The notes beneath the pieces were generated by a model that worked only from the letters and a program-made list of their open reading frames with translations, was not told where the DNA came from and ran no database searches. Position numbers and translations under genes: made by a program. This document shows, one piece after another, positions 1-64,000 of a DNA stretch of 64,000 nt; within the stretch, counting starts at the first letter, position 1; every line of letters begins with the position of its first letter. Source of the DNA: a virus. The stretch spans positions 1 through 64,000 of the IMG/VR virus record IMGVR_UViG_3300021962_000084; one strand, written 5' to 3'.

Positions 1-1
1 A

Positions 2-1111
2 GTAGTTTCTGCTTGTGTAGTTGGTTCTGGTTCTGCTGCTGGTATCGGATTCGATTCAGCTGTATCAGCTTCAGCAACAAACGTAGCTACTGCTTCATTG
101 AAGACTGTAGCTGTTCCAGTTGGAGTTGGTGGTTTATTGAATGCTGATGTAGAAGCAGTAAAATCTTTCACTTTAAGTGGAACTGGTATTACTGAAGTTT
201 ACAACGCTTTCACAGTTTATGATGGTACTAACGTAATATTCTATGTTAAGCATGGTGGTGGTGCAACAGTATCTGCAACTGTAGATTTCTCTGTACAACC
301 AGTAGAATACAACAGAGGTGATTTCGAAGACCAATCAGCAAATGGTACAAACATTACTGCATTGGATATTCCTGAAATCGATCTTGAATTAAAATCAGAG
401 GCTATCGTTGCTAAGACTCGTAAGTTGAAAGCAGTTTGGACTCCTGAATTAGCGCAAGACCTTAACGCTTACCATTCAATTGATGCTGAAGCTGAATTAA
501 CTTCTATGTTATCTGATTATATCTCTTTAGAGATTGATTTAGAAATCTTAGATATGTTAAAAGCTAACGCTTTAACAACTGAATATTGGTCAGCAACAAT
601 TGGTGAAGAATACAATGGTTCAACTTGGGCTGCTGGTACTAACACATTAGCTTACCAAAAGAACACATGGTATCAAACATTAGGTGTTAAATTGAACAAA
701 GTTTCTAACAAGATTCATCAATTAACATTAAGAGGTGGTGCTAACTTCATCGTTGCATCTCCTGATGTTTGTACTATCTTAGAATCAATTCCTGGATTCG
801 TTGTAAATGCAGATAAAGACGCAATGCAGTTCGCTGCTGGTGTTACTGCAGTTGGTTCAATGAGCAATAGATACACAGTTTACAAAAACCCTTACATGAC
901 TTCTAACGAAATCTTGATGGGTTATAGAGGAAATAACTTCCTTGAGACTGGTGCTGTTTACGCTCCTTATGTACCATTGATTATGACTCCATTAGTGTAT
1001 GACCCACAAAACTTTACTCCACGTAGAGGTGTGATGACTCGTTACGCTAAGAAAATGGTTCGTCCTGAGTACTATGGTAAGATTTATGTTAAAGATTTAG
1101 CATCTATCTAA
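2..1111 (+). CDS. Major capsid protein, T4 gp23-like (5' end cut by window)
   Basis: This is the C-terminal 369 residues of the main head shell protein. The frame is open from base 2, so the true start lies left of the window. The TTG at 98 is internal and is not the start. The recognisable part is the last third: APYVPLIMTPLVYDP, then NFTPRRGVMTRYAKKMV and RPEYYGKIYV, the typical C-terminal block of T4-type capsid proteins (family knowledge). The N-terminal visible part is Ala/Gly/Ser rich. In T4 the protein forms hexamers of the prohead after cleavage by the gp21 protease; the cleavage site would lie upstream and is not visible. The gene ends in a strong terminator, so it is probably transcribed apart from the fibre genes. 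Identity is confident from the C-terminal block and from the neck and tail genes downstream. Confidence 0.92.
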   Translation, partial: VVSACVVGSGSAAGIGFDSAVSASATNVATASLKTVAVPVGVGGLLNADVEAVKSFTLSGTGITEVYNAFTVYDGTNVIFYVKHGGGATVSATVDFSVQPVEYNRGDFEDQSANGTNITALDIPEIDLELKSEAIVAKTRKLKAVWTPELAQDLNAYHSIDAEAELTSMLSDYISLEIDLEILDMLKANALTTEYWSATIGEEYNGSTWAAGTNTLAYQKNTWYQTLGVKLNKVSNKIHQLTLRGGANFIVASPDVCTILESIPGFVVNADKDAMQFAAGVTAVGSMSNRYTVYKNPYMTSNEILMGYRGNNFLETGAVYAPYVPLIMTPLVYDPQNFTPRRGVMTRYAKKMVRPEYYGKIYVKDLASI

Positions 1112-1139
1112 TCTAAAGTAATTCTTAGATAATAAAATT

Positions 1140-1167
1140 GGGAGGTGAGAAATCATCTCCCTTTTTT
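1140..1167 (+). terminator. Rho-independent terminator after the capsid gene
   Basis: A 9-bp stem (GGGAGGTGA with TCATCTCCC, one G-U pair) closes a GAAA tetraloop and is followed directly by six T. It lies 28 bases past the capsid stop codon. Confidence 0.9.
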
Positions 1168-1204
1168 ATGCTATTTTTATTTTTACCCCTTTCTAACTAT
1201 TTTA

Positions 1205-1212
1205 TATTTATA
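1205..1212 (+). promoter_or_regulatory. Candidate phage late promoter (TATTTATA)
   Basis: TATTTATA lies in the gap after the capsid terminator, 20 bases before the ATG at 1233. The same octamer recurs in many other gaps of the window. Promoter function is inferred from this recurrence. Confidence 0.5.
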
Positions 1213-1232
1213 AGAGTAAACACACTAAATAT

Positions 1233-1616
1233 ATGGCAGCCGGAAAATATAATTTTGTAATAGAACAGGGAGCAACTCTAAATTTAAATGTTCAATGGAA
1301 TGATGAAAATGATGACCCTATAAGTTTAGAAGGTTGTCACGCTAGAATGCAAATTCGTCCTGAAATACAATCAAACACAGCAGTACTTTCATTAACATCA
1401 TCTTATTTTGATAGTTGTGGTACTGGATTAAATTTAAGTGGTAGTGATGGAATTACTCCTGTACAATCGGGTTCTATTGGTATTATAATATCAGCACAAT
1501 CATCATCTATGTTGGATTTTGGAGATGCGTACTATGATTTGGAAATTGTTAATGGATGTGAAGTTACAAGGTTATTAGAAGGAAAGGTAAAGTTATCTAA
1601 AAACGTAACTAGATAA
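1233..1616 (+). CDS. Small conserved virion protein (probable beta-sandwich, fibre-associated)
   Basis: A 127-residue protein. It opens with a MAAGKYNFVIEQGATLNLN segment, then QWNDENDDPISLEGCHARMQI, and ends YDLEI...VTRLLEGKVKLSKNVTR. This pattern (an N-terminal strand with IEQGAT, a middle ARMQIR and a C-terminal LLEG.V.LS..VTR) is one I recognise from small structural proteins next to fibre genes in T4-like phages of aquatic bacteria. A link to the N-terminal domain of baseplate or fibre adaptor proteins is likely but is inference. The start codon follows a TATTTATA motif and an A-rich leader without Shine-Dalgarno. It is one base from the collagen-like fibre gene that follows, so the two are co-transcribed and may be partners in fibre attachment. 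Confidence 0.7.
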   Translation: MAAGKYNFVIEQGATLNLNVQWNDENDDPISLEGCHARMQIRPEIQSNTAVLSLTSSYFDSCGTGLNLSGSDGITPVQSGSIGIIISAQSSSMLDFGDAYYDLEIVNGCEVTRLLEGKVKLSKNVTR

Positions 1617-1617
1617 T

Positions 1618-4600
1618 ATGAAAGTAACAGTATCGCAAGATTTATCAACAGTAATAGTAAGTGCATCAGGCCCAAAAGGACCTAAAGGTGAAAAGGGTGA
1701 CCCACATGGTACATCGGGAACATCTGGCACAAGCGGCACATCCGGAACAACAGGCACATCTGGTTCAAGCGGAATATCAGGCACAAATGGTTCATCAGGT
1801 TCAAGTGGCTCAAGTGGTGGTAGAGGTCCATCTGGCACAAGCGGAACACGTGGTACATCTGGGTCATCTGGAACAAGCGCAACTAGCGGAACTAGCGGCA
1901 CATCTGGAATAAATGGCACATCTGGTTCATCTGGTACATCCGGCTCGTCTGGTACAAGCGGAAGTAGTGGGAGTAGTGGAACTAGTGGCAGTAGTGGTAG
2001 TTCGGGTGTAGATGGTACAAATGGTACTGGTGGTAGTTCTGGTTCATCTGGAACTAGCGGCACATCTGGAACTAGCGGCACATCTGGAACTAGCGGCACA
2101 TCTGGAACTAGTGGTACAAGCGGTATCAATGGTTTAGAAGGTTATTTAGCAAAATGGATTTACGATGAAGATACTAATGAAAGTGACCCTGGTACAGGTA
2201 AATTTAGATTAAATGGTTCTTGGAATAATCCATCAATATCAAAAATTATAATTGATAATATATCACATGAACCAGCGGCTATAAATTTTATAGATGTATT
2301 AGATTCTCTTAATATCAATAGTATAATTAAAATTGTAAATGTTTTAGATGATACAATTTATAAATTATTTAGAGTAACTGTTTCTTTGCCCGATGAGAGT
2401 GGGTATGAGGTTTTTGAAGTAGATGAATTATCATCAAACGGATTAGCATCAAATGGTGATGTTTTTGCAATTACACTTCAAGGTGGTAATGGTTCTTCTG
2501 GTACTTCTGGATTATTGCAATTGACATGGAACTCTCCATCGGTAAGAGATAATGGTATCATTACTTTAAATGCAACTTCTCCAAATGCAGTAGTAGAGCA
2601 TGCTTTAACATTTGATGGTAGTTTACTACAATTAACAGGTTCATTTGTTATTAATGGTATTGATTATACAAACCTTAGTAGTTCAAATTCTACAACACAT
2701 ACTAATTTTAGTTCATCAAACGCAACTACTTTTACAAATTTAAGTTCATCTAATTCAACTACATTCACAAATTATAGTAGTTCGGTTAGTGGAAGTATGA
2801 GTTTTTATAGTCAATCATTTGCTAATACACATAATGTTTTTACACAATCTCAAATTGAAATAAATTTAGGTATTAGTGAAGTAAGTGGAGCATTAAATAG
2901 ATTTACATCATCATTATTAGGACAAGTAAATACTATTTCAATATTTACAGCTTCTGTTAATTTTACAACACAATCTCTAAATACTCAAACAGGTTCACAA
3001 GAATTAACTAATTTAAGAATATCTTCTGTAACGGGTTCGATTAACACAACCACATCTTCTTTTGATTCAGTATTTTTAGGAATTAGTTCTGTTACGGGAG
3101 CAATCAACACTACTACTTCATCTTTTGATAATGTGTTTTTAGGAATCAGTTCTGTGACTGGTGCAATCAATACAACTACATCTTCATTTGATAATGTGTT
3201 TTTAAGAATCAGTTCAACAACAGGTTCAATCAATACAACTACTTCATCATTTGATAATGTGTTTTTAGGAATCAGTTCTGTGACTGGTGCAATCAATACA
3301 ACTACTTCATCTTTTGATAATGTGTTTTTAGGAATCAGTTCTGTGACAGGGGCAATGAATACAACTACATCTTCGTTTAATTCTGAATTTATAAAAATTG
3401 GATTAACTACAAGTTCAATTCATTACACAACCGAATCATTAAATTATACGAGCGGAGCACTTAATACACAAACTGGTTCTCAAAACTTAATTAATTATAA
3501 TACATCGGTTTGGACAGGTTCGGTAAGATATGAATTAAATGATTTAGAAGCATATACATCTTCATTAAAAGCCGCTATTGTATTAAATGGTACAAATGTA
3601 ACAATTGTAGGTGAATTAACCGCATCAAAAATTTATACAGAATTTATTAGTTCATCGGTATTGTTTGTAACAGGTTCTAATAAAATTGGTGATGAAACAA
3701 CTGATAAGCATGAATTTACTGGTTCGGTAAATATTAAAGATACGTTGTTCTTAGCAGGAGAACCTTTAGGAAATGGCGAAATAAATGCATTTACCGCATC
3801 TCAAATAAACAATGATATTAGAAACTTATATGTGACTGGTGCATTGAATTCATTTACATCATCTCAAATTGGAAAAGATTTTACACTTTCGATTGTAACA
3901 TCTTCAATTGATGCACATATTCTAAAGCAAGCTACCCAAACGGGTTCACAGGATTTAGTTAATTTAGCAATAAGTTCAACAACAGGTTCAATAAACACAA
4001 CTACATCATCTTTTGATTTAGTATTTAGGGGTATTAGTTCTGTGACTGGGGCTATGAATATACAAAGTAGCTCACAAGATAATTTGAATTATAATTTATC
4101 TATTTTAACTTCTTCAATTGATGCACATATTCTAAAGCAAGCAACTCAAACGGGTTCGCAAGATTTAGTTAATTTACGAATTAGTTCAACTACCGGTTCA
4201 ATCAATACTACAACTTCATCTTTTGATTTAGTATTTATAGGTATTAGTTCTGTAACTGGGGCAATAAATACAACTACATCTTCGTTTGACAATGTATTTT
4301 TAAGAATCAGCTCAACCACTGGTTCAATTAACACAACCACATCATCATTTGATTTAGTATTTAGAGGTATCAGTTCTGTAACTGGAGCAATTAATACAAC
4401 CACTTCATCCTTTGATGCGGTGTTTGCTGGTATTAGTTCTGTAACTGGAGCAATGAACACAACTACATCTTCATTTAACTCTGAATTTGTAAAAATTGGA
4501 TTAACAACATCTTCCATACATTTTACAACACAATCGCTTAATACACAAACGGGTTCACAAAATCAAATAAATTTAGGTATATCGATAGTAACTGGTTCTA

Positions 4601-4959
4601 TAAATTTAGCAACATCATCTATAAATTTCACTACGGGAGCATTGAATATATTTAGTGGTTCGACTAGGATAGAATTAAATAGTATTGAATCATATACAGC
4701 ATCATTAAAATCAGTAGGATTAGTAAGTGGTTCTCAGCAAATATTAGATTATAATTTATTTGCATTAACTGCATCTAATAATACTTTCTATGGTGAAAAT
4801 AGATTTGAAAATAAAGTTACACATACAAATGGTTATATAGTTTTGACACAAGTTTCACAAAGTTTGAATTTCGTAGATGATGCAGCAGCTGCATTGGGTG
4901 GAGTTCCTTTAGGTGGCTTATATAGAAATGGAAACTTTATAGCAATAAGAATAGTATAA
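1618..4959 (+). CDS. Collagen-like tail fibre protein, 1113 aa
   Basis: A fibre protein built of repeats. Residues 1-16 form a short beta head. Residues 17-172 are a collagen-like Gly-X-Y tract that begins GPKGPKGEKGD and continues mostly as GTS/GSS triplets. A short non-repetitive domain follows (about 173-300), then an adapter module (about 300-345) that also follows the collagen tracts of the two other giant fibres. Residues about 345-1060 carry Ser/Thr-rich repeats, many of them 21 residues long with the core ISSVTGAINTTTSSFDNVFL. A module with ISSSVLFVTGSNKIGDE (about 680-706) is shared with the two larger fibres. No enzymatic motif is visible. The likely role is a trimeric fibre shaft for host contact (inference from composition and location). 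It is packed tightly against its neighbours, and the stop/start pattern TAATATG to the next gene suggests one operon. Confidence 0.85.
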   Translation: MKVTVSQDLSTVIVSASGPKGPKGEKGDPHGTSGTSGTSGTSGTTGTSGSSGISGTNGSSGSSGSSGGRGPSGTSGTRGTSGSSGTSATSGTSGTSGINGTSGSSGTSGSSGTSGSSGSSGTSGSSGSSGVDGTNGTGGSSGSSGTSGTSGTSGTSGTSGTSGTSGTSGINGLEGYLAKWIYDEDTNESDPGTGKFRLNGSWNNPSISKIIIDNISHEPAAINFIDVLDSLNINSIIKIVNVLDDTIYKLFRVTVSLPDESGYEVFEVDELSSNGLASNGDVFAITLQGGNGSSGTSGLLQLTWNSPSVRDNGIITLNATSPNAVVEHALTFDGSLLQLTGSFVINGIDYTNLSSSNSTTHTNFSSSNATTFTNLSSSNSTTFTNYSSSVSGSMSFYSQSFANTHNVFTQSQIEINLGISEVSGALNRFTSSLLGQVNTISIFTASVNFTTQSLNTQTGSQELTNLRISSVTGSINTTTSSFDSVFLGISSVTGAINTTTSSFDNVFLGISSVTGAINTTTSSFDNVFLRISSTTGSINTTTSSFDNVFLGISSVTGAINTTTSSFDNVFLGISSVTGAMNTTTSSFNSEFIKIGLTTSSIHYTTESLNYTSGALNTQTGSQNLINYNTSVWTGSVRYELNDLEAYTSSLKAAIVLNGTNVTIVGELTASKIYTEFISSSVLFVTGSNKIGDETTDKHEFTGSVNIKDTLFLAGEPLGNGEINAFTASQINNDIRNLYVTGALNSFTSSQIGKDFTLSIVTSSIDAHILKQATQTGSQDLVNLAISSTTGSINTTTSSFDLVFRGISSVTGAMNIQSSSQDNLNYNLSILTSSIDAHILKQATQTGSQDLVNLRISSTTGSINTTTSSFDLVFIGISSVTGAINTTTSSFDNVFLRISSTTGSINTTTSSFDLVFRGISSVTGAINTTTSSFDAVFAGISSVTGAMNTTTSSFNSEFVKIGLTTSSIHFTTQSLNTQTGSQNQINLGISIVTGSINLATSSINFTTGALNIFSGSTRIELNSIESYTASLKSVGLVSGSQQILDYNLFALTASNNTFYGENRFENKVTHTNGYIVLTQVSQSLNFVDDAAAALGGVPLGGLYRNGNFIAIRIV
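1666..2134 (+). repeat. Collagen-like Gly-X-Y coding tract
   Basis: A nine-base periodicity encodes about 50 Gly-X-Y triplets, mainly GTS and GSS. One G-R-G and a few D or N positions vary the pattern. Confidence 0.9.
2050..2103 (+). repeat. Three perfect 18-bp tandem repeats inside the collagen tract
   Basis: The unit GGAACTAGCGGCACATCT occurs three times head to tail without a mismatch, and an 8-base partial copy follows. Each unit encodes GTSGTS. Confidence 0.9.
3020..4480 (+). repeat. 21-residue (63-bp) fibre repeats
   Basis: Two arrays (about 3020-3370 and 3950-4480) of near-identical 63-bp units encode ISSVTGAINTTTSSFDNVFLG-type repeats. The DNA as well as the protein is conserved, which points to recent tandem duplication. 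Confidence 0.8.
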
Positions 4960-4960
4960 T

Positions 4961-6742
4961 ATGGGAATGCAATTATCAGGTTCATTAAATTTAACTGGTT
5001 CTTTTAATATGACCGGTTCGTTAAGAATAAGCGGAAGTGTTGATGATATTAAATACATTGATTTTGACCAAATTGGTAATACCTCAGCTGTGGGTAGATT
5101 GGGATACGATGATGGTGAAGGTACTTTAACAATTGGGTTGAGTGGAGGTAATGTAGATTTACCAATTGGTGTAATAAATTTTGAAACTTGTTTTAATCAA
5201 GATTCTTCTTCAATATCAAAAGGACAAGCAGTAAGAGTAACTGGAGCACAAGGTAATAGGGTAGCGGTTAAAAAAGCACATGCAATAGATGATGATGGTT
5301 CTGCTGAAATATTAGGCTTAGCAGCTGAAACAATTGAAGTTGGTGTAGAAGGTAAAATTATAACATCTGGACCACTTAAAGGTGTAAACACATCGACATA
5401 CGTAGAAGGACAGAAAGTTTATCTTTCAACAACACCGGGTGCAATTACGGTGGAAAAACCACAAGCGCCGGTTCATATGGTTTGGTTAGGTGTGATTCAA
5501 AGAGTTCATGCTACAATTGGTATTATTAATATTAAGGTACAAAATGGCTACGAAATTGAAGAATTGCATGATGTTAGGATAACAACCGCATCTTTAGCAG
5601 ATAAACAATTGTTAGCAAGAAGTGGTAGTGTTTGGGCAAATCAAACAATAGATGAATTAGGAATTGCAACAACCGCATCATTAAACAATTATACTGGTTC
5701 TAATAATTATGTTTTGTATAGAATAATGCAAACAACCTCATCATTAAATACCCAAACGGGTTCGCAAGATTTGGTTAATTTAGGTATTTCTACATTTACT
5801 GGTTCAATAAGAAGTGAAATAGATTTAATTGAAGCATATACCGCATCGTTAAAAGGAGCAGCAATTGTATCATCTTCACAACAAATAACAAACTATTATA
5901 AGTTCGCTGAAACGGCATCAGCAAATACTTTCTATGGTATTCAAACTATAAGTGGTTCATTAAGAATAAGTGGTTCATTAAGAACAAATATAATAACTGG
6001 TGGATTGGATGTTAATGGTGGTATCACTGGTTCATTCAAAGGAAATTTAGCAGGTGTAGCGGATTATGCATCAACGATAGTGGTTGTAAATACAGGTACA
6101 ACAACCGATACAACATTATACCCAACATTCACATTACAACCTGTATTGGCACAATATACATCTCTTTACTCACATGCATCTTCTTCATTCTTCTACAATG
6201 GTGTGACAAGAAGATTACACATGGAAGGATTTGTTGTTTCTGGTAGTAATAATATTGCAGAAATTAGTGGTTCATTAAATGTAAGTGGTTCAACAAACTT
6301 AACTGGTTCGGTGACGGTAAACCAAAGTAGAATTGATAATGGTTGGACAGCATATACACCGGAATGGACAGCAGCATCTGTAAACCCTGTAATTAACAAC
6401 GGAACAATCGAAGGTTACTACAAAGTAATTGGTAAGACTTGTTTCGTAAGAGGTAATATTGCCATGGGAAGTACAACAACATTTGGTACTGGTGAGTGGT
6501 ATGTATCAATGCCATTTACCGCATCGCATGCAGACGCTATCTTAATGAATGCAACTTTATTAGATAATGGCACTGCTTGGTATAACGCTACAATGGTAGG
6601 AGCAAGAGCAGGATTTAATCACAAAGCACCTATACAATACCAAAATACAGGTGGAACTGCTAGTGATGTAAACCCAACTCAACCATTCACTTGGACAACT
6701 AGTGATAGATTTGTTTGGAACGGAAGTTACGAAATAGCATAA
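4961..6742 (+). CDS. Tail fibre protein with receptor-binding-type C-terminal domain, 593 aa
   Basis: The protein starts with short SGSLNLTGSF-type repeats, which many fibre proteins in this window share. A domain at about residues 65-200 (GVINFETCFNQ through IINIKVQNGYE, with conserved GQAVRVTGA and EGQKVYLSTTPG) resembles the small beta-barrel seen in other phage fibre and decoration proteins. More Ser/Thr repeats follow. The last 140 residues (from NGWTAYTPEWTAASVNPVI to DRFVWNGSYEIA) look like a compact globular tip: a TAYTPEWTA block, then YYKVIGKTCFVRG and GTGEWYVSMPF. Tip domains of this type end many phage side fibres (family knowledge). Function as a receptor-binding tip is inferred. 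A second in-frame ATG lies two codons downstream. The start is separated from the previous stop by one base. Confidence 0.8.
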   Translation: MGMQLSGSLNLTGSFNMTGSLRISGSVDDIKYIDFDQIGNTSAVGRLGYDDGEGTLTIGLSGGNVDLPIGVINFETCFNQDSSSISKGQAVRVTGAQGNRVAVKKAHAIDDDGSAEILGLAAETIEVGVEGKIITSGPLKGVNTSTYVEGQKVYLSTTPGAITVEKPQAPVHMVWLGVIQRVHATIGIINIKVQNGYEIEELHDVRITTASLADKQLLARSGSVWANQTIDELGIATTASLNNYTGSNNYVLYRIMQTTSSLNTQTGSQDLVNLGISTFTGSIRSEIDLIEAYTASLKGAAIVSSSQQITNYYKFAETASANTFYGIQTISGSLRISGSLRTNIITGGLDVNGGITGSFKGNLAGVADYASTIVVVNTGTTTDTTLYPTFTLQPVLAQYTSLYSHASSSFFYNGVTRRLHMEGFVVSGSNNIAEISGSLNVSGSTNLTGSVTVNQSRIDNGWTAYTPEWTAASVNPVINNGTIEGYYKVIGKTCFVRGNIAMGSTTTFGTGEWYVSMPFTASHADAILMNATLLDNGTAWYNATMVGARAGFNHKAPIQYQNTGGTASDVNPTQPFTWTTSDRFVWNGSYEIA

Positions 6743-6761
6743 AATAAGTACATAATACTAA

Positions 6762-6968
6762 ATGGCAATTAATAAAGTATATATATCCGAAGTACCACCA
6801 ATAGTACTTAAAAACCCTGGTAAAGATGGAACTAGTGGTACATCGGGTATATCTGGCACATCTGGAACTTCTGGTATTTCTATGGGTATATCATTAAGTG
6901 ATTTGAAAAATGTTGTATCCCAATCAATTGATTTTAATGATTTTCAAAATAGAATAGAAGCATTATAA
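6762..6968 (+). CDS. Small collagen-like protein, 68 aa
   Basis: A short protein: an N-terminal strand segment MAINKVYISEVPPIVLKNPG, about seven Gly-X-Y triplets (KDGTSGTSGISGTSGTSG), and a C-terminal amphipathic segment LKNVVSQSIDFNDFQNRIEAL that could trimerise as a coiled coil. It is probably a small fibre or a connector for fibres. It lies 19 bases after the fibre with the globular tip and ahead of a new TATTTATA motif, so it closes this fibre cluster. It is short but coding: the composition matches its neighbours, and the start has the same A-rich leader (AATACTAAATGG). Confidence 0.75.
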   Translation: MAINKVYISEVPPIVLKNPGKDGTSGTSGISGTSGTSGISMGISLSDLKNVVSQSIDFNDFQNRIEAL

Positions 6969-7000
6969 TCTTCACCAAACACTATTCTTTTGATTCTTAA

Positions 7001-7008
7001 TATTTATA
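7001..7008 (+). promoter_or_regulatory. Candidate phage late promoter (TATTTATA)
   Basis: The octamer lies 26 bases before the ATG of the neck gene at 7035, in a 66-base gap. It would start the neck operon. Confidence 0.5.
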
Positions 7009-7034
7009 GGTAACGATAAAATAAGTACTTATAA

Positions 7035-8198
7035 ATGATGGAAACTTTAATATATCCTGGTTCATCTTCATTCTTTCCGGGACAAACTCCTTTTGGAATA
7101 TATGATAATGATTATGCTTTTACAGAAGAAGCCCCAAAAGTAGCACTTTGGTGTGCTAGACGATTGGGATACCCAATTCAAAATGTAGAATTAATAGATG
7201 AAAACTTCTATGCATGCTTCGAAGAATCAGTATCCGAATATGGTGCTCAAGTAAACCAATTCAATATTCGTAATAATTTGGATTCTCTAAAAGGGAAGCT
7301 AAAAACTACAAATCTTACAAATAAACTTGTTCAAGGTTCAAATTTACCCACATTAATTGCAATTTCAGATGCGTATGGTACTTTAGCTGGAGTTGGTGGT
7401 AATACGGATATTAAAAAAGGATACATTGAATTACAACCAGGAAAGCAAGAATATGATTTAGATTCTTTATGGTCTGCCGTATCCGAAAGTGGAAAACGTA
7501 TTGAAATTATAAAAGTATTTCAAGAACCAGTACCAGCGATTAATAGATTCTTTGACCCTTATTCAGTTTCTGGACAAGGTACATTGAATTTAATTGATGA
7601 ATTTGGATTCGGTTCATATTCTCCAGCAGCACAATTTATATTGATGCCAATGTTTGAAGATATGCTAAGAATACAGGCAATTGAATTTAATGACCAATTT
7701 AGAAAATCAGCATTTACCTTTAATATTGTAAATGGTAAACTTAGAGTATTTCCAATGCCAACTTCTCAAAATGTAAATCTATATGGAAAATTATATTTTG
7801 ATTATTTTGTAAAAGATGAATTTACTGAAAATTCAACTACAATCACACCATCGGTAATATCTGATTATTCAGATATACCATACAGTTTTATGGAATATAG
7901 TGGTATAAATGATGTGGGTAAGCAGTGGATTAGAAAATATACCCTTGCATTGGTAAAAGAATTATTGGGAGCTGTTAGAGAAAAATATTCAAATATACCA
8001 ATACCTGGCTCTGAAGTGAGTTTGGATGGTGCTGCATTGAGAGCTGAAGCAACTACTGAAAAGGAAGCCCTAATGACTCAATTAAGAGAAACATTAGAGG
8101 AATTAAGTAGAAAAATTCAATTTGAAAACCGAAACAATGAAGCTAATCAACATCAAGAAATGTTGAGAAAAGTTCCATTGGCAATTTATATAGGATAA
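7035..8198 (+). CDS. Neck protein, probable gp13-like
   Basis: A 387-residue protein. The N-terminus reads PGSSSFFPGQTPFGIYDND and then VALWCARRLGYPIQNVELID with FEESVSEYGAQVNQFNIRNNL. The 'RRLG.P...VEL.d....c.eea...y' pattern is what I associate with gp13-type neck proteins of T4-like phages, which join the head to the tail and seal the DNA-filled capsid. The C-terminus is helical and charged (EALMTQLRETLEELSRKIQFENRNNEA). The neighbours support the assignment: the next genes resemble gp14 and gp15, in the same order as in T4. The ATG at 7035 is followed by a second ATG at 7038, and either could be used. No Shine-Dalgarno is present. The family assignment is by pattern only. Confidence 0.7.
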   Translation: MMETLIYPGSSSFFPGQTPFGIYDNDYAFTEEAPKVALWCARRLGYPIQNVELIDENFYACFEESVSEYGAQVNQFNIRNNLDSLKGKLKTTNLTNKLVQGSNLPTLIAISDAYGTLAGVGGNTDIKKGYIELQPGKQEYDLDSLWSAVSESGKRIEIIKVFQEPVPAINRFFDPYSVSGQGTLNLIDEFGFGSYSPAAQFILMPMFEDMLRIQAIEFNDQFRKSAFTFNIVNGKLRVFPMPTSQNVNLYGKLYFDYFVKDEFTENSTTITPSVISDYSDIPYSFMEYSGINDVGKQWIRKYTLALVKELLGAVREKYSNIPIPGSEVSLDGAALRAEATTEKEALMTQLRETLEELSRKIQFENRNNEANQHQEMLRKVPLAIYIG

Positions 8199-8199
8199 T

Positions 8200-8667
8200 A
8201 TGGCAAGATTTGCATTAGGTAGAGATATAAGATTCTTCGAAGGAATTTCAAGAGAATTGGTAGATGCAGTTATCGAAACGGCTGTAGTACTATATAAACT
8301 TGTCATAGAAGATAGTAAAACTAATCTTTATGGAGAATCTTTAAATAAAACATATTATCAAGGAGTAGAGTGTAGTGCAATAATTCAAAGAGATGACACT
8401 CAAGCTAATTATGAAGGATTTGGTGTAGATGCATCTCAAACTGTACAATTTCGTTTTAATAGATTTACGTTAGCAGAAAAAGAATTTTACCCAGAAGTTG
8501 GTGATATTATTTTTCATAATGAAGCTTATTTTGAAATTGATAATGTGACAGAAGACCAATTAATAGGTGGTAGAACTGAAACTGGAGATGGAGAAAAATT
8601 CTCAATTATATGTTCAACATTTATGACTAGAAGAAACGCAATACAAACTGAAATGAGAGTAATATAA
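8200..8667 (+). CDS. Neck/head-completion protein, probable gp14-like
   Basis: A 155-residue protein. The core runs from LYGESLNKTYYQGVECSAI through YEGFGVDASQTVQFRFNRF to FYPEVGDIIFHNEAYFEIDNV. T4 gp14 shows a comparable order: a GED-type loop, an FG-centred strand, then a 'p.eGDliy......fEI..V' block (family knowledge, matched by eye). This protein is shorter than T4 gp14 (256 residues) and lacks its C-terminal extension. It lies between the gp13-like and gp15-like genes with almost no spacing: one base before it, and the stop overlaps the next ATG as TAATG, which suggests translational coupling. Its likely role is to build the neck with gp13. Confidence 0.65.
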   Translation: MARFALGRDIRFFEGISRELVDAVIETAVVLYKLVIEDSKTNLYGESLNKTYYQGVECSAIIQRDDTQANYEGFGVDASQTVQFRFNRFTLAEKEFYPEVGDIIFHNEAYFEIDNVTEDQLIGGRTETGDGEKFSIICSTFMTRRNAIQTEMRVI

Positions 8668-9728
8668 TGGATAACAAAGAAACAAATAGAGGTAAACAAC
8701 TTTCAGTAGAAAAGCAATTCATTAAAGGCGTAAATTTAATTGATGTTGATACTACTATTGCCGATTATATGGCATCAATAGTAATACCCGATGTTGAGGA
8801 AAATGGATTGAAAGTTAAAGTTCCACTTCTTTATGGTAATGCCGAAAGATGGGCTGGTGCACGAAAGGAGGGTTATTTAAGAGACCAAAGAGGAAAAATA
8901 CAAATTCCTTTAGTAATGTTTAAAAGAAATTCCATAGATAGAAATGAATCTATGAATAATTTTAGCGAACAAAATACTATTGCTACATTCCAAAGATATT
9001 CGCCTAAAAGTAAATATGAAAGGTTTTCTTTACAAAATAATGTAAAACCCTCAAAAGAATTATATAGTATAAATGTACCAAAATATGTAACTATAACGTA
9101 TGAGGTAATGATTTGGACATCTTTTACAGAGCACATGAATAAAATTGTAGAAGCATTTCAATGGGCAACTGATAGATATTGGGGTAAAGATGATAGTTAC
9201 AAATTTAAAGTAAAAATAGATTCATTTGACAATCAACAAGAGGTTGGACAGGGTACTGAAAGAATTATAAGAACTACATTTACTATGGTTGTAAATGCTT
9301 ATTTACTTCCTGAAAGATATAATGAAAAACCAACTATTAAAAAGACTTACTCTCCTAAACGAATAATATTTAGTGTAGAAACGGATTTAAGTGGAGCTAT
9401 GTTTACTCAACCATCTTTATACAACGAATATGCGCAGGTGATTGATTTTATAGGTATTAGAGGAAATCAAATGGCAATTTTTGTAAACTCATCAACAGCT
9501 AAATTAACTAATGTAAAGAAGCCAGTTTTACCACAAGAATTGGTTGGTGTGTTTGATGTTGAAACTTGGTTTAGAGTTTACATAAATGGAGATTTTATAT
9601 CACCTTCTTTGTACACCTATATCTATAATGGATATACAAAAGAAATAATTTTTTCATTTGATTCGTTAGGATTTCCATTAGATACTGAAGATGAAATTGC
9701 AATAACTGGTAAATTTCAAGAACTATGA
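8667..9728 (+). CDS. Tail terminator / sheath-stabilising protein, gp15-like, with added C-terminal module
   Basis: A 353-residue protein. The N-terminal 220 residues match the style of T4 gp15: DYMASIVIPDVEENGLKVKV, YGNAERWAG, IPLVMFKRNSI, then ITYEVMIWTSFTEHMNKIVE and a segment ending RTTFTMVVNAYLLP. T4 gp15 caps the finished tail tube and sheath and docks the tail to the neck. The C-terminal 75 residues (ETWFRVYINGDFISPSLYTY ... DTEDEIAITGKFQEL) form an extra module, and similar sequences make up the next two small proteins. The stop overlaps the following gene by four bases (ATGA), and the start overlaps the previous stop by one. Confidence in the gp15 assignment rests on the pattern and the gene order. 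Confidence 0.7.
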   Translation: MDNKETNRGKQLSVEKQFIKGVNLIDVDTTIADYMASIVIPDVEENGLKVKVPLLYGNAERWAGARKEGYLRDQRGKIQIPLVMFKRNSIDRNESMNNFSEQNTIATFQRYSPKSKYERFSLQNNVKPSKELYSINVPKYVTITYEVMIWTSFTEHMNKIVEAFQWATDRYWGKDDSYKFKVKIDSFDNQQEVGQGTERIIRTTFTMVVNAYLLPERYNEKPTIKKTYSPKRIIFSVETDLSGAMFTQPSLYNEYAQVIDFIGIRGNQMAIFVNSSTAKLTNVKKPVLPQELVGVFDVETWFRVYINGDFISPSLYTYIYNGYTKEIIFSFDSLGFPLDTEDEIAITGKFQEL

Positions 9729-10078
9729 GTGTAACAATCTTAAAAAATATAATGAAACAAGTAAACGAACCAAATGAGTTTGAATTATTTTTTCATGCAG
9801 ATGAACCATTCTATTGGGTTTATAAAGTTGATGGAGTGAGGGTAAAAGATTTATATAAAACAATGGTTGAGTTAAGAAGACCGACTGCAAGATTCGATGT
9901 TTTTATAAATGGATTATTTATATCTGAAAACGATTATATTTTTGACCAATTGGGTAATGATTTTTATATTAAATTTATAAAAAATAGATTTCCTGAATTT
10001 GACAGATTTGATAATCCATATATATTAAATGATGATGATGAGGTAAAAATAGAAGGAGACGTTGAAAAATTTATATAA
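9725..10078 (+). CDS. Small structural protein related to the C-terminal module of the gp15-like protein
   Basis: A 117-residue protein I do not recognise by family. Its second half reads RFDVFINGLFISENDYIFDQ, then YIKFIKNRF and LNDDDEVKIEGDV. The same layout (a 'v.iNG.fIs...Y' strand pair, a hydrophobic strand, then 'D.DE..I.G') ends the gp15-like protein just upstream and also appears in the next protein. The N-terminal half has a helix-like segment and FELFFHADEPFYWVYKVDG. It is translationally coupled to both neighbours: a 4-base overlap upstream, and TAATG downstream. A tail or fibre attachment role is plausible from the position only. Confidence 0.7.
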   Translation: MSVTILKNIMKQVNEPNEFELFFHADEPFYWVYKVDGVRVKDLYKTMVELRRPTARFDVFINGLFISENDYIFDQLGNDFYIKFIKNRFPEFDRFDNPYILNDDDEVKIEGDVEKFI

Positions 10079-10461
10079 TGACCAGAAAAAAACCTAATAT
10101 AAACGTACAAACAACACAATTATTGAGAGATAGACAGGCTTTCAAAGATTTTGTGCTTAAAATTAATACGGATACATTCACATATTCATATTCCCCAAAT
10201 ATAATTTCAGTAGAAAATCAAATATATTTTACTTTAACGTTGTTAAATAAAAAATTTGTTTTTGATATTTTAGTTGTAGATGATGTGAGAGATTACGTTG
10301 ATGTATATTTATTTGGAGTAAAGCAACCTGCGGATAGATATAATGTTCAACAGGTTGATACTAATATAATTGTTACATTCACAGCTGATATTACAAGATT
10401 ACCAAATGAGGTAAAAGCATCAGATTTCGAAATAAAAGGTAAAATAGCAGAAATAGTATAA
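10078..10461 (+). CDS. Small structural protein, third copy of the module
   Basis: A 127-residue protein with no clear family. The C-terminal half (DYVDVYLFGVKQPADRYNVQ, IIVTFTADITRLP, DFEIKGKIAEIV) repeats the strand layout of the two upstream proteins. The N-terminus is basic (TRKKPNINVQTTQLLRDRQAF) and could contact another virion part. Both ends are coupled by TAATG overlaps, so it is made together with the 4185-residue fibre that follows. The likely role is an adaptor for that fibre (inference from coupling). Confidence 0.65.
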   Translation: MTRKKPNINVQTTQLLRDRQAFKDFVLKINTDTFTYSYSPNIISVENQIYFTLTLLNKKFVFDILVVDDVRDYVDVYLFGVKQPADRYNVQQVDTNIIVTFTADITRLPNEVKASDFEIKGKIAEIV

Positions 10462-13400
10462 TGGCAAGACTGATACCTCGTAAACAAATTGAAGAACAAC
10501 AGGATATAAGTGCTTCTTTAGCGATTAGAGAAAATCTATATGTTGGTAATGATATTATTAATAGCGGCTCATTATTTGTATCAAAAAGTTTCTTTTTGGG
10601 AAACGATACGGGCTCTTTAAATGAGATTACGGGTTCTGTATTCGTAACAGGTTCATTTACAGTTGATGGTTTATTTCAATTAGGTTCACAAACTTTATTT
10701 TCTGGAACAGCTTCGTTTTCATCTGAATCTGTTGATACACAAAGATACTCTGGAATTCTTGCAAAAGATTTTGGTGCTAACCAACCTACATTATATGTTT
10801 CTTCAACTGATGGTGATGATACTAACGATGGTAGAACAATTCAATATCCACTTCGTACAATTAAAAGAGCCGCTCAATTAGCATCTCCGGGGTATGATGG
10901 TAGATATGGTTTTGATACTGGTTCGGTTTCAAATGGATATGTAATTAAGGTACAGGCAGGAACGTATTTAGAGGATAATCCTGTGATACTTCCATCCAAC
11001 ACAACCATTTGGGGTGCTGGTTTGCGTATTACCAAAATTAACGCTAAGAATCCCTCTGAAGACCTTTTTTGGGTAAACGCTGGATGTTACATTGCCGAAG
11101 TTACTATGGGAGGATTGAGATTATATCCAGACCAAATAAATCCTGAAAAAGGATTTGCTGTGGCTTTCCAACCTGGTGCATTTATTACAACTTCACCATA
11201 CGTTCAGAACTGCTCGCAGATTTCAAACCAAGAGAATTCATTCACCGAACTTTATGAAGAAATACCGCCAGGTGGTGGAGGACTTTATGTTAATGGTGAT
11301 GTAATTCATCCCGATTCTCCATTGGCTTCAATGGTATTAGATGCTTATACTCAAATTTCTCCAAACGGAGTTGGGTGTTTAGTTAATGGTAGAGGTTTCA
11401 TTCAGCTCGTATCTTTCTTTAATAACTTCTCATATTACGCAATTAGAGTAAACAATGGTGGACATGCTACACTAAACAACTCAAACATTTCGTTTGGTTT
11501 GTATGGTATGTATGCTAGTGGTTCTCGTTTTATTTCTGGTAGTGGTGGTAATATTGATGCAAGAAATAGAGTAAGACAAAGTTGGAGTGTGGTAGTGGAT
11601 GTACTTAATAGAGGGTTGGGTGCACTTCCTGAAATAACAACTTTAAATACAGCAGAAGGCATTCGTGCAACATCTTTATCACAATATCCTCAATTATATC
11701 TTTCTGGTAGTGATATAAATTTAACACCAACTACACAAAATATTGAAGAAGTAGCTTCTGATTTTAAATTAATATCTGCTATTGTAGAAAATGGTACATC
11801 CAATTTTCCAACTCTTTTAGCAAGAAGTTCTAATAAGGGATATGGATTTGAATCTCCTTATAATATTTTAGGAGCTGAGCAAATTACATCATCAATAGCA
11901 TCGGCATCTGCTGAAATTTTAACTGATATAAGTGAATCATTTGGAGCTATATTGGGTATATTTGCAAATGGTACTGGTTCTTTTAATTTTGTATCAAATA
12001 CCAAAAATGCTATTAAAGCAACTGAATTAGAACCAACAGCTATTGGTATGTCTGTTTCAAATAGTATTACGGCTAGTGTTAGTTCATCATTTGAAACAGT
12101 AATATCAATTATATCTTCTGGATTAACAGCAGTTGCAAAAGTAACTTCATCAAATGAAGCAGCTATAAAAGTTTCTGGTGTAGAACAATTTACAACGGGA
12201 TTATCATCATCTTTACAAACAACTAATAGTGTAAGTGCAAGTTTTAGTATAATTTACAATATTTTGGATAAAGGAACTGGTAGTGTAATTTTACCAATAC
12301 CTGAAAATCATCAAAGAAATTATACAATAACAAATAATGGTAGTTCATCGTATCAATGGCAAGGTGTAGGTTCAAATCCAACAATAACATTATATAGAGG
12401 TGAAACTTACAAATTTTATGTAAGTGCATCTAGCGTAGTTGGTGGAATAAATTATCCTTTCTTTATTAGAACTAGACCTTTAAGTGGTATTAGTGAACAA
12501 TTTGATTATGATAAAGGTGTAATAAATAATGGAGATTCAATTGGTAATATAACATTTACAGTACCATACGATGCTCCCAATGAATTATATTACGTTGCAC
12601 AAAATACGGATAATATGACAGGTAAGTTTCATATTATTAATAATTCAGCAACTCCGTTTGGTTTTATACAAAATACATTAACATATCCACAAACAATAAG
12701 TGGTAGTGTGGAATCAACATCTAATATAGATAAATTAAATGCTTACGAACTTCTTATTGGAAACAAATCATTTATTCAAGAAGAAACAATTGAATTTGTA
12801 TCATCCTCTTGGTCTGATTTTGATTATGTAGAATCAACTTGCCGTAGAGATATTGGATATTTAATAGATGCGGTAGCTAATGACCTTATATATGGTGGAA
12901 ACAATAATAGTATTACCGCTGGTAGATTTTATTATGAGTATCCATCAACAGCAACTACAACACAAAAAGACCCAACCAAAACTGCAGTTAAATATGCAGC
13001 TGGAATGGCTGAAAAATTATTAAAAGGTGTAACATTCGTTGAACCAAACAATGAAAGAGATGCAGTAGCAACTGCTATACAGGCAAATAGAGAATTTATA
13101 CAAACCGAAACAATAACGTTCCTTTCATCTTCTTGGAGTAACTTCTATTATAATGAAGCTAAATGTAAAAGAGATGTGGGATATATTTTAGATGCGGTAG
13201 CAACTGATGCTAGATATGGTGGTAACGAAAGGTCTGTACAAGCAGGTCAATTCTATTATTTATATCCATCATTAGCAGTTGTTGATGGTGATGGTGATTC
13301 TGAAGGTCAATTAGGACAAACATTAGATGGAGTGCGTTTCGCAGCTGGTAATACTAATAATATAATAGCTGGAATTGTACATCAAACTGCATCATTGGAT

Positions 13401-16400
13401 GTTAGAGAATCATATAGATTATTAAGAGAAAACAAAGAATTGATTCAAAACGAAACAATTCAGTTTATTAATGTAGCATATCCTCAATTAAAATATAATC
13501 AAGACAAATGTAAGAGAGATGTTGGTTATATAATTGATGCAATATCAACTGACCTTCTTTATGGTGGAATCGAAAGAAGTGTAACTGCTGGTAAATATTA
13601 TTATGAATATCCATCACAAGCTACAAAAACGCAAAAGAGAGAAACTTCTGGTGGTATAAGATATTCTAAAATTATTTCTGACTTTATTGTTCAAAATATT
13701 GTTTTAGAAACTCCACGTATTATTACTAACGATGAAAAATTATTTAAAGTAGTAAGTGGTAGTAGTAATATTACATCTTCATTTAGTGGTACTATAAATG
13801 AGCAAAATTCTATTAGTAGTTCATTTGCTATTATTGAAGGAATTATAAAAAGAGGAACTGCAGCCGTACCATCAATATTGGCACAAAATAGTGATTTGAA
13901 TTGGAGTGTTGGCATTCCATTAAGCGTTACCGGTCAAACACAAATAACCAATTCATTCGTATCACCTACTGAAGCAGAAAAGTTAGGAAATGGATTTGAT
14001 GTAGTTACTTCTATACTTCAAAGTAATGGAGTTGAGCCTGTATTTACATCATCTTTAAATACACAAATAAAAGTAACAAACAACGAACAAATAACAGGTT
14101 CAGTATCTAATCCTTATGCATTAACATCATCAATATCAGCATCATTTGGATATGTTGTTGAAATTATAAGTGGTGGATTATCTAAATTAGACCCAATTGT
14201 TTCTAATGTATCTGCAAGTATTAAAGTAACAGCAACTCCACAATTTACAAGTGGTGTAGTTGGTACAAATGCACAAACCTCAAGTGTTAGTTCTTCTTTC
14301 GGAAGTATTATAAATGTGATTGTTAGTGGAACTGCTGCATTACCATCATTGGTACAAAATACAAATGCAAATAGAAAGGTAACAACAACTACACAATTCA
14401 TATCAGCATCTTATAGTGGTAGTTTGGAAGATATAGAATTTGTTTCACAATCTATTTCTAAAGTAACTCAAATAGTTGAAACTGGAAATGTAGACCTTTT
14501 TGGAAAAACAAATTATTCAGCAAGTATTACTGCTAGAGTTGGGGTGTACGAAATATTAAAACAAAACATTCCATTTATACAAAACGAAACTATTGCATAT
14601 CTAAGTTCTTCTTGGGCTGGATTCCAATATGATGAAGTTAAGTGTAAGAGAGATATTGGATTGATTGTTAGTGGAGCAGCGGAAGACCTTTTATTTGGTG
14701 CTAATTCGGCATCAATTGTAAACGGACAATTCTACTATGAATACCCATCACAAGCAACTATTGCAAATGATGGTGATACTGGTGGACAGTTAAATCAAAC
14801 TTTAGATGGTATAAACTACGCAAGTAGATTAGCACAAAAGGTAATTCAAAATGTCGTATTTAATTTACCATCAACTGAAGTATCTGCTTCAAACGCTTTA
14901 TTATTTAATAACAAAGAGTTTATCCAAAATGAAACAATCGCATACCTAAGTTCTTCTTGGGGTGGTTTTGATTATAACGAAACAACTTGTAAGAGAGATG
15001 TTGGATATATTATTGATGCGGTTAGAACTGATTTGGTATATGGTGGTAATGAGAGAAGTAGACAGGCTGGTTTATATTATTTCTTATATCCATCTCAAGC
15101 TACTGGTTCTCAATTATTGCAAACAACAGATGGTATTAAATATGCATCGCATATCTCACAAAAGATAGTTAGTGGTTCGATATTCCAATCTGCTGATTCT
15201 GATAAATTGGAAGTAAGTAGATTGATGAGAGTGAACAAAGGACTTATCGCTGATGAGGTTGTTGAGTATGTATCATCTTCTTGGAGTGAGGTATCATATA
15301 ACGAAGATAAGTGTAAGAGAGATGTGGGGTATATTATTGATGCAGTAAGAACTGACTTGGTATATGGTGGTAACGAAAGAACATCTATTGCGGGTGAATT
15401 CTATTATCGATTCCCATCATCAGCAACCGTTGGAGGAGAACCTTCAGCAACTCAACAATTAGACCCAACTGTAACTGGTGTTGAGTATGCAAATCGTTTA
15501 GCACAAAATATAGTTCAAAATAAAGTATTAGTTAATCCATCTGCGGAAGTATTAGCAGCAGCTGAATTAGTAAGAACTAATAGAACATTCTTACAACAAA
15601 ACGTAATACAATTTATTTCTCAAAACTATCCTAATTTAGATTACATAGTTTCTAAATGTTTCAGAGATGTTGGATTTATTACCGATGGAGCTGTAACCGA
15701 TTTAGTATATGGTGGTAATGAGAGAAGTATAAACTCTGGTAGATTCTACTTTAAGTTTGCTAACAAAGCAACTGGTGACCAATTAGTTGAAACTGTAGCT
15801 GGTATTAACTTTGCTAAAGATTTGGCTAAGTTAGTAGCAATTGGTGGAAAGGCTGTTGAAGATGGATATGATAACGTTGCTAAAATAATAGCAAGTGGAA
15901 GTTCATCTGCACCTGCTTTAGTAACAAATACTGAAAACGCAATTAGAAAGACAGTTGAGCAACAATTTACATCAAGTCAAAGTGTTCAATCATCTGATAA
16001 GCAATTAGTATCAGCATCATTTGCGAATGTAATTACTATAATTTCAAATGGTACTGGTTCTATACCAACAATTGTAGAGAGTTCTAATAGAGGTATATTA
16101 GTAACAATTGGTTCACATCAAATAACATCATCAATAACTCCATCTTTAGCAGATATTAATAAAGTTGAAAGTGGATTTAATATTGTTACTAGCATAATAG
16201 AAAATGGTACAGGTTCATTACCTACATTAGTTAAGAACACTCAAAATGGTATTAAGAGAACTGATTCAATTCAATTTACTTCAACTGCATCTATTTCTAA
16301 TACAATTATTTCAAGCTCCAATACAGCATTTGATAATGTATTATTAATTGTATCTGACGGAACTGGTTCAACTCCAACTTTGGTTAAAAATACTTCTAAT

Positions 16401-19400
16401 TTAGTTAAGGTAACAAACTCTACTCAATATATCGGAACTACTACTGTTTCTTCATCTATAATAAATGGTATCACTGGTAGTTTTAATACTATTATAACGA
16501 TATTAGAAAATGGTATAGGTACTTTACCAAATGTAGTTGATAATACAATATCAGGTATTAAAGTAACAAACACTGCTCAATTTATATCTGCATCTGCTAC
16601 TCAACTTGAAAGTAATTTAATATCGCAATCTATATCAATAGTAACTGATATTATAGCAAATGGTGTGGGTTCTACATTAGCATATTTACCAACATCATCT
16701 TATACAGCTTCCGTTAGTGATTTAAATAGATGGAAGGCTTATAATTTATTAAAAGCAAACATTCAGTTTATACAGGATGAAACTATTGCATATTTAAGTT
16801 CTTCTTGGAGCACTGCTTCTTATAATGAGGAAAAATGTAGAAGGGATGTTGGGTTGATTATTAGTGGAGCAGTTGAAGATTTGGTGTTTAATAGTAATTC
16901 CGCATCATTAGTAAATGGAAAGTTCTATTATGATTATCCATCGCAAGCACAAGGTGCACAATTAAATCAAACTTTAGATGGTGTATTCTACGCATCTAAA
17001 TTAGCACAAAAGATTGTAAAAGGTGATGTGTTCAATTACCCATCTGCTCAATCAAATACTGCGTATGATTTATTGGTAAACAATAAGCAATTAATACAAA
17101 ACGAAACGATTGCTTACATTAGTTCTTCTTGGAGTACTCATCAATATAATGAAACAACTTGTAAGAGAGATGTTGGATATATTATTGATGCAGTAGCAAC
17201 CGATGTTAAATGGGGTGGTAATGAAAGAAGTGTAAAAGCTGGAGAATTCTATTACTTATATCCATCCGAAGCAACAGGTTCACAAATAGAAGAAACTGTT
17301 ACTGGTATAACCTATGTTAGAAACTTAGCAGATAGATTATTAAGAAATCTAACACTACAATCGGTTTCTCAAAATAAATTACAAGCTAAACAACTTATTT
17401 TCAATAACAAAGAGTTTATACAAAACGAAGTTATTGAGTATGTATCGGCTAGTTGGAACGGATTCTTATACAACGAAGATACTTGTAAGAGAGATGTAGG
17501 ATTCATTTTAGATGCAGTGGCTACTGATGTGGTCTATGGTGGAAATGAGAGAGCCTTAGAAGCTGGAAGGTATTATTACTTATATCCATCCGAAGCAACT
17601 ACAACTCAATTAGGTCCAACCCTGAGCGGTATTAGACATGCAAAGGGAATGTTAGAACAAATATTGAAAAATTCAGTATTTGGATTAGCATCTAATTCGG
17701 CACAAACGGCTTACAATTTATTATTAGAGAATAAGCAATTAATACAAAACGAAACGATAGCATTTGTAAGTTCTTCTTGGAGTATGTTCAATTACAACGA
17801 AGCAAGTTGTAGTAGAGATACTGGATACATCGTAGATGCGGTAGCAACTGATATACTTTATGGTGGAAACGAAAGAGTAAGAGAAGCTGGTGAATACTAC
17901 TATCTATATCCATCGTTAGCAACGGTTGATGGTGATGGAGATGCGGCTGGACAATTGGGACAAACTTTAGATGGTGTAAATTACGCTAAAGGAATTTCTA
18001 AAAAGATAGTATCAAACATCTTATTACAATCAGCAAGTATTTCCGAATTAACTGGTTGGAGTTTATTAAGACAAAATAAACCATTGATTCAAAAAGAAAC
18101 TATTGCTTACCTAAGTTCTTCTTGGACTGGAGTTGATGGTTTCTATTATAACGAAGCAAGTTGTAGTAGAGATGTTGCGTACATCATTGATAATGTAGCA
18201 ACTGATTTATTATATGGTGGAAATGAAAGAAGTTCTAAAGCTGGTGAATACTATTTCTTATATCCGTCAAAAGCAACGGTTGGTGGAGTTCCATCGGTTA
18301 ATGCACAATTAGAACAAACTGTACAAGGTATCAGATTTGCAGCAGGAACTGCACAAAATGTAATATCAAATACAATATTAGAACAGCCTACTCAATTCGT
18401 ATCATCTTCAGTAAGTTTATTAAGAAGTAATAGAGGATTCATCCAAAATGAAACTATACAATACATAGATGCATTCTTCCCTAGCTTAGTTTACAATAGA
18501 GAAAAGTGTAGAAGGGATGTTGGATATATTGTTGATAATGTATCTACTGATTTATGGTATGGTGGAAATGAAAGAAGCATTATAGCTGGTGATTACTATT
18601 ATCGTTATCCATCTTTAGCAACTAAGCAAGAGCAAGTAAGAGAAACTGTGGCAGGTGTTGAATACGCAAAAGCAGTATCAAAGGCAATTGTACAAAATGT
18701 ATTATTACAAACTCCATCTTTAGTTTTAAATACTGATGGTAATATTAAAGTGGGTAGTGTAGCACAAATAACATCATCGTTATCAGCTACAAATACTGAA
18801 GTATCAAATATTAGTTCATCGTTCTCAACCGTAACAAAAATTATTGAAGGTGGTTTGAGTGTGTTACCAACAATTACTTCTAACAACGAAGGTTTAATTA
18901 AGGTAACAAATGAAACTCAAATAACATCATCAATATCAGCATCATCTGCTGAAGTTGGTGTTGTAACGGCATCATTTGGATTGATTAGAGATATAATATA
19001 TTGGGGTTCTGCTTCATTACCTGATTCATTAGCTAATAACTTCCAATATGGATTTAATAATAGTGTACCAACATTATTGCGTATTTCTTCATTCACTCAA
19101 ACATTAGGAAGTGGTGTATATAATGCACAAACATCAAGCGTAAGTTCTTCATTTGGTAATGTAATTAATGTTATCAACAATGGAACGGCTTCATTACCAA
19201 CATTGGAAGCTAATACATCGGCAAGTGTAAGTGTAAGTGGTATTACTACATTCAAATCAACAACATCTGGTTCTGAATATCAAAAAAGTAGAATTGGAAA
19301 CTTATTTGGTGTTGTTATGAATATAGTTGAAGGTGGTAGAAGTTCTATACCTACATTATTATCAAATACATCGTCTAGTATTAAAGTAACAAATACTCCA

Positions 19401-22400
19401 CAAATTATTAGTGGTAGTGGTAGTGATAGATTGCAAGCAAGATTAGTATCATCATCATTTGGTATTGTAATAGACTCATTATTAAATAATGGTACTAGTT
19501 CAATTGCTTATGTTGGACCAACTGGAATTAATACAAATGCAAAAATAACATCTGCATATAATTTGTTATTAAATAACCAACAAATGATTATAGATGAAAC
19601 CATAACTTATATGAGTTCATCTTGGAGTAATTTTGTTTATTCTCAATCATTATGTGAGAGAGATTTAGGGTTGATTATTAGTGGAGCAGCATTTGATTTA
19701 TTATGGGGTGGTAATTCCGCATCATTAGTAAATGGTAAATACTATTTCGAATCCGCATCTCAAGCAACTACTACACAATTAGACCAAACAATTACTGCTA
19801 TCCGATATGCTGGTGGAATTATTGAAAAGGTTGTTAGAAATACACCATTAGTACATATTTCAGCATCATTAGAAACATCGGCATCATATACATCATTGAT
19901 TAAAAACAAAGGATTTATACAATCTGAATCAATATCTTATGTAAATTCTTCTTGGGAAGGATTTGAGTACAATGAAGCAAGTTGCAGTAGAGATATTGGT
20001 TATATTGTAGATGCGGTAGCAACTGACTTGTTATATGGTGGTAACGAAAGAAGTATTATAGCTGGTAGATACTATTATGATTTCCCATCTGAAGCTACTT
20101 CAACACAATTAGAACCAACATTGACCGGTGTAAGATTCGCTAAAGGAACTTCTATGAACGTAGTTGTTAATAAGCAATTCTTCTCACCAAATGCAAACAA
20201 CCAAACGGCTTACAATTTAATTAAAGATAATAAAGAGTTTGTTCAGGAAGAAACTGTGGCATTTGTAAACGCTAAGTACCCTGAATTGGATTACATTGAA
20301 GATAAGTGTAAGAGAGATGTGGGTTATATTGTAGATGCAGTAGCAACTGACTTATTATATGGTGGAAACGAAAGAAGTAACAAAGCTGGTGAGTTCTATT
20401 ACTTATATCCTTCATTAGCAACTGAAAATGAGCAAGTAATTGAAACAACAACTGCAGTAGATTATGCTAGAAGATTAACACAAAATGTTATCAATAGTAT
20501 AGCAATAGAAACTCCGCAAATTGTTCTTAATACTACAAATAATATTAAGGTAACAAACACACCTCAATATGTTAGTTCATCATTTAGTGGAAGTGCATAC
20601 GAAGCGGGATTAATATCAGCATCTATTTCAATCGTAACAAATATTGTAGCAAATGGAACTGGTTCTGTTGGAACTCCTGTAAATTATACAACTCCATCAA
20701 CTGCATCGAATGTTTGGTATGCATACAATTTATTGAAAGAAAATATTCCATTCATCCAAAGTGAAACGATTGCTTATATTAGTTCTTCTTGGAGTACTGC
20801 TTCTTATAATGAGGCAAGTTGTAGTAGAGATGTAGCATTAATTGTAAGTGGAGCAGCTGAAGATATGTTATTTGGTGTAGATTCTGCATCAATTGTGAAT
20901 GGTAAGTTCTACTATGAATATCCATCTGAAGCAACTGGTTCTCAATTAAACTATACATTGGATGGATTGTTCTACGCAAGTAGACTAGCACAAAAAGTTC
21001 TTCAAAACGTAGAATTCGTAACAGCATCTTTATTAGTATCTGCATCTTACGCATTGATAAGAAATAATAAATTATTCATACAATCAGAATCCGTAGAATA
21101 TGTTGATTCTTCTTGGGTTGGATTGGATTACAATAAAGAAAAATGTAGAAGGGATGTTGGTCATTTAATTGACGCAGTTTCAACTGATTTATTGTATGGT
21201 GGAAATGAAAGAAGTGCAATAGCTGGAGAATACTATTTCAAATATCCATCAGAAGCTACAACAGGTTCTCAATTAGACCCAACGGTGGATGCAATTGATT
21301 ACGCAGCTGGAGTAGCAAGTAAAGTAATACAAAGTTTAACATTTGTAACGGCTTCACAAATCATATCAGCATCGGTTGGATTGTTGAGAGGAAATAGAAA
21401 CTTCATTCAGGAAGAAACAATGGCATACTTAACTGCTAGTTGGAGTACTTTTGAATATGATAAAGTTAAATGTAGACGTGATGTAGGATATGTTATTGAT
21501 GGTGTAGCAACTGATTTACTATATGGTGGAAACGAAAGAAGTGTGATGAGTGGGGAGTTCTATTATAGATACCCATCTAAAGCAGTATTGTTGGGTGATG
21601 GTGATGGAGCTGGACAATTAAAACAAACTGTTGATGGTATAAACTACGCAAGTAGAGTAGCACAAAAAGTTGTCAAAAATACTGTATTCCAAAATGCATC
21701 ATCAGCAGCTTCTGCATCATTTGATTTATTAAGAAAAAATAAATCATTTATAGCAGGAGAGGTAATTGAATATGTATCTTCATCTTGGAGTACTGTTTAT
21801 TACAATCAAGCTTCTTGTTCGCGTGATGTGGGATATTTAATAGATGCAGCAGCAACAGATGTACTTTATGGTGGTAAGGAACGAAGTGTAATAGCAGGTA
21901 ATTTCTATTATCTATTCCCATCAAAAGCAACTGTGGCTGGTGTTCCATCTGAAGCAAATCAATTAGACCCAACAATTACGGGTGTGAGATATGCTGGAAG
22001 ATTAGCAACTAAAGTTGTAGTTAATCCAAAATTTGTGGAAGCTTCTGGTTCTGCTATTGGTGGCAGTAGATTATTAAAATTAAATAAATCTCTAATCCAA
22101 AAAGAAACTATAACATTCTTAAGTTCTTCTTGGAGTACATTGGTTTACAACGAAGCAAGTTGTTCTCGTGACGTAGGATTTATTATAGATGCGGTAAGAA
22201 CTGACTTAGTTTATGGTGGTAATGAAAGAAGTATTGAAGCAGGCTCGTACTACTACAAAATTCCTTCAGTAGCAATTAAAGAATCTTATACTGATAATGG
22301 TACATTTGGACAGAAAAAACAAACTGTTGATGGTGTAAATTACGCAGGTGGTATTTCCGAAAAGATTGTAGCACAAACTCAATTAGTAAGACCTGGTACA

Positions 22401-23018
22401 AAACGAATTGAAGCTACTAATAGATTAAGAGGAGCTAAGGAAGAATTAAAACAAAGAGCAATTGGATACACCAATGGGGCATTCCCTTATTTGGTTTACA
22501 ATGAAGCAAGTTGTTCGCGTGATACTGGTTTGATTGTGGATGCTTGTTGCACTGATTTATTCTATGGTGGAAACGAAAGAGCAATCGCAGCAGCATCATC
22601 ATATTATACAGGACAATACGGAAATGCGGATGAGGTAATATTTAAACAAAGACTAGAAACTCTTGAAACTAATAGATATTTAAGAACTAGAGCAGAGTTT
22701 ATAGCAGCTGGTGCTCCTGTTGAAGCATTTGGTTCTCTAATTGTGGCAACTGGTATTGACTACTCTTATAATGGTAGTGGTGTGACATTTAAAGCACTTC
22801 CTCCAAATCAGGGTGGTAGTGGTGTGGCAAATCCAATTTATGAGATTACCGAATTAGGAGGAGGTAGAATATTCTTTACTTCTGGTAACCAAGATGGTGA
22901 CTTTAGAATTGGAACTGGATTGAGTATTAATCAGGCAACTGGTACTCTTGTGGGTAGAACATTTAGTAAATCTCTATTCTCATTAGTAACTCCGTTCTCA
23001 TTAGCACTTCAAATATAA
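10461..23018 (+). CDS. Giant fibre/adhesin, 4185 aa, with beta-helix and 22 Cys-RD repeats
   Basis: Domains in order: residues 1-105, short beta repeats (SGSLFVSKSFFLGN, TGSVFVTGSFTVDG). Residues about 110-365 are a pectate-lyase-like right-handed beta-helix: TLYVSSTDGDDTNDGRT, PLRTIKRAAQLA, VIKVQAGTYLEDNPV, ending near GSGGNIDARN. Residues about 614-731 are a cupredoxin-like domain that has lost its copper ligands. Residues about 770-4050 hold 22 blocks with the core C-x-RDVGYIIDAVATDLLYGGN, set in five clusters. The clusters are separated by arrays of about 40-residue repeats (SSSF..V..II..G...LPT..). The last 120 residues (GGGRIFFTSGNQDGDFRIG, SINQATGTLVGRTFSKSLFS) form a conserved fibre C-terminus. 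Cyanophage virion proteins carry similar RDVGYIVDA repeats (recalled, not searched). No hydrolase active site is evident in the beta-helix, so binding rather than cleavage is the safer call. The single frame is intact for 12.5 kb. Confidence 0.88.
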   Translation: MARLIPRKQIEEQQDISASLAIRENLYVGNDIINSGSLFVSKSFFLGNDTGSLNEITGSVFVTGSFTVDGLFQLGSQTLFSGTASFSSESVDTQRYSGILAKDFGANQPTLYVSSTDGDDTNDGRTIQYPLRTIKRAAQLASPGYDGRYGFDTGSVSNGYVIKVQAGTYLEDNPVILPSNTTIWGAGLRITKINAKNPSEDLFWVNAGCYIAEVTMGGLRLYPDQINPEKGFAVAFQPGAFITTSPYVQNCSQISNQENSFTELYEEIPPGGGGLYVNGDVIHPDSPLASMVLDAYTQISPNGVGCLVNGRGFIQLVSFFNNFSYYAIRVNNGGHATLNNSNISFGLYGMYASGSRFISGSGGNIDARNRVRQSWSVVVDVLNRGLGALPEITTLNTAEGIRATSLSQYPQLYLSGSDINLTPTTQNIEEVASDFKLISAIVENGTSNFPTLLARSSNKGYGFESPYNILGAEQITSSIASASAEILTDISESFGAILGIFANGTGSFNFVSNTKNAIKATELEPTAIGMSVSNSITASVSSSFETVISIISSGLTAVAKVTSSNEAAIKVSGVEQFTTGLSSSLQTTNSVSASFSIIYNILDKGTGSVILPIPENHQRNYTITNNGSSSYQWQGVGSNPTITLYRGETYKFYVSASSVVGGINYPFFIRTRPLSGISEQFDYDKGVINNGDSIGNITFTVPYDAPNELYYVAQNTDNMTGKFHIINNSATPFGFIQNTLTYPQTISGSVESTSNIDKLNAYELLIGNKSFIQEETIEFVSSSWSDFDYVESTCRRDIGYLIDAVANDLIYGGNNNSITAGRFYYEYPSTATTTQKDPTKTAVKYAAGMAEKLLKGVTFVEPNNERDAVATAIQANREFIQTETITFLSSSWSNFYYNEAKCKRDVGYILDAVATDARYGGNERSVQAGQFYYLYPSLAVVDGDGDSEGQLGQTLDGVRFAAGNTNNIIAGIVHQTASLDVRESYRLLRENKELIQNETIQFINVAYPQLKYNQDKCKRDVGYIIDAISTDLLYGGIERSVTAGKYYYEYPSQATKTQKRETSGGIRYSKIISDFIVQNIVLETPRIITNDEKLFKVVSGSSNITSSFSGTINEQNSISSSFAIIEGIIKRGTAAVPSILAQNSDLNWSVGIPLSVTGQTQITNSFVSPTEAEKLGNGFDVVTSILQSNGVEPVFTSSLNTQIKVTNNEQITGSVSNPYALTSSISASFGYVVEIISGGLSKLDPIVSNVSASIKVTATPQFTSGVVGTNAQTSSVSSSFGSIINVIVSGTAALPSLVQNTNANRKVTTTTQFISASYSGSLEDIEFVSQSISKVTQIVETGNVDLFGKTNYSASITARVGVYEILKQNIPFIQNETIAYLSSSWAGFQYDEVKCKRDIGLIVSGAAEDLLFGANSASIVNGQFYYEYPSQATIANDGDTGGQLNQTLDGINYASRLAQKVIQNVVFNLPSTEVSASNALLFNNKEFIQNETIAYLSSSWGGFDYNETTCKRDVGYIIDAVRTDLVYGGNERSRQAGLYYFLYPSQATGSQLLQTTDGIKYASHISQKIVSGSIFQSADSDKLEVSRLMRVNKGLIADEVVEYVSSSWSEVSYNEDKCKRDVGYIIDAVRTDLVYGGNERTSIAGEFYYRFPSSATVGGEPSATQQLDPTVTGVEYANRLAQNIVQNKVLVNPSAEVLAAAELVRTNRTFLQQNVIQFISQNYPNLDYIVSKCFRDVGFITDGAVTDLVYGGNERSINSGRFYFKFANKATGDQLVETVAGINFAKDLAKLVAIGGKAVEDGYDNVAKIIASGSSSAPALVTNTENAIRKTVEQQFTSSQSVQSSDKQLVSASFANVITIISNGTGSIPTIVESSNRGILVTIGSHQITSSITPSLADINKVESGFNIVTSIIENGTGSLPTLVKNTQNGIKRTDSIQFTSTASISNTIISSSNTAFDNVLLIVSDGTGSTPTLVKNTSNLVKVTNSTQYIGTTTVSSSIINGITGSFNTIITILENGIGTLPNVVDNTISGIKVTNTAQFISASATQLESNLISQSISIVTDIIANGVGSTLAYLPTSSYTASVSDLNRWKAYNLLKANIQFIQDETIAYLSSSWSTASYNEEKCRRDVGLIISGAVEDLVFNSNSASLVNGKFYYDYPSQAQGAQLNQTLDGVFYASKLAQKIVKGDVFNYPSAQSNTAYDLLVNNKQLIQNETIAYISSSWSTHQYNETTCKRDVGYIIDAVATDVKWGGNERSVKAGEFYYLYPSEATGSQIEETVTGITYVRNLADRLLRNLTLQSVSQNKLQAKQLIFNNKEFIQNEVIEYVSASWNGFLYNEDTCKRDVGFILDAVATDVVYGGNERALEAGRYYYLYPSEATTTQLGPTLSGIRHAKGMLEQILKNSVFGLASNSAQTAYNLLLENKQLIQNETIAFVSSSWSMFNYNEASCSRDTGYIVDAVATDILYGGNERVREAGEYYYLYPSLATVDGDGDAAGQLGQTLDGVNYAKGISKKIVSNILLQSASISELTGWSLLRQNKPLIQKETIAYLSSSWTGVDGFYYNEASCSRDVAYIIDNVATDLLYGGNERSSKAGEYYFLYPSKATVGGVPSVNAQLEQTVQGIRFAAGTAQNVISNTILEQPTQFVSSSVSLLRSNRGFIQNETIQYIDAFFPSLVYNREKCRRDVGYIVDNVSTDLWYGGNERSIIAGDYYYRYPSLATKQEQVRETVAGVEYAKAVSKAIVQNVLLQTPSLVLNTDGNIKVGSVAQITSSLSATNTEVSNISSSFSTVTKIIEGGLSVLPTITSNNEGLIKVTNETQITSSISASSAEVGVVTASFGLIRDIIYWGSASLPDSLANNFQYGFNNSVPTLLRISSFTQTLGSGVYNAQTSSVSSSFGNVINVINNGTASLPTLEANTSASVSVSGITTFKSTTSGSEYQKSRIGNLFGVVMNIVEGGRSSIPTLLSNTSSSIKVTNTPQIISGSGSDRLQARLVSSSFGIVIDSLLNNGTSSIAYVGPTGINTNAKITSAYNLLLNNQQMIIDETITYMSSSWSNFVYSQSLCERDLGLIISGAAFDLLWGGNSASLVNGKYYFESASQATTTQLDQTITAIRYAGGIIEKVVRNTPLVHISASLETSASYTSLIKNKGFIQSESISYVNSSWEGFEYNEASCSRDIGYIVDAVATDLLYGGNERSIIAGRYYYDFPSEATSTQLEPTLTGVRFAKGTSMNVVVNKQFFSPNANNQTAYNLIKDNKEFVQEETVAFVNAKYPELDYIEDKCKRDVGYIVDAVATDLLYGGNERSNKAGEFYYLYPSLATENEQVIETTTAVDYARRLTQNVINSIAIETPQIVLNTTNNIKVTNTPQYVSSSFSGSAYEAGLISASISIVTNIVANGTGSVGTPVNYTTPSTASNVWYAYNLLKENIPFIQSETIAYISSSWSTASYNEASCSRDVALIVSGAAEDMLFGVDSASIVNGKFYYEYPSEATGSQLNYTLDGLFYASRLAQKVLQNVEFVTASLLVSASYALIRNNKLFIQSESVEYVDSSWVGLDYNKEKCRRDVGHLIDAVSTDLLYGGNERSAIAGEYYFKYPSEATTGSQLDPTVDAIDYAAGVASKVIQSLTFVTASQIISASVGLLRGNRNFIQEETMAYLTASWSTFEYDKVKCRRDVGYVIDGVATDLLYGGNERSVMSGEFYYRYPSKAVLLGDGDGAGQLKQTVDGINYASRVAQKVVKNTVFQNASSAASASFDLLRKNKSFIAGEVIEYVSSSWSTVYYNQASCSRDVGYLIDAAATDVLYGGKERSVIAGNFYYLFPSKATVAGVPSEANQLDPTITGVRYAGRLATKVVVNPKFVEASGSAIGGSRLLKLNKSLIQKETITFLSSSWSTLVYNEASCSRDVGFIIDAVRTDLVYGGNERSIEAGSYYYKIPSVAIKESYTDNGTFGQKKQTVDGVNYAGGISEKIVAQTQLVRPGTKRIEATNRLRGAKEELKQRAIGYTNGAFPYLVYNEASCSRDTGLIVDACCTDLFYGGNERAIAAASSYYTGQYGNADEVIFKQRLETLETNRYLRTRAEFIAAGAPVEAFGSLIVATGIDYSYNGSGVTFKALPPNQGGSGVANPIYEITELGGGRIFFTSGNQDGDFRIGTGLSINQATGTLVGRTFSKSLFSLVTPFSLALQI
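12764..22620 (+). repeat. 22 Cys-RD repeat blocks in five clusters
   Basis: Each block has about 80-100 residues: an FIQNETI.ylsSSW segment, then YNE..C.RDVG.I.DA...DL.YGGNERS, then YYYLYPS.AT. The Cys before RD is present in all 22 copies. Clusters 2-5 each open with a variant block reading GLI.SGA.ED with NSAS in place of NERS (near 14660, 16850, 19670 and 20840). Confidence 0.85.
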
Positions 23019-23042
23019 AAAGAAAATAAAAGATAAAATAAA

Positions 23043-23966
23043 ATGGCAGAAGTTTTTGTACCACTAAATCGATTCCAGTCAGTTGTAACAAATCTGACTG
23101 GTGAAGAAGATGAAATATATGTTACACCGACTGGTGTATCATCAATTGTGCTATCAGCTCAAATTACAAATAATAGTTTTTCAACACAACCTGTAACTAT
23201 TTTTGTAACATCTAATAGAGAATTACCTGTACCTTCCTTTGAAGGACTTTATATTAGTTCATCTTTTTATACTGGTTCTACATCTTTAGAAAATCTTAGT
23301 GGAAGTTTTGATAGTGCATCTGCCCTTCTTAATTTGAATAGACAGTTTATTCGTAAAGAAGTAGCAGCATATACATCATTTCAAAATAATTTGCAAGAAA
23401 CTCCATTTACGTTTGTATCTTCTCGTTTTGAAGATTATGCATTAGGAGCAACTGATGCAATTACATACGATATAGCAAATTCAAAAACAATTAGAACAGA
23501 CAAAGAGGCAAGAAATTATTTTACAAAAAATGGTATCAATATTATAAAAACTTCTTATGATGAAGAATATTCATCATCTTTATTTGCTTTAGATTATGTT
23601 GGAAAATTAGCAGGGCAAATTATAAAAAACCAATCGGTAACAGGTTCAGCTGAAATTGGTAGATTCTATCAAACATCAGTAACTCAATCATTTGATTCAA
23701 CTTATGCAATAAGCGGTTCTGCATGGAGTGGTTCTAACTACGTTATAACGGAATTGCTGAATGTTATCAGAGATACAATAGAAAATCCTAATTTAGTAGC
23801 ACAAAGGGCCGTAAAATTAGTAACAAATGTAACTATACCATCTGCTGATTCACTTTCACCAGTTGTAAGTGGTAAATTGGTGTTAGAGGAAGGATATGGT
23901 TTCATCGTTTCGGGTTCAACGGAATTAAGTGTGATTCTTTCTTTGCTTGAAAGTGCAAATGAATAA
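23043..23966 (+). CDS. Fibre-associated virion protein, 307 aa
   Basis: The N-terminus (VPLNRFQSVVTNLTGEEDEI, then GVSSIVLSAQITNN) and the C-terminus (SGKLVLEEGYGFIVSGSTE, then LSVILSLLESANE) form two halves of a domain that I recognise from small structural proteins beside cyanophage fibres. The middle (residues about 95-200) looks like a worn copy of the Cys-RD repeat of the giant fibre upstream: LLNLNRQFIRKEVAAYTSFQ, then DAITYDIANSKTIRTDKEARN. The Cys and RDVG core are lost there. So this gene may have received a repeat block from its neighbour or share its ancestor. The start lies 24 bases after the giant gene, behind an A-rich leader. A role in capping or attaching the giant fibre is inferred from the shared block. 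Confidence 0.75.
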   Translation: MAEVFVPLNRFQSVVTNLTGEEDEIYVTPTGVSSIVLSAQITNNSFSTQPVTIFVTSNRELPVPSFEGLYISSSFYTGSTSLENLSGSFDSASALLNLNRQFIRKEVAAYTSFQNNLQETPFTFVSSRFEDYALGATDAITYDIANSKTIRTDKEARNYFTKNGINIIKTSYDEEYSSSLFALDYVGKLAGQIIKNQSVTGSAEIGRFYQTSVTQSFDSTYAISGSAWSGSNYVITELLNVIRDTIENPNLVAQRAVKLVTNVTIPSADSLSPVVSGKLVLEEGYGFIVSGSTELSVILSLLESANE

Positions 23967-23985
23967 CGATATTATCATTGGGTAA

Positions 23986-23993
23986 TATTTATA
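23986..23993 (+). promoter_or_regulatory. Candidate phage late promoter (TATTTATA)
   Basis: It lies in a 67-base gap, 40 bases before the ATG of the 3646-residue fibre, in the context GGTAATATTTATAAGGG. Confidence 0.5.
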
Positions 23994-24033
23994 AGGGATT
24001 CATTATTTTTATAAAAAAGCTGGAAAGTAAAGA

Positions 24034-27000
24034 ATGGCAATAAGTAATCTATTAACGGGAAGGGTAAGGGTAGTTTCACCTAAAAATGTAACATCAGACA
24101 GGTATCAATTTCTTGATTTATCTCAAGCTGAACCAAATTTAGGTGTTCCTAATTTCAGTGCTTCATTGTCTGGGTCCCCAGCTATCGTAGTATCGGATGA
24201 CCAAGGCAACAGAGGATTTGTAAGAAGCCTTGATTTAGAGAGAGTAACTGGACAATTTACAGGCTCATTTACAGGTAGTGCTACCGATTTAAGTGGTAGT
24301 TTTTCTGGTTCGTTCACTGGTTCATTTATAGGAGATGGTTCTCGATTAGTTAATCTTCCTGAAGTAACTAGAATAGCAAGTGGTTCTGCAACAGCCTCAA
24401 TATCTCCAAATTTTGGATTTCAAATAAATGTAGATACAACTATTACTGAAAATCTTTATGTATCTAAATCAATTTATGCTGAACAATTAATTGTTTCTTA
24501 CATATCATCATCTATAATTTATTCATCTGGTTCAAATGTATTTGGTGATTCTGAAAATGATTCACAGCAATTTACTGGTTCGGTTGAGGTAAGGGATAGA
24601 TTAAATGCTTATGTAATTTCTGGTTCAACCATAGCTGGTAATTTAACTGGTTCATTTATTGGATTAGCAGAAGCTACGGGTTCATTTAGTGGTTCTTTAA
24701 TAGGAAGAAGTGATACATTTGGTACATTTACTGGTTCTGCTGAAGCAACGGGTTCATTTAGTGGGTCTTTTATTGGTACGGCTGATTTATTCGGAACATT
24801 TACAGGTTCTGCAGAACTGACTGGTTCGTTTAGTGGTTCATTTACAGGTTCTTTCTTTGGAGATGGTAGAAATTTATTTAACTTACCAGAAGCAACAAAA
24901 TTAGCAACTGGTTCTGTTACGGCATCTGTAACACCTGAATTTGGATTTAAAGTATTATCAATTGATAAAGGTTCTGAATTTACTGGAAGTGTCGATATTA
25001 CTGGTAGTTTAAGTATAACAGCAACATCTGGAGCATTAGTATTGGGTTCTTCATCAGCGTATTATGGCGAGGGTACATATTTAAGAAACATACCTCGTTC
25101 AGCATTAACGGAAGATGCATTAGTTTCATCTTTTATTGTAAGTGGTAGTGTAACAGCATCAGTTTCTCCTAATTTTGGATTTGTTGTAAAATCACCTGAT
25201 AGTGGTTCTGAATTTACAGGTTCTGTTGATGTAAGTGGAAGTGTAATTGCACAATTCTTTATAGGAGATGGTTCTCAATTATTAAATGTACCATCAACTG
25301 TTGCACCTAGAATAGCAAGTGGAAGCGTAACTGCTTCTGTTTCTCCTCAATTTGGATTTAAAGTAGAATCGAATGCAAGTGGTTCTGAATTTACTGGTTC
25401 AGTAGATATATCAGGTTCTATATCAGCATCATTATATAGGGGTGATGGTAGTGGATTATTTAATATTCCGGTATCAGCATTATCGGAAGAAGTATCTCGT
25501 ATCGCTAGTGGTAGTGTAACCGCATCAGTTTCTCCTGTATATGGATTTAGAGTTGAAGCAGCAGCAAGTGGGTCTGAATTTACTGGTAGTGTTAATGTAA
25601 CTGGTAGTGTAATTGTAGAAAGTGGTTCTATATATGTTGGTGATGGTAGTGGATTAAGAAATATTCCATTATCTGCATTGGCTGAAGAAGTAGTTGCTGC
25701 AACAAAAATATTATCTGGAAGTGTAACAGCTTCTGTATCTCCTGAATTTGGATTTAGAGTAGAATCTACACTTAGTGGTTCTCAATTTACAGGTTCTTTA
25801 TTAGTAAGTGGAAACGTAGAATTATATACTGGTTCATTTAGTGGTAGTGGTAAGAATCTTAGAGAAATTCCAAAATCAGCAATTTCTGATTTAGATACAT
25901 CTTTAATCTTTTCTGGTTCTGCAACTGCATCAATTAATCCTGTAAAAGGGTTTAATGTAAATATATTTTCACAATTTAGTGGAAGTATGTCTGTATCGGC
26001 TTCTAACTTTGTAGTACCAAGTCAATCATTAGATTTAACATTTAATGTAACAAATGATGGTTTCGCAGCTTATGTATTTACTGGAGCAGCAAGCGGTTCA
26101 AATCCAACACTTACTTTAGTAGAAAATGTTGTTTATAGATTTGTAGTAAATGCACCCGGTCATCCTTTTTATATTAAAACAACAAACACAAGCGGAGCTG
26201 GTGGTGCATATAACTCTGGAGTATTAAACAATGGTACTGATAATGGTGTAGTAACATTTAATGTACCATCTGGAGCACCATCAACATTATATTATGTTTG
26301 TGGAAACCACTCATCAATGGTAGGTACAATTAATATTGTATCTGAAATAGTAAGACCTGCATTGATTGAGTTTATAGGACCTACTAATATCACTGGAAGT
26401 TTAGGAATTAGTGGTAATGTTACTGCATCTATGTTTAGTGGAAGTGGTAGAGGATTATTTGATATTCCATTCACATCATTTACAGGAGATGCATTTAGAA
26501 TAGCTAGTGGTTCGGTTACAGCGTCTGTTGCACCCAATTATGGATTTAGAGTTGAGGCTTTAGATTTGGGTAGTGAATTTACAGGTAGTGTTGATATAAG
26601 TGGTTCATTATTTGTAAGTGGTTCAATAACCGCATCTAAGGGAATAGTTGCAAATACAATATCAGCATCATTCTTTATTGGCGATGGTTCTCAACTTAGA
26701 AATGTACCATCATTAGAAAGTTTTAGAATTGCTAGTGGTAGTGTAACCGCATCCGTTTCTCCTGATTTTGGATTTAGAGTTGATTCTGTTGAACTTGGTT
26801 CATATTTTAGTGGAAGTGTTAAGGTTAGTGGAAGTATATTCACATTTGGAAATATAGAACTACAAAGTGGTTCTGCGTTTAGTGGTAGTGGTAAAAATTT
26901 ATTTGATATACCTCGTTCCGCTTTAACTCCTGATGCATTAGAATCAACATTCATAGCAAGTGGTAGTGTAACTGCATCGGTTACTCCAAATCAAGGATTT

Positions 27001-30000
27001 GTTGTTCAATCGGTTGCAAGTGGTTCTAAATTTAGTGGCTCGTTATTCCTAAGTGGTTCAGTATTTTTAACAACTGGTTCATTTAGTGGTAGTGGTAAGC
27101 AATTATTTGATATACCCGTTGCGGCCATTTCCGATTTAGATACATCAAAAATATTTAGTGGTTCGGTAACCGCATCCGTTTCTCCTGTTCAAGGATTTGT
27201 AGTTACATCTTATGCAACGGGAAGTACATTCTTAGGTAGTGTAAGAGTAACAGGAAGTTTATCAGCAACAGGAAGTGGATTTTTTGCAGCGGGTGTATCG
27301 GCATCAGTATTTAGTGGTAGTGGTGCAGGTTTAACGGATATTCCGTTTTCAGCATTATCGCAAGAATTATTTAGAATAGCAAGTGGAAGTGTAACTGCTT
27401 CCGCATTGCCTGATAGAGGGTTTGTTGTTCAATCTGCGGCAAGTGGTTCAAGAATAACTGGTAGTGTTGCAATTACAGGTAGTTTAACAATAACTGCAAC
27501 CTCTGGAGCATTGGTATTGGGTTCTTCATCAGCTTATTTTGGAGAAGGTACTTATTTAAGAAATATACCTAGAAATGCATTAACTGAAGATGCATTATTA
27601 TCAACGGAAATTAAATCTGGTTCGGTAACTGCGTCTGTATCACCTGACTTTGGATTTGTAGTAAAATCTCCTGATAGTGGGTCAGAATTTACTGGTTCTA
27701 TTGATGTTAGTGGTAGTTTGTATGTTAGAGGTGATGTAACTTCTACTAGTGGTTCTTACTTTATTGGAGATGGTAGGTATTTATCAAATATAACAGTTGC
27801 AAATTTAGCAATTGATTCTACAAAAATATTTAGTGGAAGTGCTACTGCATCTATTTCACCAACTGAAGGATTTGAAGTAAATACTCATTCTAGATTCGAT
27901 GGTAGTTTTATTGTATCATCTTCTGGAAGGCCTACTCCTGATTATTTAATTGAAAAAGTATTTAATGTAACAAATGAAGGTAGTAATGCATACACTTTTA
28001 GTGGAGCTGCAACTGGTTCAAATCCAAACATTACTTTAGTAAGGGGTACAACATATACATTTAATGTAAACGCTCCTGGTCATCCTTTTTGGGTAAAATA
28101 TGTTGCTTCAATAGGAACATCTTGGCAATATAGTGGAAGTATTTCAAATAATGGTACTGATAATGGTACTATAACATTTACGCCACCATCTGGTTCTCCT
28201 GATACATTGTATTACAATTGCCAACTTCATTCTTTGATGGCAGGTACTATAAACATAGTAAATGAAATTACTATACCTGCTGAAATTAAATTTGTTGGAA
28301 ATACAAAAATAGAAGGCAACTTAACTGCTTCTATGTATAGTGGTAGTGGTAGAGGATTATTTGATATACCTCGTTCAGCGTTATCGGAAGAAGTATTTAG
28401 AATTGCTTCTGGTTCAATAACAGCATCAGTAACTCCTGATTTTGGATTTAAAGTTGAATCAATAGAAAGTGGTTCTCAATTTACTGGTTCTGTTAATATT
28501 AGTGGAAGCTTATATATAAATCCTTATAGTGGTTCATTACAATTAGCATCTGGTTCATCTTATTATGGTGAGGGTTCTTATTTAAGAAATATCCCTCGTT
28601 CGGCACTTACCGAAGATGCACAAATATCAACCGAAATCAAATCTGGGTCAGTTACCGCATCAGTATCACCTGATTATGGATTTATTGTATTAACTCCATT
28701 TACATCTTCATTTGGTGAAAATGGTTCATTTACCGCATCGATAGCATCGCAATTTACTGGTTCGGTTTCTATATCTGGTAGTTTATTTGTTGGTGATGTA
28801 AGTGGTGGTTTGTTTATAGAATCATCATCATTTATATACGCAGAAGGTACTTATTTAAGAAATATACCTCGTTCATCTCTAACAGAAGATGCACTTATTA
28901 GTACCGAAATCAAATCGGGTTCAGTAACTGCATCTGTAACTCCTGACGAAGGCTTTAGAGTAATTACTCCATTTACTGGTTCGCAAATTGGTTCTCAATT
29001 TACTGGTTCGGTTAATGTAAGTGGTTCTATCATTGTAGATGACGTAACTGCTAGGGGATTCTTCTTTGGTGATGGTAGGTATATTACAAACGTACAAGCG
29101 GCAGCAGCTCCTTTAATCGCTAGTGGTTCGGCAACGGCATCCGTAGCAAGTGGCGAATCTTTTGTAGTAATAACTGCAAAAACAGGTTCACAAATTGGTT
29201 CTGAATTTACTGGCTCGGTTGGTATTAGTGGTTCTATTTCAGCATTTGATATTACATCCACTGGATTCTTCTTTGGTGATGGTAGATTTATTACAAATGT
29301 ACAAGCATCAGCGGCACCATTAATCGCTAGTGGTTCGGCAACTGCATCAGTAGCAAGTGGTGATACTTTTATAGTAACTACATCTGCAACTGGTTCTCAA
29401 ATTGGTTCTAGAATTACTGGTAGTGTTTCAGTTAGTGGTTCATTAACTGCTGATGATTTAACTGCAAGAGGATTTGTATTTGGTGATGGTAGATATTTAA
29501 CAAATGTACAAGCGGCAGCAGCTCCTTTAATCGCTAGTGGTTCGGCAACCGCATCGGTACAAAGTGGACAACAATTTATTGTAACAACTGCACCATCATC
29601 TGGTTCATATCAATCTCAATTCACATCATCGGTAGCAATTAGTGGTTCGATAACTGCATCTTTATTTATAGGTGATGGTGGTGGATTATTTAACATTCCA
29701 CCTGATGCGATTGAAAACTTAGAGTTATTTAAAATTAACTCTGGTTCTGGATTTGCACAGGTAGACCCAACTAAATTATTAGTAAACGTACCAATAACAG
29801 CGGCACTTTACATAGGTGATGGTGGTGGACTATTTAATATCCCTGCAAATGCATTACAAGACCTTAAGTTAGATAGAATTATATCAGGTTCGGTTCAGGC
29901 GGTAATATCTCCTGATAAAGGATTGGAAGTTGGAACTAAAACATTCGTATCTGGTAATTTAAGTGTTAGTGGTGGATTATTTGTGACAGGAGGAAATGTA

Positions 30001-33000
30001 ATAGTTTCTTCTGGTTCAACATTCATTGGAGATGGTAGTGGAATCACAAACATTAACATAGCTAACTTATCATTTGAAACATTCATATTAAAGAGTGGTT
30101 CATATACCGCATCAATTTCTCCTGATAAAGGATTTGTAGTTAATACATCTGCTAGTATTTGGGGTAATGTTTATGTTGGTAATAATTTAACAGCAACTGA
30201 TGTAACTGCATCTCATAGAGTATTTGCTCCTTTATTTACTGGTTCATTCTTAGGAACTTATAATTTCCAAGGAGTAGGACCTACCGCATCGGCTCAATAT
30301 GATATTTTAAGATTTGATGAAAATAGAGGATATTTTGTACCTCAACCTGAAACTTCACTAACCGAAACTGTACCATTTAATAGTGTAAGTGATTTGACTA
30401 TTGTACATAATTTGGGGATACGATACCCGATGGTACAGGTTTATGCAACTGGTTCTGAAGACCAATTGTTACCAGGTCAAATTATTTCAATAGATGAAGA
30501 TACAATTCAAATTAAATTTGCTGGATTAACTTCTGGACATGTCGTAATTGGTAGTGGTGGTTCTCTAATAAATGGCACATTACCTGGCGATAGAGTATTT
30601 GGGGCTGTACTTTCAGCATCTTATGCACAAACTGCAGAATTTGCAAAAACTGTAGCAGGTTTTGATTCAGCATCGTTAGCATCATTATCAGCATCATTGA
30701 GTGATACATCTCAATATGTTAGAAATAATCAAACATCATCTATGGCTGTGTTTAGTGCAGTAAGTTCTTCTTACGCATTAACTGCATCTTATGTTTCTGA
30801 TTTGAGTGGTATAAATTTAACTGATTATGTAAGAAATGACCAAACAGCATCTATGAGGGTGTTGAGTTCATCATTTGCAATTACATCATCTTACGCATTA
30901 TTTGCACAAAACGCATCGAATGTAGATACATCAAACTTTGTTCAGAATTCACAAACCGCATCAATGTTGGTTGGTACTGCTTCATTAGCATTTACCGCAT
31001 CATACGCTCTTTACGCTTTAAATGCGGAAGGTGTAAATACAGCATCATTCTTACAAGTAAATAAAGATTCTTCTATAAATGCTAATTTAACAATTAGTGG
31101 AAGTTTGGGTGTAAGTGGTAGTGTTTATTTGGGTGGTATTGCATCTGCATCTTATGATGAAGTTGTAACATGGGACCCAATAAGTAAAAAATTAGGATAT
31201 AGAAACGTAGCAGCAGCTGTTGGTTCTTCTGGAACTGGTGGTACTTCTGGTTTTGATGGTAATGACGGAACTGATGGTACTTCTGGAAGTAGTGGTACAT
31301 CTGGAAGTAGTGGTTCAAGCGGCTCATCTGGAAGTAGTGGTACATCTGGAAGTAGTGGACAGGATGGTTCATCTGGTTCATCTGGAAGTAGCGGTTCATC
31401 TGGAAGTAGCGGTTCATCTGGAAGTAGTGGTTCATCTGGAAGTAGTGGTTCAAGTGGCACATCTGGAAGTAGTGGTTCAAGCGGCACATCTGGAAGTAGT
31501 GGTACTGATGGTACACCTGGTTCATCTGGTACGAGCGGTACAAGCGGCACATCCGGTTCATCTGGTACGAGCGGAAGTAGTGGTTCAAGCGGCACATCAG
31601 GAACTTCTGGTACAAGTGGCTCAAGTGGAACATCAGCAACAAGCGGAAGTAGTGGTTCATCTGGTAGTGGTGGAACTTCTGGCACAAGCGGTAGTGGAGG
31701 TTCTTCGGGAACATCTGGTACGAGCGGAAGTAGTGGTTCAAGTGGCACATCAGGAACTTCTGGTACAAGTGGCTCAAGTGGTAGTGGTGGTTCTTCAGGA
31801 TCGTCTGGAACAAGTGGCACATCTGGAACAAGCGGTTCAAGTGGCACATCGGGAACATCTGGTTCATCGGGAACATCCGCATCATCTGGTAGTGGTGGAA
31901 CATCAGGCTCTGGTGGTACGTCTGGTACAAGCGGCACAAGCGGTTCATCGGGAACTTCTGGAACAGCTGGTACAAGCGGCTCAAGTGGTACATCAGCATC
32001 TTCTGGTTCTGGCGGTACGGCAGGTACATCAGGTACAGCTGGAACTGGTGGTACTTCTGGCACAAGTGGAACAAGTGGCACATCTGGTTCAGATGGTTCA
32101 AATGGTACATCAGGAAGTAGTGGAACTGCTGGTACGGGTGGTTCGGCTGGTACATCGGGAACTTCTGGCACATCGGGAACTTCTGGAAGTTCTGGCACGA
32201 GCGGTAGTAGTGGTTCGAAAGGTTCGGATGGTACAAGTGGTACATCTGGTTCTGATGGTTCGTCTGGAACAAGTGGCTCTGCTGGAACAAGTGGTAGTAG
32301 TGGTAGTAGTGGAAGCTCAGGAACTTCTGGTACTACGGGTTCGTTTGGTACATCCGGCTCAAGTGGAAGTAGTGGAACATCTGGTTCAAGTGGCACAAGC
32401 GGAAGTAGTGGAAGTAGTGGTACTACGGGTTCGTTTGGTACATCCGGCTCAAGTGGAAGTAGTGGAACGAGTGGCACATCTGGAACATCGGGTTCAGCCG
32501 GTTCGTCTGGTAGTAGTGGTTCGTCTGGTACAACAGGTTCATTCGGAACAAGCGGCAGTAGTGGTACATCAGCCACATCTGGAAGTGGTGGTACAAGCGG
32601 TACAAGCGGTACTGATGGTTCTAGCGGAACTGGTGGCACAAGCGGCTCATCTGGAACATCTGGTACAACGGGTTCATTCGGAACAAGCGGCTCATCTGGT
32701 TCATCGGGTACATCGGGTGTTGATGGTACAAATGGTTCAAGCGGTTCTTCTGGGTCTTCTGGTACAAGCGGTACATCTGGCACAAGCGGTACATCTGGTT
32801 TAGATGGAACATTCTTTGGTTCATCTGGAACAAGCGGCACATCGGGAACAACGGGAACTGCTGGTAGTGGTGGTTCTTCGGGAACATCTGGCACAAGCGG
32901 TTCATCTGGAAGTAGTGGTATAGATGGAACATTCTTTGGAACACATGGTACATCTGGAACTAGCGGTTCAAGTGGTACATCAGCAAGTGCAGGTACATCT

Positions 33001-34974
33001 GGAAGTAGTGGAACAAGTGGCATCAGCGGTTCTTCTGGAACTACTGGAAGTTCTGGTTCATCTGGTTTAGATGGTACATATTTTGGTTCATCGGGAACAT
33101 CTGGCAGTAGTGGTAGTGGAGGAACATCAGGTTCTTCTGGAACTACGGGAACAAGTGGTTCATCCGGTTCATCTGGTTTAGACGGAACATTCTTCGGTTC
33201 GCATGGAACAAGCGGTTCAGCTGGAAGTGGAGGTACGTCTGGCTCGTCTGGTTCATCTGGGTCAGCTGGAACTGGTGGTACATCAGGTTCGAGCGGTATC
33301 GATGGAACTAATGGTTCAGCTGGAAGTGGGGGTTCATCTGGTACATCCGGAACATCTGGTTCATCTGGATTAGATGGAACATTCTTTGGTTCACATGGTA
33401 CATCAGGAACTTCTGGTTCGTCTGGTAGTGGAGGTTCTTCGGGAACTTCTGGTTCTTCTGGTTCTTCTGGTAGCGCAGGTTCTGATGGAACTTCGGGTTC
33501 ATCTGGTTTAGATGGGACATTCTTTGGTTCTCATGGTACTGCTGGTACGGGTGGTTCATCTGGTACGTCTGGTACATCAGGTAGTAGTGGTGAGAGTGGC
33601 ACATCCGGTAGTAGTGGAGTTAGTGGTACGTCTGGTTCATCTGGATTAGATGGAACATTCTTTGGTTCTAATGGTACGTCTGGCACAAGCGGAAGTAGTG
33701 GAGAAAGTGGAACAAGTGGTACAACAGGAACAGCAGGTTCAAGCGGTACTTCAGCTACATCAGGTTCTTCTGGTTTAGATGGTACAAATTTTGGAACATC
33801 TGGAACTAGCGGAGAAAGTGGTACTTCTGGAACTAGCGGAGAAAGTGGCACATCAGGAACATCTGGTTCATCAGGAACATCTGGTTCTTCTGGTTTGGAT
33901 GGAACATATTTTGGTAGTAGCGGTACAACGGGAACATCTGGAACAAGCGGAGAGAGTGGTACAAGCGGCAGTAGTGGAGAAAGTGGCACATCAGGAACAT
34001 CCGGTTCATCTGGATTAGATGGAACATTCTTTGGAAGTAGTGGTACATCGGGAACATCCGGTTCAAGTGGAGAAAGTGGTACATCTGGTACATCTGGATT
34101 GGGTACAAATGGTACATCTGGTAGTAGCGGATTGGATGGTACTTATTTTGGAAGTAGTGGTACATCTGGTACATCTGGGGCAGGAACATCTGGTTCTTCT
34201 GGTACTGATGGAATTGGTACAAATGGTACAAGCGGAAGTAGTGGTGTTGATGGTACATTCTTTGGAAGTAGTGGTACATCGGGAACATCTGGAGCAGGAA
34301 CATCTGGTTCGTCTGGTACATCTGGACTTGGAACATCTGGTACTTCTGGAGTTGATGGAACTTTATTTGGTTCTTCTGGTACTTCGGGTGTTAATGGTAC
34401 GTCTGGAATTACGGGCACAAATGGAACATCGGGAACATCGGGAGTAACTGGTACAAGTGGAACATCTGGATTCCTACCATTATCCGGAACTACAAATAAT
34501 GGTGTTATTACATGGGATAATCCGTTATCGGCTGGAAATGTTGAAAGTAATTTAACATTTAACGGAAGTACATTAAGTATAACAGGAAATGTAACAACAA
34601 CTACATCGGTAGAGGCAACAACATTTGTATCAGCTGGTTCTTATATAGTTGGTACACAATATAGAGAAACATTCTCTGATTTAGGAACAGGTGGAAGTGT
34701 AACAATAGACCTTTCAACTGGTAATAATTTCAGAAGACAATTTAATGGAGCAGCAACACTTACATTTAACAATCCACCATCATCAAATGCGTTTGGATTT
34801 ACTTTAACAATGGTAAATGCAGGTGCATACGTTATCACATGGCCGGCTTCAATAGATTGGGTAGGAGGTACATCACCGATATTAACATCAGCTGGAACGG
34901 ATGTATTAACATTCTTTACATTTAATGGTGGTACAACTTATTATGGATTTGTTGTTGGAAAAAATCTTAGTTAA
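24034..34974 (+). CDS. Giant fibre, 3646 aa: cupredoxin-like domains and 1080-residue collagen-like tract
   Basis: Residues about 75-280 are short TGSFSGSF repeats. Residues about 113-2050 hold about 23 modules of roughly 85 residues, each with I.SGSVTASVSP.FGF, then FTGSVDISGS and F.GDGS.L.NIP.SAL. Two cupredoxin-like domains interrupt them (about 666-773 and 1308-1415). Each keeps a His (H710, H1350) and a C-x2-H-x2-M loop (C756/H759/M762; C1396/H1399/M1402). Residues about 2150-2390 are Ala/Ser/Thr repeats (SYALTASYVSDLSG). Residues 2396-3478 are collagen-like, with aromatic interruptions of the form GLDGTFFG. The last 168 residues form a globular tip (FLPLSGTTNNGVITWDNPL ... FVVGKNLS). 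No cleavage or enzyme motif is seen. The likely role is a very long trimeric fibre. The start is an ATG in TAAAGAATGG, behind a TATTTATA motif. Confidence 0.88.
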   Translation: MAISNLLTGRVRVVSPKNVTSDRYQFLDLSQAEPNLGVPNFSASLSGSPAIVVSDDQGNRGFVRSLDLERVTGQFTGSFTGSATDLSGSFSGSFTGSFIGDGSRLVNLPEVTRIASGSATASISPNFGFQINVDTTITENLYVSKSIYAEQLIVSYISSSIIYSSGSNVFGDSENDSQQFTGSVEVRDRLNAYVISGSTIAGNLTGSFIGLAEATGSFSGSLIGRSDTFGTFTGSAEATGSFSGSFIGTADLFGTFTGSAELTGSFSGSFTGSFFGDGRNLFNLPEATKLATGSVTASVTPEFGFKVLSIDKGSEFTGSVDITGSLSITATSGALVLGSSSAYYGEGTYLRNIPRSALTEDALVSSFIVSGSVTASVSPNFGFVVKSPDSGSEFTGSVDVSGSVIAQFFIGDGSQLLNVPSTVAPRIASGSVTASVSPQFGFKVESNASGSEFTGSVDISGSISASLYRGDGSGLFNIPVSALSEEVSRIASGSVTASVSPVYGFRVEAAASGSEFTGSVNVTGSVIVESGSIYVGDGSGLRNIPLSALAEEVVAATKILSGSVTASVSPEFGFRVESTLSGSQFTGSLLVSGNVELYTGSFSGSGKNLREIPKSAISDLDTSLIFSGSATASINPVKGFNVNIFSQFSGSMSVSASNFVVPSQSLDLTFNVTNDGFAAYVFTGAASGSNPTLTLVENVVYRFVVNAPGHPFYIKTTNTSGAGGAYNSGVLNNGTDNGVVTFNVPSGAPSTLYYVCGNHSSMVGTINIVSEIVRPALIEFIGPTNITGSLGISGNVTASMFSGSGRGLFDIPFTSFTGDAFRIASGSVTASVAPNYGFRVEALDLGSEFTGSVDISGSLFVSGSITASKGIVANTISASFFIGDGSQLRNVPSLESFRIASGSVTASVSPDFGFRVDSVELGSYFSGSVKVSGSIFTFGNIELQSGSAFSGSGKNLFDIPRSALTPDALESTFIASGSVTASVTPNQGFVVQSVASGSKFSGSLFLSGSVFLTTGSFSGSGKQLFDIPVAAISDLDTSKIFSGSVTASVSPVQGFVVTSYATGSTFLGSVRVTGSLSATGSGFFAAGVSASVFSGSGAGLTDIPFSALSQELFRIASGSVTASALPDRGFVVQSAASGSRITGSVAITGSLTITATSGALVLGSSSAYFGEGTYLRNIPRNALTEDALLSTEIKSGSVTASVSPDFGFVVKSPDSGSEFTGSIDVSGSLYVRGDVTSTSGSYFIGDGRYLSNITVANLAIDSTKIFSGSATASISPTEGFEVNTHSRFDGSFIVSSSGRPTPDYLIEKVFNVTNEGSNAYTFSGAATGSNPNITLVRGTTYTFNVNAPGHPFWVKYVASIGTSWQYSGSISNNGTDNGTITFTPPSGSPDTLYYNCQLHSLMAGTINIVNEITIPAEIKFVGNTKIEGNLTASMYSGSGRGLFDIPRSALSEEVFRIASGSITASVTPDFGFKVESIESGSQFTGSVNISGSLYINPYSGSLQLASGSSYYGEGSYLRNIPRSALTEDAQISTEIKSGSVTASVSPDYGFIVLTPFTSSFGENGSFTASIASQFTGSVSISGSLFVGDVSGGLFIESSSFIYAEGTYLRNIPRSSLTEDALISTEIKSGSVTASVTPDEGFRVITPFTGSQIGSQFTGSVNVSGSIIVDDVTARGFFFGDGRYITNVQAAAAPLIASGSATASVASGESFVVITAKTGSQIGSEFTGSVGISGSISAFDITSTGFFFGDGRFITNVQASAAPLIASGSATASVASGDTFIVTTSATGSQIGSRITGSVSVSGSLTADDLTARGFVFGDGRYLTNVQAAAAPLIASGSATASVQSGQQFIVTTAPSSGSYQSQFTSSVAISGSITASLFIGDGGGLFNIPPDAIENLELFKINSGSGFAQVDPTKLLVNVPITAALYIGDGGGLFNIPANALQDLKLDRIISGSVQAVISPDKGLEVGTKTFVSGNLSVSGGLFVTGGNVIVSSGSTFIGDGSGITNINIANLSFETFILKSGSYTASISPDKGFVVNTSASIWGNVYVGNNLTATDVTASHRVFAPLFTGSFLGTYNFQGVGPTASAQYDILRFDENRGYFVPQPETSLTETVPFNSVSDLTIVHNLGIRYPMVQVYATGSEDQLLPGQIISIDEDTIQIKFAGLTSGHVVIGSGGSLINGTLPGDRVFGAVLSASYAQTAEFAKTVAGFDSASLASLSASLSDTSQYVRNNQTSSMAVFSAVSSSYALTASYVSDLSGINLTDYVRNDQTASMRVLSSSFAITSSYALFAQNASNVDTSNFVQNSQTASMLVGTASLAFTASYALYALNAEGVNTASFLQVNKDSSINANLTISGSLGVSGSVYLGGIASASYDEVVTWDPISKKLGYRNVAAAVGSSGTGGTSGFDGNDGTDGTSGSSGTSGSSGSSGSSGSSGTSGSSGQDGSSGSSGSSGSSGSSGSSGSSGSSGSSGSSGTSGSSGSSGTSGSSGTDGTPGSSGTSGTSGTSGSSGTSGSSGSSGTSGTSGTSGSSGTSATSGSSGSSGSGGTSGTSGSGGSSGTSGTSGSSGSSGTSGTSGTSGSSGSGGSSGSSGTSGTSGTSGSSGTSGTSGSSGTSASSGSGGTSGSGGTSGTSGTSGSSGTSGTAGTSGSSGTSASSGSGGTAGTSGTAGTGGTSGTSGTSGTSGSDGSNGTSGSSGTAGTGGSAGTSGTSGTSGTSGSSGTSGSSGSKGSDGTSGTSGSDGSSGTSGSAGTSGSSGSSGSSGTSGTTGSFGTSGSSGSSGTSGSSGTSGSSGSSGTTGSFGTSGSSGSSGTSGTSGTSGSAGSSGSSGSSGTTGSFGTSGSSGTSATSGSGGTSGTSGTDGSSGTGGTSGSSGTSGTTGSFGTSGSSGSSGTSGVDGTNGSSGSSGSSGTSGTSGTSGTSGLDGTFFGSSGTSGTSGTTGTAGSGGSSGTSGTSGSSGSSGIDGTFFGTHGTSGTSGSSGTSASAGTSGSSGTSGISGSSGTTGSSGSSGLDGTYFGSSGTSGSSGSGGTSGSSGTTGTSGSSGSSGLDGTFFGSHGTSGSAGSGGTSGSSGSSGSAGTGGTSGSSGIDGTNGSAGSGGSSGTSGTSGSSGLDGTFFGSHGTSGTSGSSGSGGSSGTSGSSGSSGSAGSDGTSGSSGLDGTFFGSHGTAGTGGSSGTSGTSGSSGESGTSGSSGVSGTSGSSGLDGTFFGSNGTSGTSGSSGESGTSGTTGTAGSSGTSATSGSSGLDGTNFGTSGTSGESGTSGTSGESGTSGTSGSSGTSGSSGLDGTYFGSSGTTGTSGTSGESGTSGSSGESGTSGTSGSSGLDGTFFGSSGTSGTSGSSGESGTSGTSGLGTNGTSGSSGLDGTYFGSSGTSGTSGAGTSGSSGTDGIGTNGTSGSSGVDGTFFGSSGTSGTSGAGTSGSSGTSGLGTSGTSGVDGTLFGSSGTSGVNGTSGITGTNGTSGTSGVTGTSGTSGFLPLSGTTNNGVITWDNPLSAGNVESNLTFNGSTLSITGNVTTTTSVEATTFVSAGSYIVGTQYRETFSDLGTGGSVTIDLSTGNNFRRQFNGAATLTFNNPPSSNAFGFTLTMVNAGAYVITWPASIDWVGGTSPILTSAGTDVLTFFTFNGGTTYYGFVVGKNLS
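24370..30150 (+). repeat. About 23 SGSVTASVSP modules
   Basis: Units of about 250 bp, each encoding a beta-rich module. The units are diverged in DNA but constant in layout. Copies 18-20 (near 29120-29580) are closer to each other, with the shared segment NVQAAAAPLIASGSATASV. Confidence 0.8.
31220..34466 (+). repeat. Collagen-like tract with regular aromatic interruptions
   Basis: About 360 Gly-X-Y triplets, nearly all GTS, GSS, GAG-type or GGS. From about 32800 to the end, 13 copies of G(L/I/V)DGT(F/Y/N/L)FG break the triplet phase by one residue. Confidence 0.9.
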
Positions 34975-34985
34975 TAATTAGAGTT

Positions 34986-35885
34986 ATGAGTATAGCAAGA
35001 AAATTAATACCAAGTGGAGATGAACAATTTCCATTTAAAATACAAATAACAACAACCGCATCTAATACGGTATTTACTGTACCATTGGTTGATTATGGGT
35101 CTTTGACACCACAATTAACAATAACTTGGGGTGATAGTTCAAGTTCACCATTGATTACATCATCCACATCAACAGATAGAATACATACATACGTTTCACC
35201 TGGAACATATACTATAACAATATCTGGATTTATGCCAGGATTTGTTGTAAATAATAACTCGGCTATAAGAAGTTTAATTACTTCAATAGTACAATGGGGT
35301 GTTGTTGGGATACGAACTATTAACTTTTATGGTTGTACAAATTTAACATCAATACCTGGTAGTGGTACTTTAAGTGGTGTGGGTGGATACACTGGTTTGA
35401 ATGAAGTAGTTTCTTTTGCATCTTTTATGAGAGGAACTCGTATAACTTCAATTCCATCTGATATGTTTGATTATTCACCAAATGCAACAACTTTTACAAA
35501 TACATTTGAATCGATATTAACGCTAACATCAGTTCCATCTGGATTATTTGATAACGTTCCATTAGCAACAACCTTTGCATCTTGTTTTTCGGCTTGTAAC
35601 GCTTTAACAACAGTACCAACCGATTTATTTGATTTAAATACAAATGTAGTAAACTTTTCATCAACATTTCGTAACTGTAGGGCATTGACAAATGTTTTGC
35701 AATTTACAAATAATACACAAGTTACAATTTTTAATAGTGTTTATAATATGAGTTCTACTTCAAATGCATTAACTGGAACAGCTCCTGAATTATGGAATAG
35801 AACACCTACACCAGCGGGTACAGATGCATTTAATAATTGTATAAACTTATCTAACTTTGCATCAATACCTGTAAATTGGAAATAA
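34986..35885 (+). CDS. PKD-like plus BspA-type leucine-rich repeat protein, 299 aa
   Basis: Residues about 15-85 look like a PKD/Ig-like fold: PFKIQITTTASN, LTITWGDSSSS, then HTYVSPGTYTITISG, with the WGD and 'PGTYTITISG' hallmarks. Residues about 105-290 are leucine-rich repeats of the BspA/DUF285 kind, each about 27 residues: ITSIPSDMFDYSPNATTF, LTSVPSGLFDNVPLATTF, LTTVPTDLFDLNTNVVNF, each followed by 'F..C.ALT'-like ends. Such repeats occur on bacterial surface proteins and in some phage proteins and usually bind proteins or glycans (family knowledge). There is no signal peptide, which fits a virion part rather than a secreted host protein. It lies between a giant fibre (11 bases) and a chaperone-like gene (1 base). 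It may be a fibre tip or a decoration; this role is inferred. Confidence 0.8.
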   Translation: MSIARKLIPSGDEQFPFKIQITTTASNTVFTVPLVDYGSLTPQLTITWGDSSSSPLITSSTSTDRIHTYVSPGTYTITISGFMPGFVVNNNSAIRSLITSIVQWGVVGIRTINFYGCTNLTSIPGSGTLSGVGGYTGLNEVVSFASFMRGTRITSIPSDMFDYSPNATTFTNTFESILTLTSVPSGLFDNVPLATTFASCFSACNALTTVPTDLFDLNTNVVNFSSTFRNCRALTNVLQFTNNTQVTIFNSVYNMSSTSNALTGTAPELWNRTPTPAGTDAFNNCINLSNFASIPVNWK

Positions 35886-35886
35886 T

Positions 35887-36330
35887 ATGTATTTAAGAAT
35901 TATAAATAACGAAATTATTTATCCATACTCTTTACAACAATTAAGAGTAGATAATCCACATTCTAGCTTTCCATCACAAATGACAGATGAAGTAATGAAT
36001 GAATTCAATATATTTGAAGTAAGAATTACTCCAAAACCCAGCAATCATACAAAAAATATTTCAGAAGGGGCACCATTATTAGTGGAAGGTGTTTATTATC
36101 AAAATTGGGAAATTACCGATGCTTTATCAGAAGAAATAAATTCAAGAATAGAATTTAAGTGGGATGAAATTAGAGAAATAAGAAATTCTCTATTACAAGA
36201 ATGCGATTGGACACAATTAGGAGACATTTCAGTAGAAACCAAAGAGATTTGGGCAACATATAGACAAAATTTAAGAGATATAACAAATCAATCAAATCCA
36301 TTTAGTATTGAGTGGCCGGTAAAACCTTAA
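35887..36330 (+). CDS. Tail fibre assembly chaperone-like protein
   Basis: A 147-residue protein. The C-terminal half carries the signature of phage tail assembly chaperone-like proteins found beside fibres: a helix IRNSLLQECDWTQLGD, then WATYRQNLRDITNQ and NPFSIEWPVKP. The N-terminal part (MYLRIINNEIIYPYSLQQLR ... YQNWEITDA) has the small beta domain often seen before it. Proteins with this end help fibres fold or oligomerise and are coded directly after the fibre they serve (family knowledge). Here it follows the leucine-rich-repeat protein by one base and ends the operon that began with the 3646-residue fibre. It is followed by a TATTTATA motif. Confidence 0.8.
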   Translation: MYLRIINNEIIYPYSLQQLRVDNPHSSFPSQMTDEVMNEFNIFEVRITPKPSNHTKNISEGAPLLVEGVYYQNWEITDALSEEINSRIEFKWDEIREIRNSLLQECDWTQLGDISVETKEIWATYRQNLRDITNQSNPFSIEWPVKP

Positions 36331-36345
36331 ATAAGGATAGGTTTA

Positions 36346-36353
36346 TATTTATA
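36346..36353 (+). promoter_or_regulatory. Candidate phage late promoter (TATTTATA)
   Basis: Inside the 48-base gap before the gene at 36379, 25 bases ahead of its ATG. Confidence 0.5.
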
Positions 36354-36378
36354 TCTATAAAACTAACAAATAGAATAA

Positions 36379-36678
36379 ATGGTAATCCATAACCCCATAT
36401 TTTCAGGTTCAATCATTCAAGACAGAAATAACGCTTATGCGGATTTGAGTGGTTCTTTTACTGGTTCATTGACTGGTTCGTTTAAGGGAACAATCGATGT
36501 ACAACAGGCATCATTTGATAATTTAACTATCAGTAATAAACTTGTTGTAAGCGGTTCAATTTTAGCTACTGGTTCAATGCAAATGACTGGTTCATTTTAT
36601 TCATTGAATGGTGGGTATTATGTTAATAATGTAAATGTATTAGATACAGCTTTGGCATACGCTATAGCTTTAGGTTAA
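36379..36678 (+). CDS. Small fibre protein, 99 aa
   Basis: A short protein made of the same SGSFTGSLTGSFKG and VVSGSILATGSMQMTGSF repeats that open the larger fibres. The N-terminus is unique (MVIHNPIFSGSIIQDRNNAY), and the short tail is VNVLDTALAYAIALG. It could be an independent short fibre or a capping piece for the 3022-residue fibre downstream. Its coding status is supported by the repeat vocabulary, the A-rich leader (AATAGAATAAATGG) and the tight 12-base spacing to the next gene. No family name can be given. Confidence 0.7.
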   Translation: MVIHNPIFSGSIIQDRNNAYADLSGSFTGSLTGSFKGTIDVQQASFDNLTISNKLVVSGSILATGSMQMTGSFYSLNGGYYVNNVNVLDTALAYAIALG

Positions 36679-36690
36679 AATATAAAATAA

Positions 36691-37023
36691 ATGGCAAACG
36701 TATTTAAAAATAGTATGACGAGTGGAGTGGGTACAACTGGAGTTGTAGCTTACACAACCCCATCAGCAACAACAACTACAATCATAGGTGTAAGTGTAGC
36801 AAATATAAATTCAAATAATATATCAGTTAGTGTAATGGCTAGAGATAGTTCGGAAAATAAAACTGTATATTTAGTGAAGGATGCTCTCATCACACCAAAT
36901 TCATCAACTGTTTTGGTTGGTGGAGAGCAAAAAGTTGTTTTAGAAGCAAATGATTTTCTTTCCGTAACATCATCACTTGTTTCTTCAGCAGATATAATTG
37001 TTTCAGCATTGGAGTTGAGTTAA
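36691..37023 (+). CDS. Small conserved virion protein, 110 aa
   Basis: Reads MANVFKNSMTSGVGTTGVVA, then TTTTIIGVSVANINSNNISV, and ends IIVSALELS. This is a compact all-beta protein of a type common near fibre genes in T4-like phages of aquatic bacteria ('MANVFKN..v..vgt....vYT.p' start; recalled, not searched). It shares with the 307-residue protein at 23043 the idea of an 'i.g...aN....i.v.v' beta half, so the two may have related folds (inference). It lies 15 bases before the 3022-residue fibre and is likely co-transcribed and part of the same appendage. Confidence 0.7.
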   Translation: MANVFKNSMTSGVGTTGVVAYTTPSATTTTIIGVSVANINSNNISVSVMARDSSENKTVYLVKDALITPNSSTVLVGGEQKVVLEANDFLSVTSSLVSSADIIVSALELS

Positions 37024-37038
37024 AACTAAAATAAATAG

Positions 37039-40000
37039 ATGAGTAGTTTCATAGGTATTGACCCAAATGGTTTAAATCAAATAAGTTCTAGCGTAATATC
37101 ACTTTATGTTAGTGGAAGCCCTGTTATTAACGCTTCGCCAAAATCAGTAAGTATTGTTAATGCAGCAGCTTTTTCCGCTTCAATAATTGAAGTTAGTACA
37201 ATTGATTCTCCGGGTAGTTCTTCACTTGTAATAAGTGCAAACACACAAATAACAGGAGGACTTAACATTTCTGGATCTGTATCTGCATCTTTTTTAAGAG
37301 GAGACGGTAGTGGAATTACGAATATATCCGCTGAATCTATTGGTGACATTAATAGAATTAAATCAGGTTCAGCAATCGCTCAAATATCTCCAAACAGAGG
37401 TTTGGAAATTAATAAAGGTGTTACTATAAATGAATTTTTAATTCTAACTGGGAGTGCAAATATCAGTAGTAATCTAACAGTAGGTGGAAAAATTACAGCT
37501 ACTGAATTACATACAACATTTATTTCATCATCAATAATATATGCTACTGGTTCAAACAAATTTGGTGATAATGTTACTGATAGACAAGAAATTACTGGTA
37601 GTTTAAACATAAGTGGTTCGATAGTAGTAACCGGAGATACAATACCAACTGATAATACAACAAATGAAGTGTTGGTATTGAATACAACTACCGGTAGAAT
37701 TAGTAGAAGATTTGCAGCAGCAACTTCTGGTACTTCTGGTACATCAGGTACATCGGGAAGTAGTGGTTCAAGTGGAACTTCTGGCACATCAGGAACTTCT
37801 GGCACATCAGGAACTTCTGGCACATCGGGAAGTAGTGGTTCAAGTGGCTCAAGCGGAAGTAGTGGTACATCAGGAACTTCTGGTTCAAGCGGAACAAGAG
37901 GTACTTCTGGAAGTAGTGGTTCAAGTGGCTCATCTGGAACAAGCGGCTCATCTGGAACAAGCGGTAGTAGTGGTACTTCTGGGACAAGCGGCTCTTCAGG
38001 AACTTCTGGAAGTTCTGGTTCAAGTGGAAGTAGTGGAACATCTGGTTCAAGCGGTAGTAGTGGTTCTTCGGGAAGTAGTGGTAAAGATGGTTCAAGCGGC
38101 TCATCTGGAACTACTGGAACATCGGGTTCATCTGGAACTTCTGGTTTAACAGGAACTTCTGGTTCAAGTGGCTCTAGCGGAAGTAGTGGTGTAAGTGGTT
38201 CAAGTGGAAGTAGTGGAACTTCTGGTTCTAGCGGTAGTAGTGGTGTGAGTGGAGCAGGTGGAACTGCGGGTACATCTGGTAGTACAGGTACATCCGGCTC
38301 ATCTGGTATTTCTGGTTCAAGTGGCTCTAGCGGTAGTAGTGGAAGTAGTGGAACTTCTGGTTCAAGTGGTTCTTCTGGTTTAACTGGTGCTGGTGGTGGT
38401 AGTGGTTCTTCTGGTTCAAGTGGAAGTAGTGGCACAAGCGGAAGTTCTGGAACATCCGGTTCATCTGGAAGTAGTGGTTCATCCGGTACAAGCGGTTCAT
38501 CTGGAAGTAGTGGTATTTCTGGAGGTGCTGGTACAAGTGGTTCTTCTGGTACAAGTGGTTCAAGCGGAGTAAGTGGAAGTAGTGGGTCATCTGGGTCATC
38601 AGGTACTTCAGGTATATCTGGTTCATCTGGAAGTAGTGGTTCAAGTGGTTCATCTGGAACTAGCGGAAGTAGCGGTAAAGATGGAACAAGTGGTTCTGCT
38701 GGAACAAGTGGAAGTAGTGGAGTGAGTGGAAGTAGTGGTACATCTGGAAAAGATGGTACGGCTGGTTCGTCTGGTAGTAGTGGTTCGTCTGGTTCGTCTG
38801 GTAGTAGTGGAGCAGCAGGTACGAGTGGTAGTAGTGGAACTAGTGGCTCAAGTGGAACACGTGGTACTTCTGGTAGTAGTGGAGTAAGTGGTTCATCTGG
38901 AAGTAGTGGCTCATCGGGAACTAGCGGTTCATCGGGAACATCTGGGTCAAGTGGTACAACTGGAAGTTCTGGTAGTGGTGGTTCATCTGGCTCATCCGGT
39001 AGTAGTGGTTCAAGTGGAAGTAGTGGAAGTAGTGGTACAAGTGGCTCAAGTGGAAGTAGTGGAAGCTCGGGAACAAGTGGCACATCGGGAACTTCTGGTA
39101 CACAAGGTACATCAGGTTCTTCTGGATTATTAGCATTAACTGGTACAACTAATAATGGTGTAATCACATTAGATGGAACTGCACCAAATGGTACAGTTGA
39201 AGCAAATTTAACTTTTGATGGTACTACATTAGCAGTAACTGGTAACGCTACAATTAGTGGTAATCTTACTGTAAGTGGTACAACAACATATATTAATACA
39301 ACAACTTTAAATGTAGGTGATAATATCATCACATTAAATGCTGATTTTGCATCTGGTGCACCAACTGAAAATGCTGGTATTGAAGTAAGGAGAGGTTCAT
39401 CATCAACGGTTTCTTTCTATTGGAATGAATCAACTGATAGATGGTATGCAGATAATACATTAGAAGTAGCTGGTAACGTTGTTCTTAGTGGTACAATTGA
39501 TACGGGACAAGGAGCAACCGAAGTTTACTTAATGAACCAAAATATTAGAACTACGGATTCTCCAACTTTCGCAGGTTTAATATTGAATGGTACATTAGAT
39601 ATGAATAACAATGACATTACTGAAGTTAATGCATTGACATTTAATGATCCTGGTCCAAACGAAGGTATTAATTGGGCTGGTGGAAACCTTTGGAGAATAT
39701 ATGAATCTCCTGATGATTTAACAACAAACTCTGCTGGTAATTTACAAATAGTCCAAGGTACAACTAGGAGAGGAACTTGGGATACATCTGGTAACTACAC
39801 ACAAATTGGAAATATCTATGCAGATTCAATAATTGATAGAAATAATAACTCATATAATTTAGACCCAGCAGGAAGCTCGAATCTATATGGGTTAAGAATA
39901 TATAATGCATTTGATACAGCAACATCAGATGTTTATGCTAGTGTAAGAGTTATTAGAAATAATGGTTCTAATGCCGGTAATGATGGTATGTTTATTGGTT

Positions 40001-43000
40001 ATGGTAATGCAGGTGGTGGTATAACTAGAATATTTGGTGGTGGTGCAACTGGTGGAGCATTGGAAAAATACTCAACTTATACATATGAACCGGGTTCATT
40101 TAGAGCACCAATATTCTATGATTCTGATGATACAAACTATTATTTAAACCCAGCATCAACATCTGTTTTAAATACTAATGTTGTAAGCATACATAGATTA
40201 GATAGCAATTATGGTGAAAGATTATTTGGAATTTCTTTCCCGAATGGTACAGCTAACCAAGCATTTGATATACGAATAGGTAACGTATCTCTTTGGGGTT
40301 ATATTGAAGTTGAAATAACAGGAACATATTCATTCCAAAATACACCTGGTAAATTAACCAAAAGTTTTGCAATTGGTACAAATCCCGGTAATAACATCTA
40401 TGCAAATACAAGTAGAGTATCCGATGTTATGGGACCTATTGCAGATAATATTTCCATTGGAGAATTTGCATGGGATTCTGGAAATAGTACCTTTAGAATA
40501 CCAATTTCTCATATAGTTTCATCTGGAAACTCATACACTGTTAAAATAAGAGTGTTTAGCCATGGTGGTGGTGTAGGAAGTCATTTGGCATCAATGACAA
40601 TGTCACCAATATACACATTATCTGCATTAGCACAACATACCGCAGTAACATTTAATACAAATGTTTTTGTAAGTGGTGAGGTGAGAGGAACATTGTTTAG
40701 AGATATAGATGATAACAATTATTATCTAAATCCAAACAGTACTTCTCGTATTAGAAGAACTGATATTGTAGCAAGTGGAGCTGGATGGGATGACCAATTA
40801 AATCTTTACTCATCGGACCAAAGTAATAGATGGAATATCTTAACGGATAGTGGTGCATCAAATTATTTAAGATTTGCATATAATAATTCGGAAAGATTTA
40901 GAATGCAACCAAATGGAGATACCTATAACTTTGGTGCATTTTTAGCAGATATTTATTATGATAGAAACAATACAGCATATTACATTGACCCAACATCAAC
41001 TCAATCAATAAGAACTGTTGGTGATTGGAGAAGTGATTCATCTACATGGACAGGTGAATTTGCAGGTAAGATTCAATATCATAGTACTAACTGGTATTTC
41101 CAATACGCTGGTTCATTTATATTCAGAAATAGTGGAGGTTCAAACGTAACTTATGGTGATACATCTGGTAACCTTTGGGCAGTAGCATCAATGCGCTCTC
41201 CTGTTTTTTATGATAATGATGATACAACGTATAGAGTTGACCCTAATGGTAATTCGGTATTAGTAAACACATTTGCTAGTAGATACTTTACGCTTTACAA
41301 TAACTTTGGTGATACAACAAATAATGCACCTTGGTATGGATTGGGTGGTTCTAATGTTGGAGGACCTTTTGGTGGTTCTATGGTTCAATTAGCTGGTTAT
41401 TATGGCTTACGATTAAGAAGTGCAAACATAACTTTTGAATTAGATGGACCTAACTATGGTGCATCTTGGACTTGGACAAATAATAACTTTGCATCTGCGG
41501 CACAAGTAAGAGGAACATCTTTTTATGATTACAATAATACAGCATATTATTTAGACCCGAATGGTACATCTAACTTATATGATGTTTATTCATATTCTTA
41601 TAGAGGTAATGGTAACGTTGGTGGAACTGGAAACGCATCTTGGCATCCATCTGGTATTTACTCTGCTGGATATAACTGGTTGTATGGTGGTATCAATGGT
41701 GGTGGTAGTTCTGGTACAAACTTTAGTGATTTAAGAGCAAATATATTCTATGATTATAATGACACTAACTATTTTATAGACCCTAATACAACTGCAACTT
41801 CATTAAGAATAGCTGGTGGTATCAAACAAAGAAATATAGTTGGTAGACCTTACGCTGTTTGGGGTTCTAGTGGAACAACTGGAGCAGTAGTTATTAAATT
41901 CCCTGGTGGAATTGGTAACTATGGTATGATTCATGCTGTAATTGACATTTATGAATATAATGGAAGTGCGGCAGCAACCGTAATAGTTGGTGGACATAAC
42001 TGGAATGGTGCATGGTATAACTATAATGCAAACGTTGTAGGATATACTGATAAGCAAGTTAGAGTTGGTGTTAAAGATGGTAGATATTGTATCGTAATTG
42101 GTACTGGTGGTTCTTCTTGGTCTTATGGGCAGGTGGTTCTTCGTAAAATACAAAATGGTACATATTACGATGGAGTGATGGATGTTGCTGAAGGATATTC
42201 GGTAGCAATCGAATCCGATTCATATAGCTGGATTTCTGGTGACCTTCAAGTTCTTAGAAGTAGAGACATCTATGGTGTAAACTATGTACAAGCGCCAATA
42301 TTCTACGATACAAACTCAGCATATTTTGGAGATTTTGGTTCTGAAATAAGAATGCCTTACGCAAATGGAGGTACTATGAGATTGAGAACTAATACACATT
42401 GGGATTCTCAATCTGGTATTGACCTTATTGGTGGGGCTGGTGAATTCCGTATGAGTTCGGATAGTGGTAATCTTAATCTTAGAATTGATGGTTGGTTAAT
42501 TGCATACGATTATGTTCAGGGATTGGGAGCAATGTATTCTCCAATTTATTATGATAGTGATAACTCAGGATATTATACAAATCCTGCAGGATATTCTAAC
42601 ATGAACGAAGGTAACTTTGCTGGTAGAGTATGGTATAGCAACTATTTGGTAAGTAGGAATAGTGGTGGTATGATGGGTGATTACAATGTAAATGGTACAT
42701 CATCTAAAGTAATTTGGACTATTGGTGAATCTTGGCCAATCGGTAATATGTACGGATTGGGTTATGAGTATGGAAGTGGATATGACCATCACTTAGCATT
42801 GAGAAATAATGGTACAACTTACTCTCGTTTTGGATTTGCCGGTGGAGCATTTATTGGTGGTAACTTAACATTAGGTTCTGATTTATATGCATATAGATTT
42901 TACGATAGAGATAATACAGGATATTATGATGACCCGGCTGGAACATCTCGTAGAAACTATGATGTAACTAATAGAATTAAACTTGTTAATAACGTAAACA

Positions 43001-46000
43001 ATGAACCTCGTTGGGATTTCTCAGCTTATGTAGTTGAGGCACAACATTGGTATGGTAACAATTCATCTATGACAATGTATATGGGTGAGGGTAGTAATAC
43101 AATTCAAATACCTGGTAGTGGTGGTATTAGACCTCAACTAATGTATGATTATAATGATACATCATATTATGTTGACCCTAGAAGTACAACTAATTTATAC
43201 GCAATTACTGATTATACTCGTAGAGCAGCATTTAACTTAGGTAGAATGCTTACAACCCGTAGAGATATTACATCAGACCAAAACCATTGGACTGGTACGT
43301 GGGGTTGGGGTACATCTTATGGTACGTGGGCAAGTGCTTGGGAAGCTGGATTTAGTGGATGGGATATTTGGGGTAGTGGAACTGACCACCCGCAAGGTGG
43401 TGGATATGTTCATGCTCAAGGTATTGTTTCTGGTCAACACTATGCAACATCTGGTGGTGGAACTGCTTATGGCTGGCAAATGGTTGGTGCTGGAGATGCT
43501 GATAGCCGTTGGTGGTTAAGAGGTAAGTGGGGTGGTACTGTTCGTCCGTGGTATGAGATAATGCTGTATGGTAGAAACATCGGTGGTGGTACATTCTATG
43601 CTGGATATTGGTACGATGGAAATGATACTGGATATTATGTAGACCCTAATGGTTCTACACAATTAAGAACGGTGTATGCAAACGACTGGTTCAGACCACA
43701 AGGATGTACTGGTATTTATTTACAATCTTATGATAAAGGTATTTGGTCTCCTGAATGTGCCGGAAACACTTATGGCACTGTAAACACTTATGGTAGTGGT
43801 AGAAATGGATGGTACGGATGGGGTATTAGTTCTCGTTATGTATTAATGACAACAACCGGCGATAACGTTGGTATGCATGATAATAGCAGAAGTTGGATTT
43901 GGTATATGAGTGGTGGTGACCTTAACTTATATTGGGCAGGTAACCGTAGAGCGTTAATTACCGATTACGGAGTGTATTCCGATAACCAAGTTAGAGCAGC
44001 TATATATTATGACCACAATACTTCATTTTATTTTAATGGTGATGGTGATAGTAGATGGAATGGCTTGGATGATTACTCTAAAATGAGAATTGGATTGACC
44101 GGCAGAGGTAACTTCCGTAGAAACGATTATACATCAGATACTGCTTATTGGGTTGGTTCAATGGGTTGGGGTACAACTGATATGAATTCAGTAGCCTCTT
44201 GGGGCTCCGGCTTTATTGATTCTTGGTCAAACCCTGGAAACCAACCTAGCGGAACAAGCCATTGGGTTGGTACACAAGCGTTCCACTATGCGTATGGTGG
44301 AAATAGTAACACTGGTTGGCAGTTGGTTGGAGGTCCGATAAGTAACTTAAGGTTTAGAAATGCCTGGGGTGGTTGGTCTGGATGGACAACTGTTGCAATG
44401 CATGACCGTAATGATGGTAGTGGTGGTTGGTTATATGCTGGTGGATACTATGATGCAAATAATACTGGATATTATGTAAATCCTGACTCCACATCTGAAT
44501 TTTATAGAGTAAATGTAGCAGAATATCTATATGCTAGAAATGGTTGTGGTAGAATTTATCTTTCAGGTAACTTACACATAGATTCTTTCTGTGGAAATGA
44601 CATTTATTTACAATATTATTCAAATAGACCAATAAGAATGTATTATTGGTTAGAAATGAATGGTTATGACATTTATGGTGTTAGTGGTTTATATGCAACT
44701 ATAATGTATGACCGTAATAATACGGGATACTATATAGACCCAGCATCTTCATCGCAACTTCACTATGTGATGGCAAACAACTGGTTTAGACCGCAAGGTT
44801 GTACTGGTGTTTATTGGAATGATTATGGACATGGTATTTGGTCTCCTGAATGTGAGGGTAACCCGTATGGACATATCGCAACTTATGGTGGTGGTAGAAA
44901 CGGATGGTATGGGTATGGTGTAGGTAGTAGATATACCTTAATGAGTACTTTAGGTCATAACTTTGGTCTACATGATACATCTTATGGTTGGATTTGGTAT
45001 ATGAGTGGTGGTGAATTACAAATGTACTATAATGGTTCTAGAAGAATGGTTACTACCGGATGGGGTGTTTATGTAGACCAATATTTAGAAGCTGGTTCTT
45101 CGTTAAGAGCACCAATATTCTATGATAACCAAGATACTGGATACTATTTAGACCCACATAATACCGATGACCAAGGTTTAAGAATGAGAGGTGGTGCACT
45201 TCACGGACCTAACTGGTGGTGGGGAGCTTATCTAAGAGTTGGTACAAATAGTAGAGTTGATAGCTGGGCAAGTATGTTCACATCAAATGGTAACTTACAC
45301 ATTGATTCTCGTAATGGTTACCCAATGTATCTTAACTGGCATAATGGTAACGTTGTTTATGTTGAAAACTCAATAGAGGCACAAATCTTCTATGATAGAA
45401 ATGATACTGGATACTATTTTGGTTCAAGTTCTGGTGATGGTAGATTTAGATACACTAACACAAATGGTGGTTTCTCACAATCAAACAACCAATTCCAATT
45501 TAACGTAAACAGAGGTTACTATAATGGTAGTACCAATACAGGTAACTTACAAGCATATTCGGAAGGTAATAACTCGGCATTCTTCTCTTGGCATAAGACG
45601 GGTGTATATGCAACAAATATGGGATTGGATGGTGATAACGTTATTCGTATTGGTGGATGGTCTATGTCAGCAAATAGATGGCAATTAGACCCATCTGGTA
45701 ATATGTATGCAGCTGGTAACGTTGTAGCATATTCATCTGATGAAAGATTGAAAGAAAATATCACTACAATTCCTAATGCATTAAAAATGTTAAACGAATT
45801 GAGAGGTGTTTATTTTGATTGGAAACCTATTGTTGACAGTTTAGGATTTTATCCTGAAGATAGACATGATATTGGAGTTATTGCACAAGAAGTTGAAAGA
45901 GTAATACCACAAGCTATTAAACCAGCTCCGTTTGATGCACTTTCTGATGGTAAATCATTATCTGGACAGAATTATAAAACTGTACAACTTGAAAAAATTG

Positions 46001-46107
46001 TTCCTGTATTAATTCAATCTGTAAAAGAACAACAAAAAATTATCGAAGAACAAAGTTCGGAAATTGAAAAATTGAAAAAAATAGTTTATGAATTTATAAA
46101 CAAATAA
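37039..46107 (+). CDS. Giant fibre/adhesin, 3022 aa, with collagen-like tract and S74 intramolecular chaperone
   Basis: Residues 1-228 carry short fibre modules, including ISSSIIYATGSNKFGDN. Residues 229-698 are collagen-like. An adapter (GTTNNGVITLDGTAPNG) and a beta-rich part follow to about 920. Residues about 930-2800 hold about 17 YD modules (FYDRNNTGYYIDP...S) that link lectin-like domains rich in Trp, Tyr and Gly. The C-terminal 123 residues are a peptidase S74 chaperone of endosialidase: YSSDERLKENI, with the Ser-Lys pair at S2900/K2905, then FDWKP, HDIGVIAQEVERVIPQAI and a coiled-coil end (QKIIEEQSSEIEKLKKIV). In this family the chaperone drives trimerisation and then cuts itself off before the Ser (family knowledge). 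Both key residues are present, so self-cleavage is expected. The likely role is the main receptor-binding fibre. Confidence 0.9.
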   Translation: MSSFIGIDPNGLNQISSSVISLYVSGSPVINASPKSVSIVNAAAFSASIIEVSTIDSPGSSSLVISANTQITGGLNISGSVSASFLRGDGSGITNISAESIGDINRIKSGSAIAQISPNRGLEINKGVTINEFLILTGSANISSNLTVGGKITATELHTTFISSSIIYATGSNKFGDNVTDRQEITGSLNISGSIVVTGDTIPTDNTTNEVLVLNTTTGRISRRFAAATSGTSGTSGTSGSSGSSGTSGTSGTSGTSGTSGTSGSSGSSGSSGSSGTSGTSGSSGTRGTSGSSGSSGSSGTSGSSGTSGSSGTSGTSGSSGTSGSSGSSGSSGTSGSSGSSGSSGSSGKDGSSGSSGTTGTSGSSGTSGLTGTSGSSGSSGSSGVSGSSGSSGTSGSSGSSGVSGAGGTAGTSGSTGTSGSSGISGSSGSSGSSGSSGTSGSSGSSGLTGAGGGSGSSGSSGSSGTSGSSGTSGSSGSSGSSGTSGSSGSSGISGGAGTSGSSGTSGSSGVSGSSGSSGSSGTSGISGSSGSSGSSGSSGTSGSSGKDGTSGSAGTSGSSGVSGSSGTSGKDGTAGSSGSSGSSGSSGSSGAAGTSGSSGTSGSSGTRGTSGSSGVSGSSGSSGSSGTSGSSGTSGSSGTTGSSGSGGSSGSSGSSGSSGSSGSSGTSGSSGSSGSSGTSGTSGTSGTQGTSGSSGLLALTGTTNNGVITLDGTAPNGTVEANLTFDGTTLAVTGNATISGNLTVSGTTTYINTTTLNVGDNIITLNADFASGAPTENAGIEVRRGSSSTVSFYWNESTDRWYADNTLEVAGNVVLSGTIDTGQGATEVYLMNQNIRTTDSPTFAGLILNGTLDMNNNDITEVNALTFNDPGPNEGINWAGGNLWRIYESPDDLTTNSAGNLQIVQGTTRRGTWDTSGNYTQIGNIYADSIIDRNNNSYNLDPAGSSNLYGLRIYNAFDTATSDVYASVRVIRNNGSNAGNDGMFIGYGNAGGGITRIFGGGATGGALEKYSTYTYEPGSFRAPIFYDSDDTNYYLNPASTSVLNTNVVSIHRLDSNYGERLFGISFPNGTANQAFDIRIGNVSLWGYIEVEITGTYSFQNTPGKLTKSFAIGTNPGNNIYANTSRVSDVMGPIADNISIGEFAWDSGNSTFRIPISHIVSSGNSYTVKIRVFSHGGGVGSHLASMTMSPIYTLSALAQHTAVTFNTNVFVSGEVRGTLFRDIDDNNYYLNPNSTSRIRRTDIVASGAGWDDQLNLYSSDQSNRWNILTDSGASNYLRFAYNNSERFRMQPNGDTYNFGAFLADIYYDRNNTAYYIDPTSTQSIRTVGDWRSDSSTWTGEFAGKIQYHSTNWYFQYAGSFIFRNSGGSNVTYGDTSGNLWAVASMRSPVFYDNDDTTYRVDPNGNSVLVNTFASRYFTLYNNFGDTTNNAPWYGLGGSNVGGPFGGSMVQLAGYYGLRLRSANITFELDGPNYGASWTWTNNNFASAAQVRGTSFYDYNNTAYYLDPNGTSNLYDVYSYSYRGNGNVGGTGNASWHPSGIYSAGYNWLYGGINGGGSSGTNFSDLRANIFYDYNDTNYFIDPNTTATSLRIAGGIKQRNIVGRPYAVWGSSGTTGAVVIKFPGGIGNYGMIHAVIDIYEYNGSAAATVIVGGHNWNGAWYNYNANVVGYTDKQVRVGVKDGRYCIVIGTGGSSWSYGQVVLRKIQNGTYYDGVMDVAEGYSVAIESDSYSWISGDLQVLRSRDIYGVNYVQAPIFYDTNSAYFGDFGSEIRMPYANGGTMRLRTNTHWDSQSGIDLIGGAGEFRMSSDSGNLNLRIDGWLIAYDYVQGLGAMYSPIYYDSDNSGYYTNPAGYSNMNEGNFAGRVWYSNYLVSRNSGGMMGDYNVNGTSSKVIWTIGESWPIGNMYGLGYEYGSGYDHHLALRNNGTTYSRFGFAGGAFIGGNLTLGSDLYAYRFYDRDNTGYYDDPAGTSRRNYDVTNRIKLVNNVNNEPRWDFSAYVVEAQHWYGNNSSMTMYMGEGSNTIQIPGSGGIRPQLMYDYNDTSYYVDPRSTTNLYAITDYTRRAAFNLGRMLTTRRDITSDQNHWTGTWGWGTSYGTWASAWEAGFSGWDIWGSGTDHPQGGGYVHAQGIVSGQHYATSGGGTAYGWQMVGAGDADSRWWLRGKWGGTVRPWYEIMLYGRNIGGGTFYAGYWYDGNDTGYYVDPNGSTQLRTVYANDWFRPQGCTGIYLQSYDKGIWSPECAGNTYGTVNTYGSGRNGWYGWGISSRYVLMTTTGDNVGMHDNSRSWIWYMSGGDLNLYWAGNRRALITDYGVYSDNQVRAAIYYDHNTSFYFNGDGDSRWNGLDDYSKMRIGLTGRGNFRRNDYTSDTAYWVGSMGWGTTDMNSVASWGSGFIDSWSNPGNQPSGTSHWVGTQAFHYAYGGNSNTGWQLVGGPISNLRFRNAWGGWSGWTTVAMHDRNDGSGGWLYAGGYYDANNTGYYVNPDSTSEFYRVNVAEYLYARNGCGRIYLSGNLHIDSFCGNDIYLQYYSNRPIRMYYWLEMNGYDIYGVSGLYATIMYDRNNTGYYIDPASSSQLHYVMANNWFRPQGCTGVYWNDYGHGIWSPECEGNPYGHIATYGGGRNGWYGYGVGSRYTLMSTLGHNFGLHDTSYGWIWYMSGGELQMYYNGSRRMVTTGWGVYVDQYLEAGSSLRAPIFYDNQDTGYYLDPHNTDDQGLRMRGGALHGPNWWWGAYLRVGTNSRVDSWASMFTSNGNLHIDSRNGYPMYLNWHNGNVVYVENSIEAQIFYDRNDTGYYFGSSSGDGRFRYTNTNGGFSQSNNQFQFNVNRGYYNGSTNTGNLQAYSEGNNSAFFSWHKTGVYATNMGLDGDNVIRIGGWSMSANRWQLDPSGNMYAAGNVVAYSSDERLKENITTIPNALKMLNELRGVYFDWKPIVDSLGFYPEDRHDIGVIAQEVERVIPQAIKPAPFDALSDGKSLSGQNYKTVQLEKIVPVLIQSVKEQQKIIEEQSSEIEKLKKIVYEFINK
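37725..39130 (+). repeat. Collagen-like tract, about 156 triplets
   Basis: Uninterrupted Gly-X-Y, mainly GSS and GTS with a few GKD, GVS and GRG-type triplets. Unlike the 3646-residue fibre it has no GLDGTFFG interruptions. Confidence 0.9.
37774..37827 (+). repeat. Three 18-bp tandem repeats in the collagen tract
   Basis: The unit GGAACTTCTGGCACATCA occurs three times in a row, the last copy with one change (final G). It encodes GTSGTS with codons that differ from the 18-bp unit in the fibre gene at 1618. Confidence 0.85.
39829..45420 (+). repeat. About 17 YD modules
   Basis: Each copy encodes a 15-20 residue motif such as IFYDSDDTNYYLNPASTSVL or SFYDYNNTAYYLDPNGTSNLY. The constant part is YD-x-(N/D)-(N/D/T)-T-x-Y-Y-x-(D/N)-P. 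Copies lie between larger variable domains. Confidence 0.8.
43210..45120 (+). repeat. Segmental duplication of a two-domain unit
   Basis: A unit from about 43210 to 44030 is repeated from about 44071 to 45120. Both contain a WG-rich domain (TWGWGTSYGTW / SMGWGTTDMNS) followed by a domain with CTG(I/V)Y, GIWSPEC.GN.YG and IWYMSGG. The second copy has an extra YD-containing insert. Confidence 0.8.
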
Positions 46108-46137
46108 TAATTGGTTACCTTTTTTAAAAAATACACA

Positions 46138-46145
46138 TATTTATA
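46138..46145 (+). promoter_or_regulatory. Candidate phage late promoter (TATTTATA)
   Basis: It lies 17 bases before the ATG at 46163, in the 55-base gap after the giant fibre. Confidence 0.5.
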
Positions 46146-46162
46146 CATAAAAGAAATATATT

Positions 46163-46588
46163 ATGGCATATACAGAACAATGGAGTCTTAAAAGTCTAAA
46201 AAAGCAAAATTATAATGGACTTGAGGGTGTTATCATTGGCACTCAATGGGAAGTAAAAGTAATTGATACTGATGGATATAGTGGTAGTTTTCAAGGAGCT
46301 ACACCATTTCCAGCAGCAGATGTAAATGTTGATTCATTCACATCGTATAGTGAACTTACTCAAGAACAAGTATTGGGATGGATTAAAAATCATGTAAGTG
46401 GTTCTAACCCATCTACAAATTACTGGAATCATATTATGGGTAGAATTCAGAAAGATATTGATGGGCAGAAATATACTGTTACCAGCGTAAATGAATATGA
46501 ATTACCTTGGTATACTGGTTCATTATCTGGTTCAGTAACACCTGACCCACTTGCTAATGAAGCAAGATATATGGCACAACCAGAATAA
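46163..46588 (+). CDS. Conserved phage protein of unknown function, 141 aa
   Basis: Reads MAYTEQWSLKSLKKQNYNG, VIIGTQWEVKVIDTDGYSGS, GATPFPAADVNVDSFTSYSE, LTQEQVLGWIKNHVSGSN, and ends with a Pro-rich tail. The order 'W.i..l......V...W.....D.dG..G.f.GATPf', then 'LTE..VlgWI', is one I recall from small proteins scattered in T4-like and other marine phages. Their function is unknown to me. The gene has its own promoter-like motif and a strong terminator behind it, so it is a single-gene unit between the fibres and the tail sheath. That isolation suggests independent dosage, as for a virion part or assembly factor (inference). Confidence 0.75.
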   Translation: MAYTEQWSLKSLKKQNYNGLEGVIIGTQWEVKVIDTDGYSGSFQGATPFPAADVNVDSFTSYSELTQEQVLGWIKNHVSGSNPSTNYWNHIMGRIQKDIDGQKYTVTSVNEYELPWYTGSLSGSVTPDPLANEARYMAQPE

Positions 46589-46609
46589 TGGTTTTTAGTT
46601 CAAATATTA

Positions 46610-46653
46610 AAAAGACCCAAACATTAATATTAAAATTGTGTTTTGGGTCTTTT
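46610..46653 (+). terminator. Rho-independent terminator before the tail sheath gene
   Basis: A long hairpin with the arms AAAAGACCCAAA and TTTGGGTCTTTT; the flanking A and T runs make it readable on both strands. It lies 22 bases past the stop codon. Confidence 0.85.
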
Positions 46654-46658
46654 CATTA

Positions 46659-46666
46659 TATTTATA
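46659..46666 (+). promoter_or_regulatory. Candidate phage late promoter (TATTTATA)
   Basis: It follows the terminator directly and lies 57 bases before the sheath ATG, which leaves a 5' leader of roughly 50 bases. Confidence 0.5.
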
Positions 46667-46712
46667 TGTGTATTTTTATAACATTAATAAATACAAACCT
46701 AAAATACAAATT

Positions 46713-46716
46713 GGAG
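46713..46716 (+). promoter_or_regulatory. Shine-Dalgarno site of the tail sheath gene
   Basis: GGAG lies 7 bases before the ATG at 46724. Most other genes in the window lack such a site, so this one is unusual and fits a highly expressed protein. Confidence 0.65.
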
Positions 46717-46723
46717 AAATAAA

Positions 46724-49024
46724 ATGGCAGAAAGAATCGTATCACCTGGCGTATTCACAAGAGAAAATGACCTATCCTTCTTAGCGCAAGGAGTAGGAGA
46801 AATTGGAGCAGCATTCGTAGGACCTTTTAAGCAAGGACCTGCATTCGTTCCAACTATTGTGAGAACACAATCGGAGTTTGAAGAAATCTTCGGAACACCT
46901 GACGGAACTTATTATACTGAATATGCAGTACAAAACTATCTAAGAGAAGCTGGAACAGCAACAATTGTAAGAGTAGCGGGAATTGGTGGATACCAGCAAG
47001 CAGCTCCTTTAGCAATTATGGCATCTGGTTCTGCTGGATTAGGACAAAAAATGATTGGTGTATTATTTAACACATCAAATGGGTTTCAAACTTTTGGATT
47101 TACAGGAGCAACTATTTCTGATACTTTAGCTAGTTCTGGTTCATTTGCAGTATCTGCATCTGGATTATTCAATAGTGCATCTATTCTTCCATCAGCAACT
47201 AATGACCTTTCTGATGTTTGGGGAGAATCTCCATACGGAACTAAAGCAGCTTATGTATATGCATATTTTGAAGATTCAACTTTAAACTATACAGGTTCAG
47301 CTGTAAGTGAAACTGTAATATCTGCACAAATTCTTCCAACACAAAATTTTGCATTAGATGCAAAAGAAGCTGAAACTCCAATGGTTAAATCTCAAGCAAT
47401 TTCTGGTGAAAGATTTGACCTTTTCAAATTTGTAACTTTAGGACATGGTACATTATATAACCAAAAGTTAAAAGTTGGTATTTCTAATGTTAAAGCAGCT
47501 GGTGAAGATGGTTCAACCGATTATTCAACATTTACTTTAACCATTAGAGGATATTCTGATACCGATAAAAGAAAGACTGTATTAGAAACATATAATAATG
47601 TAAACTTAGACCCATCATCTCCAAACTACATAGCTAAGAGAGTGGGTGATAGATACCTTACAATCGACACATCAGGAAAAATTACTGAAAATGGTGACTA
47701 TTCAAACAAATCAAAATTCGTAAGAGTTGTGGTTTCTGAACCAGGTTCATTCCCAGTATCAGCAGCACCGTTTGGACATGGTGCATATACCAATCCTATT
47801 TATTGTGGTAATGCTACAATAGCTGCTAAAGTTCCTTCGGTTACTTATGTAACAGCATCTGCTAACAATACAGCATCATCTCCAATTTATTATTCTGGAT
47901 TTGATTTCACTTCAATTGATAATACTCAATATTTGAAACCAATTCCTGTTGATGCAGAAACTGGAGCAAACGCAGTATTCGCATTTGATTCTCAATTATC
48001 ATATCAAATGACAGGTTCTAAATCTGATGATATGGTTAAGAGACAATTTGTATTAGCATTCCAATTTGGATTTGATGGTACTAATCCAACTATAAAACCT
48101 GCTAAAGCTGGTGAAACTGGTTGGGGTAACTCAAATACGCAAGGATTCAATTGTTCAAACGCATCAGCAAGTGGTTCAGTAGCATACACAAAAGCAATTA
48201 ATGCTGTATCTAATCCTGATGAGTGGGATATTAACTTAGTTGTAACTCCTGGTATTGTTAGAGAACTTCACCCATCTATTACTCAAAAAGTAATTGATAT
48301 GGTAGAAGATAGACAAGATTGTTTCTATATTGCTGACTTTACTGATTACAACGCATCAATAACTGTAGCAACTGAACAAGCAGCTGAAGTAGATTCTAAC
48401 TATGTTGGTACTTACTTCCCTTGGGTTAAGACAGTGGATAACAACACAAATAAATTAACAACTGTTCCTCCATCAGTTTTACTTCCAGCGGTTTACGCTC
48501 AGAACGATAGATTGGCGGCAGAATGGTTCGCACCTGCTGGTTTAAATAGAGGTGGTATCATTGGAGCAGTTAGTGTATTGAATAGATTAACACATTCTGA
48601 AAGAGATACTCTATATGAGAACAAAGTAAACCCAATCGCAGCATTCCCTGGACAAGGTATTGTAGCATTTGGACAGAAGACATTGCAAGATAAGGCTTCA
48701 GCATTAGATAGAATCAACGTAAGAAGATTACTTATCAACTTGAAGAAGTTTGTAGCATCTACATCTCGTTTCTTAGTATTTGAACAAAATACTTCAACAA
48801 CTAGAGCAAGATTCTTAAACACTGTGAATCCTTACTTAGAGGCAATTCAACAAAGACAAGGGTTATACGCATTCAGAGTTGTAATGGATGAAACCAACAA
48901 CACACCGGATGTAATTGATAGAAACATATTAGCAGGACAGATATTCCTACAACCGGCTAAGACAGCTGAATTCATCGTAATTGATTTCAACATCTTACCA
49001 ACTGGGGCATCTTTCTCCGCATAA
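46724..49024 (+). CDS. Tail sheath protein, T4 gp18-like
   Basis: A 766-residue protein that forms the contractile sheath around the tail tube. The N-terminus is diagnostic: RIVSPGVFTRENDLSF, then GEIGAAFVGPFKQGPAFVP, and FEEIFGTPDGTYYTEYAVQN with LREAGTATIVRVAGIGG. The C-terminal third holds the handshake/core domain: PSVLLPAVYAQNDR, then WFAPAGLNRGGI, RLTHSERDTLYENKVNPIA, FGQKTLQDKASALDRINVRR and a C-terminal strand AEFIVIDFNILPTGASFSA. The length is near that of T4 gp18 (659), with a somewhat larger middle insertion domain (residues about 105-470) rich in Ser/Ala. Its own terminator-promoter junction, a leader and a Shine-Dalgarno site suggest strong expression. The tube gene follows 53 bases later. 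Confidence 0.95.
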   Translation: MAERIVSPGVFTRENDLSFLAQGVGEIGAAFVGPFKQGPAFVPTIVRTQSEFEEIFGTPDGTYYTEYAVQNYLREAGTATIVRVAGIGGYQQAAPLAIMASGSAGLGQKMIGVLFNTSNGFQTFGFTGATISDTLASSGSFAVSASGLFNSASILPSATNDLSDVWGESPYGTKAAYVYAYFEDSTLNYTGSAVSETVISAQILPTQNFALDAKEAETPMVKSQAISGERFDLFKFVTLGHGTLYNQKLKVGISNVKAAGEDGSTDYSTFTLTIRGYSDTDKRKTVLETYNNVNLDPSSPNYIAKRVGDRYLTIDTSGKITENGDYSNKSKFVRVVVSEPGSFPVSAAPFGHGAYTNPIYCGNATIAAKVPSVTYVTASANNTASSPIYYSGFDFTSIDNTQYLKPIPVDAETGANAVFAFDSQLSYQMTGSKSDDMVKRQFVLAFQFGFDGTNPTIKPAKAGETGWGNSNTQGFNCSNASASGSVAYTKAINAVSNPDEWDINLVVTPGIVRELHPSITQKVIDMVEDRQDCFYIADFTDYNASITVATEQAAEVDSNYVGTYFPWVKTVDNNTNKLTTVPPSVLLPAVYAQNDRLAAEWFAPAGLNRGGIIGAVSVLNRLTHSERDTLYENKVNPIAAFPGQGIVAFGQKTLQDKASALDRINVRRLLINLKKFVASTSRFLVFEQNTSTTRARFLNTVNPYLEAIQQRQGLYAFRVVMDETNNTPDVIDRNILAGQIFLQPAKTAEFIVIDFNILPTGASFSA

Positions 49025-49045
49025 TATGAAAACAAAGTAAGGTAA

Positions 49046-49053
49046 TATTTATT
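49046..49053 (+). promoter_or_regulatory. Candidate late promoter, one-base variant (TATTTATT)
   Basis: GGTAATATTTATT lies 24 bases before the tube ATG. It shares the GGTAATATTTAT context with the copy at 23986. Confidence 0.4.
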
Positions 49054-49065
49054 AATATAAAATAA

Positions 49066-49070
49066 AAGGG
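49066..49070 (+). promoter_or_regulatory. Shine-Dalgarno-like site of the tail tube gene
   Basis: AAGGG lies 7 bases before the ATG at 49078. With the sheath gene it is the only clear site of this kind seen in the window. Confidence 0.5.
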
Positions 49071-49077
49071 AAACAAA

Positions 49078-49566
49078 ATGGCAGAAATATTAGAGTTTGA
49101 CAAGATGTTCTATACGAACTTCGAACCTAAAATGAAGAATCGCTATATTATGGAGTGGGACGGTGTTCCTGGCTACATGGTAAAAGCAGCGGCAAGACCT
49201 TCAATTCAATTTGAAAAGGTAACTTTAGACCACATAAACATAAAAAGACAATTGCAAGGTAAAGGTGAGTGGCAAGATATTACTGTTACCCTTTATGACC
49301 CAATTGTACCATCAGCAGCTCAATCTGTTATGGAGTGGGTACGTTTAGGTCATGAATCAATTACTGGTAGACGTGGATATGCGGACTTCTATAAAAAAGA
49401 TATAGATTTCTATATGTTAGGTCCTGTTGGTGATAAAATTGAGCAGTGGAAAATAAAAGGTGCATTTATCACATCAGCTAACTTTGGAGATGTTGCATTT
49501 GATTCTAACGAACCTGCAACAATCGAATTAACATTAGCTTACGATTACGCAATCTTAGAATTCTAA
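49078..49566 (+). CDS. Tail tube protein, T4 gp19-like
   Basis: A 162-residue protein, the same length as T4 gp19 (163). It stacks as hexameric rings to make the inner tail tube. Key stretches: FEPKMKNRYIMEWDGVPGYM, VKAAARPSIQFEKVTLDHIN, KGEWQDITVTLYDPI, then VMEWVRLGHESITGRRGYAD and a C-terminal NFGDVAFDSNEPATIEL with LAYDYAILEF. The position directly after the sheath and before the chaperone and tape-measure genes is the standard order. The gene ends in a terminator, so it can be made in larger amounts than the downstream tail genes. Confidence 0.95.
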   Translation: MAEILEFDKMFYTNFEPKMKNRYIMEWDGVPGYMVKAAARPSIQFEKVTLDHINIKRQLQGKGEWQDITVTLYDPIVPSAAQSVMEWVRLGHESITGRRGYADFYKKDIDFYMLGPVGDKIEQWKIKGAFITSANFGDVAFDSNEPATIELTLAYDYAILEF

Positions 49567-49596
49567 AAATATTCCTTACGGAAGCTACCGAAGGAC

Positions 49597-49626
49597 AACC
49601 CTCATCAGAAATGGTGGGGGTTTTTT
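49597..49626 (+). terminator. Rho-independent terminator after the tail tube gene
   Basis: A 10-bp stem (AACCCTCATC with GGTGGGGGTT, G-U pairs allowed), loop AGAAAT, then a T run. It starts 30 bases past the stop codon. Confidence 0.85.
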
Positions 49627-49650
49627 ATTTCTAATTTTTTTGTTTTTATG

Positions 49651-49658
49651 TATTTATA
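49651..49658 (+). promoter_or_regulatory. Candidate phage late promoter (TATTTATA)
   Basis: It lies 26 bases before the ATG at 49685. It follows the tube terminator and would start the chaperone unit. Its position rules out the longer open frame that begins at 49640. Confidence 0.5.
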
Positions 49659-49684
49659 TATACAAACAAAAACATATAAAAGTT

Positions 49685-50497
49685 ATGGCAGAAGTTAATA
49701 TTACGCAACAACCATCTACTCCAAAAGTAGATAATAGAAAATTTGAATTCCCAACCGAAACAATCGAATTACCATCGAAAGGGTTGGGTTATCCAGAATC
49801 ACACCCTTTAAAGAAAGGTACAATTGAATTAAAATATATGACAGCAAGAGAAGAAGATATTCTTGCTAACCAAAGTCTTATCAAAAAAGGTATGGTATTG
49901 GATAAGTTATTTGAATCAGTAGTAGTTGAGCCTGGTGTAAATCCAAACGATATATTGGTTGGTGATAAGAATGCAATCTTAATGGCTACTCGTATTTTAG
50001 CCTATGGACCTGAATATGACGTAGAAATTACTGACCCATTTACATACGAAAAACAAAAAGAGATAATTGATTTATCAAAAGTACAAACTAAAGATATTAA
50101 TGAATCTCTTTTAAATTCATCTAATAAATATAAATTCACATTACCGGTAAGTGGTAAAGAAATTGAATTTAAATTATTAACGCATGGTGATGAGCAGGAG
50201 ATTAATAGAGAGTTACAAGCTTTGGAAAAATTAAATAAAAATAGTGGGGCATCATTTGATGTTACAACTCGTTTAAAATATATGATTGTATCAGTTGATG
50301 GAAATTCTGATAGAGGGTATATTAATAAATTTGTAATGAATGAATTTTTAGCAAAAGATACAAAATCATTTAGAGCCTATGTAAGAGAAATAAGTCCTGA
50401 TTTGGATATGAAATTTACATTTACATCTAATATAACAGGTGAGACGGAGGCACTTGATATACCATTTGGGATTGGCTTTTTTTACCCTACCACCTGA
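49685..50497 (+). CDS. Tail assembly chaperone / gp26-like baseplate hub-type protein (short product)
   Basis: A 270-residue protein of the T4 baseplate (gp26) family by pattern: KFEFPTETIELPSKGLGYP, then IELKYMTAREEDILANQSLI, KKGMVLDKLFESVVVEP, and ILVGDKNAILMATRILAYGP. The gene sits between the tube and the tape measure, where tailed phages keep their tail-assembly chaperones. In that position a longer product is usually made by ribosomal frameshifting. Here the frame stops at 50497 as GIGFFYPTT, while the next frame continues with conserved-looking protein to 50696. ATG 49685 is chosen because the TATTTATA motif and an A-rich leader lie just before it. In T4 itself gp26 and gp51 are separate genes, so the exact functional equivalence is uncertain. 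Confidence 0.8.
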   Translation: MAEVNITQQPSTPKVDNRKFEFPTETIELPSKGLGYPESHPLKKGTIELKYMTAREEDILANQSLIKKGMVLDKLFESVVVEPGVNPNDILVGDKNAILMATRILAYGPEYDVEITDPFTYEKQKEIIDLSKVQTKDINESLLNSSNKYKFTLPVSGKEIEFKLLTHGDEQEINRELQALEKLNKNSGASFDVTTRLKYMIVSVDGNSDRGYINKFVMNEFLAKDTKSFRAYVREISPDLDMKFTFTSNITGETEALDIPFGIGFFYPTT

Positions 50498-50696
50498 TTA
50501 TAGAACCCAACTACATTCGCAGATTTGGGATATGGTTCAACATGGTAATGGATTTACTTGGTCAGATGTTTACTTCATGCCAACTTATCTTAGAAGATTC
50601 TATTTTAATAAATTAGTAGATTTGAAGAAAAAAGAGGCTGACGAAATAAAAAAAGCAAAAGCAAAAACAAAAACACCTAAAGTGAGGATACGATAA
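50439..50696 (+). CDS. Tail assembly chaperone, second frame (probably reached by +1/-2 frameshift)
   Basis: An open frame, +1 relative to the chaperone gene and overlapping its last 59 bases. The useful part starts near 50484: TLPPDYRTQLHSQIWDMVQ, then GFTWSDVYFMPTYLRRFYF, NKLVDLKKKEADEIKK. The 'h..i......FTW.ev..mP..lRr.y...l' pattern with a charged tail is typical for the C-terminal half of tail-chaperone fusions (family knowledge). A GTG at 50439 could start it separately, but no ribosome site precedes it, and the overlap segment has no sign of its own conservation. A fusion through the T run at 50477-50483 would give a product of 336 residues (+1) or 337 (-2). The stop codon lies inside the terminator hairpin. 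Confidence 0.75.
   Translation: MRRRHLIYHLGLAFFTLPPDYRTQLHSQIWDMVQHGNGFTWSDVYFMPTYLRRFYFNKLVDLKKKEADEIKKAKAKTKTPKVRIR
50474..50486 (+). other. Candidate ribosomal frameshift site
   Basis: In the chaperone frame the codons read GGC TTT TTT TAC, and a stop follows four codons later. Seven T (50477-50483) let the Phe tRNA re-pair after a +1 or a -2 slip, and both lead into the downstream frame (ACC CTA CCA). No obvious strong pseudoknot was seen by eye downstream. Confidence 0.6.
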
Positions 50697-50708
50697 TCCT
50701 CACTTTTT
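50679..50708 (+). terminator. Rho-independent terminator after the chaperone unit
   Basis: A perfect 11-bp stem (AAAGTGAGGAT with ATCCTCACTTT) with a 6-base loop, ending in TTTTT. The stop codon TAA of the second chaperone frame lies in the hairpin. Confidence 0.9.
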
Positions 50709-50719
50709 GTTTACTTGAA

Positions 50720-50727
50720 TATTTATA
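50720..50727 (+). promoter_or_regulatory. Candidate phage late promoter (TATTTATA)
   Basis: It lies 19 bases before the ATG at 50747, just after the chaperone terminator. Confidence 0.5.
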
Positions 50728-50746
50728 CAATATAAATAAGAAAACT

Positions 50747-50962
50747 ATGTCTAAGCAAATACAAAAAGAAGGATTATTTGGCGCAGCTTCAAATTTTGTT
50801 AATTCATTTTTTGATGGATTAAAAGCCAATACAACAAATAAAGCATTGGAAAAGGCAAGACAAAATCAACTTCCACAGGATATAGTAGATATTATGGCTA
50901 AAATTCAAGCAGATAGTGATAAACTACGTGACGAAATAAAAAAATATAGCAAATATAAATAA
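50747..50962 (+). CDS. Small protein before the tape measure, 71 aa
   Basis: No family recognised. The N-terminal half has an amphipathic segment (LFGAASNFVNSFFDGLKAN). The C-terminal half is strongly charged and helical (LPQDIVDIMAKIQADSDKL, then RDEIKKYSKYK). It is followed after 8 bases by the tape-measure gene, whose N-terminus is also a long helix. It could be an N-terminal piece or a partner of the tape measure, for example a plug or a hub-binding segment (inference from adjacency). The two frames are different (a stop at 50960), and no slippery site is visible between them. The start is clear: it is the first ATG after the promoter-like motif. Confidence 0.7.
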   Translation: MSKQIQKEGLFGAASNFVNSFFDGLKANTTNKALEKARQNQLPQDIVDIMAKIQADSDKLRDEIKKYSKYK

Positions 50963-50970
50963 TAATATCT

Positions 50971-53535
50971 GTGGAAAGAGATAGAGTAGAACTACTAAGA
51001 ACGATTGCGGAATTAAAAGTAAATGAAGAAACTTTACAAAGAAGTATAAATGCGGGTGCCGCTGGTCTAAATGTTCATCTACAAACTCAAAGAAGATTAA
51101 TTGCCGAAGCAGCAGAAGAATTAAAAAAAGTAAATAAAGAACGATTACAAGGATATAAAGCTCAAGAAGACCAAAACAAATCGTTGGGTTCTATGTACAA
51201 ATCTTTATCAGATTTGGAACAAAGAAGAATGATACAAACTATTGCAAGTGACTCAATAACTACTGACCAGGAGAAAACTTTAAATAGAATGGCGGAAATA
51301 AATAGGGATTTAGCCCAAACAAGCATTTCCGATGTAGTTGCAAAACAATCCTTAAATGAAGAATATAAAGATTTATTAGATTCATTGAATGGTGTTCAAG
51401 GAATAGACCAGCAAATACTTGATAATTTAGATGCTCAAAATAGATTGGCTGAAAATTACTCTAATATGACAGATGGTCAAAAAGAGCAATTGAAAGCACA
51501 ATTGGATGTTTATGATGGTATTAATAAAGCTCTTTATGGTATATTAGATACCGCAGCAACACTAACATCTGGTCCTGCTGGATTTTTTGGTACTGTTTTA
51601 ATTGGCGCAGGTATGTTGGCCAATAAAATGGGAGAAGTTCGTTCTCAATTAGGTGGTCTAAGTGAAGCTGGTACAACCGCTTTAGCATTTTTAGATGATA
51701 ATGCAGTAGCTAATGCAAAGGAATTAGCGGCCCAATTTGGTGGTATGAATAATGTTTCTGGAGAATTGCAAGCTTCAATTTCATTAATATCGGCAAATAT
51801 GGGTATTAGTGGTGTTGAAGCAGCATCATTAGCAGGTTCATTTGCAAGATTAAATGATGGTAGTGAAGAAACAGCACTAAACCTAACAAAAGCAACGCAA
51901 GAATTTGCAATGCAAAATGGAATAATACCATCTGATTTAATGGCTGATTTAGCAAATTCAGCAGAAGAATTTGCATTATTTGGAAAAGATGGTGGTAAGA
52001 ATATAATTGCAGCAGGTGCGGCAGCTAAGAAGATGGGTGTTGATTTAAAAACAATGTCCGGAATTGCTGACAACCTTCTTGATTTTGAAACATCTATTAC
52101 AAAGGAGTTGGAATTAGGTGCTTTATTGGGTAAAGATATTAATTTGGATAAAGCTAGACAATTGGCTTATTCTGGTGATATAGCTGGTGCAACTAAAGAA
52201 ACATTAAGTGCGTTGGGTGGTATCGATGGATTTAATCAAATGGATTACTACTCAAAGAAAGCAACTGCAGAATTATTAGGTACTTCCGTAGCTGAACTTC
52301 AAAAGATGGTTAGTGCTGAAGAAGAAGCTGCAAGAATGGCAGGTACTATTGGTGGACAATTCAGTTTAGCTGGTGAAGCCATAGATGCTGGATTAAACAA
52401 ATATTTGGGTACATCATTAGAAGCTTTAGGTGGTATGGTGATGGCTGGTGCACAATTAGGTGGTTCTTTTGCACAAATGGGATTTGATGTAAAAGGTATG
52501 GCATCCAAAATACCAATTATAGGTAGATTATTTGGTGGAGGTGGAGCAGCACCATCTCCAATTCCAAGTCCAGCACCCGGTCCTGGTGGAGGTCCAATCC
52601 CACCTGTTCCTGAAGGAGGTGGTGGTGGATTAACAAGTTTAGCAGCAGGATTGAAAGAAATGGGTAGTGCAAAAGTTTTATTTGGAGCACTAAACCTTAT
52701 ACCTACTGCAGCTGGATTAGCTCTTATGGTTATTGGTATTCCATCAATGATGGCGCTTGGTGCATTTGGTGCTAATGCCGGTATTGGTTTGGAATTTATT
52801 GGAATTGGTTTACAAGCTATGGGAACTGGTACTGCGTTTGTTGGCGCATTAACATTATCTGTTGCAGCTGCTGGGTTTGCTTTAATGACTGCTGGAGCAA
52901 TTGGATTGGCAGCTGTTGCATTAGGTGGTGTTGGTGCTGGAATTGGATTAAGTGCTTTGGCCGCGGGATTAACAGCAATAGGTACAGCTGCAGCAACAGG
53001 TCTTCCATTCTTAGGCGTTGCTTTAATTGCGGCATTTGGTGTATCTTTAATACCTTTAACATTTGCTTTGAGTTTACTAGCACCGCTTGTTACCTCAATT
53101 GGAAATGTAATTGTAGGTGTTATAACAGCAGTTGCTGGTGGTATTTCAACAATAATTGGTAGTATAGCACAATTTATGACACAAGTACTTCCATTGTTTA
53201 GTTTAGAAAATGCAGCTGGTTTATTGGCAATGGCTGCTGGATTTGGAGCATTATCATTATCATTGATGGGATTTGCTATGGCATCGATTATGGCTATTCC
53301 TGGTATGATTGCCGTTGGTGCATTCTTAGCATTGGGTGGTGGTGAGTTATTAGGAGGTGGTGGTGAAGGTGGCGAAGCTGGTGGGTCTGATATGGACGAG
53401 TTAATAAATGAAATTAAAGGGCTGAGAGCAGATTTAAATGCAGGTAAAATAGCAGTTAATATGGATGGCGCAAGTGTTACAGCAAGAGTATCATCTTATG
53501 TTGATAGAAGTAATAAAAATTCATACGCTAAATAA
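50971..53535 (+). CDS. Tail tape measure protein, 854 aa (GTG start)
   Basis: It sets tail length and leaves with the DNA at infection. Residues 1-190 are coiled-coil helices (RDRVELLRTIAELKVNEET, RRLIAEAAEELKKVNKERL). Residues 190-525 are Ala/Gly-rich helices. A Pro/Gly linker follows (about 528-550, PSPIPSPAPGPGGG). Residues about 570-795 are a long run of hydrophobic segments such as LALMVIGIPSMMALGAFG and GLPFLGVALIAAFGVSLIPL, with the usual look of the membrane-inserting part of tape measures. The C-terminus has GGGELLGGGGEGGEAGG, then DELINEIKGLRADLNAGKI. GTG is the only usable start, because an in-frame stop lies at 50956. The stop overlaps the next ATG (TAATG). Confidence 0.88.
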   Translation: MERDRVELLRTIAELKVNEETLQRSINAGAAGLNVHLQTQRRLIAEAAEELKKVNKERLQGYKAQEDQNKSLGSMYKSLSDLEQRRMIQTIASDSITTDQEKTLNRMAEINRDLAQTSISDVVAKQSLNEEYKDLLDSLNGVQGIDQQILDNLDAQNRLAENYSNMTDGQKEQLKAQLDVYDGINKALYGILDTAATLTSGPAGFFGTVLIGAGMLANKMGEVRSQLGGLSEAGTTALAFLDDNAVANAKELAAQFGGMNNVSGELQASISLISANMGISGVEAASLAGSFARLNDGSEETALNLTKATQEFAMQNGIIPSDLMADLANSAEEFALFGKDGGKNIIAAGAAAKKMGVDLKTMSGIADNLLDFETSITKELELGALLGKDINLDKARQLAYSGDIAGATKETLSALGGIDGFNQMDYYSKKATAELLGTSVAELQKMVSAEEEAARMAGTIGGQFSLAGEAIDAGLNKYLGTSLEALGGMVMAGAQLGGSFAQMGFDVKGMASKIPIIGRLFGGGGAAPSPIPSPAPGPGGGPIPPVPEGGGGGLTSLAAGLKEMGSAKVLFGALNLIPTAAGLALMVIGIPSMMALGAFGANAGIGLEFIGIGLQAMGTGTAFVGALTLSVAAAGFALMTAGAIGLAAVALGGVGAGIGLSALAAGLTAIGTAAATGLPFLGVALIAAFGVSLIPLTFALSLLAPLVTSIGNVIVGVITAVAGGISTIIGSIAQFMTQVLPLFSLENAAGLLAMAAGFGALSLSLMGFAMASIMAIPGMIAVGAFLALGGGELLGGGGEGGEAGGSDMDELINEIKGLRADLNAGKIAVNMDGASVTARVSSYVDRSNKNSYAK

Positions 53536-56117
53536 TGGGTAGAAGTATAGAAGACTTATTTAAGAAGAAAATTTTACAAAATGGGCAAACTGCTCAAGTA
53601 AAATATGATATTCGTAATAGTAAAGATGCACCGATAACACCAGCTATTGGAGGATTAAATCTTTCATTTAAAGCAGCTACTGAAGTAAGAAGAAAGTTAT
53701 CAACAAGGATAGGTGAAAGTAGATTAGAACAGGAAGTAACAGGTGTAAGAATTATCAATAAACTATCAGCTCCTATAATTTATGGAACTGCAATTACTAA
53801 ATTGACAACTCAAAAGACAGATATGGTTGTCTTTATGAAAGATTCTGTAAATCCAGAAGGAGTATCTTCTGGTGGTTTGGTAGGTGGTACTATACAAAAA
53901 ATAAAACAAATTGGTGAAAACGCACTAACTACACTTGGGGTAAAACTACCAGGTGATATTATTCCAAGCAAAATTGTAATAAATTCTGATTTTAAAGGTA
54001 GTAGTGAACCAGATATAATGATAACCCTTGCTAAAATTAGAAATGATGCAAAGGGAAATTTTGTAGGAAACTTATTAAAAAATAGTTTAAGAGGTACTCC
54101 TAAGCAAATTGGAAATGCAATTGTAGGAAATTTAGTAGAAAGTGGAAAAAATGCTTTACGTGATTTATTATTTGGTTCACCAAATCCAACTACTCAAAAC
54201 TTAGCAAGAAATAATAATGGTTCTGGATTATACTCAAGTGCTAAAAATTATTCAACAACTATTGATTTAAAAAATACCGATGTAAATTTAAGGTATGATT
54301 TATCAACATTATATAAATTAATTGAAGAAGGAAAGGTATCCCCTCCAAGTGTAGCGCAAGCACAAGTAAATAAGCTATCCCAACCAGTACCACCGGTTAG
54401 TTCCGAAATTAAAACACCATTTGGAAATTTAAATAATCCGTTTGCTAAATTCCAAAACAAGTTTAAAGAACAAAAAGAAAATGTTGTAGGTAAATTAGCT
54501 GGAGCTAGAAAATTGGGTCAACAAGCTATATCAAACGGCACATCAAAAATAGGTTCACTTAATATACCTGGAGTAAAAATTCCAAATATAAATTTAGGTG
54601 ATGGGGTATCCGTACCATCGGCATCTCCTATTATATCAAATGCAGAACAATCTACAATTACCTATTCTGGAACTGTTGATGAAACTCAAGATGATATAGC
54701 TTTAAGAAATGATTTATCATCTGTATTGATGAATTTGGATGAAGCATCTCAAAGATTGAAATTTAATGTTGGTACTGGTGTTCCTGTTGATAGACGTGCA
54801 TTTTCTAAATCATATTCTCAAATTAAAAATTTCGAAGTAAATCCAAAAGTAACTTTAAAAACTAAATTGGGTATTGAATCATCTGAAAGAATGGATTTTT
54901 TGAATGAAAAAACCCAATATACACCAAATAAAGGAACTAGTTTACAATTAGCAGATGGTACTGTTTTGGATGATTATGATTTTGTTACATTAAAGTTCAG
55001 GTCATTATCATCTGGCCTTGCTGTAAATTTTAGAGCAACTATTACTGGATTAAGTGAATCAACAACACCATCTTGGGATAGTGCACAATTTATTGGTTCT
55101 CCATTTAAATACTACACTTATAGTGGTATTGAAAGAAGTGTAACATTTAATTTTAAAGTTTACTCAACAACACCATTACAACACGTTGCTGCATGGCAGA
55201 GATTAAACTTTCTAACATCGTTAGCATATCCACAAGGTTATGCTGGTGGTATTGGTGTTAGGGCACCATTCTTACAATTTACTTTGGGAAATATGTATAA
55301 AGATAGGGCTTGCTATATTGATAGTTTAAGTTATGGGATTGACGATAATACTCCTTGGCATGTTGGATTTACTGAAGCATCTGGTTTAGCGGATGATTCT
55401 AAATTTAATATTAATGGAGAAGAAACTTCATTAGATAATTACATATTACCAAAAATTGTTGATGTATCCATTACTCTTAAACTTGTTGAGCAGAGAAGTA
55501 ATACTGAAGCTGGGTATCTATATGGATTTGATAAGTTACCAAGAGTTAATATAAATAGTAAACTACTTAGTCAAGAACAAACATCTAAGAATTCTCAAAT
55601 AGCTGGTAATATTAACAACGCTAATGGAATATTAGCAAATTCAATAGCAGATAATCCAAAAACAGAAAATAATAAGGAATTAACAAACGCAGCTTCACAA
55701 ACAAGCTTAATACCTGCATCTGCGGCTAATAGAATAACTTCTGTAATTGCTGGTGGAGCTTCTTCAACTAATATTGGTTTCTTAGGATTATCAAGTAATT
55801 TTAAAGCACCTAATGGTGGTATAAATCCTATTGCTGGTATTGCTCCATTTAAAACATCATTCGAGCCATTCAAAGCTAATAATTTTGGAAATTTCTCATC
55901 TGTTAAATTTAAGAGTTTCGATAGTATCTTTAATACACCAACAACTGCTGCAGCATCATCTGGTGTTCCAACAGCTGGTGGATTAAAGGTAAATCCACCA
56001 CTTCTAATGCCAGAACAACCTGCGTTTTCAACAGCAAATCTTATGAATAATTTAAATTTCAATACATCTAAATTAGGTGCTGATAAATTTAAAATACCAT
56101 TCAAATTGGGAGGATAA
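53535..56117 (+). CDS. Baseplate tail-tube cap/initiator protein (gp48/gp54-like position), 860 aa
   Basis: Residues about 473-660 hold the recognisable core: DYDFVTLKFRSLSSGLAVNF, RATITGLSESTTPSWDSAQF, IGSPFKYYTYSGIERSVTF, then LQHVAAWQRLNFLTSLAYP and a segment on APFLQFTLGNMYKDRACYID. This is the tube-like beta fold of proteins on which tail tube assembly starts, corresponding to gp48/gp54 in T4 (inferred from pattern and from the place between tape measure and gp53). The first 430 residues are poorly conserved and rich in Asn/Lys, with GVKIPNINLGDGVSVPS-type linkers. The last 200 are low-complexity Asn/Ala/Pro. The protein is much longer than T4 gp48 (364) or gp54 (320), so it may carry extra hub functions. 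Confidence 0.72.
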   Translation: MGRSIEDLFKKKILQNGQTAQVKYDIRNSKDAPITPAIGGLNLSFKAATEVRRKLSTRIGESRLEQEVTGVRIINKLSAPIIYGTAITKLTTQKTDMVVFMKDSVNPEGVSSGGLVGGTIQKIKQIGENALTTLGVKLPGDIIPSKIVINSDFKGSSEPDIMITLAKIRNDAKGNFVGNLLKNSLRGTPKQIGNAIVGNLVESGKNALRDLLFGSPNPTTQNLARNNNGSGLYSSAKNYSTTIDLKNTDVNLRYDLSTLYKLIEEGKVSPPSVAQAQVNKLSQPVPPVSSEIKTPFGNLNNPFAKFQNKFKEQKENVVGKLAGARKLGQQAISNGTSKIGSLNIPGVKIPNINLGDGVSVPSASPIISNAEQSTITYSGTVDETQDDIALRNDLSSVLMNLDEASQRLKFNVGTGVPVDRRAFSKSYSQIKNFEVNPKVTLKTKLGIESSERMDFLNEKTQYTPNKGTSLQLADGTVLDDYDFVTLKFRSLSSGLAVNFRATITGLSESTTPSWDSAQFIGSPFKYYTYSGIERSVTFNFKVYSTTPLQHVAAWQRLNFLTSLAYPQGYAGGIGVRAPFLQFTLGNMYKDRACYIDSLSYGIDDNTPWHVGFTEASGLADDSKFNINGEETSLDNYILPKIVDVSITLKLVEQRSNTEAGYLYGFDKLPRVNINSKLLSQEQTSKNSQIAGNINNANGILANSIADNPKTENNKELTNAASQTSLIPASAANRITSVIAGGASSTNIGFLGLSSNFKAPNGGINPIAGIAPFKTSFEPFKANNFGNFSSVKFKSFDSIFNTPTTAAASSGVPTAGGLKVNPPLLMPEQPAFSTANLMNNLNFNTSKLGADKFKIPFKLGG

Positions 56118-56141
56118 TTATTTTAAATTATATTTAATAAT

Positions 56142-56432
56142 ATGGATAGTAGATATGAAAATAATGAAAAGAAAAAAACTTTTGATGGTAAAGAGGTTTT
56201 AAGAAGTAGAATATATCCCAATATACCATTGAGAGATGATGATATATATGTAATGACGGAAACTGGAGACCGTTTGGATACCTTAGCTTGGCAATATTAT
56301 GAGAACCCAACTTTTTGGTGGATTATAGCAGCAGCTAATAATATACACGATGCTCCATTAGGATTAAAAGATGGAACAATATTAAGAATACCACAAAACT
56401 ATTTAGCAATATTAACAGAATTTTCAAATTAA
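56142..56432 (+). CDS. Baseplate wedge protein, gp53-like LysM-type
   Basis: A 96-residue protein. The pattern is that of gp53/LysM-like baseplate proteins: RSRIYPNIPLRDDDIYVMT, ETGDRLDTLAWQYYENPTF, WWIIAAANNIHDAPLGL, and DGTILRIPQNY. The elements 'GDRLD.LA..YY....WWIIA.AN' and the terminal 'G..LRIP' are decisive. The family binds at the baseplate centre and links wedges. It follows the tube-initiator gene by 24 bases and precedes the hub gene by 3. T4 gp53 is longer (196 residues); this short form matches those of many other contractile tails. Confidence 0.88.
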   Translation: MDSRYENNEKKKTFDGKEVLRSRIYPNIPLRDDDIYVMTETGDRLDTLAWQYYENPTFWWIIAAANNIHDAPLGLKDGTILRIPQNYLAILTEFSN

Positions 56433-56435
56433 TTT

Positions 56436-59087
56436 ATGTCAGCATTTCCATATTTTTCAAATATAGCACCACATGTACAGGCCGAATTAGCAAGAAGAAA
56501 AGATGATTTGGTTTATGTATCACGTCTAAATTGCTGGGTACGTGCATCATCTGGAGTTGGAGCAGGTCTAATGATTTATTCCAACCCTGATTTTCAATTG
56601 TTTAAAGCAATGGGAAGTACAGGTACATCAATCTATGGTAATAATACTAGCAGTGGTACAATTGGTGTAAGATGGGATGGAACAACAGCTGTTAATGCAT
56701 CTGGTGACTTTTGGGGATTTAGACCACCACCTATAATAACATCAATTCAAATAGATGAAGGTGCTGGTTCTCTATCTAGAAAAGCAGAATTTTCAATTAC
56801 TGCATATACAAAAGCACAATTAAATACCTTATGTAAGTATTTTTTAGAACCAGGCTATACTATTTTTTTGGAGTTTGGGTGGAACACTAGAGCAGGTGTT
56901 AGCGCATATAAACCAAATTTAAGTGCTGGATATGTAGGTGCGTTTCAATCGTTCGACCTTGTCAATAGAGCAAGAAAAAATACAAACGGACATTATGATA
57001 ACTATTTAGGATTTATTACTGGTGGTAGTATTGCTATGAATGGAGATACATGGACAATGAATGTAAAATGTACAGGATTCACAGAGCTCCCAGCATTTTT
57101 AAATGCAGCAGATAGTTCAGAGGCTGTTGAAAAAAACGAAGAACCAGTTGGACAATATTTTAAACCAACTGCAGTTAATGCAGAAACTGATTTGGGTAGA
57201 AAACGATTTATGATGGCATTTAATAGATTACCATCAAATAAACAAAGTCAAAGAGTTGCAAACTTAATAAACGATAAAACTGTTGCTAACTTTAAAAATT
57301 TTATTAATGTTGATGAAAATGTAAAGGAAAATATAAATGATACAACTACTGGTACTGAAATTTTTGGATTTTCTATAAATGATGAAGAAGTAAAATCGGA
57401 AGATAAGAATTTTGAAGTTCCATCTGGTACACGCCTAATAGGTGATGAATCCTTTATAAGATTTGGCACCCTAATGAAAATAATAAATACAATTGGGGCT
57501 GAGGGATTCTATATTGGACAGACATTGGTAAAAAACCACGTAAACACAGAAAATACAGTATGTTCTGCTTTTAAGCTAATGTTTTCTACAGATAAAAGCA
57601 AATTGTTCATACCGAATAATAAAGCACCATTCTTTTCTGTATTTACTGCAGCAACCACCGATACTACAAGTGTAGATACAAAAAGGCCGAATCCATGTAA
57701 TATAGAAGATATATATTTTCCATCCCCAACACCAATTATAGCAGGTGTAGCTGATAAAAAGTCAATACAATTTGTGGGACCTGATATGAATGGTGTTAGT
57801 AAGGATGCGTTTGAATGGGGACTTTTAGATAATCTTTATGTAAATATGGATTTTGTTAAAGGTATTTTAGAAACAAAAAACTTTTTAGTTAAAGATGCAT
57901 TATTTCAAATTCTAAATGGGATGTCATCCGCAGCCGGAGGTATTTGGGATTTTCAAATCCAAGAATCAAGCACAAAATCAGGAGGGTCTACTGAATTAAC
58001 TGTTGTGGATATGAACTTTATACCAAAGGGAGATGGTGGGATGGCCATATTGGATGTGGTTGGTGTTAGTTCTGTCTTTATGGATGCTAATTTGGATTTA
58101 GAAATTAGTGGAATGAAGATGAATCAGGTAATAGCTAAACGTTTGAATTATACCGCTAACTCAAGTTCAAGTCCTGTTGATGTAGATGGAAATAAAGGAC
58201 TATTTACTAATGAACCTGATTTAGTTTTACAATCTATAAAAAAAAGTAATGCAAAGACGGCACCTGTTCAAGTAAAGACAGAAACTCCCCCAACAACCCC
58301 ACCGGGTCCAACAGCTGCTGAAGTGGCGGCAAAGGCAAAGGATGTACTTGTTGACCAAACATTCGCAGCTAATGCAAAAGATAGAAATGTTGTGGGTAAT
58401 TTTGTAAATGCAAACGCCAATTTACTTTCTGGTGCAGGAAATACGATTGCAGCTGGATTCTTTTCATTATTTGGTAATGAAGCAGAAGCACAAAAATATC
58501 AGGCGGCAGCTGCTGAAGATTTTGCACAAGCCAACGAATCTCACAATGAAGCAGTAAATGATAGTAAAACTTTTATATCTAATGCAGGTGATACTTTAGT
58601 TCAAGCAGGTGAGGTGATAGCAGATGCAACTGGTGCCACTGCACTTTATGAAATGTATAAAAAATGGTCAGATAAAGAAGAAGCCAAAGAAAAAAACTTT
58701 CAACAATTTTTGGATAAATTAGGTGCATATCCAAGAGTAAATATTACTTCAACCGATGCTGTTGGTGGTGACGGTGTTAATTTAGAAAGTATTTGTTATT
58801 TAGCTTGTTATAATGACCAATTAACATTTGAATCTTTCAAAAACGGATATGATAAAGCAGTAAAAAACAGCGGTGTAAGTATATCTGCGTTAATGCCAAT
58901 TAAATTTAGTTTTACTGTTCATGGTGTAAGTGGTATTAAAAGAGGTGATAAATTTAAAGTAAGGGGAATTCCAACTCAATATGAAACGGGAGGATTCTTT
59001 CAGGTAACAGCAGTTAAACAGGTTATTGAAGGACAGATGTGGAAAACAGAAGTCGAAGGACAATTTAGATTAGCAAGAAAATCATAA
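56436..59087 (+). CDS. Baseplate hub protein (gp27-like role), 883 aa
   Basis: The N-terminal half has the features of hub proteins: FWGFRPPPIITSIQIDEG, LSRKAEFSITAYTKAQLNTL, and YFLEPGYTIFLEFGWNT, then GFITGGSIAMNGDTWTMNVK. The C-terminus closes the fold with LMPIKFSFTVHGVSGIKRGD, KFKVRGIPTQYETGGFFQV and QMWKTEVEGQFRLARKS. Between them is a variable Ala-rich helical insertion (about residues 615-770). The protein is expected to form the trimeric ring under the tube and to hold the spike (family role, inferred). No lysozyme or other enzyme domain is visible. The spike gene itself is not identified in the window. Confidence 0.78.
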   Translation: MSAFPYFSNIAPHVQAELARRKDDLVYVSRLNCWVRASSGVGAGLMIYSNPDFQLFKAMGSTGTSIYGNNTSSGTIGVRWDGTTAVNASGDFWGFRPPPIITSIQIDEGAGSLSRKAEFSITAYTKAQLNTLCKYFLEPGYTIFLEFGWNTRAGVSAYKPNLSAGYVGAFQSFDLVNRARKNTNGHYDNYLGFITGGSIAMNGDTWTMNVKCTGFTELPAFLNAADSSEAVEKNEEPVGQYFKPTAVNAETDLGRKRFMMAFNRLPSNKQSQRVANLINDKTVANFKNFINVDENVKENINDTTTGTEIFGFSINDEEVKSEDKNFEVPSGTRLIGDESFIRFGTLMKIINTIGAEGFYIGQTLVKNHVNTENTVCSAFKLMFSTDKSKLFIPNNKAPFFSVFTAATTDTTSVDTKRPNPCNIEDIYFPSPTPIIAGVADKKSIQFVGPDMNGVSKDAFEWGLLDNLYVNMDFVKGILETKNFLVKDALFQILNGMSSAAGGIWDFQIQESSTKSGGSTELTVVDMNFIPKGDGGMAILDVVGVSSVFMDANLDLEISGMKMNQVIAKRLNYTANSSSSPVDVDGNKGLFTNEPDLVLQSIKKSNAKTAPVQVKTETPPTTPPGPTAAEVAAKAKDVLVDQTFAANAKDRNVVGNFVNANANLLSGAGNTIAAGFFSLFGNEAEAQKYQAAAAEDFAQANESHNEAVNDSKTFISNAGDTLVQAGEVIADATGATALYEMYKKWSDKEEAKEKNFQQFLDKLGAYPRVNITSTDAVGGDGVNLESICYLACYNDQLTFESFKNGYDKAVKNSGVSISALMPIKFSFTVHGVSGIKRGDKFKVRGIPTQYETGGFFQVTAVKQVIEGQMWKTEVEGQFRLARKS

Positions 59088-59090
59088 GCT

Positions 59091-59480
59091 ATGTCATACT
59101 TTATACCATTAAAAAACACTTATAGATATGCATCTGTAGCGAAATTGGGACAAGAATTTAGTCCTAAAAAAATAGCAGCACATATCCCAACACCACAAGA
59201 TGTTGATTATCAGCGTGGCTATATAGTAAGATATTTTATACAAAAAGCAAATGATAAAGATTCTAAAATCTTTGAAGTTGATGAATATGGTTTTGCAAAA
59301 TTTATAAACTCACCATTTTATATTGCGGTTGAAATTGATTGGAGATTGGCAGGGCCTACCGATGAAATTAGACAATCTAATATGAAATCTATAAATTTTG
59401 TAAAAAAACAAATGCCTGCTTTAAAAATGTATTTGGTAAATTACCTTCAATTTTCAAAAAATAATTTGGAATTGTTATAA
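59091..59480 (+). CDS. Baseplate-associated protein of unknown function, 129 aa
   Basis: No family recognised with confidence. Visible parts: an N-terminal LKNTYRYASVAKLGQEFSP, the middle DYQRGYIVRYFIQKANDKDS with EVDEYGFAKFINSPFYIAVE, and a helical C-terminus EIRQSNMKSINFVKKQMPAL. Because it starts 3 bases after the hub gene, it is translated with it and is probably a baseplate part. It is the last gene of the tail operon. Its 3' end contains the -33 TTTG of the tmRNA promoter. Confidence 0.7.
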   Translation: MSYFIPLKNTYRYASVAKLGQEFSPKKIAAHIPTPQDVDYQRGYIVRYFIQKANDKDSKIFEVDEYGFAKFINSPFYIAVEIDWRLAGPTDEIRQSNMKSINFVKKQMPALKMYLVNYLQFSKNNLELL

Positions 59481-59496
59481 AAGTTTCGTATATTTG
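59465..59496 (+). promoter_or_regulatory. Bacteroidota-type promoter of the tmRNA
   Basis: TTTG (59465-59468), then exactly 20 bases, then TATATTTG (59489-59496). This is the known consensus of the main sigma factor in Bacteroidota (TTTG, 19-21 bases, TAnnTTTG). The tmRNA starts 14 bases after the last G. Confidence 0.75.
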
Positions 59497-59504
59497 TATT
59501 TATA
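59497..59504 (+). promoter_or_regulatory. Candidate phage late promoter at the tmRNA (TATTTATA)
   Basis: The octamer ends 6 bases before the first G of the tmRNA, the spacing expected of a -10 element. It adjoins the host-type promoter. Confidence 0.55.
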
Positions 59505-59510
59505 AAGTAT

Positions 59511-59902
59511 GGGGATGTGATGGCATTTGATTGCAATGCGAATAGTAGTATCACACGTAGTGGGATGGGTTCTCTCACCACTTTAATCTCGGAATCAAAC
59601 AATAACCGACGTAGAATTATCTACTTGGAACTTCGAAGATGCTATGGCATTTGTAGGAGCTTACGATTACGCTGTAGCAGCCTAATCTCCTCCCGCATCA
59701 CTCGTGGGATTTAAATAGAAGTGAACAAACCGGAGCATTACTTATCGGCTCCCTAAAACTGATAGGTTGGTGGAAACGCTGAACTAACCATTCGGCCCCA
59801 ATTATTTTGGAAAGTTAATAAGATTAAACTTTATCCTAAACGTGTAATTCGTTGGTATTACGATTACTTTGTAAGACACGGGTTCGAATCCCGTCATCTC
59901 CA
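59511..59902 (+). ncRNA. ssrA: Transfer-messenger RNA (tmRNA)
   Basis: A 392-base one-piece tmRNA, the ribosome-rescue RNA that acts as tRNA-Ala and then as a short mRNA for a degradation tag. The 5' GGGGATG (59511-59517) pairs with CATCTCC (59895-59901) to form a 7-bp acceptor stem; the discriminator is A59902, and CCA is not encoded. The T arm is ACGGG-TTCGAAT-CCCGT (59878-59894). Helix P2 is seen as GTAGTATC (59545-59552) with GGTATTAC (59854-59861) and ACACG (59553-59557) with CGTGT (59841-59845). The D-loop region TGGCATTTGATTGC has the usual tmRNA look. The tag frame ends at the TAA at 59683. Downstream, GGAGC/GCTCC with ACTTATC/GATAGGT forms a plausible pseudoknot. It has its own promoter and terminator. 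Phage-coded tmRNAs are known but uncommon. Confidence 0.9.
59611..59685 (+). other. tmRNA tag reading frame
   Basis: The frame ends in TAA (59683-59685). The coded tag ends AFVGAYDYAVAA. If translation resumes near GAC/GTA (59608-59613), where E. coli would have its resume codon about 90-100 bases from the 5' end, the tag has 24-25 residues. If it resumes at GCA (59647) it has 12. The end is AVAA where most bacterial tags have ALAA. The resume codon cannot be fixed by eye. Confidence 0.6.
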
Positions 59903-59906
59903 CAAC

Positions 59907-59944
59907 AATCCTGAACTACTATTTGGTAGTTTGGGATTTTTTTT
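59907..59944 (+). terminator. Rho-independent terminator of the tmRNA
   Basis: A 14-bp stem (AATCCTGAACTACT with GGTAGTTTGGGATT, three G-U pairs), a 4-base loop ATTT, then a run of T. It begins 5 bases after the tmRNA 3' end. Confidence 0.9.
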
Positions 59945-59953
59945 GTATCTTTG
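59922..59953 (+). promoter_or_regulatory. Bacteroidota-type promoter of the polymerase gene
   Basis: TTTG (59922-59925) lies in the loop of the tmRNA terminator. Exactly 20 bases later is TATCTTTG (59946-59953). The ATG at 59959 is 6 bases after the last G, so transcription should start at or next to the start codon. Confidence 0.75.
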
Positions 59954-59958
59954 TGAAT

Positions 59959-61242
59959 ATGAAAATTGTTGAATCTATTGTAGAATTAAACGAATTGAGA
60001 AATTTGTTGGAAACCGAAGTATCCATTTGGTATCCGATGTGGGTAGATAATGATAAGCACCCACAAAACACTCATATATCGTTTGTATTCATTAGAACCC
60101 AGTCGGACAAGTATATACTACCACAACAACATACAGACGCTGTATCACTCTCTAATGAGGAAATAGAAGGTGTGTTGAATACTGCCGGTGAGAAGTGGGT
60201 ATTCCAAAAGAAAAAGCTACTACAATCTTTTACAAATGTAAGGGAAGGATTGAATGATGTTGATACTGCTCACTTCCTAAAGACAGGTGAGCCAATAGAT
60301 TACCAACAACCACTCCAACACTTAGTAGCACCTTTACTACACAAAGGTTACAAAGAGGACATCATTCAATCCATTCCCATTCTAAAACTTGCGGAAGCAA
60401 TAGAACCACAATTACTTAAACATAGAAACCAAAAGAGTAAAACTTATAATTGGTATAACGATACATTCTTACCTACCCTTTCAGATATTGAACGATATGG
60501 GATTCGGGTCGATGGGAAAAAATTTATTGATAGATGGCCTCAAGCTCACAAACAGCTTTCTCCCCATTCAAAGGTATATACGGAGTACAATCCATTTACG
60601 GTGACGGGAAGACCATCCAATAGACATGGTGGTGTGAACTATGCCGCCCTAAACAAAACCGATGGTAGTAGAGATGTGTTCGTTTCCGATGGGATATTTC
60701 TACAAATGGATTACAACGCATACCACCCACGACTAATTGCTAAGTTGGTTAAGTATGATGCACCGGATGGTAATATGCACCAATGGTTAGCCGAACAATA
60801 TGGATGTAGTGTGGATGAATCGAAGGGAATAACATTCCAACTGCTTTATGGTGGTATTGATGATGAGTTTCGACAAATCCCATACTTTGATAAGGTGGCT
60901 GATTATATTGATAACTTATGGATTGAAACACAAAGGAATGGATACCTCCAAACACCACATAGAATGATACCCCTAAGTTGGATAGAACAACCCAATGCTC
61001 AAAAGGTATTCAACTATCTACTACAAGCGGTAGAAACTGAAATGAATATTGATAAAATGGGAAAGATATTAGAATGCATTAAGGGGAGTGGGATTGAGTT
61101 TTCCCTTTATACCTATGACTCGTTCCTTTTTGATGTTCCGACTGATGTTGATAAAGAATTAATTAAAGGATTGAAGGAAATAATCGAAGAAGGTGGGTTT
61201 CCTATCAAAGCAAGTTGGGGAAAAACATACGGAAAACTCTAA
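59959..61242 (+). CDS. Compact family-A DNA polymerase-like protein, 427 aa
   Basis: The palm/fingers motifs of family-A polymerases are visible: NPFTVTGRPSNR (template-binding TGR), motif A QMDYNAYHPRLIAKL with the catalytic D251, motif B K289-GIT-F293-QLL-Y297-GG, which keeps the K-x3-F-x3-Y order of the O-helix, and motif C YTYDSFLFDV with D387. Departures from E. coli Pol I: the Glu after motif A (E710, which excludes ribonucleotides) is His256, the phosphate-binding Arg before the O-helix Lys is missing, and the HDE triad is YDS. Residues 1-130 could be a worn 3'-5' exonuclease; the DxE motif is not seen. ATG 59959 is chosen because the promoter and terminator lie just upstream. The protein may replicate, repair or prime phage DNA, but activity is not certain. 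Confidence 0.75.
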   Translation: MKIVESIVELNELRNLLETEVSIWYPMWVDNDKHPQNTHISFVFIRTQSDKYILPQQHTDAVSLSNEEIEGVLNTAGEKWVFQKKKLLQSFTNVREGLNDVDTAHFLKTGEPIDYQQPLQHLVAPLLHKGYKEDIIQSIPILKLAEAIEPQLLKHRNQKSKTYNWYNDTFLPTLSDIERYGIRVDGKKFIDRWPQAHKQLSPHSKVYTEYNPFTVTGRPSNRHGGVNYAALNKTDGSRDVFVSDGIFLQMDYNAYHPRLIAKLVKYDAPDGNMHQWLAEQYGCSVDESKGITFQLLYGGIDDEFRQIPYFDKVADYIDNLWIETQRNGYLQTPHRMIPLSWIEQPNAQKVFNYLLQAVETEMNIDKMGKILECIKGSGIEFSLYTYDSFLFDVPTDVDKELIKGLKEIIEEGGFPIKASWGKTYGKL

Positions 61243-61248
61243 AGAACA

Positions 61249-61256
61249 TATTTATA
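61249..61256 (+). promoter_or_regulatory. Candidate phage late promoter (TATTTATA)
   Basis: It lies 7 bases after the polymerase stop codon and 14 or 26 bases before the possible ATGs of the nuclease gene. Confidence 0.45.
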
Positions 61257-61282
61257 GTATATACAAAAACATGCTATATACT

Positions 61283-61891
61283 ATGAAAAAAATCTTTGTT
61301 TTATTATCGTTTCTTTTTGTTTCGATAGTTTCTTTTGGCCAATTGCCTGATGTTAGAGTAAAGAATGAAGTGTTTGATATACTTTATTCGCAATCGTTAG
61401 AACAACCACTAATTATCAAGTATCGTTCTACAAATAGACCAACAAATGTGAATAGAGGTCACATGGATTTCTATACCGAAAAGGCAATCAAAACTTCAGA
61501 TGGTGAAGATTACAAAGGAAATGTTTACGATAAAGGACATGGGGCTCCAGCAGCAACATTTTCTGATAACGAAGTAAACCTAAAGCAAACTTTTTCATAC
61601 TTAAACTCAATAATGCAGAATCAATATCTTAATAGAGGTGAGTGGAGAATGTTAGAAGAACAAATCCGTAAATGGGATGATACAGAACCAATCACTGTCT
61701 TAATAAAAACTTTCTTTGATACTCCGGTTAAAAGAGTACCAACTGGTGCAGCAATTCCATCTCATTTACAAAAACACATTTACTTTGAAAAACAAAAGAA
61801 ATGGAAGTGTTTTGTATTCCTAAATGAAAGACCAAAATTTCATTGGGATGAATTGGAAATGATATGTGAAGCTGAAGACCACAAATTTTAA
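61283..61891 (+). CDS. Secreted DNA/RNA non-specific endonuclease (NUC1/DRGH type)
   Basis: Residues 1-20 (MKKIFVLLSFLFVSIVSFGQ) are a clear signal peptide with a likely cut near SFG-Q. The mature part has the beta-beta-alpha-metal nuclease motif YDKGHGAPAATF (the general base is His86) and further on LNSIMQNQYLNRGEWRMLEE, with the metal-binding Asn and the W of this family. Substrates would be DNA and RNA, cut without sequence preference (family knowledge). The length of 202 residues is near the family minimum. ATG 61283 gives the best signal peptide; ATG 61271 would add MLYT. A secreted nuclease is unusual in a phage tail/replication region. It may degrade host or competing phage DNA in the periplasm or after lysis (inference). 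The stop overlaps the next ATG (TAATG). Confidence 0.82.
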   Translation: MKKIFVLLSFLFVSIVSFGQLPDVRVKNEVFDILYSQSLEQPLIIKYRSTNRPTNVNRGHMDFYTEKAIKTSDGEDYKGNVYDKGHGAPAATFSDNEVNLKQTFSYLNSIMQNQYLNRGEWRMLEEQIRKWDDTEPITVLIKTFFDTPVKRVPTGAAIPSHLQKHIYFEKQKKWKCFVFLNERPKFHWDELEMICEAEDHKF

Positions 61892-64000
61892 TGAATATGA
61901 ATTTATCTGAATTAATAAACGAAATACTATCCGAATGGGCATATAGAGTTGAAAATGGTATGCCTGACCCAAAGAACCCAATCCATATAAAGGAGTTGGG
62001 TATCGTACTTTCTGAAATGGGATTATCTCATATCAAAAATGATTTAGTTGAAAATCTTTTGATGGAAAAAGGTAAAACTCCAGAAAAGAATGTAGTTGAA
62101 GCTGAAAAAGGTAACTTTACAAATCCAGCTTTAAACAAATCTATTAAGTATAGAAACGATAAAGGTGAAGATGCAGAAGGTATTGTTGGTAACCTTTTAA
62201 GATTACCAAAAGAACATCCCGGTAGAGTAGCTGCAGAAAAAACATTACCACAGGATGGTACTCCGGAAAGAGATTCTATTAATAAAGATTTAGGCGGAGA
62301 GGGGCAACCTAAAAAGCCTGAAGATGGAAAAGGTGAAAAAGGTGGTGAAGAAGGTGGAGCTCCAAAAGAAGACCCAATAAAGAAAGCGGCCCCAATGTTT
62401 GACCCAAAAGTAGACCCTGCTATGGCGGCTCGCATGGATAAAGAAAAAGAAGTTCAATCCCAATTAGCAAAAGATGCTGAAGCCGATAAAGAAGCTGAAA
62501 AAGCACAAGAACCAAAAAAAGATGATGAATTTCAACCAATAGATTCAAAGGATGTTGCAAAAGAAATGCCTGAAGCTGACCCAGAAACATTTAGTGGAGG
62601 TTCGGATATTCCAGATGGTGTAAAACCAGAGGAGTTGGAAAAATTTAATACCGATATTAAAAAAGTTGCACAACAAGTAGCAGATGCAAAAGCTAAAGGA
62701 GAACCAGCCCCAAACATTAACTTATGTGATGTAACTGTGCCGGGTACTAACTTATATTGTGATGATAATTTGGGAATACCAAGAGATGAGATGCCTCAAT
62801 TCAAAGGTAACGCATCGCCGGGTAGTAGAGCAGCCGGAATGGATGCTGATGCAAGTGGTGAAGTGGATACCGAACCTGTGTTCAAAGAAATGCTAAAAGA
62901 AAAAGGGATTAAAACCCTTCAAACCGAAATTCCTGCTGATAAATTAAAAGCAACACAAAAAGATTTAGTTGGAGCAAAAGTAGTTGGTATGATGGCGGCT
63001 TTAGAAAAAGACCCACAACATCCAAAAATTACTGCACCAATTTATGTTAGTAGAGATGGGCATGTAATTGATGGCCACCACCGTTGGGCGGCAATTGTAG
63101 CTCATAACGCAGCAAATCCAGACAATCAAATACCAATGAAAACAACGGTATTGGATATGGATATTAAAGATGCAATACCAATGGCAAATAAGTTTGCAGA
63201 AGATATGGGTATTGCGGCTAAGAAAGCAGACGCTAATAAGGAAACTCCATCAGAACCACAAAAGGTAACATCGGCACCAAAAATAACCGAAAAGATAAAG
63301 AAAAAGATAGAAAATTGGACCGAAAAGGAAAAAGCATTCTTTGATAGAAATGAAGGAGCACCTGGTTCAAAAGAACGTAGAAGTTTAGGACAGGCTTTAA
63401 AGGATAAAGCAGCTGGTGCTTTGAAGGCAATTAAAAAAGGATTCAAACATGAAGTAGAAGAATTTAAAGCAGCTGGTTCTGGTGTTAAAAACTTCTTTAG
63501 TGGTAAAGAATTAAGTGAACATGAAGTAAAAGCAGTTAAAGCAGTTGCATTTAAAGTAGTAACCACTGCGGTATTTGGAGCTGCATTTGGTGGATTATCA
63601 CATGGTGTTGCTGCATTTGGAAAGCACGTAGCAATGGAATTTATACCTCACGTTATTGCAGAAACCATTTTAAAAGGAGCTGGTAAAGCGGCAGTATTTG
63701 CTGATATGGAAGGTGAAGCTGAAATGGATGCGAATATGGTTAAGTTTGCTGAGATGATTGCAGATGGATTAGAGAATATGGAAATTAGTCCTGAAATGAT
63801 GGAGGATATGGTAGATTCTTATAATCAGAAAAAAGAAAGTGGAGAATTGGACGATAATGGAGAGCCAATGGTTAAATCAGAACATTTACATTTGGTAGAT
63901 GAGTTAATGTTAGAAATGATTTATGGATTTATTGAAGAAGCAACTACTACTAAAGATTGGAAATTAGCCGCAAGAAAAGGTGGACCCAAAGGTAAAATAG
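61891..64000 (+). CDS. Large multidomain protein with ParB-like motif (3' end beyond window)
   Basis: The frame is open from the ATG at 61891 to the window end (703 codons, no stop). The N-terminus reads NLSELINEILSEWAYRVENG, then PKNPIHIKELGIVLSEMGL. A long acidic, Lys/Glu/Pro-rich linker follows (about residues 70-280). Residues about 370-440 carry a ParB/sulfiredoxin-type motif: APIYVSRDGHVIDGHHRWAA, in which the DGHHRW box is diagnostic. ParB-like domains bind or cut DNA or hydrolyse nucleotides (family knowledge); the activity here is unknown. Later parts are basic helices (LGQALKDKAAGALKAIKKGF) and a hydrophobic segment VVTTAVFGAAFGGLSHGVAA (about 555-580), then an acidic helical end. 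The hydrophobic segment could mark an internal virion or membrane-contacting protein. It is translationally coupled to the nuclease gene. The identity of the whole is not recognised. Confidence 0.65.
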   Translation, partial: MNMNLSELINEILSEWAYRVENGMPDPKNPIHIKELGIVLSEMGLSHIKNDLVENLLMEKGKTPEKNVVEAEKGNFTNPALNKSIKYRNDKGEDAEGIVGNLLRLPKEHPGRVAAEKTLPQDGTPERDSINKDLGGEGQPKKPEDGKGEKGGEEGGAPKEDPIKKAAPMFDPKVDPAMAARMDKEKEVQSQLAKDAEADKEAEKAQEPKKDDEFQPIDSKDVAKEMPEADPETFSGGSDIPDGVKPEELEKFNTDIKKVAQQVADAKAKGEPAPNINLCDVTVPGTNLYCDDNLGIPRDEMPQFKGNASPGSRAAGMDADASGEVDTEPVFKEMLKEKGIKTLQTEIPADKLKATQKDLVGAKVVGMMAALEKDPQHPKITAPIYVSRDGHVIDGHHRWAAIVAHNAANPDNQIPMKTTVLDMDIKDAIPMANKFAEDMGIAAKKADANKETPSEPQKVTSAPKITEKIKKKIENWTEKEKAFFDRNEGAPGSKERRSLGQALKDKAAGALKAIKKGFKHEVEEFKAAGSGVKNFFSGKELSEHEVKAVKAVAFKVVTTAVFGAAFGGLSHGVAAFGKHVAMEFIPHVIAETILKGAGKAAVFADMEGEAEMDANMVKFAEMIADGLENMEISPEMMEDMVDSYNQKKESGELDDNGEPMVKSEHLHLVDELMLEMIYGFIEEATTTKDWKLAARKGGPKGKI

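Follow-up and report, generated by a model that had tools for sequence, protein, structure and literature searches.

How a tail gene whose reading frame stops close to a run of seven T's might also encode a longer protein is the question raised by a locus in the 64-kb stretch of viral DNA analyzed here (the window), which lies within a 69.8-kb virus record. The zero frame of this gene ends GGC TTT TTT TAC CCT ACC ACC TGA, and at the slip region TTTTTTTACCC (positions 50477-50487) the +1 frame, read as GCT TTT TTT ACC CTA CCA CCT GAT TAT, continues into a conserved helical domain of 70 residues (Table 1). The open reading frame (ORF) carrying this domain spans 50439-50696, with a stop codon at 50694-50696 and a GTG at 50439 as its sole start. 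A preliminary description of the window had recorded both the proximity of the zero-frame stop to the T run and the need for a shift of +1 or −2 to enter the second frame, and the reading frames of the window agree on both counts. The X XXY YYZ heptamer typical of −1 frameshifting is absent, since a C precedes the run and the extension lies in the +1 frame. We consider it very probable that this is a programmed +1 frameshift site yielding a short and a long form of a tail assembly chaperone.

Table 1. Features of the tail gene region, in window coordinates
Feature	Position	Strand	Basis or remark
Tail sheath gene	46724..49024	+	phrog_23, E 1.5e-69
Tail tube gene (gp19 family)	49078..49566	+	phrog_4542, PF06841
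Short form, zero-frame CDS, tail assembly chaperone (T4 gp26/gp51 family), 270 aa	49685..50497	+	
Predicted frameshift product, long form, 336 aa	49685..50696	+	conceptual translation only
Slip site TTT TTT T (then AC CCT)	50477..50483	+	
+1-frame C-terminal extension, T-like domain, 70 codons + stop	50484..50696	+	
Zero-frame stop TGA	50495..50497	+	
Small ORF, 71 aa, between chaperone and tape measure	50747..50962	+	
Putative tape measure protein, 854 aa, GTG start	50971..53535	+	position

The product of the zero-frame gene matches phrog_150 (baseplate hub) with an E value of 8.1e-9, a significant profile match that places it in the phrog_150/PF12322 family of T4 gp26/gp51; its score against PF12322 (23.6 bits, E 4.6e-5) slightly misses the curated cut-off of 24.5. 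The short form and the extension were folded as two separate AF2 models. For the short form (pLDDT 88), the best of the 876 chains compared was HK97 gp13 (2ob9; Z 5.6, 80 residues, 3.7 Å) and the second was YqbN (3klu; Z 5.1, 84 residues, 3.6 Å), both modest matches (Z<8). The HK97 chaperone match covers residues 15-107 and the YqbN match residues 145-238, which are different halves of the model, and this suggests that the short form may be built of two chaperone-like halves. A Foldseek search of the PDB returned nothing significant for the short form. The extension was modeled as a three-helix domain (pLDDT 83), for which structural comparison returned no credible match. The gene order is tube, chaperone, tape measure, with the sheath and tube genes recognized by profile and the tape measure gene by its position and by the tape measure annotation of its counterpart in Flavobacterium phage immuto; the 854-aa ORF itself has no family match in PHROG and Pfam profile searches. 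A counterpart of the 71-aa small ORF is found at the equivalent position in Microcystis phage Mel-JY01. The phrog_150 match and the place between tube and putative tape measure bear out the earlier identification of the gene as a tail assembly chaperone, here of the T4 gp26/gp51 type, and the modest predicted-fold matches point the same way.

Close homologs were detected by tblastn in immuto, Mel-JY01, and huge-phage assemblies, and scans of viral and genome contigs produced hundreds more. The two-frame layout is present in all 116 nonredundant relatives, which come from independent metagenomes and share ancestry, and in the isolates immuto and Mel-JY01. At least 60 codons are open from the site in the +1 frame of all 116 relatives, in the −1 frame of 7, and in the zero frame of none. 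Past the zero-frame stop, the +1 frame of these relatives shows a pN/pS of 0.25, compared with 1.40 for the zero frame and 1.09 for the −1 frame; upstream, the value for the zero frame is 0.28. For 38 of the 116, the stretch of the +1 frame from its upstream stop to the site lacks any ATG, GTG, or TTG, and the conserved segment FF[TG]L..[DN]Y starts at the slip site itself. The second half had been described from the window as conserved-looking and without a good start of its own, and the coding constraint on it and the missing starts uphold that view; an overlapping second frame that is constrained and, in these 38 relatives, has no start of its own is the arrangement of G/GT-type genes. Eight contigs in which the +1 frame was short or cut by the contig end were excluded from the 116, and one of them, L006, is a true exception that uses −1. 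In a later, unfiltered set of 196 relatives, the +1 extension was found in 193. Extensions in the +1 frame also occur in Streptomyces phages BRock and LuckySocke and in the SP-15 group.

For the family, the open frame, the pN/pS values, and the missing starts in relatives exclude both a sequencing error and an independent gene. Homopolymers are error-prone, and the preliminary description had allowed for an error in the T run that would restore a single frame. This is ruled out by the 116 of 116 relatives and the isolates that share the layout: it recurs across hundreds of contigs of independent origin and in the genomes of isolates, among them variants that have no long homopolymer, and the probability that we attach to a sequencing or assembly error is close to nil. 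That the C-terminal part is instead an independent gene, with translation beginning at a start of its own or reinitiating past the stop, would accord with the GTG at the head of the +1 ORF in the window, with the database annotation of Mel-JY01 and immuto, and with the two genes of T4, but it does not account for the 38 relatives in which no start precedes the site or for a conserved segment that begins exactly there. In two contigs, L445 and L450, the C-terminal domain does form an ORF of its own, whose ATG lies a few bases past the zero-frame stop, and in both the slip site is lost (TTCTTGTAT, TTCCTTTGGCCA). Overlapping frames thus go with a conserved T run, and the two contigs that lost the run have acquired an ATG, a pairing of site loss with start gain that is expected if the site connects the frames. 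Relatives that lack the T run and have the two parts as separate genes, which had been named in advance as evidence against a frameshift, therefore exist, but only as L445, L450, and T4, and they support the role of the site. We regard a separate gene in the window as very unlikely, and L445 and L450 as an apparent natural replacement of frameshifting by restart.

The composition of the site bears on the direction of the shift. In 112 of the 116 relatives, TTT encodes both Phe residues, where codon use (75% TTT) predicts about 56%, and none of the 116 has a T before the run, against 59.5 expected from synonymous codon use; after collapse to 33 lineages the count is 0 against 13.7 expected. Among the 196 sites of the unfiltered set, 155 have TTTTTTT followed by GG, AC, AT, or TC, 25 have TTTCTTTGG or TTTCTTTAC, 6 have TTCTTTTGG or TTCTTTTAC, 3 have TTTCTATGG or TTTCTATTC, and the remainder are single other forms. 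A T precedes the site in 3 of the 196, and because the run is broken by C in all three, these are not T_TTT_TTY heptamers. Re-pairing of the P-site tRNA one base downstream is permitted at 193 of the 193 sites with a +1 extension, where the P-site codon and the next base are TTT T, TTT C, or CTT T. A −2 ribosomal frameshift at the T7 run of the kind used by phage Mu, which would insert one extra Phe, would account for the near-invariance of TTT as the first Phe codon, and the window, whose T7 run permits it too, shares with 158 of the 196 nonredundant relatives the five consecutive T's on which tRNA-Phe in the P site could move back by two bases and pair again. However, a cognate −2 slip is impossible at 35 of the 193 same-frame sites (TTTCTTTGG, TTTCTATGG, TTCTTTTGG, TTCTTTTAC, and similar forms), whereas a +1 slip is possible at all of them, and a −2 shift is in our judgment unlikely. 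Transcriptional slippage on the T7 run, producing mRNAs shortened by one base or lengthened by two, would be in keeping with the strong conservation of the T homopolymer. Slippage of this type would favor longer runs, yet the runs here stop at 7-8 and a preceding T is avoided, and the extension is kept at sites with only three or four T's (TTTCTTTGG, TTCTTTTGG); these three- and four-T variants argue against RNA polymerase slippage, which we hold to be about as poor a prospect as a separate gene. The natural variants TTTCTTTGG, TTTCTATGG, and TTCTTTTGG permit a +1 slip on a Phe codon and neither a −2 slip nor homopolymer slippage. This comparison of related sequences supports +1 ribosomal slippage over −2 as the probable route, so that of the two shifts originally proposed the +1 is favored.

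In the mechanism that we propose for the +1 shift, most ribosomes would read TTT TTT TAC CCT ACC ACC and terminate at TGA, giving the 270-aa form. In a minority, tRNA-Phe on the P-site UUU would slip one base forward and re-pair with UUU, after which ACC CTA CCA and the following codons would be read to give the 336-aa form with the C-terminal helical domain and the predicted junction ...PFGIGFF-TLPPDYRTQ.... The slip could take place with the Phe codon at 50477-50479 or the one at 50480-50482 in the P site, and the +1 product, GFF-TLPPDY, would be identical either way. Among relatives, TTCTTTT sites would need the second codon and TTTCTA sites the first, so both positions seem usable. We infer the slippage itself, its minority frequency, the P-site codon, and a role in tail assembly from this arrangement and from known systems: the two forms probably act as those of lambda G/GT do, coating the tape measure and recruiting tail tube subunits, and by that analogy the short form would do the coating and the long form would bring the tube subunits (PMC5009743).

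No stimulator was found at the site, which counts against the proposed +1 shift. A conserved downstream RNA fold was not found over 16 sequences (mean z −0.6, only three below −2), and a search for an upstream Shine-Dalgarno-like element revealed no conserved column pattern beyond that due to encoded G and V residues. The A-site codons in the family are TAC or TGG, neither of which is a known slow codon. The +1 frameshift site of RF2 (prfB) is CUU_U (PMC10274946), at which the P-site tRNA likewise slips one base forward, and the CTT T of the TTTCTTTGG group comprises the same four bases. RF2, however, has a stop codon in the A site and a Shine-Dalgarno-like stimulator, and the window family has TAC or TGG in the A site and no conserved element of that type. 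Few bacterial programmed +1 shifts are known to be conserved to this degree.

Homologs that use a −1 shift were identified in the cyanophage (Kyanoviridae) S-SM2, in the jumbo phages 121Q, RaK2, and PA5oct, in Munch, Atu_ph07, and RAS14, and in cyanophage-like contigs. Their N-terminal part is homologous to that of the window family (profile match probability 99.8%), and their C-terminal domain matches the window extension (profile probability 96%, E 2e-9). The site is T_TTT_TTC in 77 of 78 nonredundant −1 users and T_TTT_TTT in the other, and the −1 extension is 57-74 aa long. In public records of the cyanophage and jumbo-phage gp26 homologs examined (L181-L189 and L191-L273), this extension is given as a separate hypothetical protein or omitted. 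These homologs thus resemble the window family in having a homologous N-terminal part, a homologous C-terminal domain, and an identical junction at FF, but they shift by −1 and always have a T before the run, whereas a T is never found there in the +1 relatives (0/116). Two contigs close to the +1 group, L351 and L352, carry a −1-frame extension at AAT TTC TTC TGG without a good heptamer, and L006 (LR756511.1, a 595-kb phage) has GGT TTT TTC followed by a 73-codon −1 extension, the end of which resembles the C-terminal domain.

The cyanophage extension matches phrog_634 (E 3e-29), which is the C-terminal part of T4 gp51. Both gp26 and gp51 of T4 are in phrog_150; gp51 reaches its end and includes phrog_634, and gp26 lacks this C-terminal part. 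The window gene and T4 gp26/gp51 belong to a homologous protein family, but T4 encodes its two proteins in distinct genes, one on each strand, and the window has a single gene that a +1 frame overlaps. Because hhalign of the window family against single T4 gp26 or gp51 sequences was uninformative, the link to T4 is made through phrog_150 and phrog_634. A tree of 49 rows places the window in one cluster of 25 +1 members (88/67), with long branches elsewhere, and the direction labels need three changes, the minimum possible being two. These comparisons indicate that the direction has switched one or more times in the history of this gene family, and among the sequences compared the −1 and +1 types can be told apart by the base before the U run. 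For the wider proposal that one chaperone gene has repeatedly switched its route to the long form (−1, +1, adjacent genes with restart, or two genes), with the base before the U run (U or not U) deciding the direction, we consider the chances to be evenly balanced. A very common T4-related phage group would use +1 in a gene whose homologs in cyanophages and jumbo phages use −1, which offers a natural series for asking what sets the direction of a frameshift and for seeing how a phage gene trades decoding tricks yet keeps both proteins.

The prevailing view is that long-tailed phages generally use G/GT-type frameshifting, with T4 as the exception, and tail chaperone shifts of −1, +1, and −2 have each been described in one phage or another (PMC5009743). 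Lambda gpG/gpGT is made by a −1 shift at a classical heptamer (PMC5009743); the shift in the window is +1 at UUU UUU U, and the two are likened by layout, with no sequence relation claimed. The chaperone of the haloarchaeal myovirus HSTV-2 is probably reached by +1 and that of phage Mu by −2 (PMC5009743); both belong to different phage groups and, from their descriptions, resemble the window in entering the +1 frame of a tail chaperone. Pakpunavirus Adele and the Andersonviridae, also likened here by description, share with the window a myophage chaperone frameshift at a T run, but theirs is a −1 shift at GTTTTT (PMC12846349). No published +1 shift in the T4-type chaperone family was found in the open literature. 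A 2022 study by Vladimirov, Gautam, and Davidson appears from its title to concern a different mechanism in T4. Tail chaperone frameshifting is known; what seems to be new is that a +1 version is conserved in T4-type phages and that a single base apparently switches the direction.

Two further features of the window lie on either side of the region in Table 1. Upstream, a 3022-aa ORF (37039-46107, + strand) contains a long collagen-like SSG/TSG repeat followed by repeated fibre-like segments, and its C-terminal SSDERLKENI motif is similar to the intramolecular chaperone domains of tail spikes. Downstream, the window carries a phage-borne tmRNA gene (59511-59905, + strand; Rfam RF00023, 73 bits). 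The tag given by ARAGORN, VNKPEHYLSAP, is probably wrong; an upstream frame reads GAYDYAVAA followed by TAA, which resembles normal tags.

Follow-up and report, generated by a model that had tools for sequence, protein, structure and literature searches.

Phage tmRNAs are commonly catalogued as translation helpers, with tags as assigned by ARAGORN. Full tmRNA genes are known from Bacillus phage G, the mycobacteriophages Bxz1, Cali, Wildcat and others, the methylophage Melnitz, and huge phages (PMC4131195, PMC9004378, PMC7162821), and a survey found tmRNAs in 402 of 18,146 phage genomes (PMC9004378). Like the RNA described here, these are full tmRNAs within a phage genome, and their use of the translation factors of the host is assumed (PMC4131195, PMC9004378, PMC7162821). 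The Melnitz tmRNA is a two-piece molecule tied to a glutamine riboswitch, whereas ours consists of one piece. Mycobacteriophage DS6A encodes a tmRNA reduced to the tRNA-like domain, which carries no tag and inhibits the host tmRNA (PMC4131195, PMC11915505); it is likewise a phage RNA aimed at trans-translation, but the RNA studied here is complete. The demand that a phage can place on the system is illustrated by lambda-immP22, which plates 10,000-fold less on ssrA or smpB mutants of E. coli; this need is mainly for ribosome recycling, and a secondary role of tagging is debated (PMC2862035). A long tag, AANKNEENTNEVPTFMLNAGQANYAFA, is encoded by the ssrA gene of Mesoplasma florum and is degraded by Mf-Lon (PMC9097571). 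It resembles the tag reported below in its length and in having, besides the terminal degron, an internal region, and it is a precedent for rerouting to another protease (PMC9097571); however, it is chromosomal and unrelated in sequence, and its protease is known. The one-piece tmRNA of Bacteroidota (ssrA, Rfam family RF00023) has the same architecture, G3.U pair, pseudoknots, resume signal, -AA tag end and stop inside P5. The phage family described here differs from it by a tag of 23 to 26 instead of 9 to 10 residues with a conserved STxTFEDxM[AS]F extension, by lacking an encoded CCA and by modular exchange. That phages carry tmRNAs is established; the novelty lies in conserved long tag families and in the exchange of their tags. 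The freely accessible literature searched contained no report of such a family, of the tag core strings or of a mosaic tmRNA.

The DNA analyzed (the window) is a stretch of 64,000 nt, corresponding to positions 1 to 64,000 of the 69,807-bp IMG/VR record IMGVR_UViG_3300021962_000084. A preliminary description of this sequence had proposed a complete tmRNA architecture, with a 7-bp acceptor stem, a TTCGAAT T-loop, P2 and a pseudoknot, in a gap of about 480 bases. All of these parts were recovered, and the gap measures 478 nt between the end of the upstream open reading frame (ORF) at 59480 and the polymerase ATG at 59959. ARAGORN placed a tmRNA at 59511-59903. The covariance-model check that had been suggested gave an RF00023 match at 59511-59905, covering all 374 model positions (73.3 bits, cut-off 47, E=1.4e-26), and both programs agree with the proposed ends. 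RF00023 was the sole Rfam family matched anywhere in the window, and a search of the whole record returned this tmRNA as the only one. ARAGORN and Rfam both gave a one-piece gene order and not the permuted (two-piece) one. On sequence evidence, 59511-59902 is confirmed as a genuine, complete one-piece phage tmRNA gene.

The gene lies on the plus strand, as do the RNA parts, the tag frames, the promoter and the terminator-like stem given below, and extends from the mature 5′ G to the discriminator A (59511-59902), CCA not being encoded. The 7-bp acceptor stem P1 is formed by strands at 59511-59517 and 59895-59901; G 59513, the third base, pairs with U 59899 as the alanine identity pair G3.U, which was invariant in 42/42 distinct copies. 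P1, the T arm (59878-59894; loop TTCGAAT at 59883-59889) and the lack of an anticodon arm define the tRNA-like domain. P1 and the T stem were 100% paired, and four of the five T-arm pairs showed double changes. The P2 helices have their 5′ side at 59531-59558 (59531-59536, 59545-59550 and 59553-59558) and their 3′ side at 59840-59874; P2a was 100% paired, with double changes at 4/6 pairs. Pseudoknot PK1 (59559-59596) comprises H1 (59559-59563/59578-59582) and H2 (59568-59572/59592-59596). It is followed by the resume signal AAUAACC (59601-59607), whose U-5 and A-4 are equivalent, by alignment and by the rule of PMC2481249, to U85 and A86 of E. coli. Downstream of the tag reading frame (59608-59685), whose C-terminal codons are held by helix P5 (59666-59686), lie PK2 (59691-59724), PK3 (59732-59766; double changes at 4/5 pairs of H1 and 5/6 pairs of H2) and the PK4 region (59778-59832) with hairpins at 59778-59796, 59798-59810 and 59811-59832. 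The 3′ strands of P1 and P2 follow from the written-out structure and covariation, as do P5 and PK2, and the PK4 region from covariation.

The downstream polymerase and the upstream 129-amino-acid (aa) protein served as scan queries and led to 160 phage loci. A tmRNA was present in 77 of the 80 polymerase loci. Two of the other three (L070 and L080) are cut by the contig end, and the third, in the close relative L008, represents a replacement: a 132-aa ORF, which we read from its sequence as ParB-like, occupies the exact tmRNA position (4601-4999 of that locus). L008 represents a natural loss of the tmRNA gene. Among the 80 loci found via the 129-aa protein, 58 contained a tmRNA; those with more distant homologues were mostly without one, and 19 loci of this kind gave no Rfam tmRNA match. 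Across 42 distinct copies, standard pairs filled 89.7% of the 3457 pair cells, compared to 41 to 45% with slid partners. Double changes were seen at 29/86 pairs, compared to 6 to 10 in the slid controls, which bears out the compensatory changes in related phages that had been predicted. Covariation included P2, P5 and the pseudoknots. PK1-H1 was the one poor scorer (36% in the automatic count) because the relatives' stems sit in another register; the alignments show these to be other stem types (AGACA/TGTCT and AAGGTT/AACCTT).

The tmRNA is phage-borne, as indicated by its phage neighbours and by a conserved synteny, with the 129-aa gene upstream and a DNA polymerase A-like gene directly 3′, in 77/80 loci. 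The preliminary description had placed it in a T4-like late region. This is broadly right, as a tail sheath, a gp19-like tail tube and T4 baseplate matches below the threshold were found upstream; the polymerase gene directly downstream shows, however, that the neighbours are not all late genes. Directly after the polymerase gene, 61193-61891 of the window encodes a DNA/RNA non-specific endonuclease (PF01223) that appears to carry a signal peptide. A promoter and a terminator of its own were also recovered. The Bacteroidota-type promoter (59465-59496) consists of TTTG (59465-59468), a 20-nt spacer and TATATTTG (59489-59496), and a similar TTTGG...TATATTT arrangement recurs 5′ of related tmRNAs; counting both strands, the window contains four instances of the full TTTG-N17-21-TAnnTTTG motif. 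An intrinsic-terminator-like stem-loop with a T tract follows at 59907-59945. By the shuffle test, 0.7 such stems are expected per shuffle by chance, so that it is weak alone; a similar stem is found in relatives. The polymerases of named phages are only 26 to 32% identical, and searches of the named relatives immuto and Mel-JY01 gave no full tmRNA. A 51-bp similarity to Mel-JY01 (59456-59506) covers the promoter and the end of the upstream ORF and lies outside the tmRNA. The source is metagenomic, and we infer a Bacteroidota host only from the promoter type and the distant Flavobacterium-phage relatives. It had further been suggested that the RNA keeps ribosomes free for proteins of 3,000 to 4,000 residues. 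ORFs of this size do exist, but nothing ties them to the tmRNA, and L008 has lost it. A 3646-aa ORF at 24034-34974 contains collagen triple-helix repeats (Pfam PF01391, E=4.5e-93).

A tag frame with a stop had been claimed without coordinates. Such a frame exists, and it encodes a long, phage-specific tag that had been missed. The 25-aa tag DVELSTWNFEDAMAFVGAYDYAVAA is read from GAC 59608 to the TAA at 59683-59685. GAC 59608 lies 12 nt past the end of PK1 (59596), behind AAUAACC, which corresponds to the E. coli rule of a resume codon about 12 nt after PK1 and a U85/A86 signal (PMC2481249). Homologous tags were found in the relatives. All 47 of 47 distinct copies keep the tag in frame, and 61/61 gap runs are multiples of 3. 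The pairwise dN/dS was 0.43 in the tag frame versus 1.40 and 1.57 in the two other frames, and third codon positions were variable in 24/26 cases, compared to 12/26 and 14/26 for first and second positions. The dN/dS was similar in the two parts of the tag, 0.45 for the extension and 0.38 for the C-terminal core. The input sequences of the selection tests and of the PHI test described below are related and partly redundant. These comparisons show that the 25-codon frame is under purifying selection at the amino-acid level, which has kept a terminal hydrophobic degron and a stop. The first tag codons (59611-59624) can also form a hairpin, GUAGA-AUUA-UCUAC, for which relatives have the paired forms GUUGA/UCAAC and GAAGA/UCUUC; a role as RNA beside coding is possible. 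The local fold in the window tag region gave z = -2.84, and a weak control, the synonymous recoding of 24 tag variants, gave a mean z of -0.7 with no significant individual values. Some of the conservation of the extension may be structural because part of it can fold as RNA hairpins. Extra RNA structure was rejected as the reason for the extension, since recoding predicts only slightly weaker folding.

Bacteroidota tags are different: 103/108 sampled tmRNAs with a called tag had 9 to 10 residues, typically GENNYALAA or ADDYSYAMAA, and the 25-aa window tag falls outside this class. The pattern FEDAM[AS]FVGA had no match in 395 Bacteroidota genomes. A narrower pattern, covering ED[hydrophobic]M, gave two matches in 84,980 GTDB genomes, neither with a detectable tmRNA nearby; the EDAM form was run on the 395 Bacteroidota genomes only. 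In viral contigs, the core pattern of the long tag occurred in at least 103 places, 78/103 inside an ARAGORN tmRNA and the remaining ones with an upstream signal and a tail of the same type. The long tag persists on very different tmRNA backbones (L543, L580 and L428), in L428 together with a phage polymerase of only 50% identity. A 24-aa tag query retrieved nothing convincing from 50,697 phage records, and none of the window ORFs ends in -VAA or -LAA in the manner of the tag. By these pattern searches, the long tag is phage-specific within the collections sampled.

General tmRNA scans of viral contigs yielded mostly tags of 8 to 14 residues, with long ones present. A second family, here called B (e.g., AEDIMSIPTSLTRGNAVFARNAELAIAA), was found in about 30 viral contigs; it has the pattern AEDIMSIPTSLTRG...ELAIAA and about 28 to 32 residues (L587, L576 and L538 are among its carriers), and none was found in the 395 Bacteroidota genomes. 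It has the core E-D-hydrophobic-M-[AS]-[FI] in common with the window tag family. This likeness was noticed after the fact and may reflect shared ancestry, function or chance. Viral-contig tmRNAs with 21-aa tags, family C, include GNTFAKLAALGLTREEAVVGA, GNVLDKMETLGLVRESEVTVA, GNTFAKMAAIGLIAEEATVVA and GDVFANATVGHFVTEGATVAA (L567, L490, L600 and L309). LR756508.1, a 484-kb phage with a polymerase about 32% identical, contains a full tmRNA (L399, 1501-1944), for which ARAGORN returned 'Tag not identified'; we read its putative tag as ADYESAGFTAEDFAQMDGESLYHGSERKPAAV, 32 aa. The same phage has a separate tRNA-like-domain-only tmRNA of about 110 nt (L401, record positions 414804-414915), which resembles the DS6A inhibitor. 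Some viral-contig tmRNAs have host tags, e.g., ANDENYALAA and GENNYALAA.

Pairwise comparison of the copies revealed segments of discordant similarity. L003 and L045 have tags that are 100% identical in nucleotides, while the other segments are 32 to 65% identical, except for the 10-nt resume linker (80%). Conversely, L022 and L048 share 60% of the tag and 77% of PK2-PK3 but are 93 to 100% identical elsewhere, and L017 and L047 match to 99 to 100% at both ends, but their tags match to only 71% and their PK2-PK3 segments to 39%. A PHI-type permutation test rejected the absence of recombination (0.207 versus 0.318, p<=0.0005). L045 is represented by one contig only; the types of L017, L047 and L022 were each seen at several loci, which speaks against assembly chimeras. 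Judging from these alignments, tag and pseudoknot segments are swapped between tmRNA backbones in a cassette-like manner.

Taken together, the demand of lambda-immP22 for trans-translation and the protease-changing tag of Mesoplasma make ribosome rescue combined with a docking extension the best reading. We assign a probability of about 0.8 to the RNA being a functional one-piece tmRNA of a T4-like-tailed Bacteroidota phage that would work via host factors, a YAVAA degron and the extension. Ribosome rescue with host SmpB is its likely function. No SmpB or ClpP was found in 11 related records, and the protein partners must therefore be those of the host; the absence of phage-encoded versions is unproven because most of these records are fragments. 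As in established trans-translation, host enzymes would mature and charge the tmRNA, and SmpB and EF-Tu of the host would bring it to ribosomes that have stalled on non-stop mRNA. Translation would resume at GAC 59608, and the nascent chain would gain Ala and DVELSTWNFEDAMAFVGAYDYAVAA before its release. The terminal YAVAA would act as the usual ClpX-type degron, and the conserved extension of 16 residues as a second, phage-specific signal, most likely by docking tagged proteins to a protease, an adaptor or another factor, different from or additional to that serving the host tag. Docking is the least certain step, and we consider its chance to be slightly below even. More tentatively still, these RNAs could constitute a distinct class of tailed-phage tmRNAs, in which long tags with an E-D-hydrophobic-M-[AS]-[FI] signal, present in at least two otherwise different families and exchanged as cassettes, reroute or mark what is made on ribosomes that stall in the infected cell, for a protease, adaptor or other factor that the host tag does not use.

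The reading frame itself has one competitor, VNKPEHYLSAP (59721-59756), which is the ARAGORN output for the window copy. This frame overlaps the PK2-H2 and PK3 strands, lacks a resume signal at the usual spacing from PK1 and is broken in the relatives, where the stop is lost, the frame shifted or internal stops occur in the same columns. ARAGORN itself selects the long frame in most relatives (e.g., DVELSTWTFEDAMAFVGADYAVAA). VNKPEHYLSAP is almost certainly the wrong tag, and the chance that it is the real one is negligible. A similar misassignment, in which the reported tag is spurious and lies beyond the real one, was seen in about 21 related loci, some of which share a contig; automatically filled tag databases may hold such errors. 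A more serious competitor is an ordinary tmRNA acquired from the host that serves recycling only and for which tag length would not matter, with an extension that was inserted after the resume signal, ahead of a host-like GADYAVAA, and is neutral or serves RNA structure. The terminal part of the tag does resemble host tags, relatives show alternative paired forms of the hairpin with which the extension begins, and rescue rather than tagging is the main requirement of lambda-immP22 in E. coli (PMC2862035). However, an insertion of this kind would not readily account for purifying selection on amino acids that is as strong in the extension as in the core, for indels of whole codons only, for a motif kept on very different backbones and in L428, or for the lack of the long tag in all 395 Bacteroidota genomes, and predicted folding was only slightly weakened by synonymous recoding. 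We therefore regard a host-acquired, recycling-only tmRNA as unlikely.

The two other origins or roles that we considered fare far worse. Since ssrA is a common integration site, the locus could be what remains of a host ssrA where a prophage attached, or contaminating host DNA, and the host tags on some viral-contig tmRNAs would fit such an origin. The full-length gene, its conserved place after the 129-aa gene and before the polymerase in 77/80 phage loci and a phage-specific tag absent from the sampled host genomes make this scarcely credible. A decoy that inhibits host trans-translation has a precedent in DS6A (PMC4131195), and LR756508.1 has a tRNA-domain-only RNA beside its full tmRNA. 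The window RNA, however, keeps all parts, among them the resume signal, the stop, the four-pseudoknot region and G3.U, and its tag is under selection; a decoy role is thus very improbable. Functional rescue with a long, selected tag remains our preferred reading.

The tag assigned by software is wrong here, and the one identified by comparison is a long peptide that is under protein-level selection, absent from the sampled bacterial genomes and shuffled between phages. This makes a direct test possible, in which the 25-residue tag and extension-only variants are placed on a reporter to find what binds or degrades them. If docking proves true, new degradation tags would be on offer. Should a specific protease or adaptor prove to be the docking partner of the extension, these phages would redirect, and not merely top up, the protein quality control of their host.
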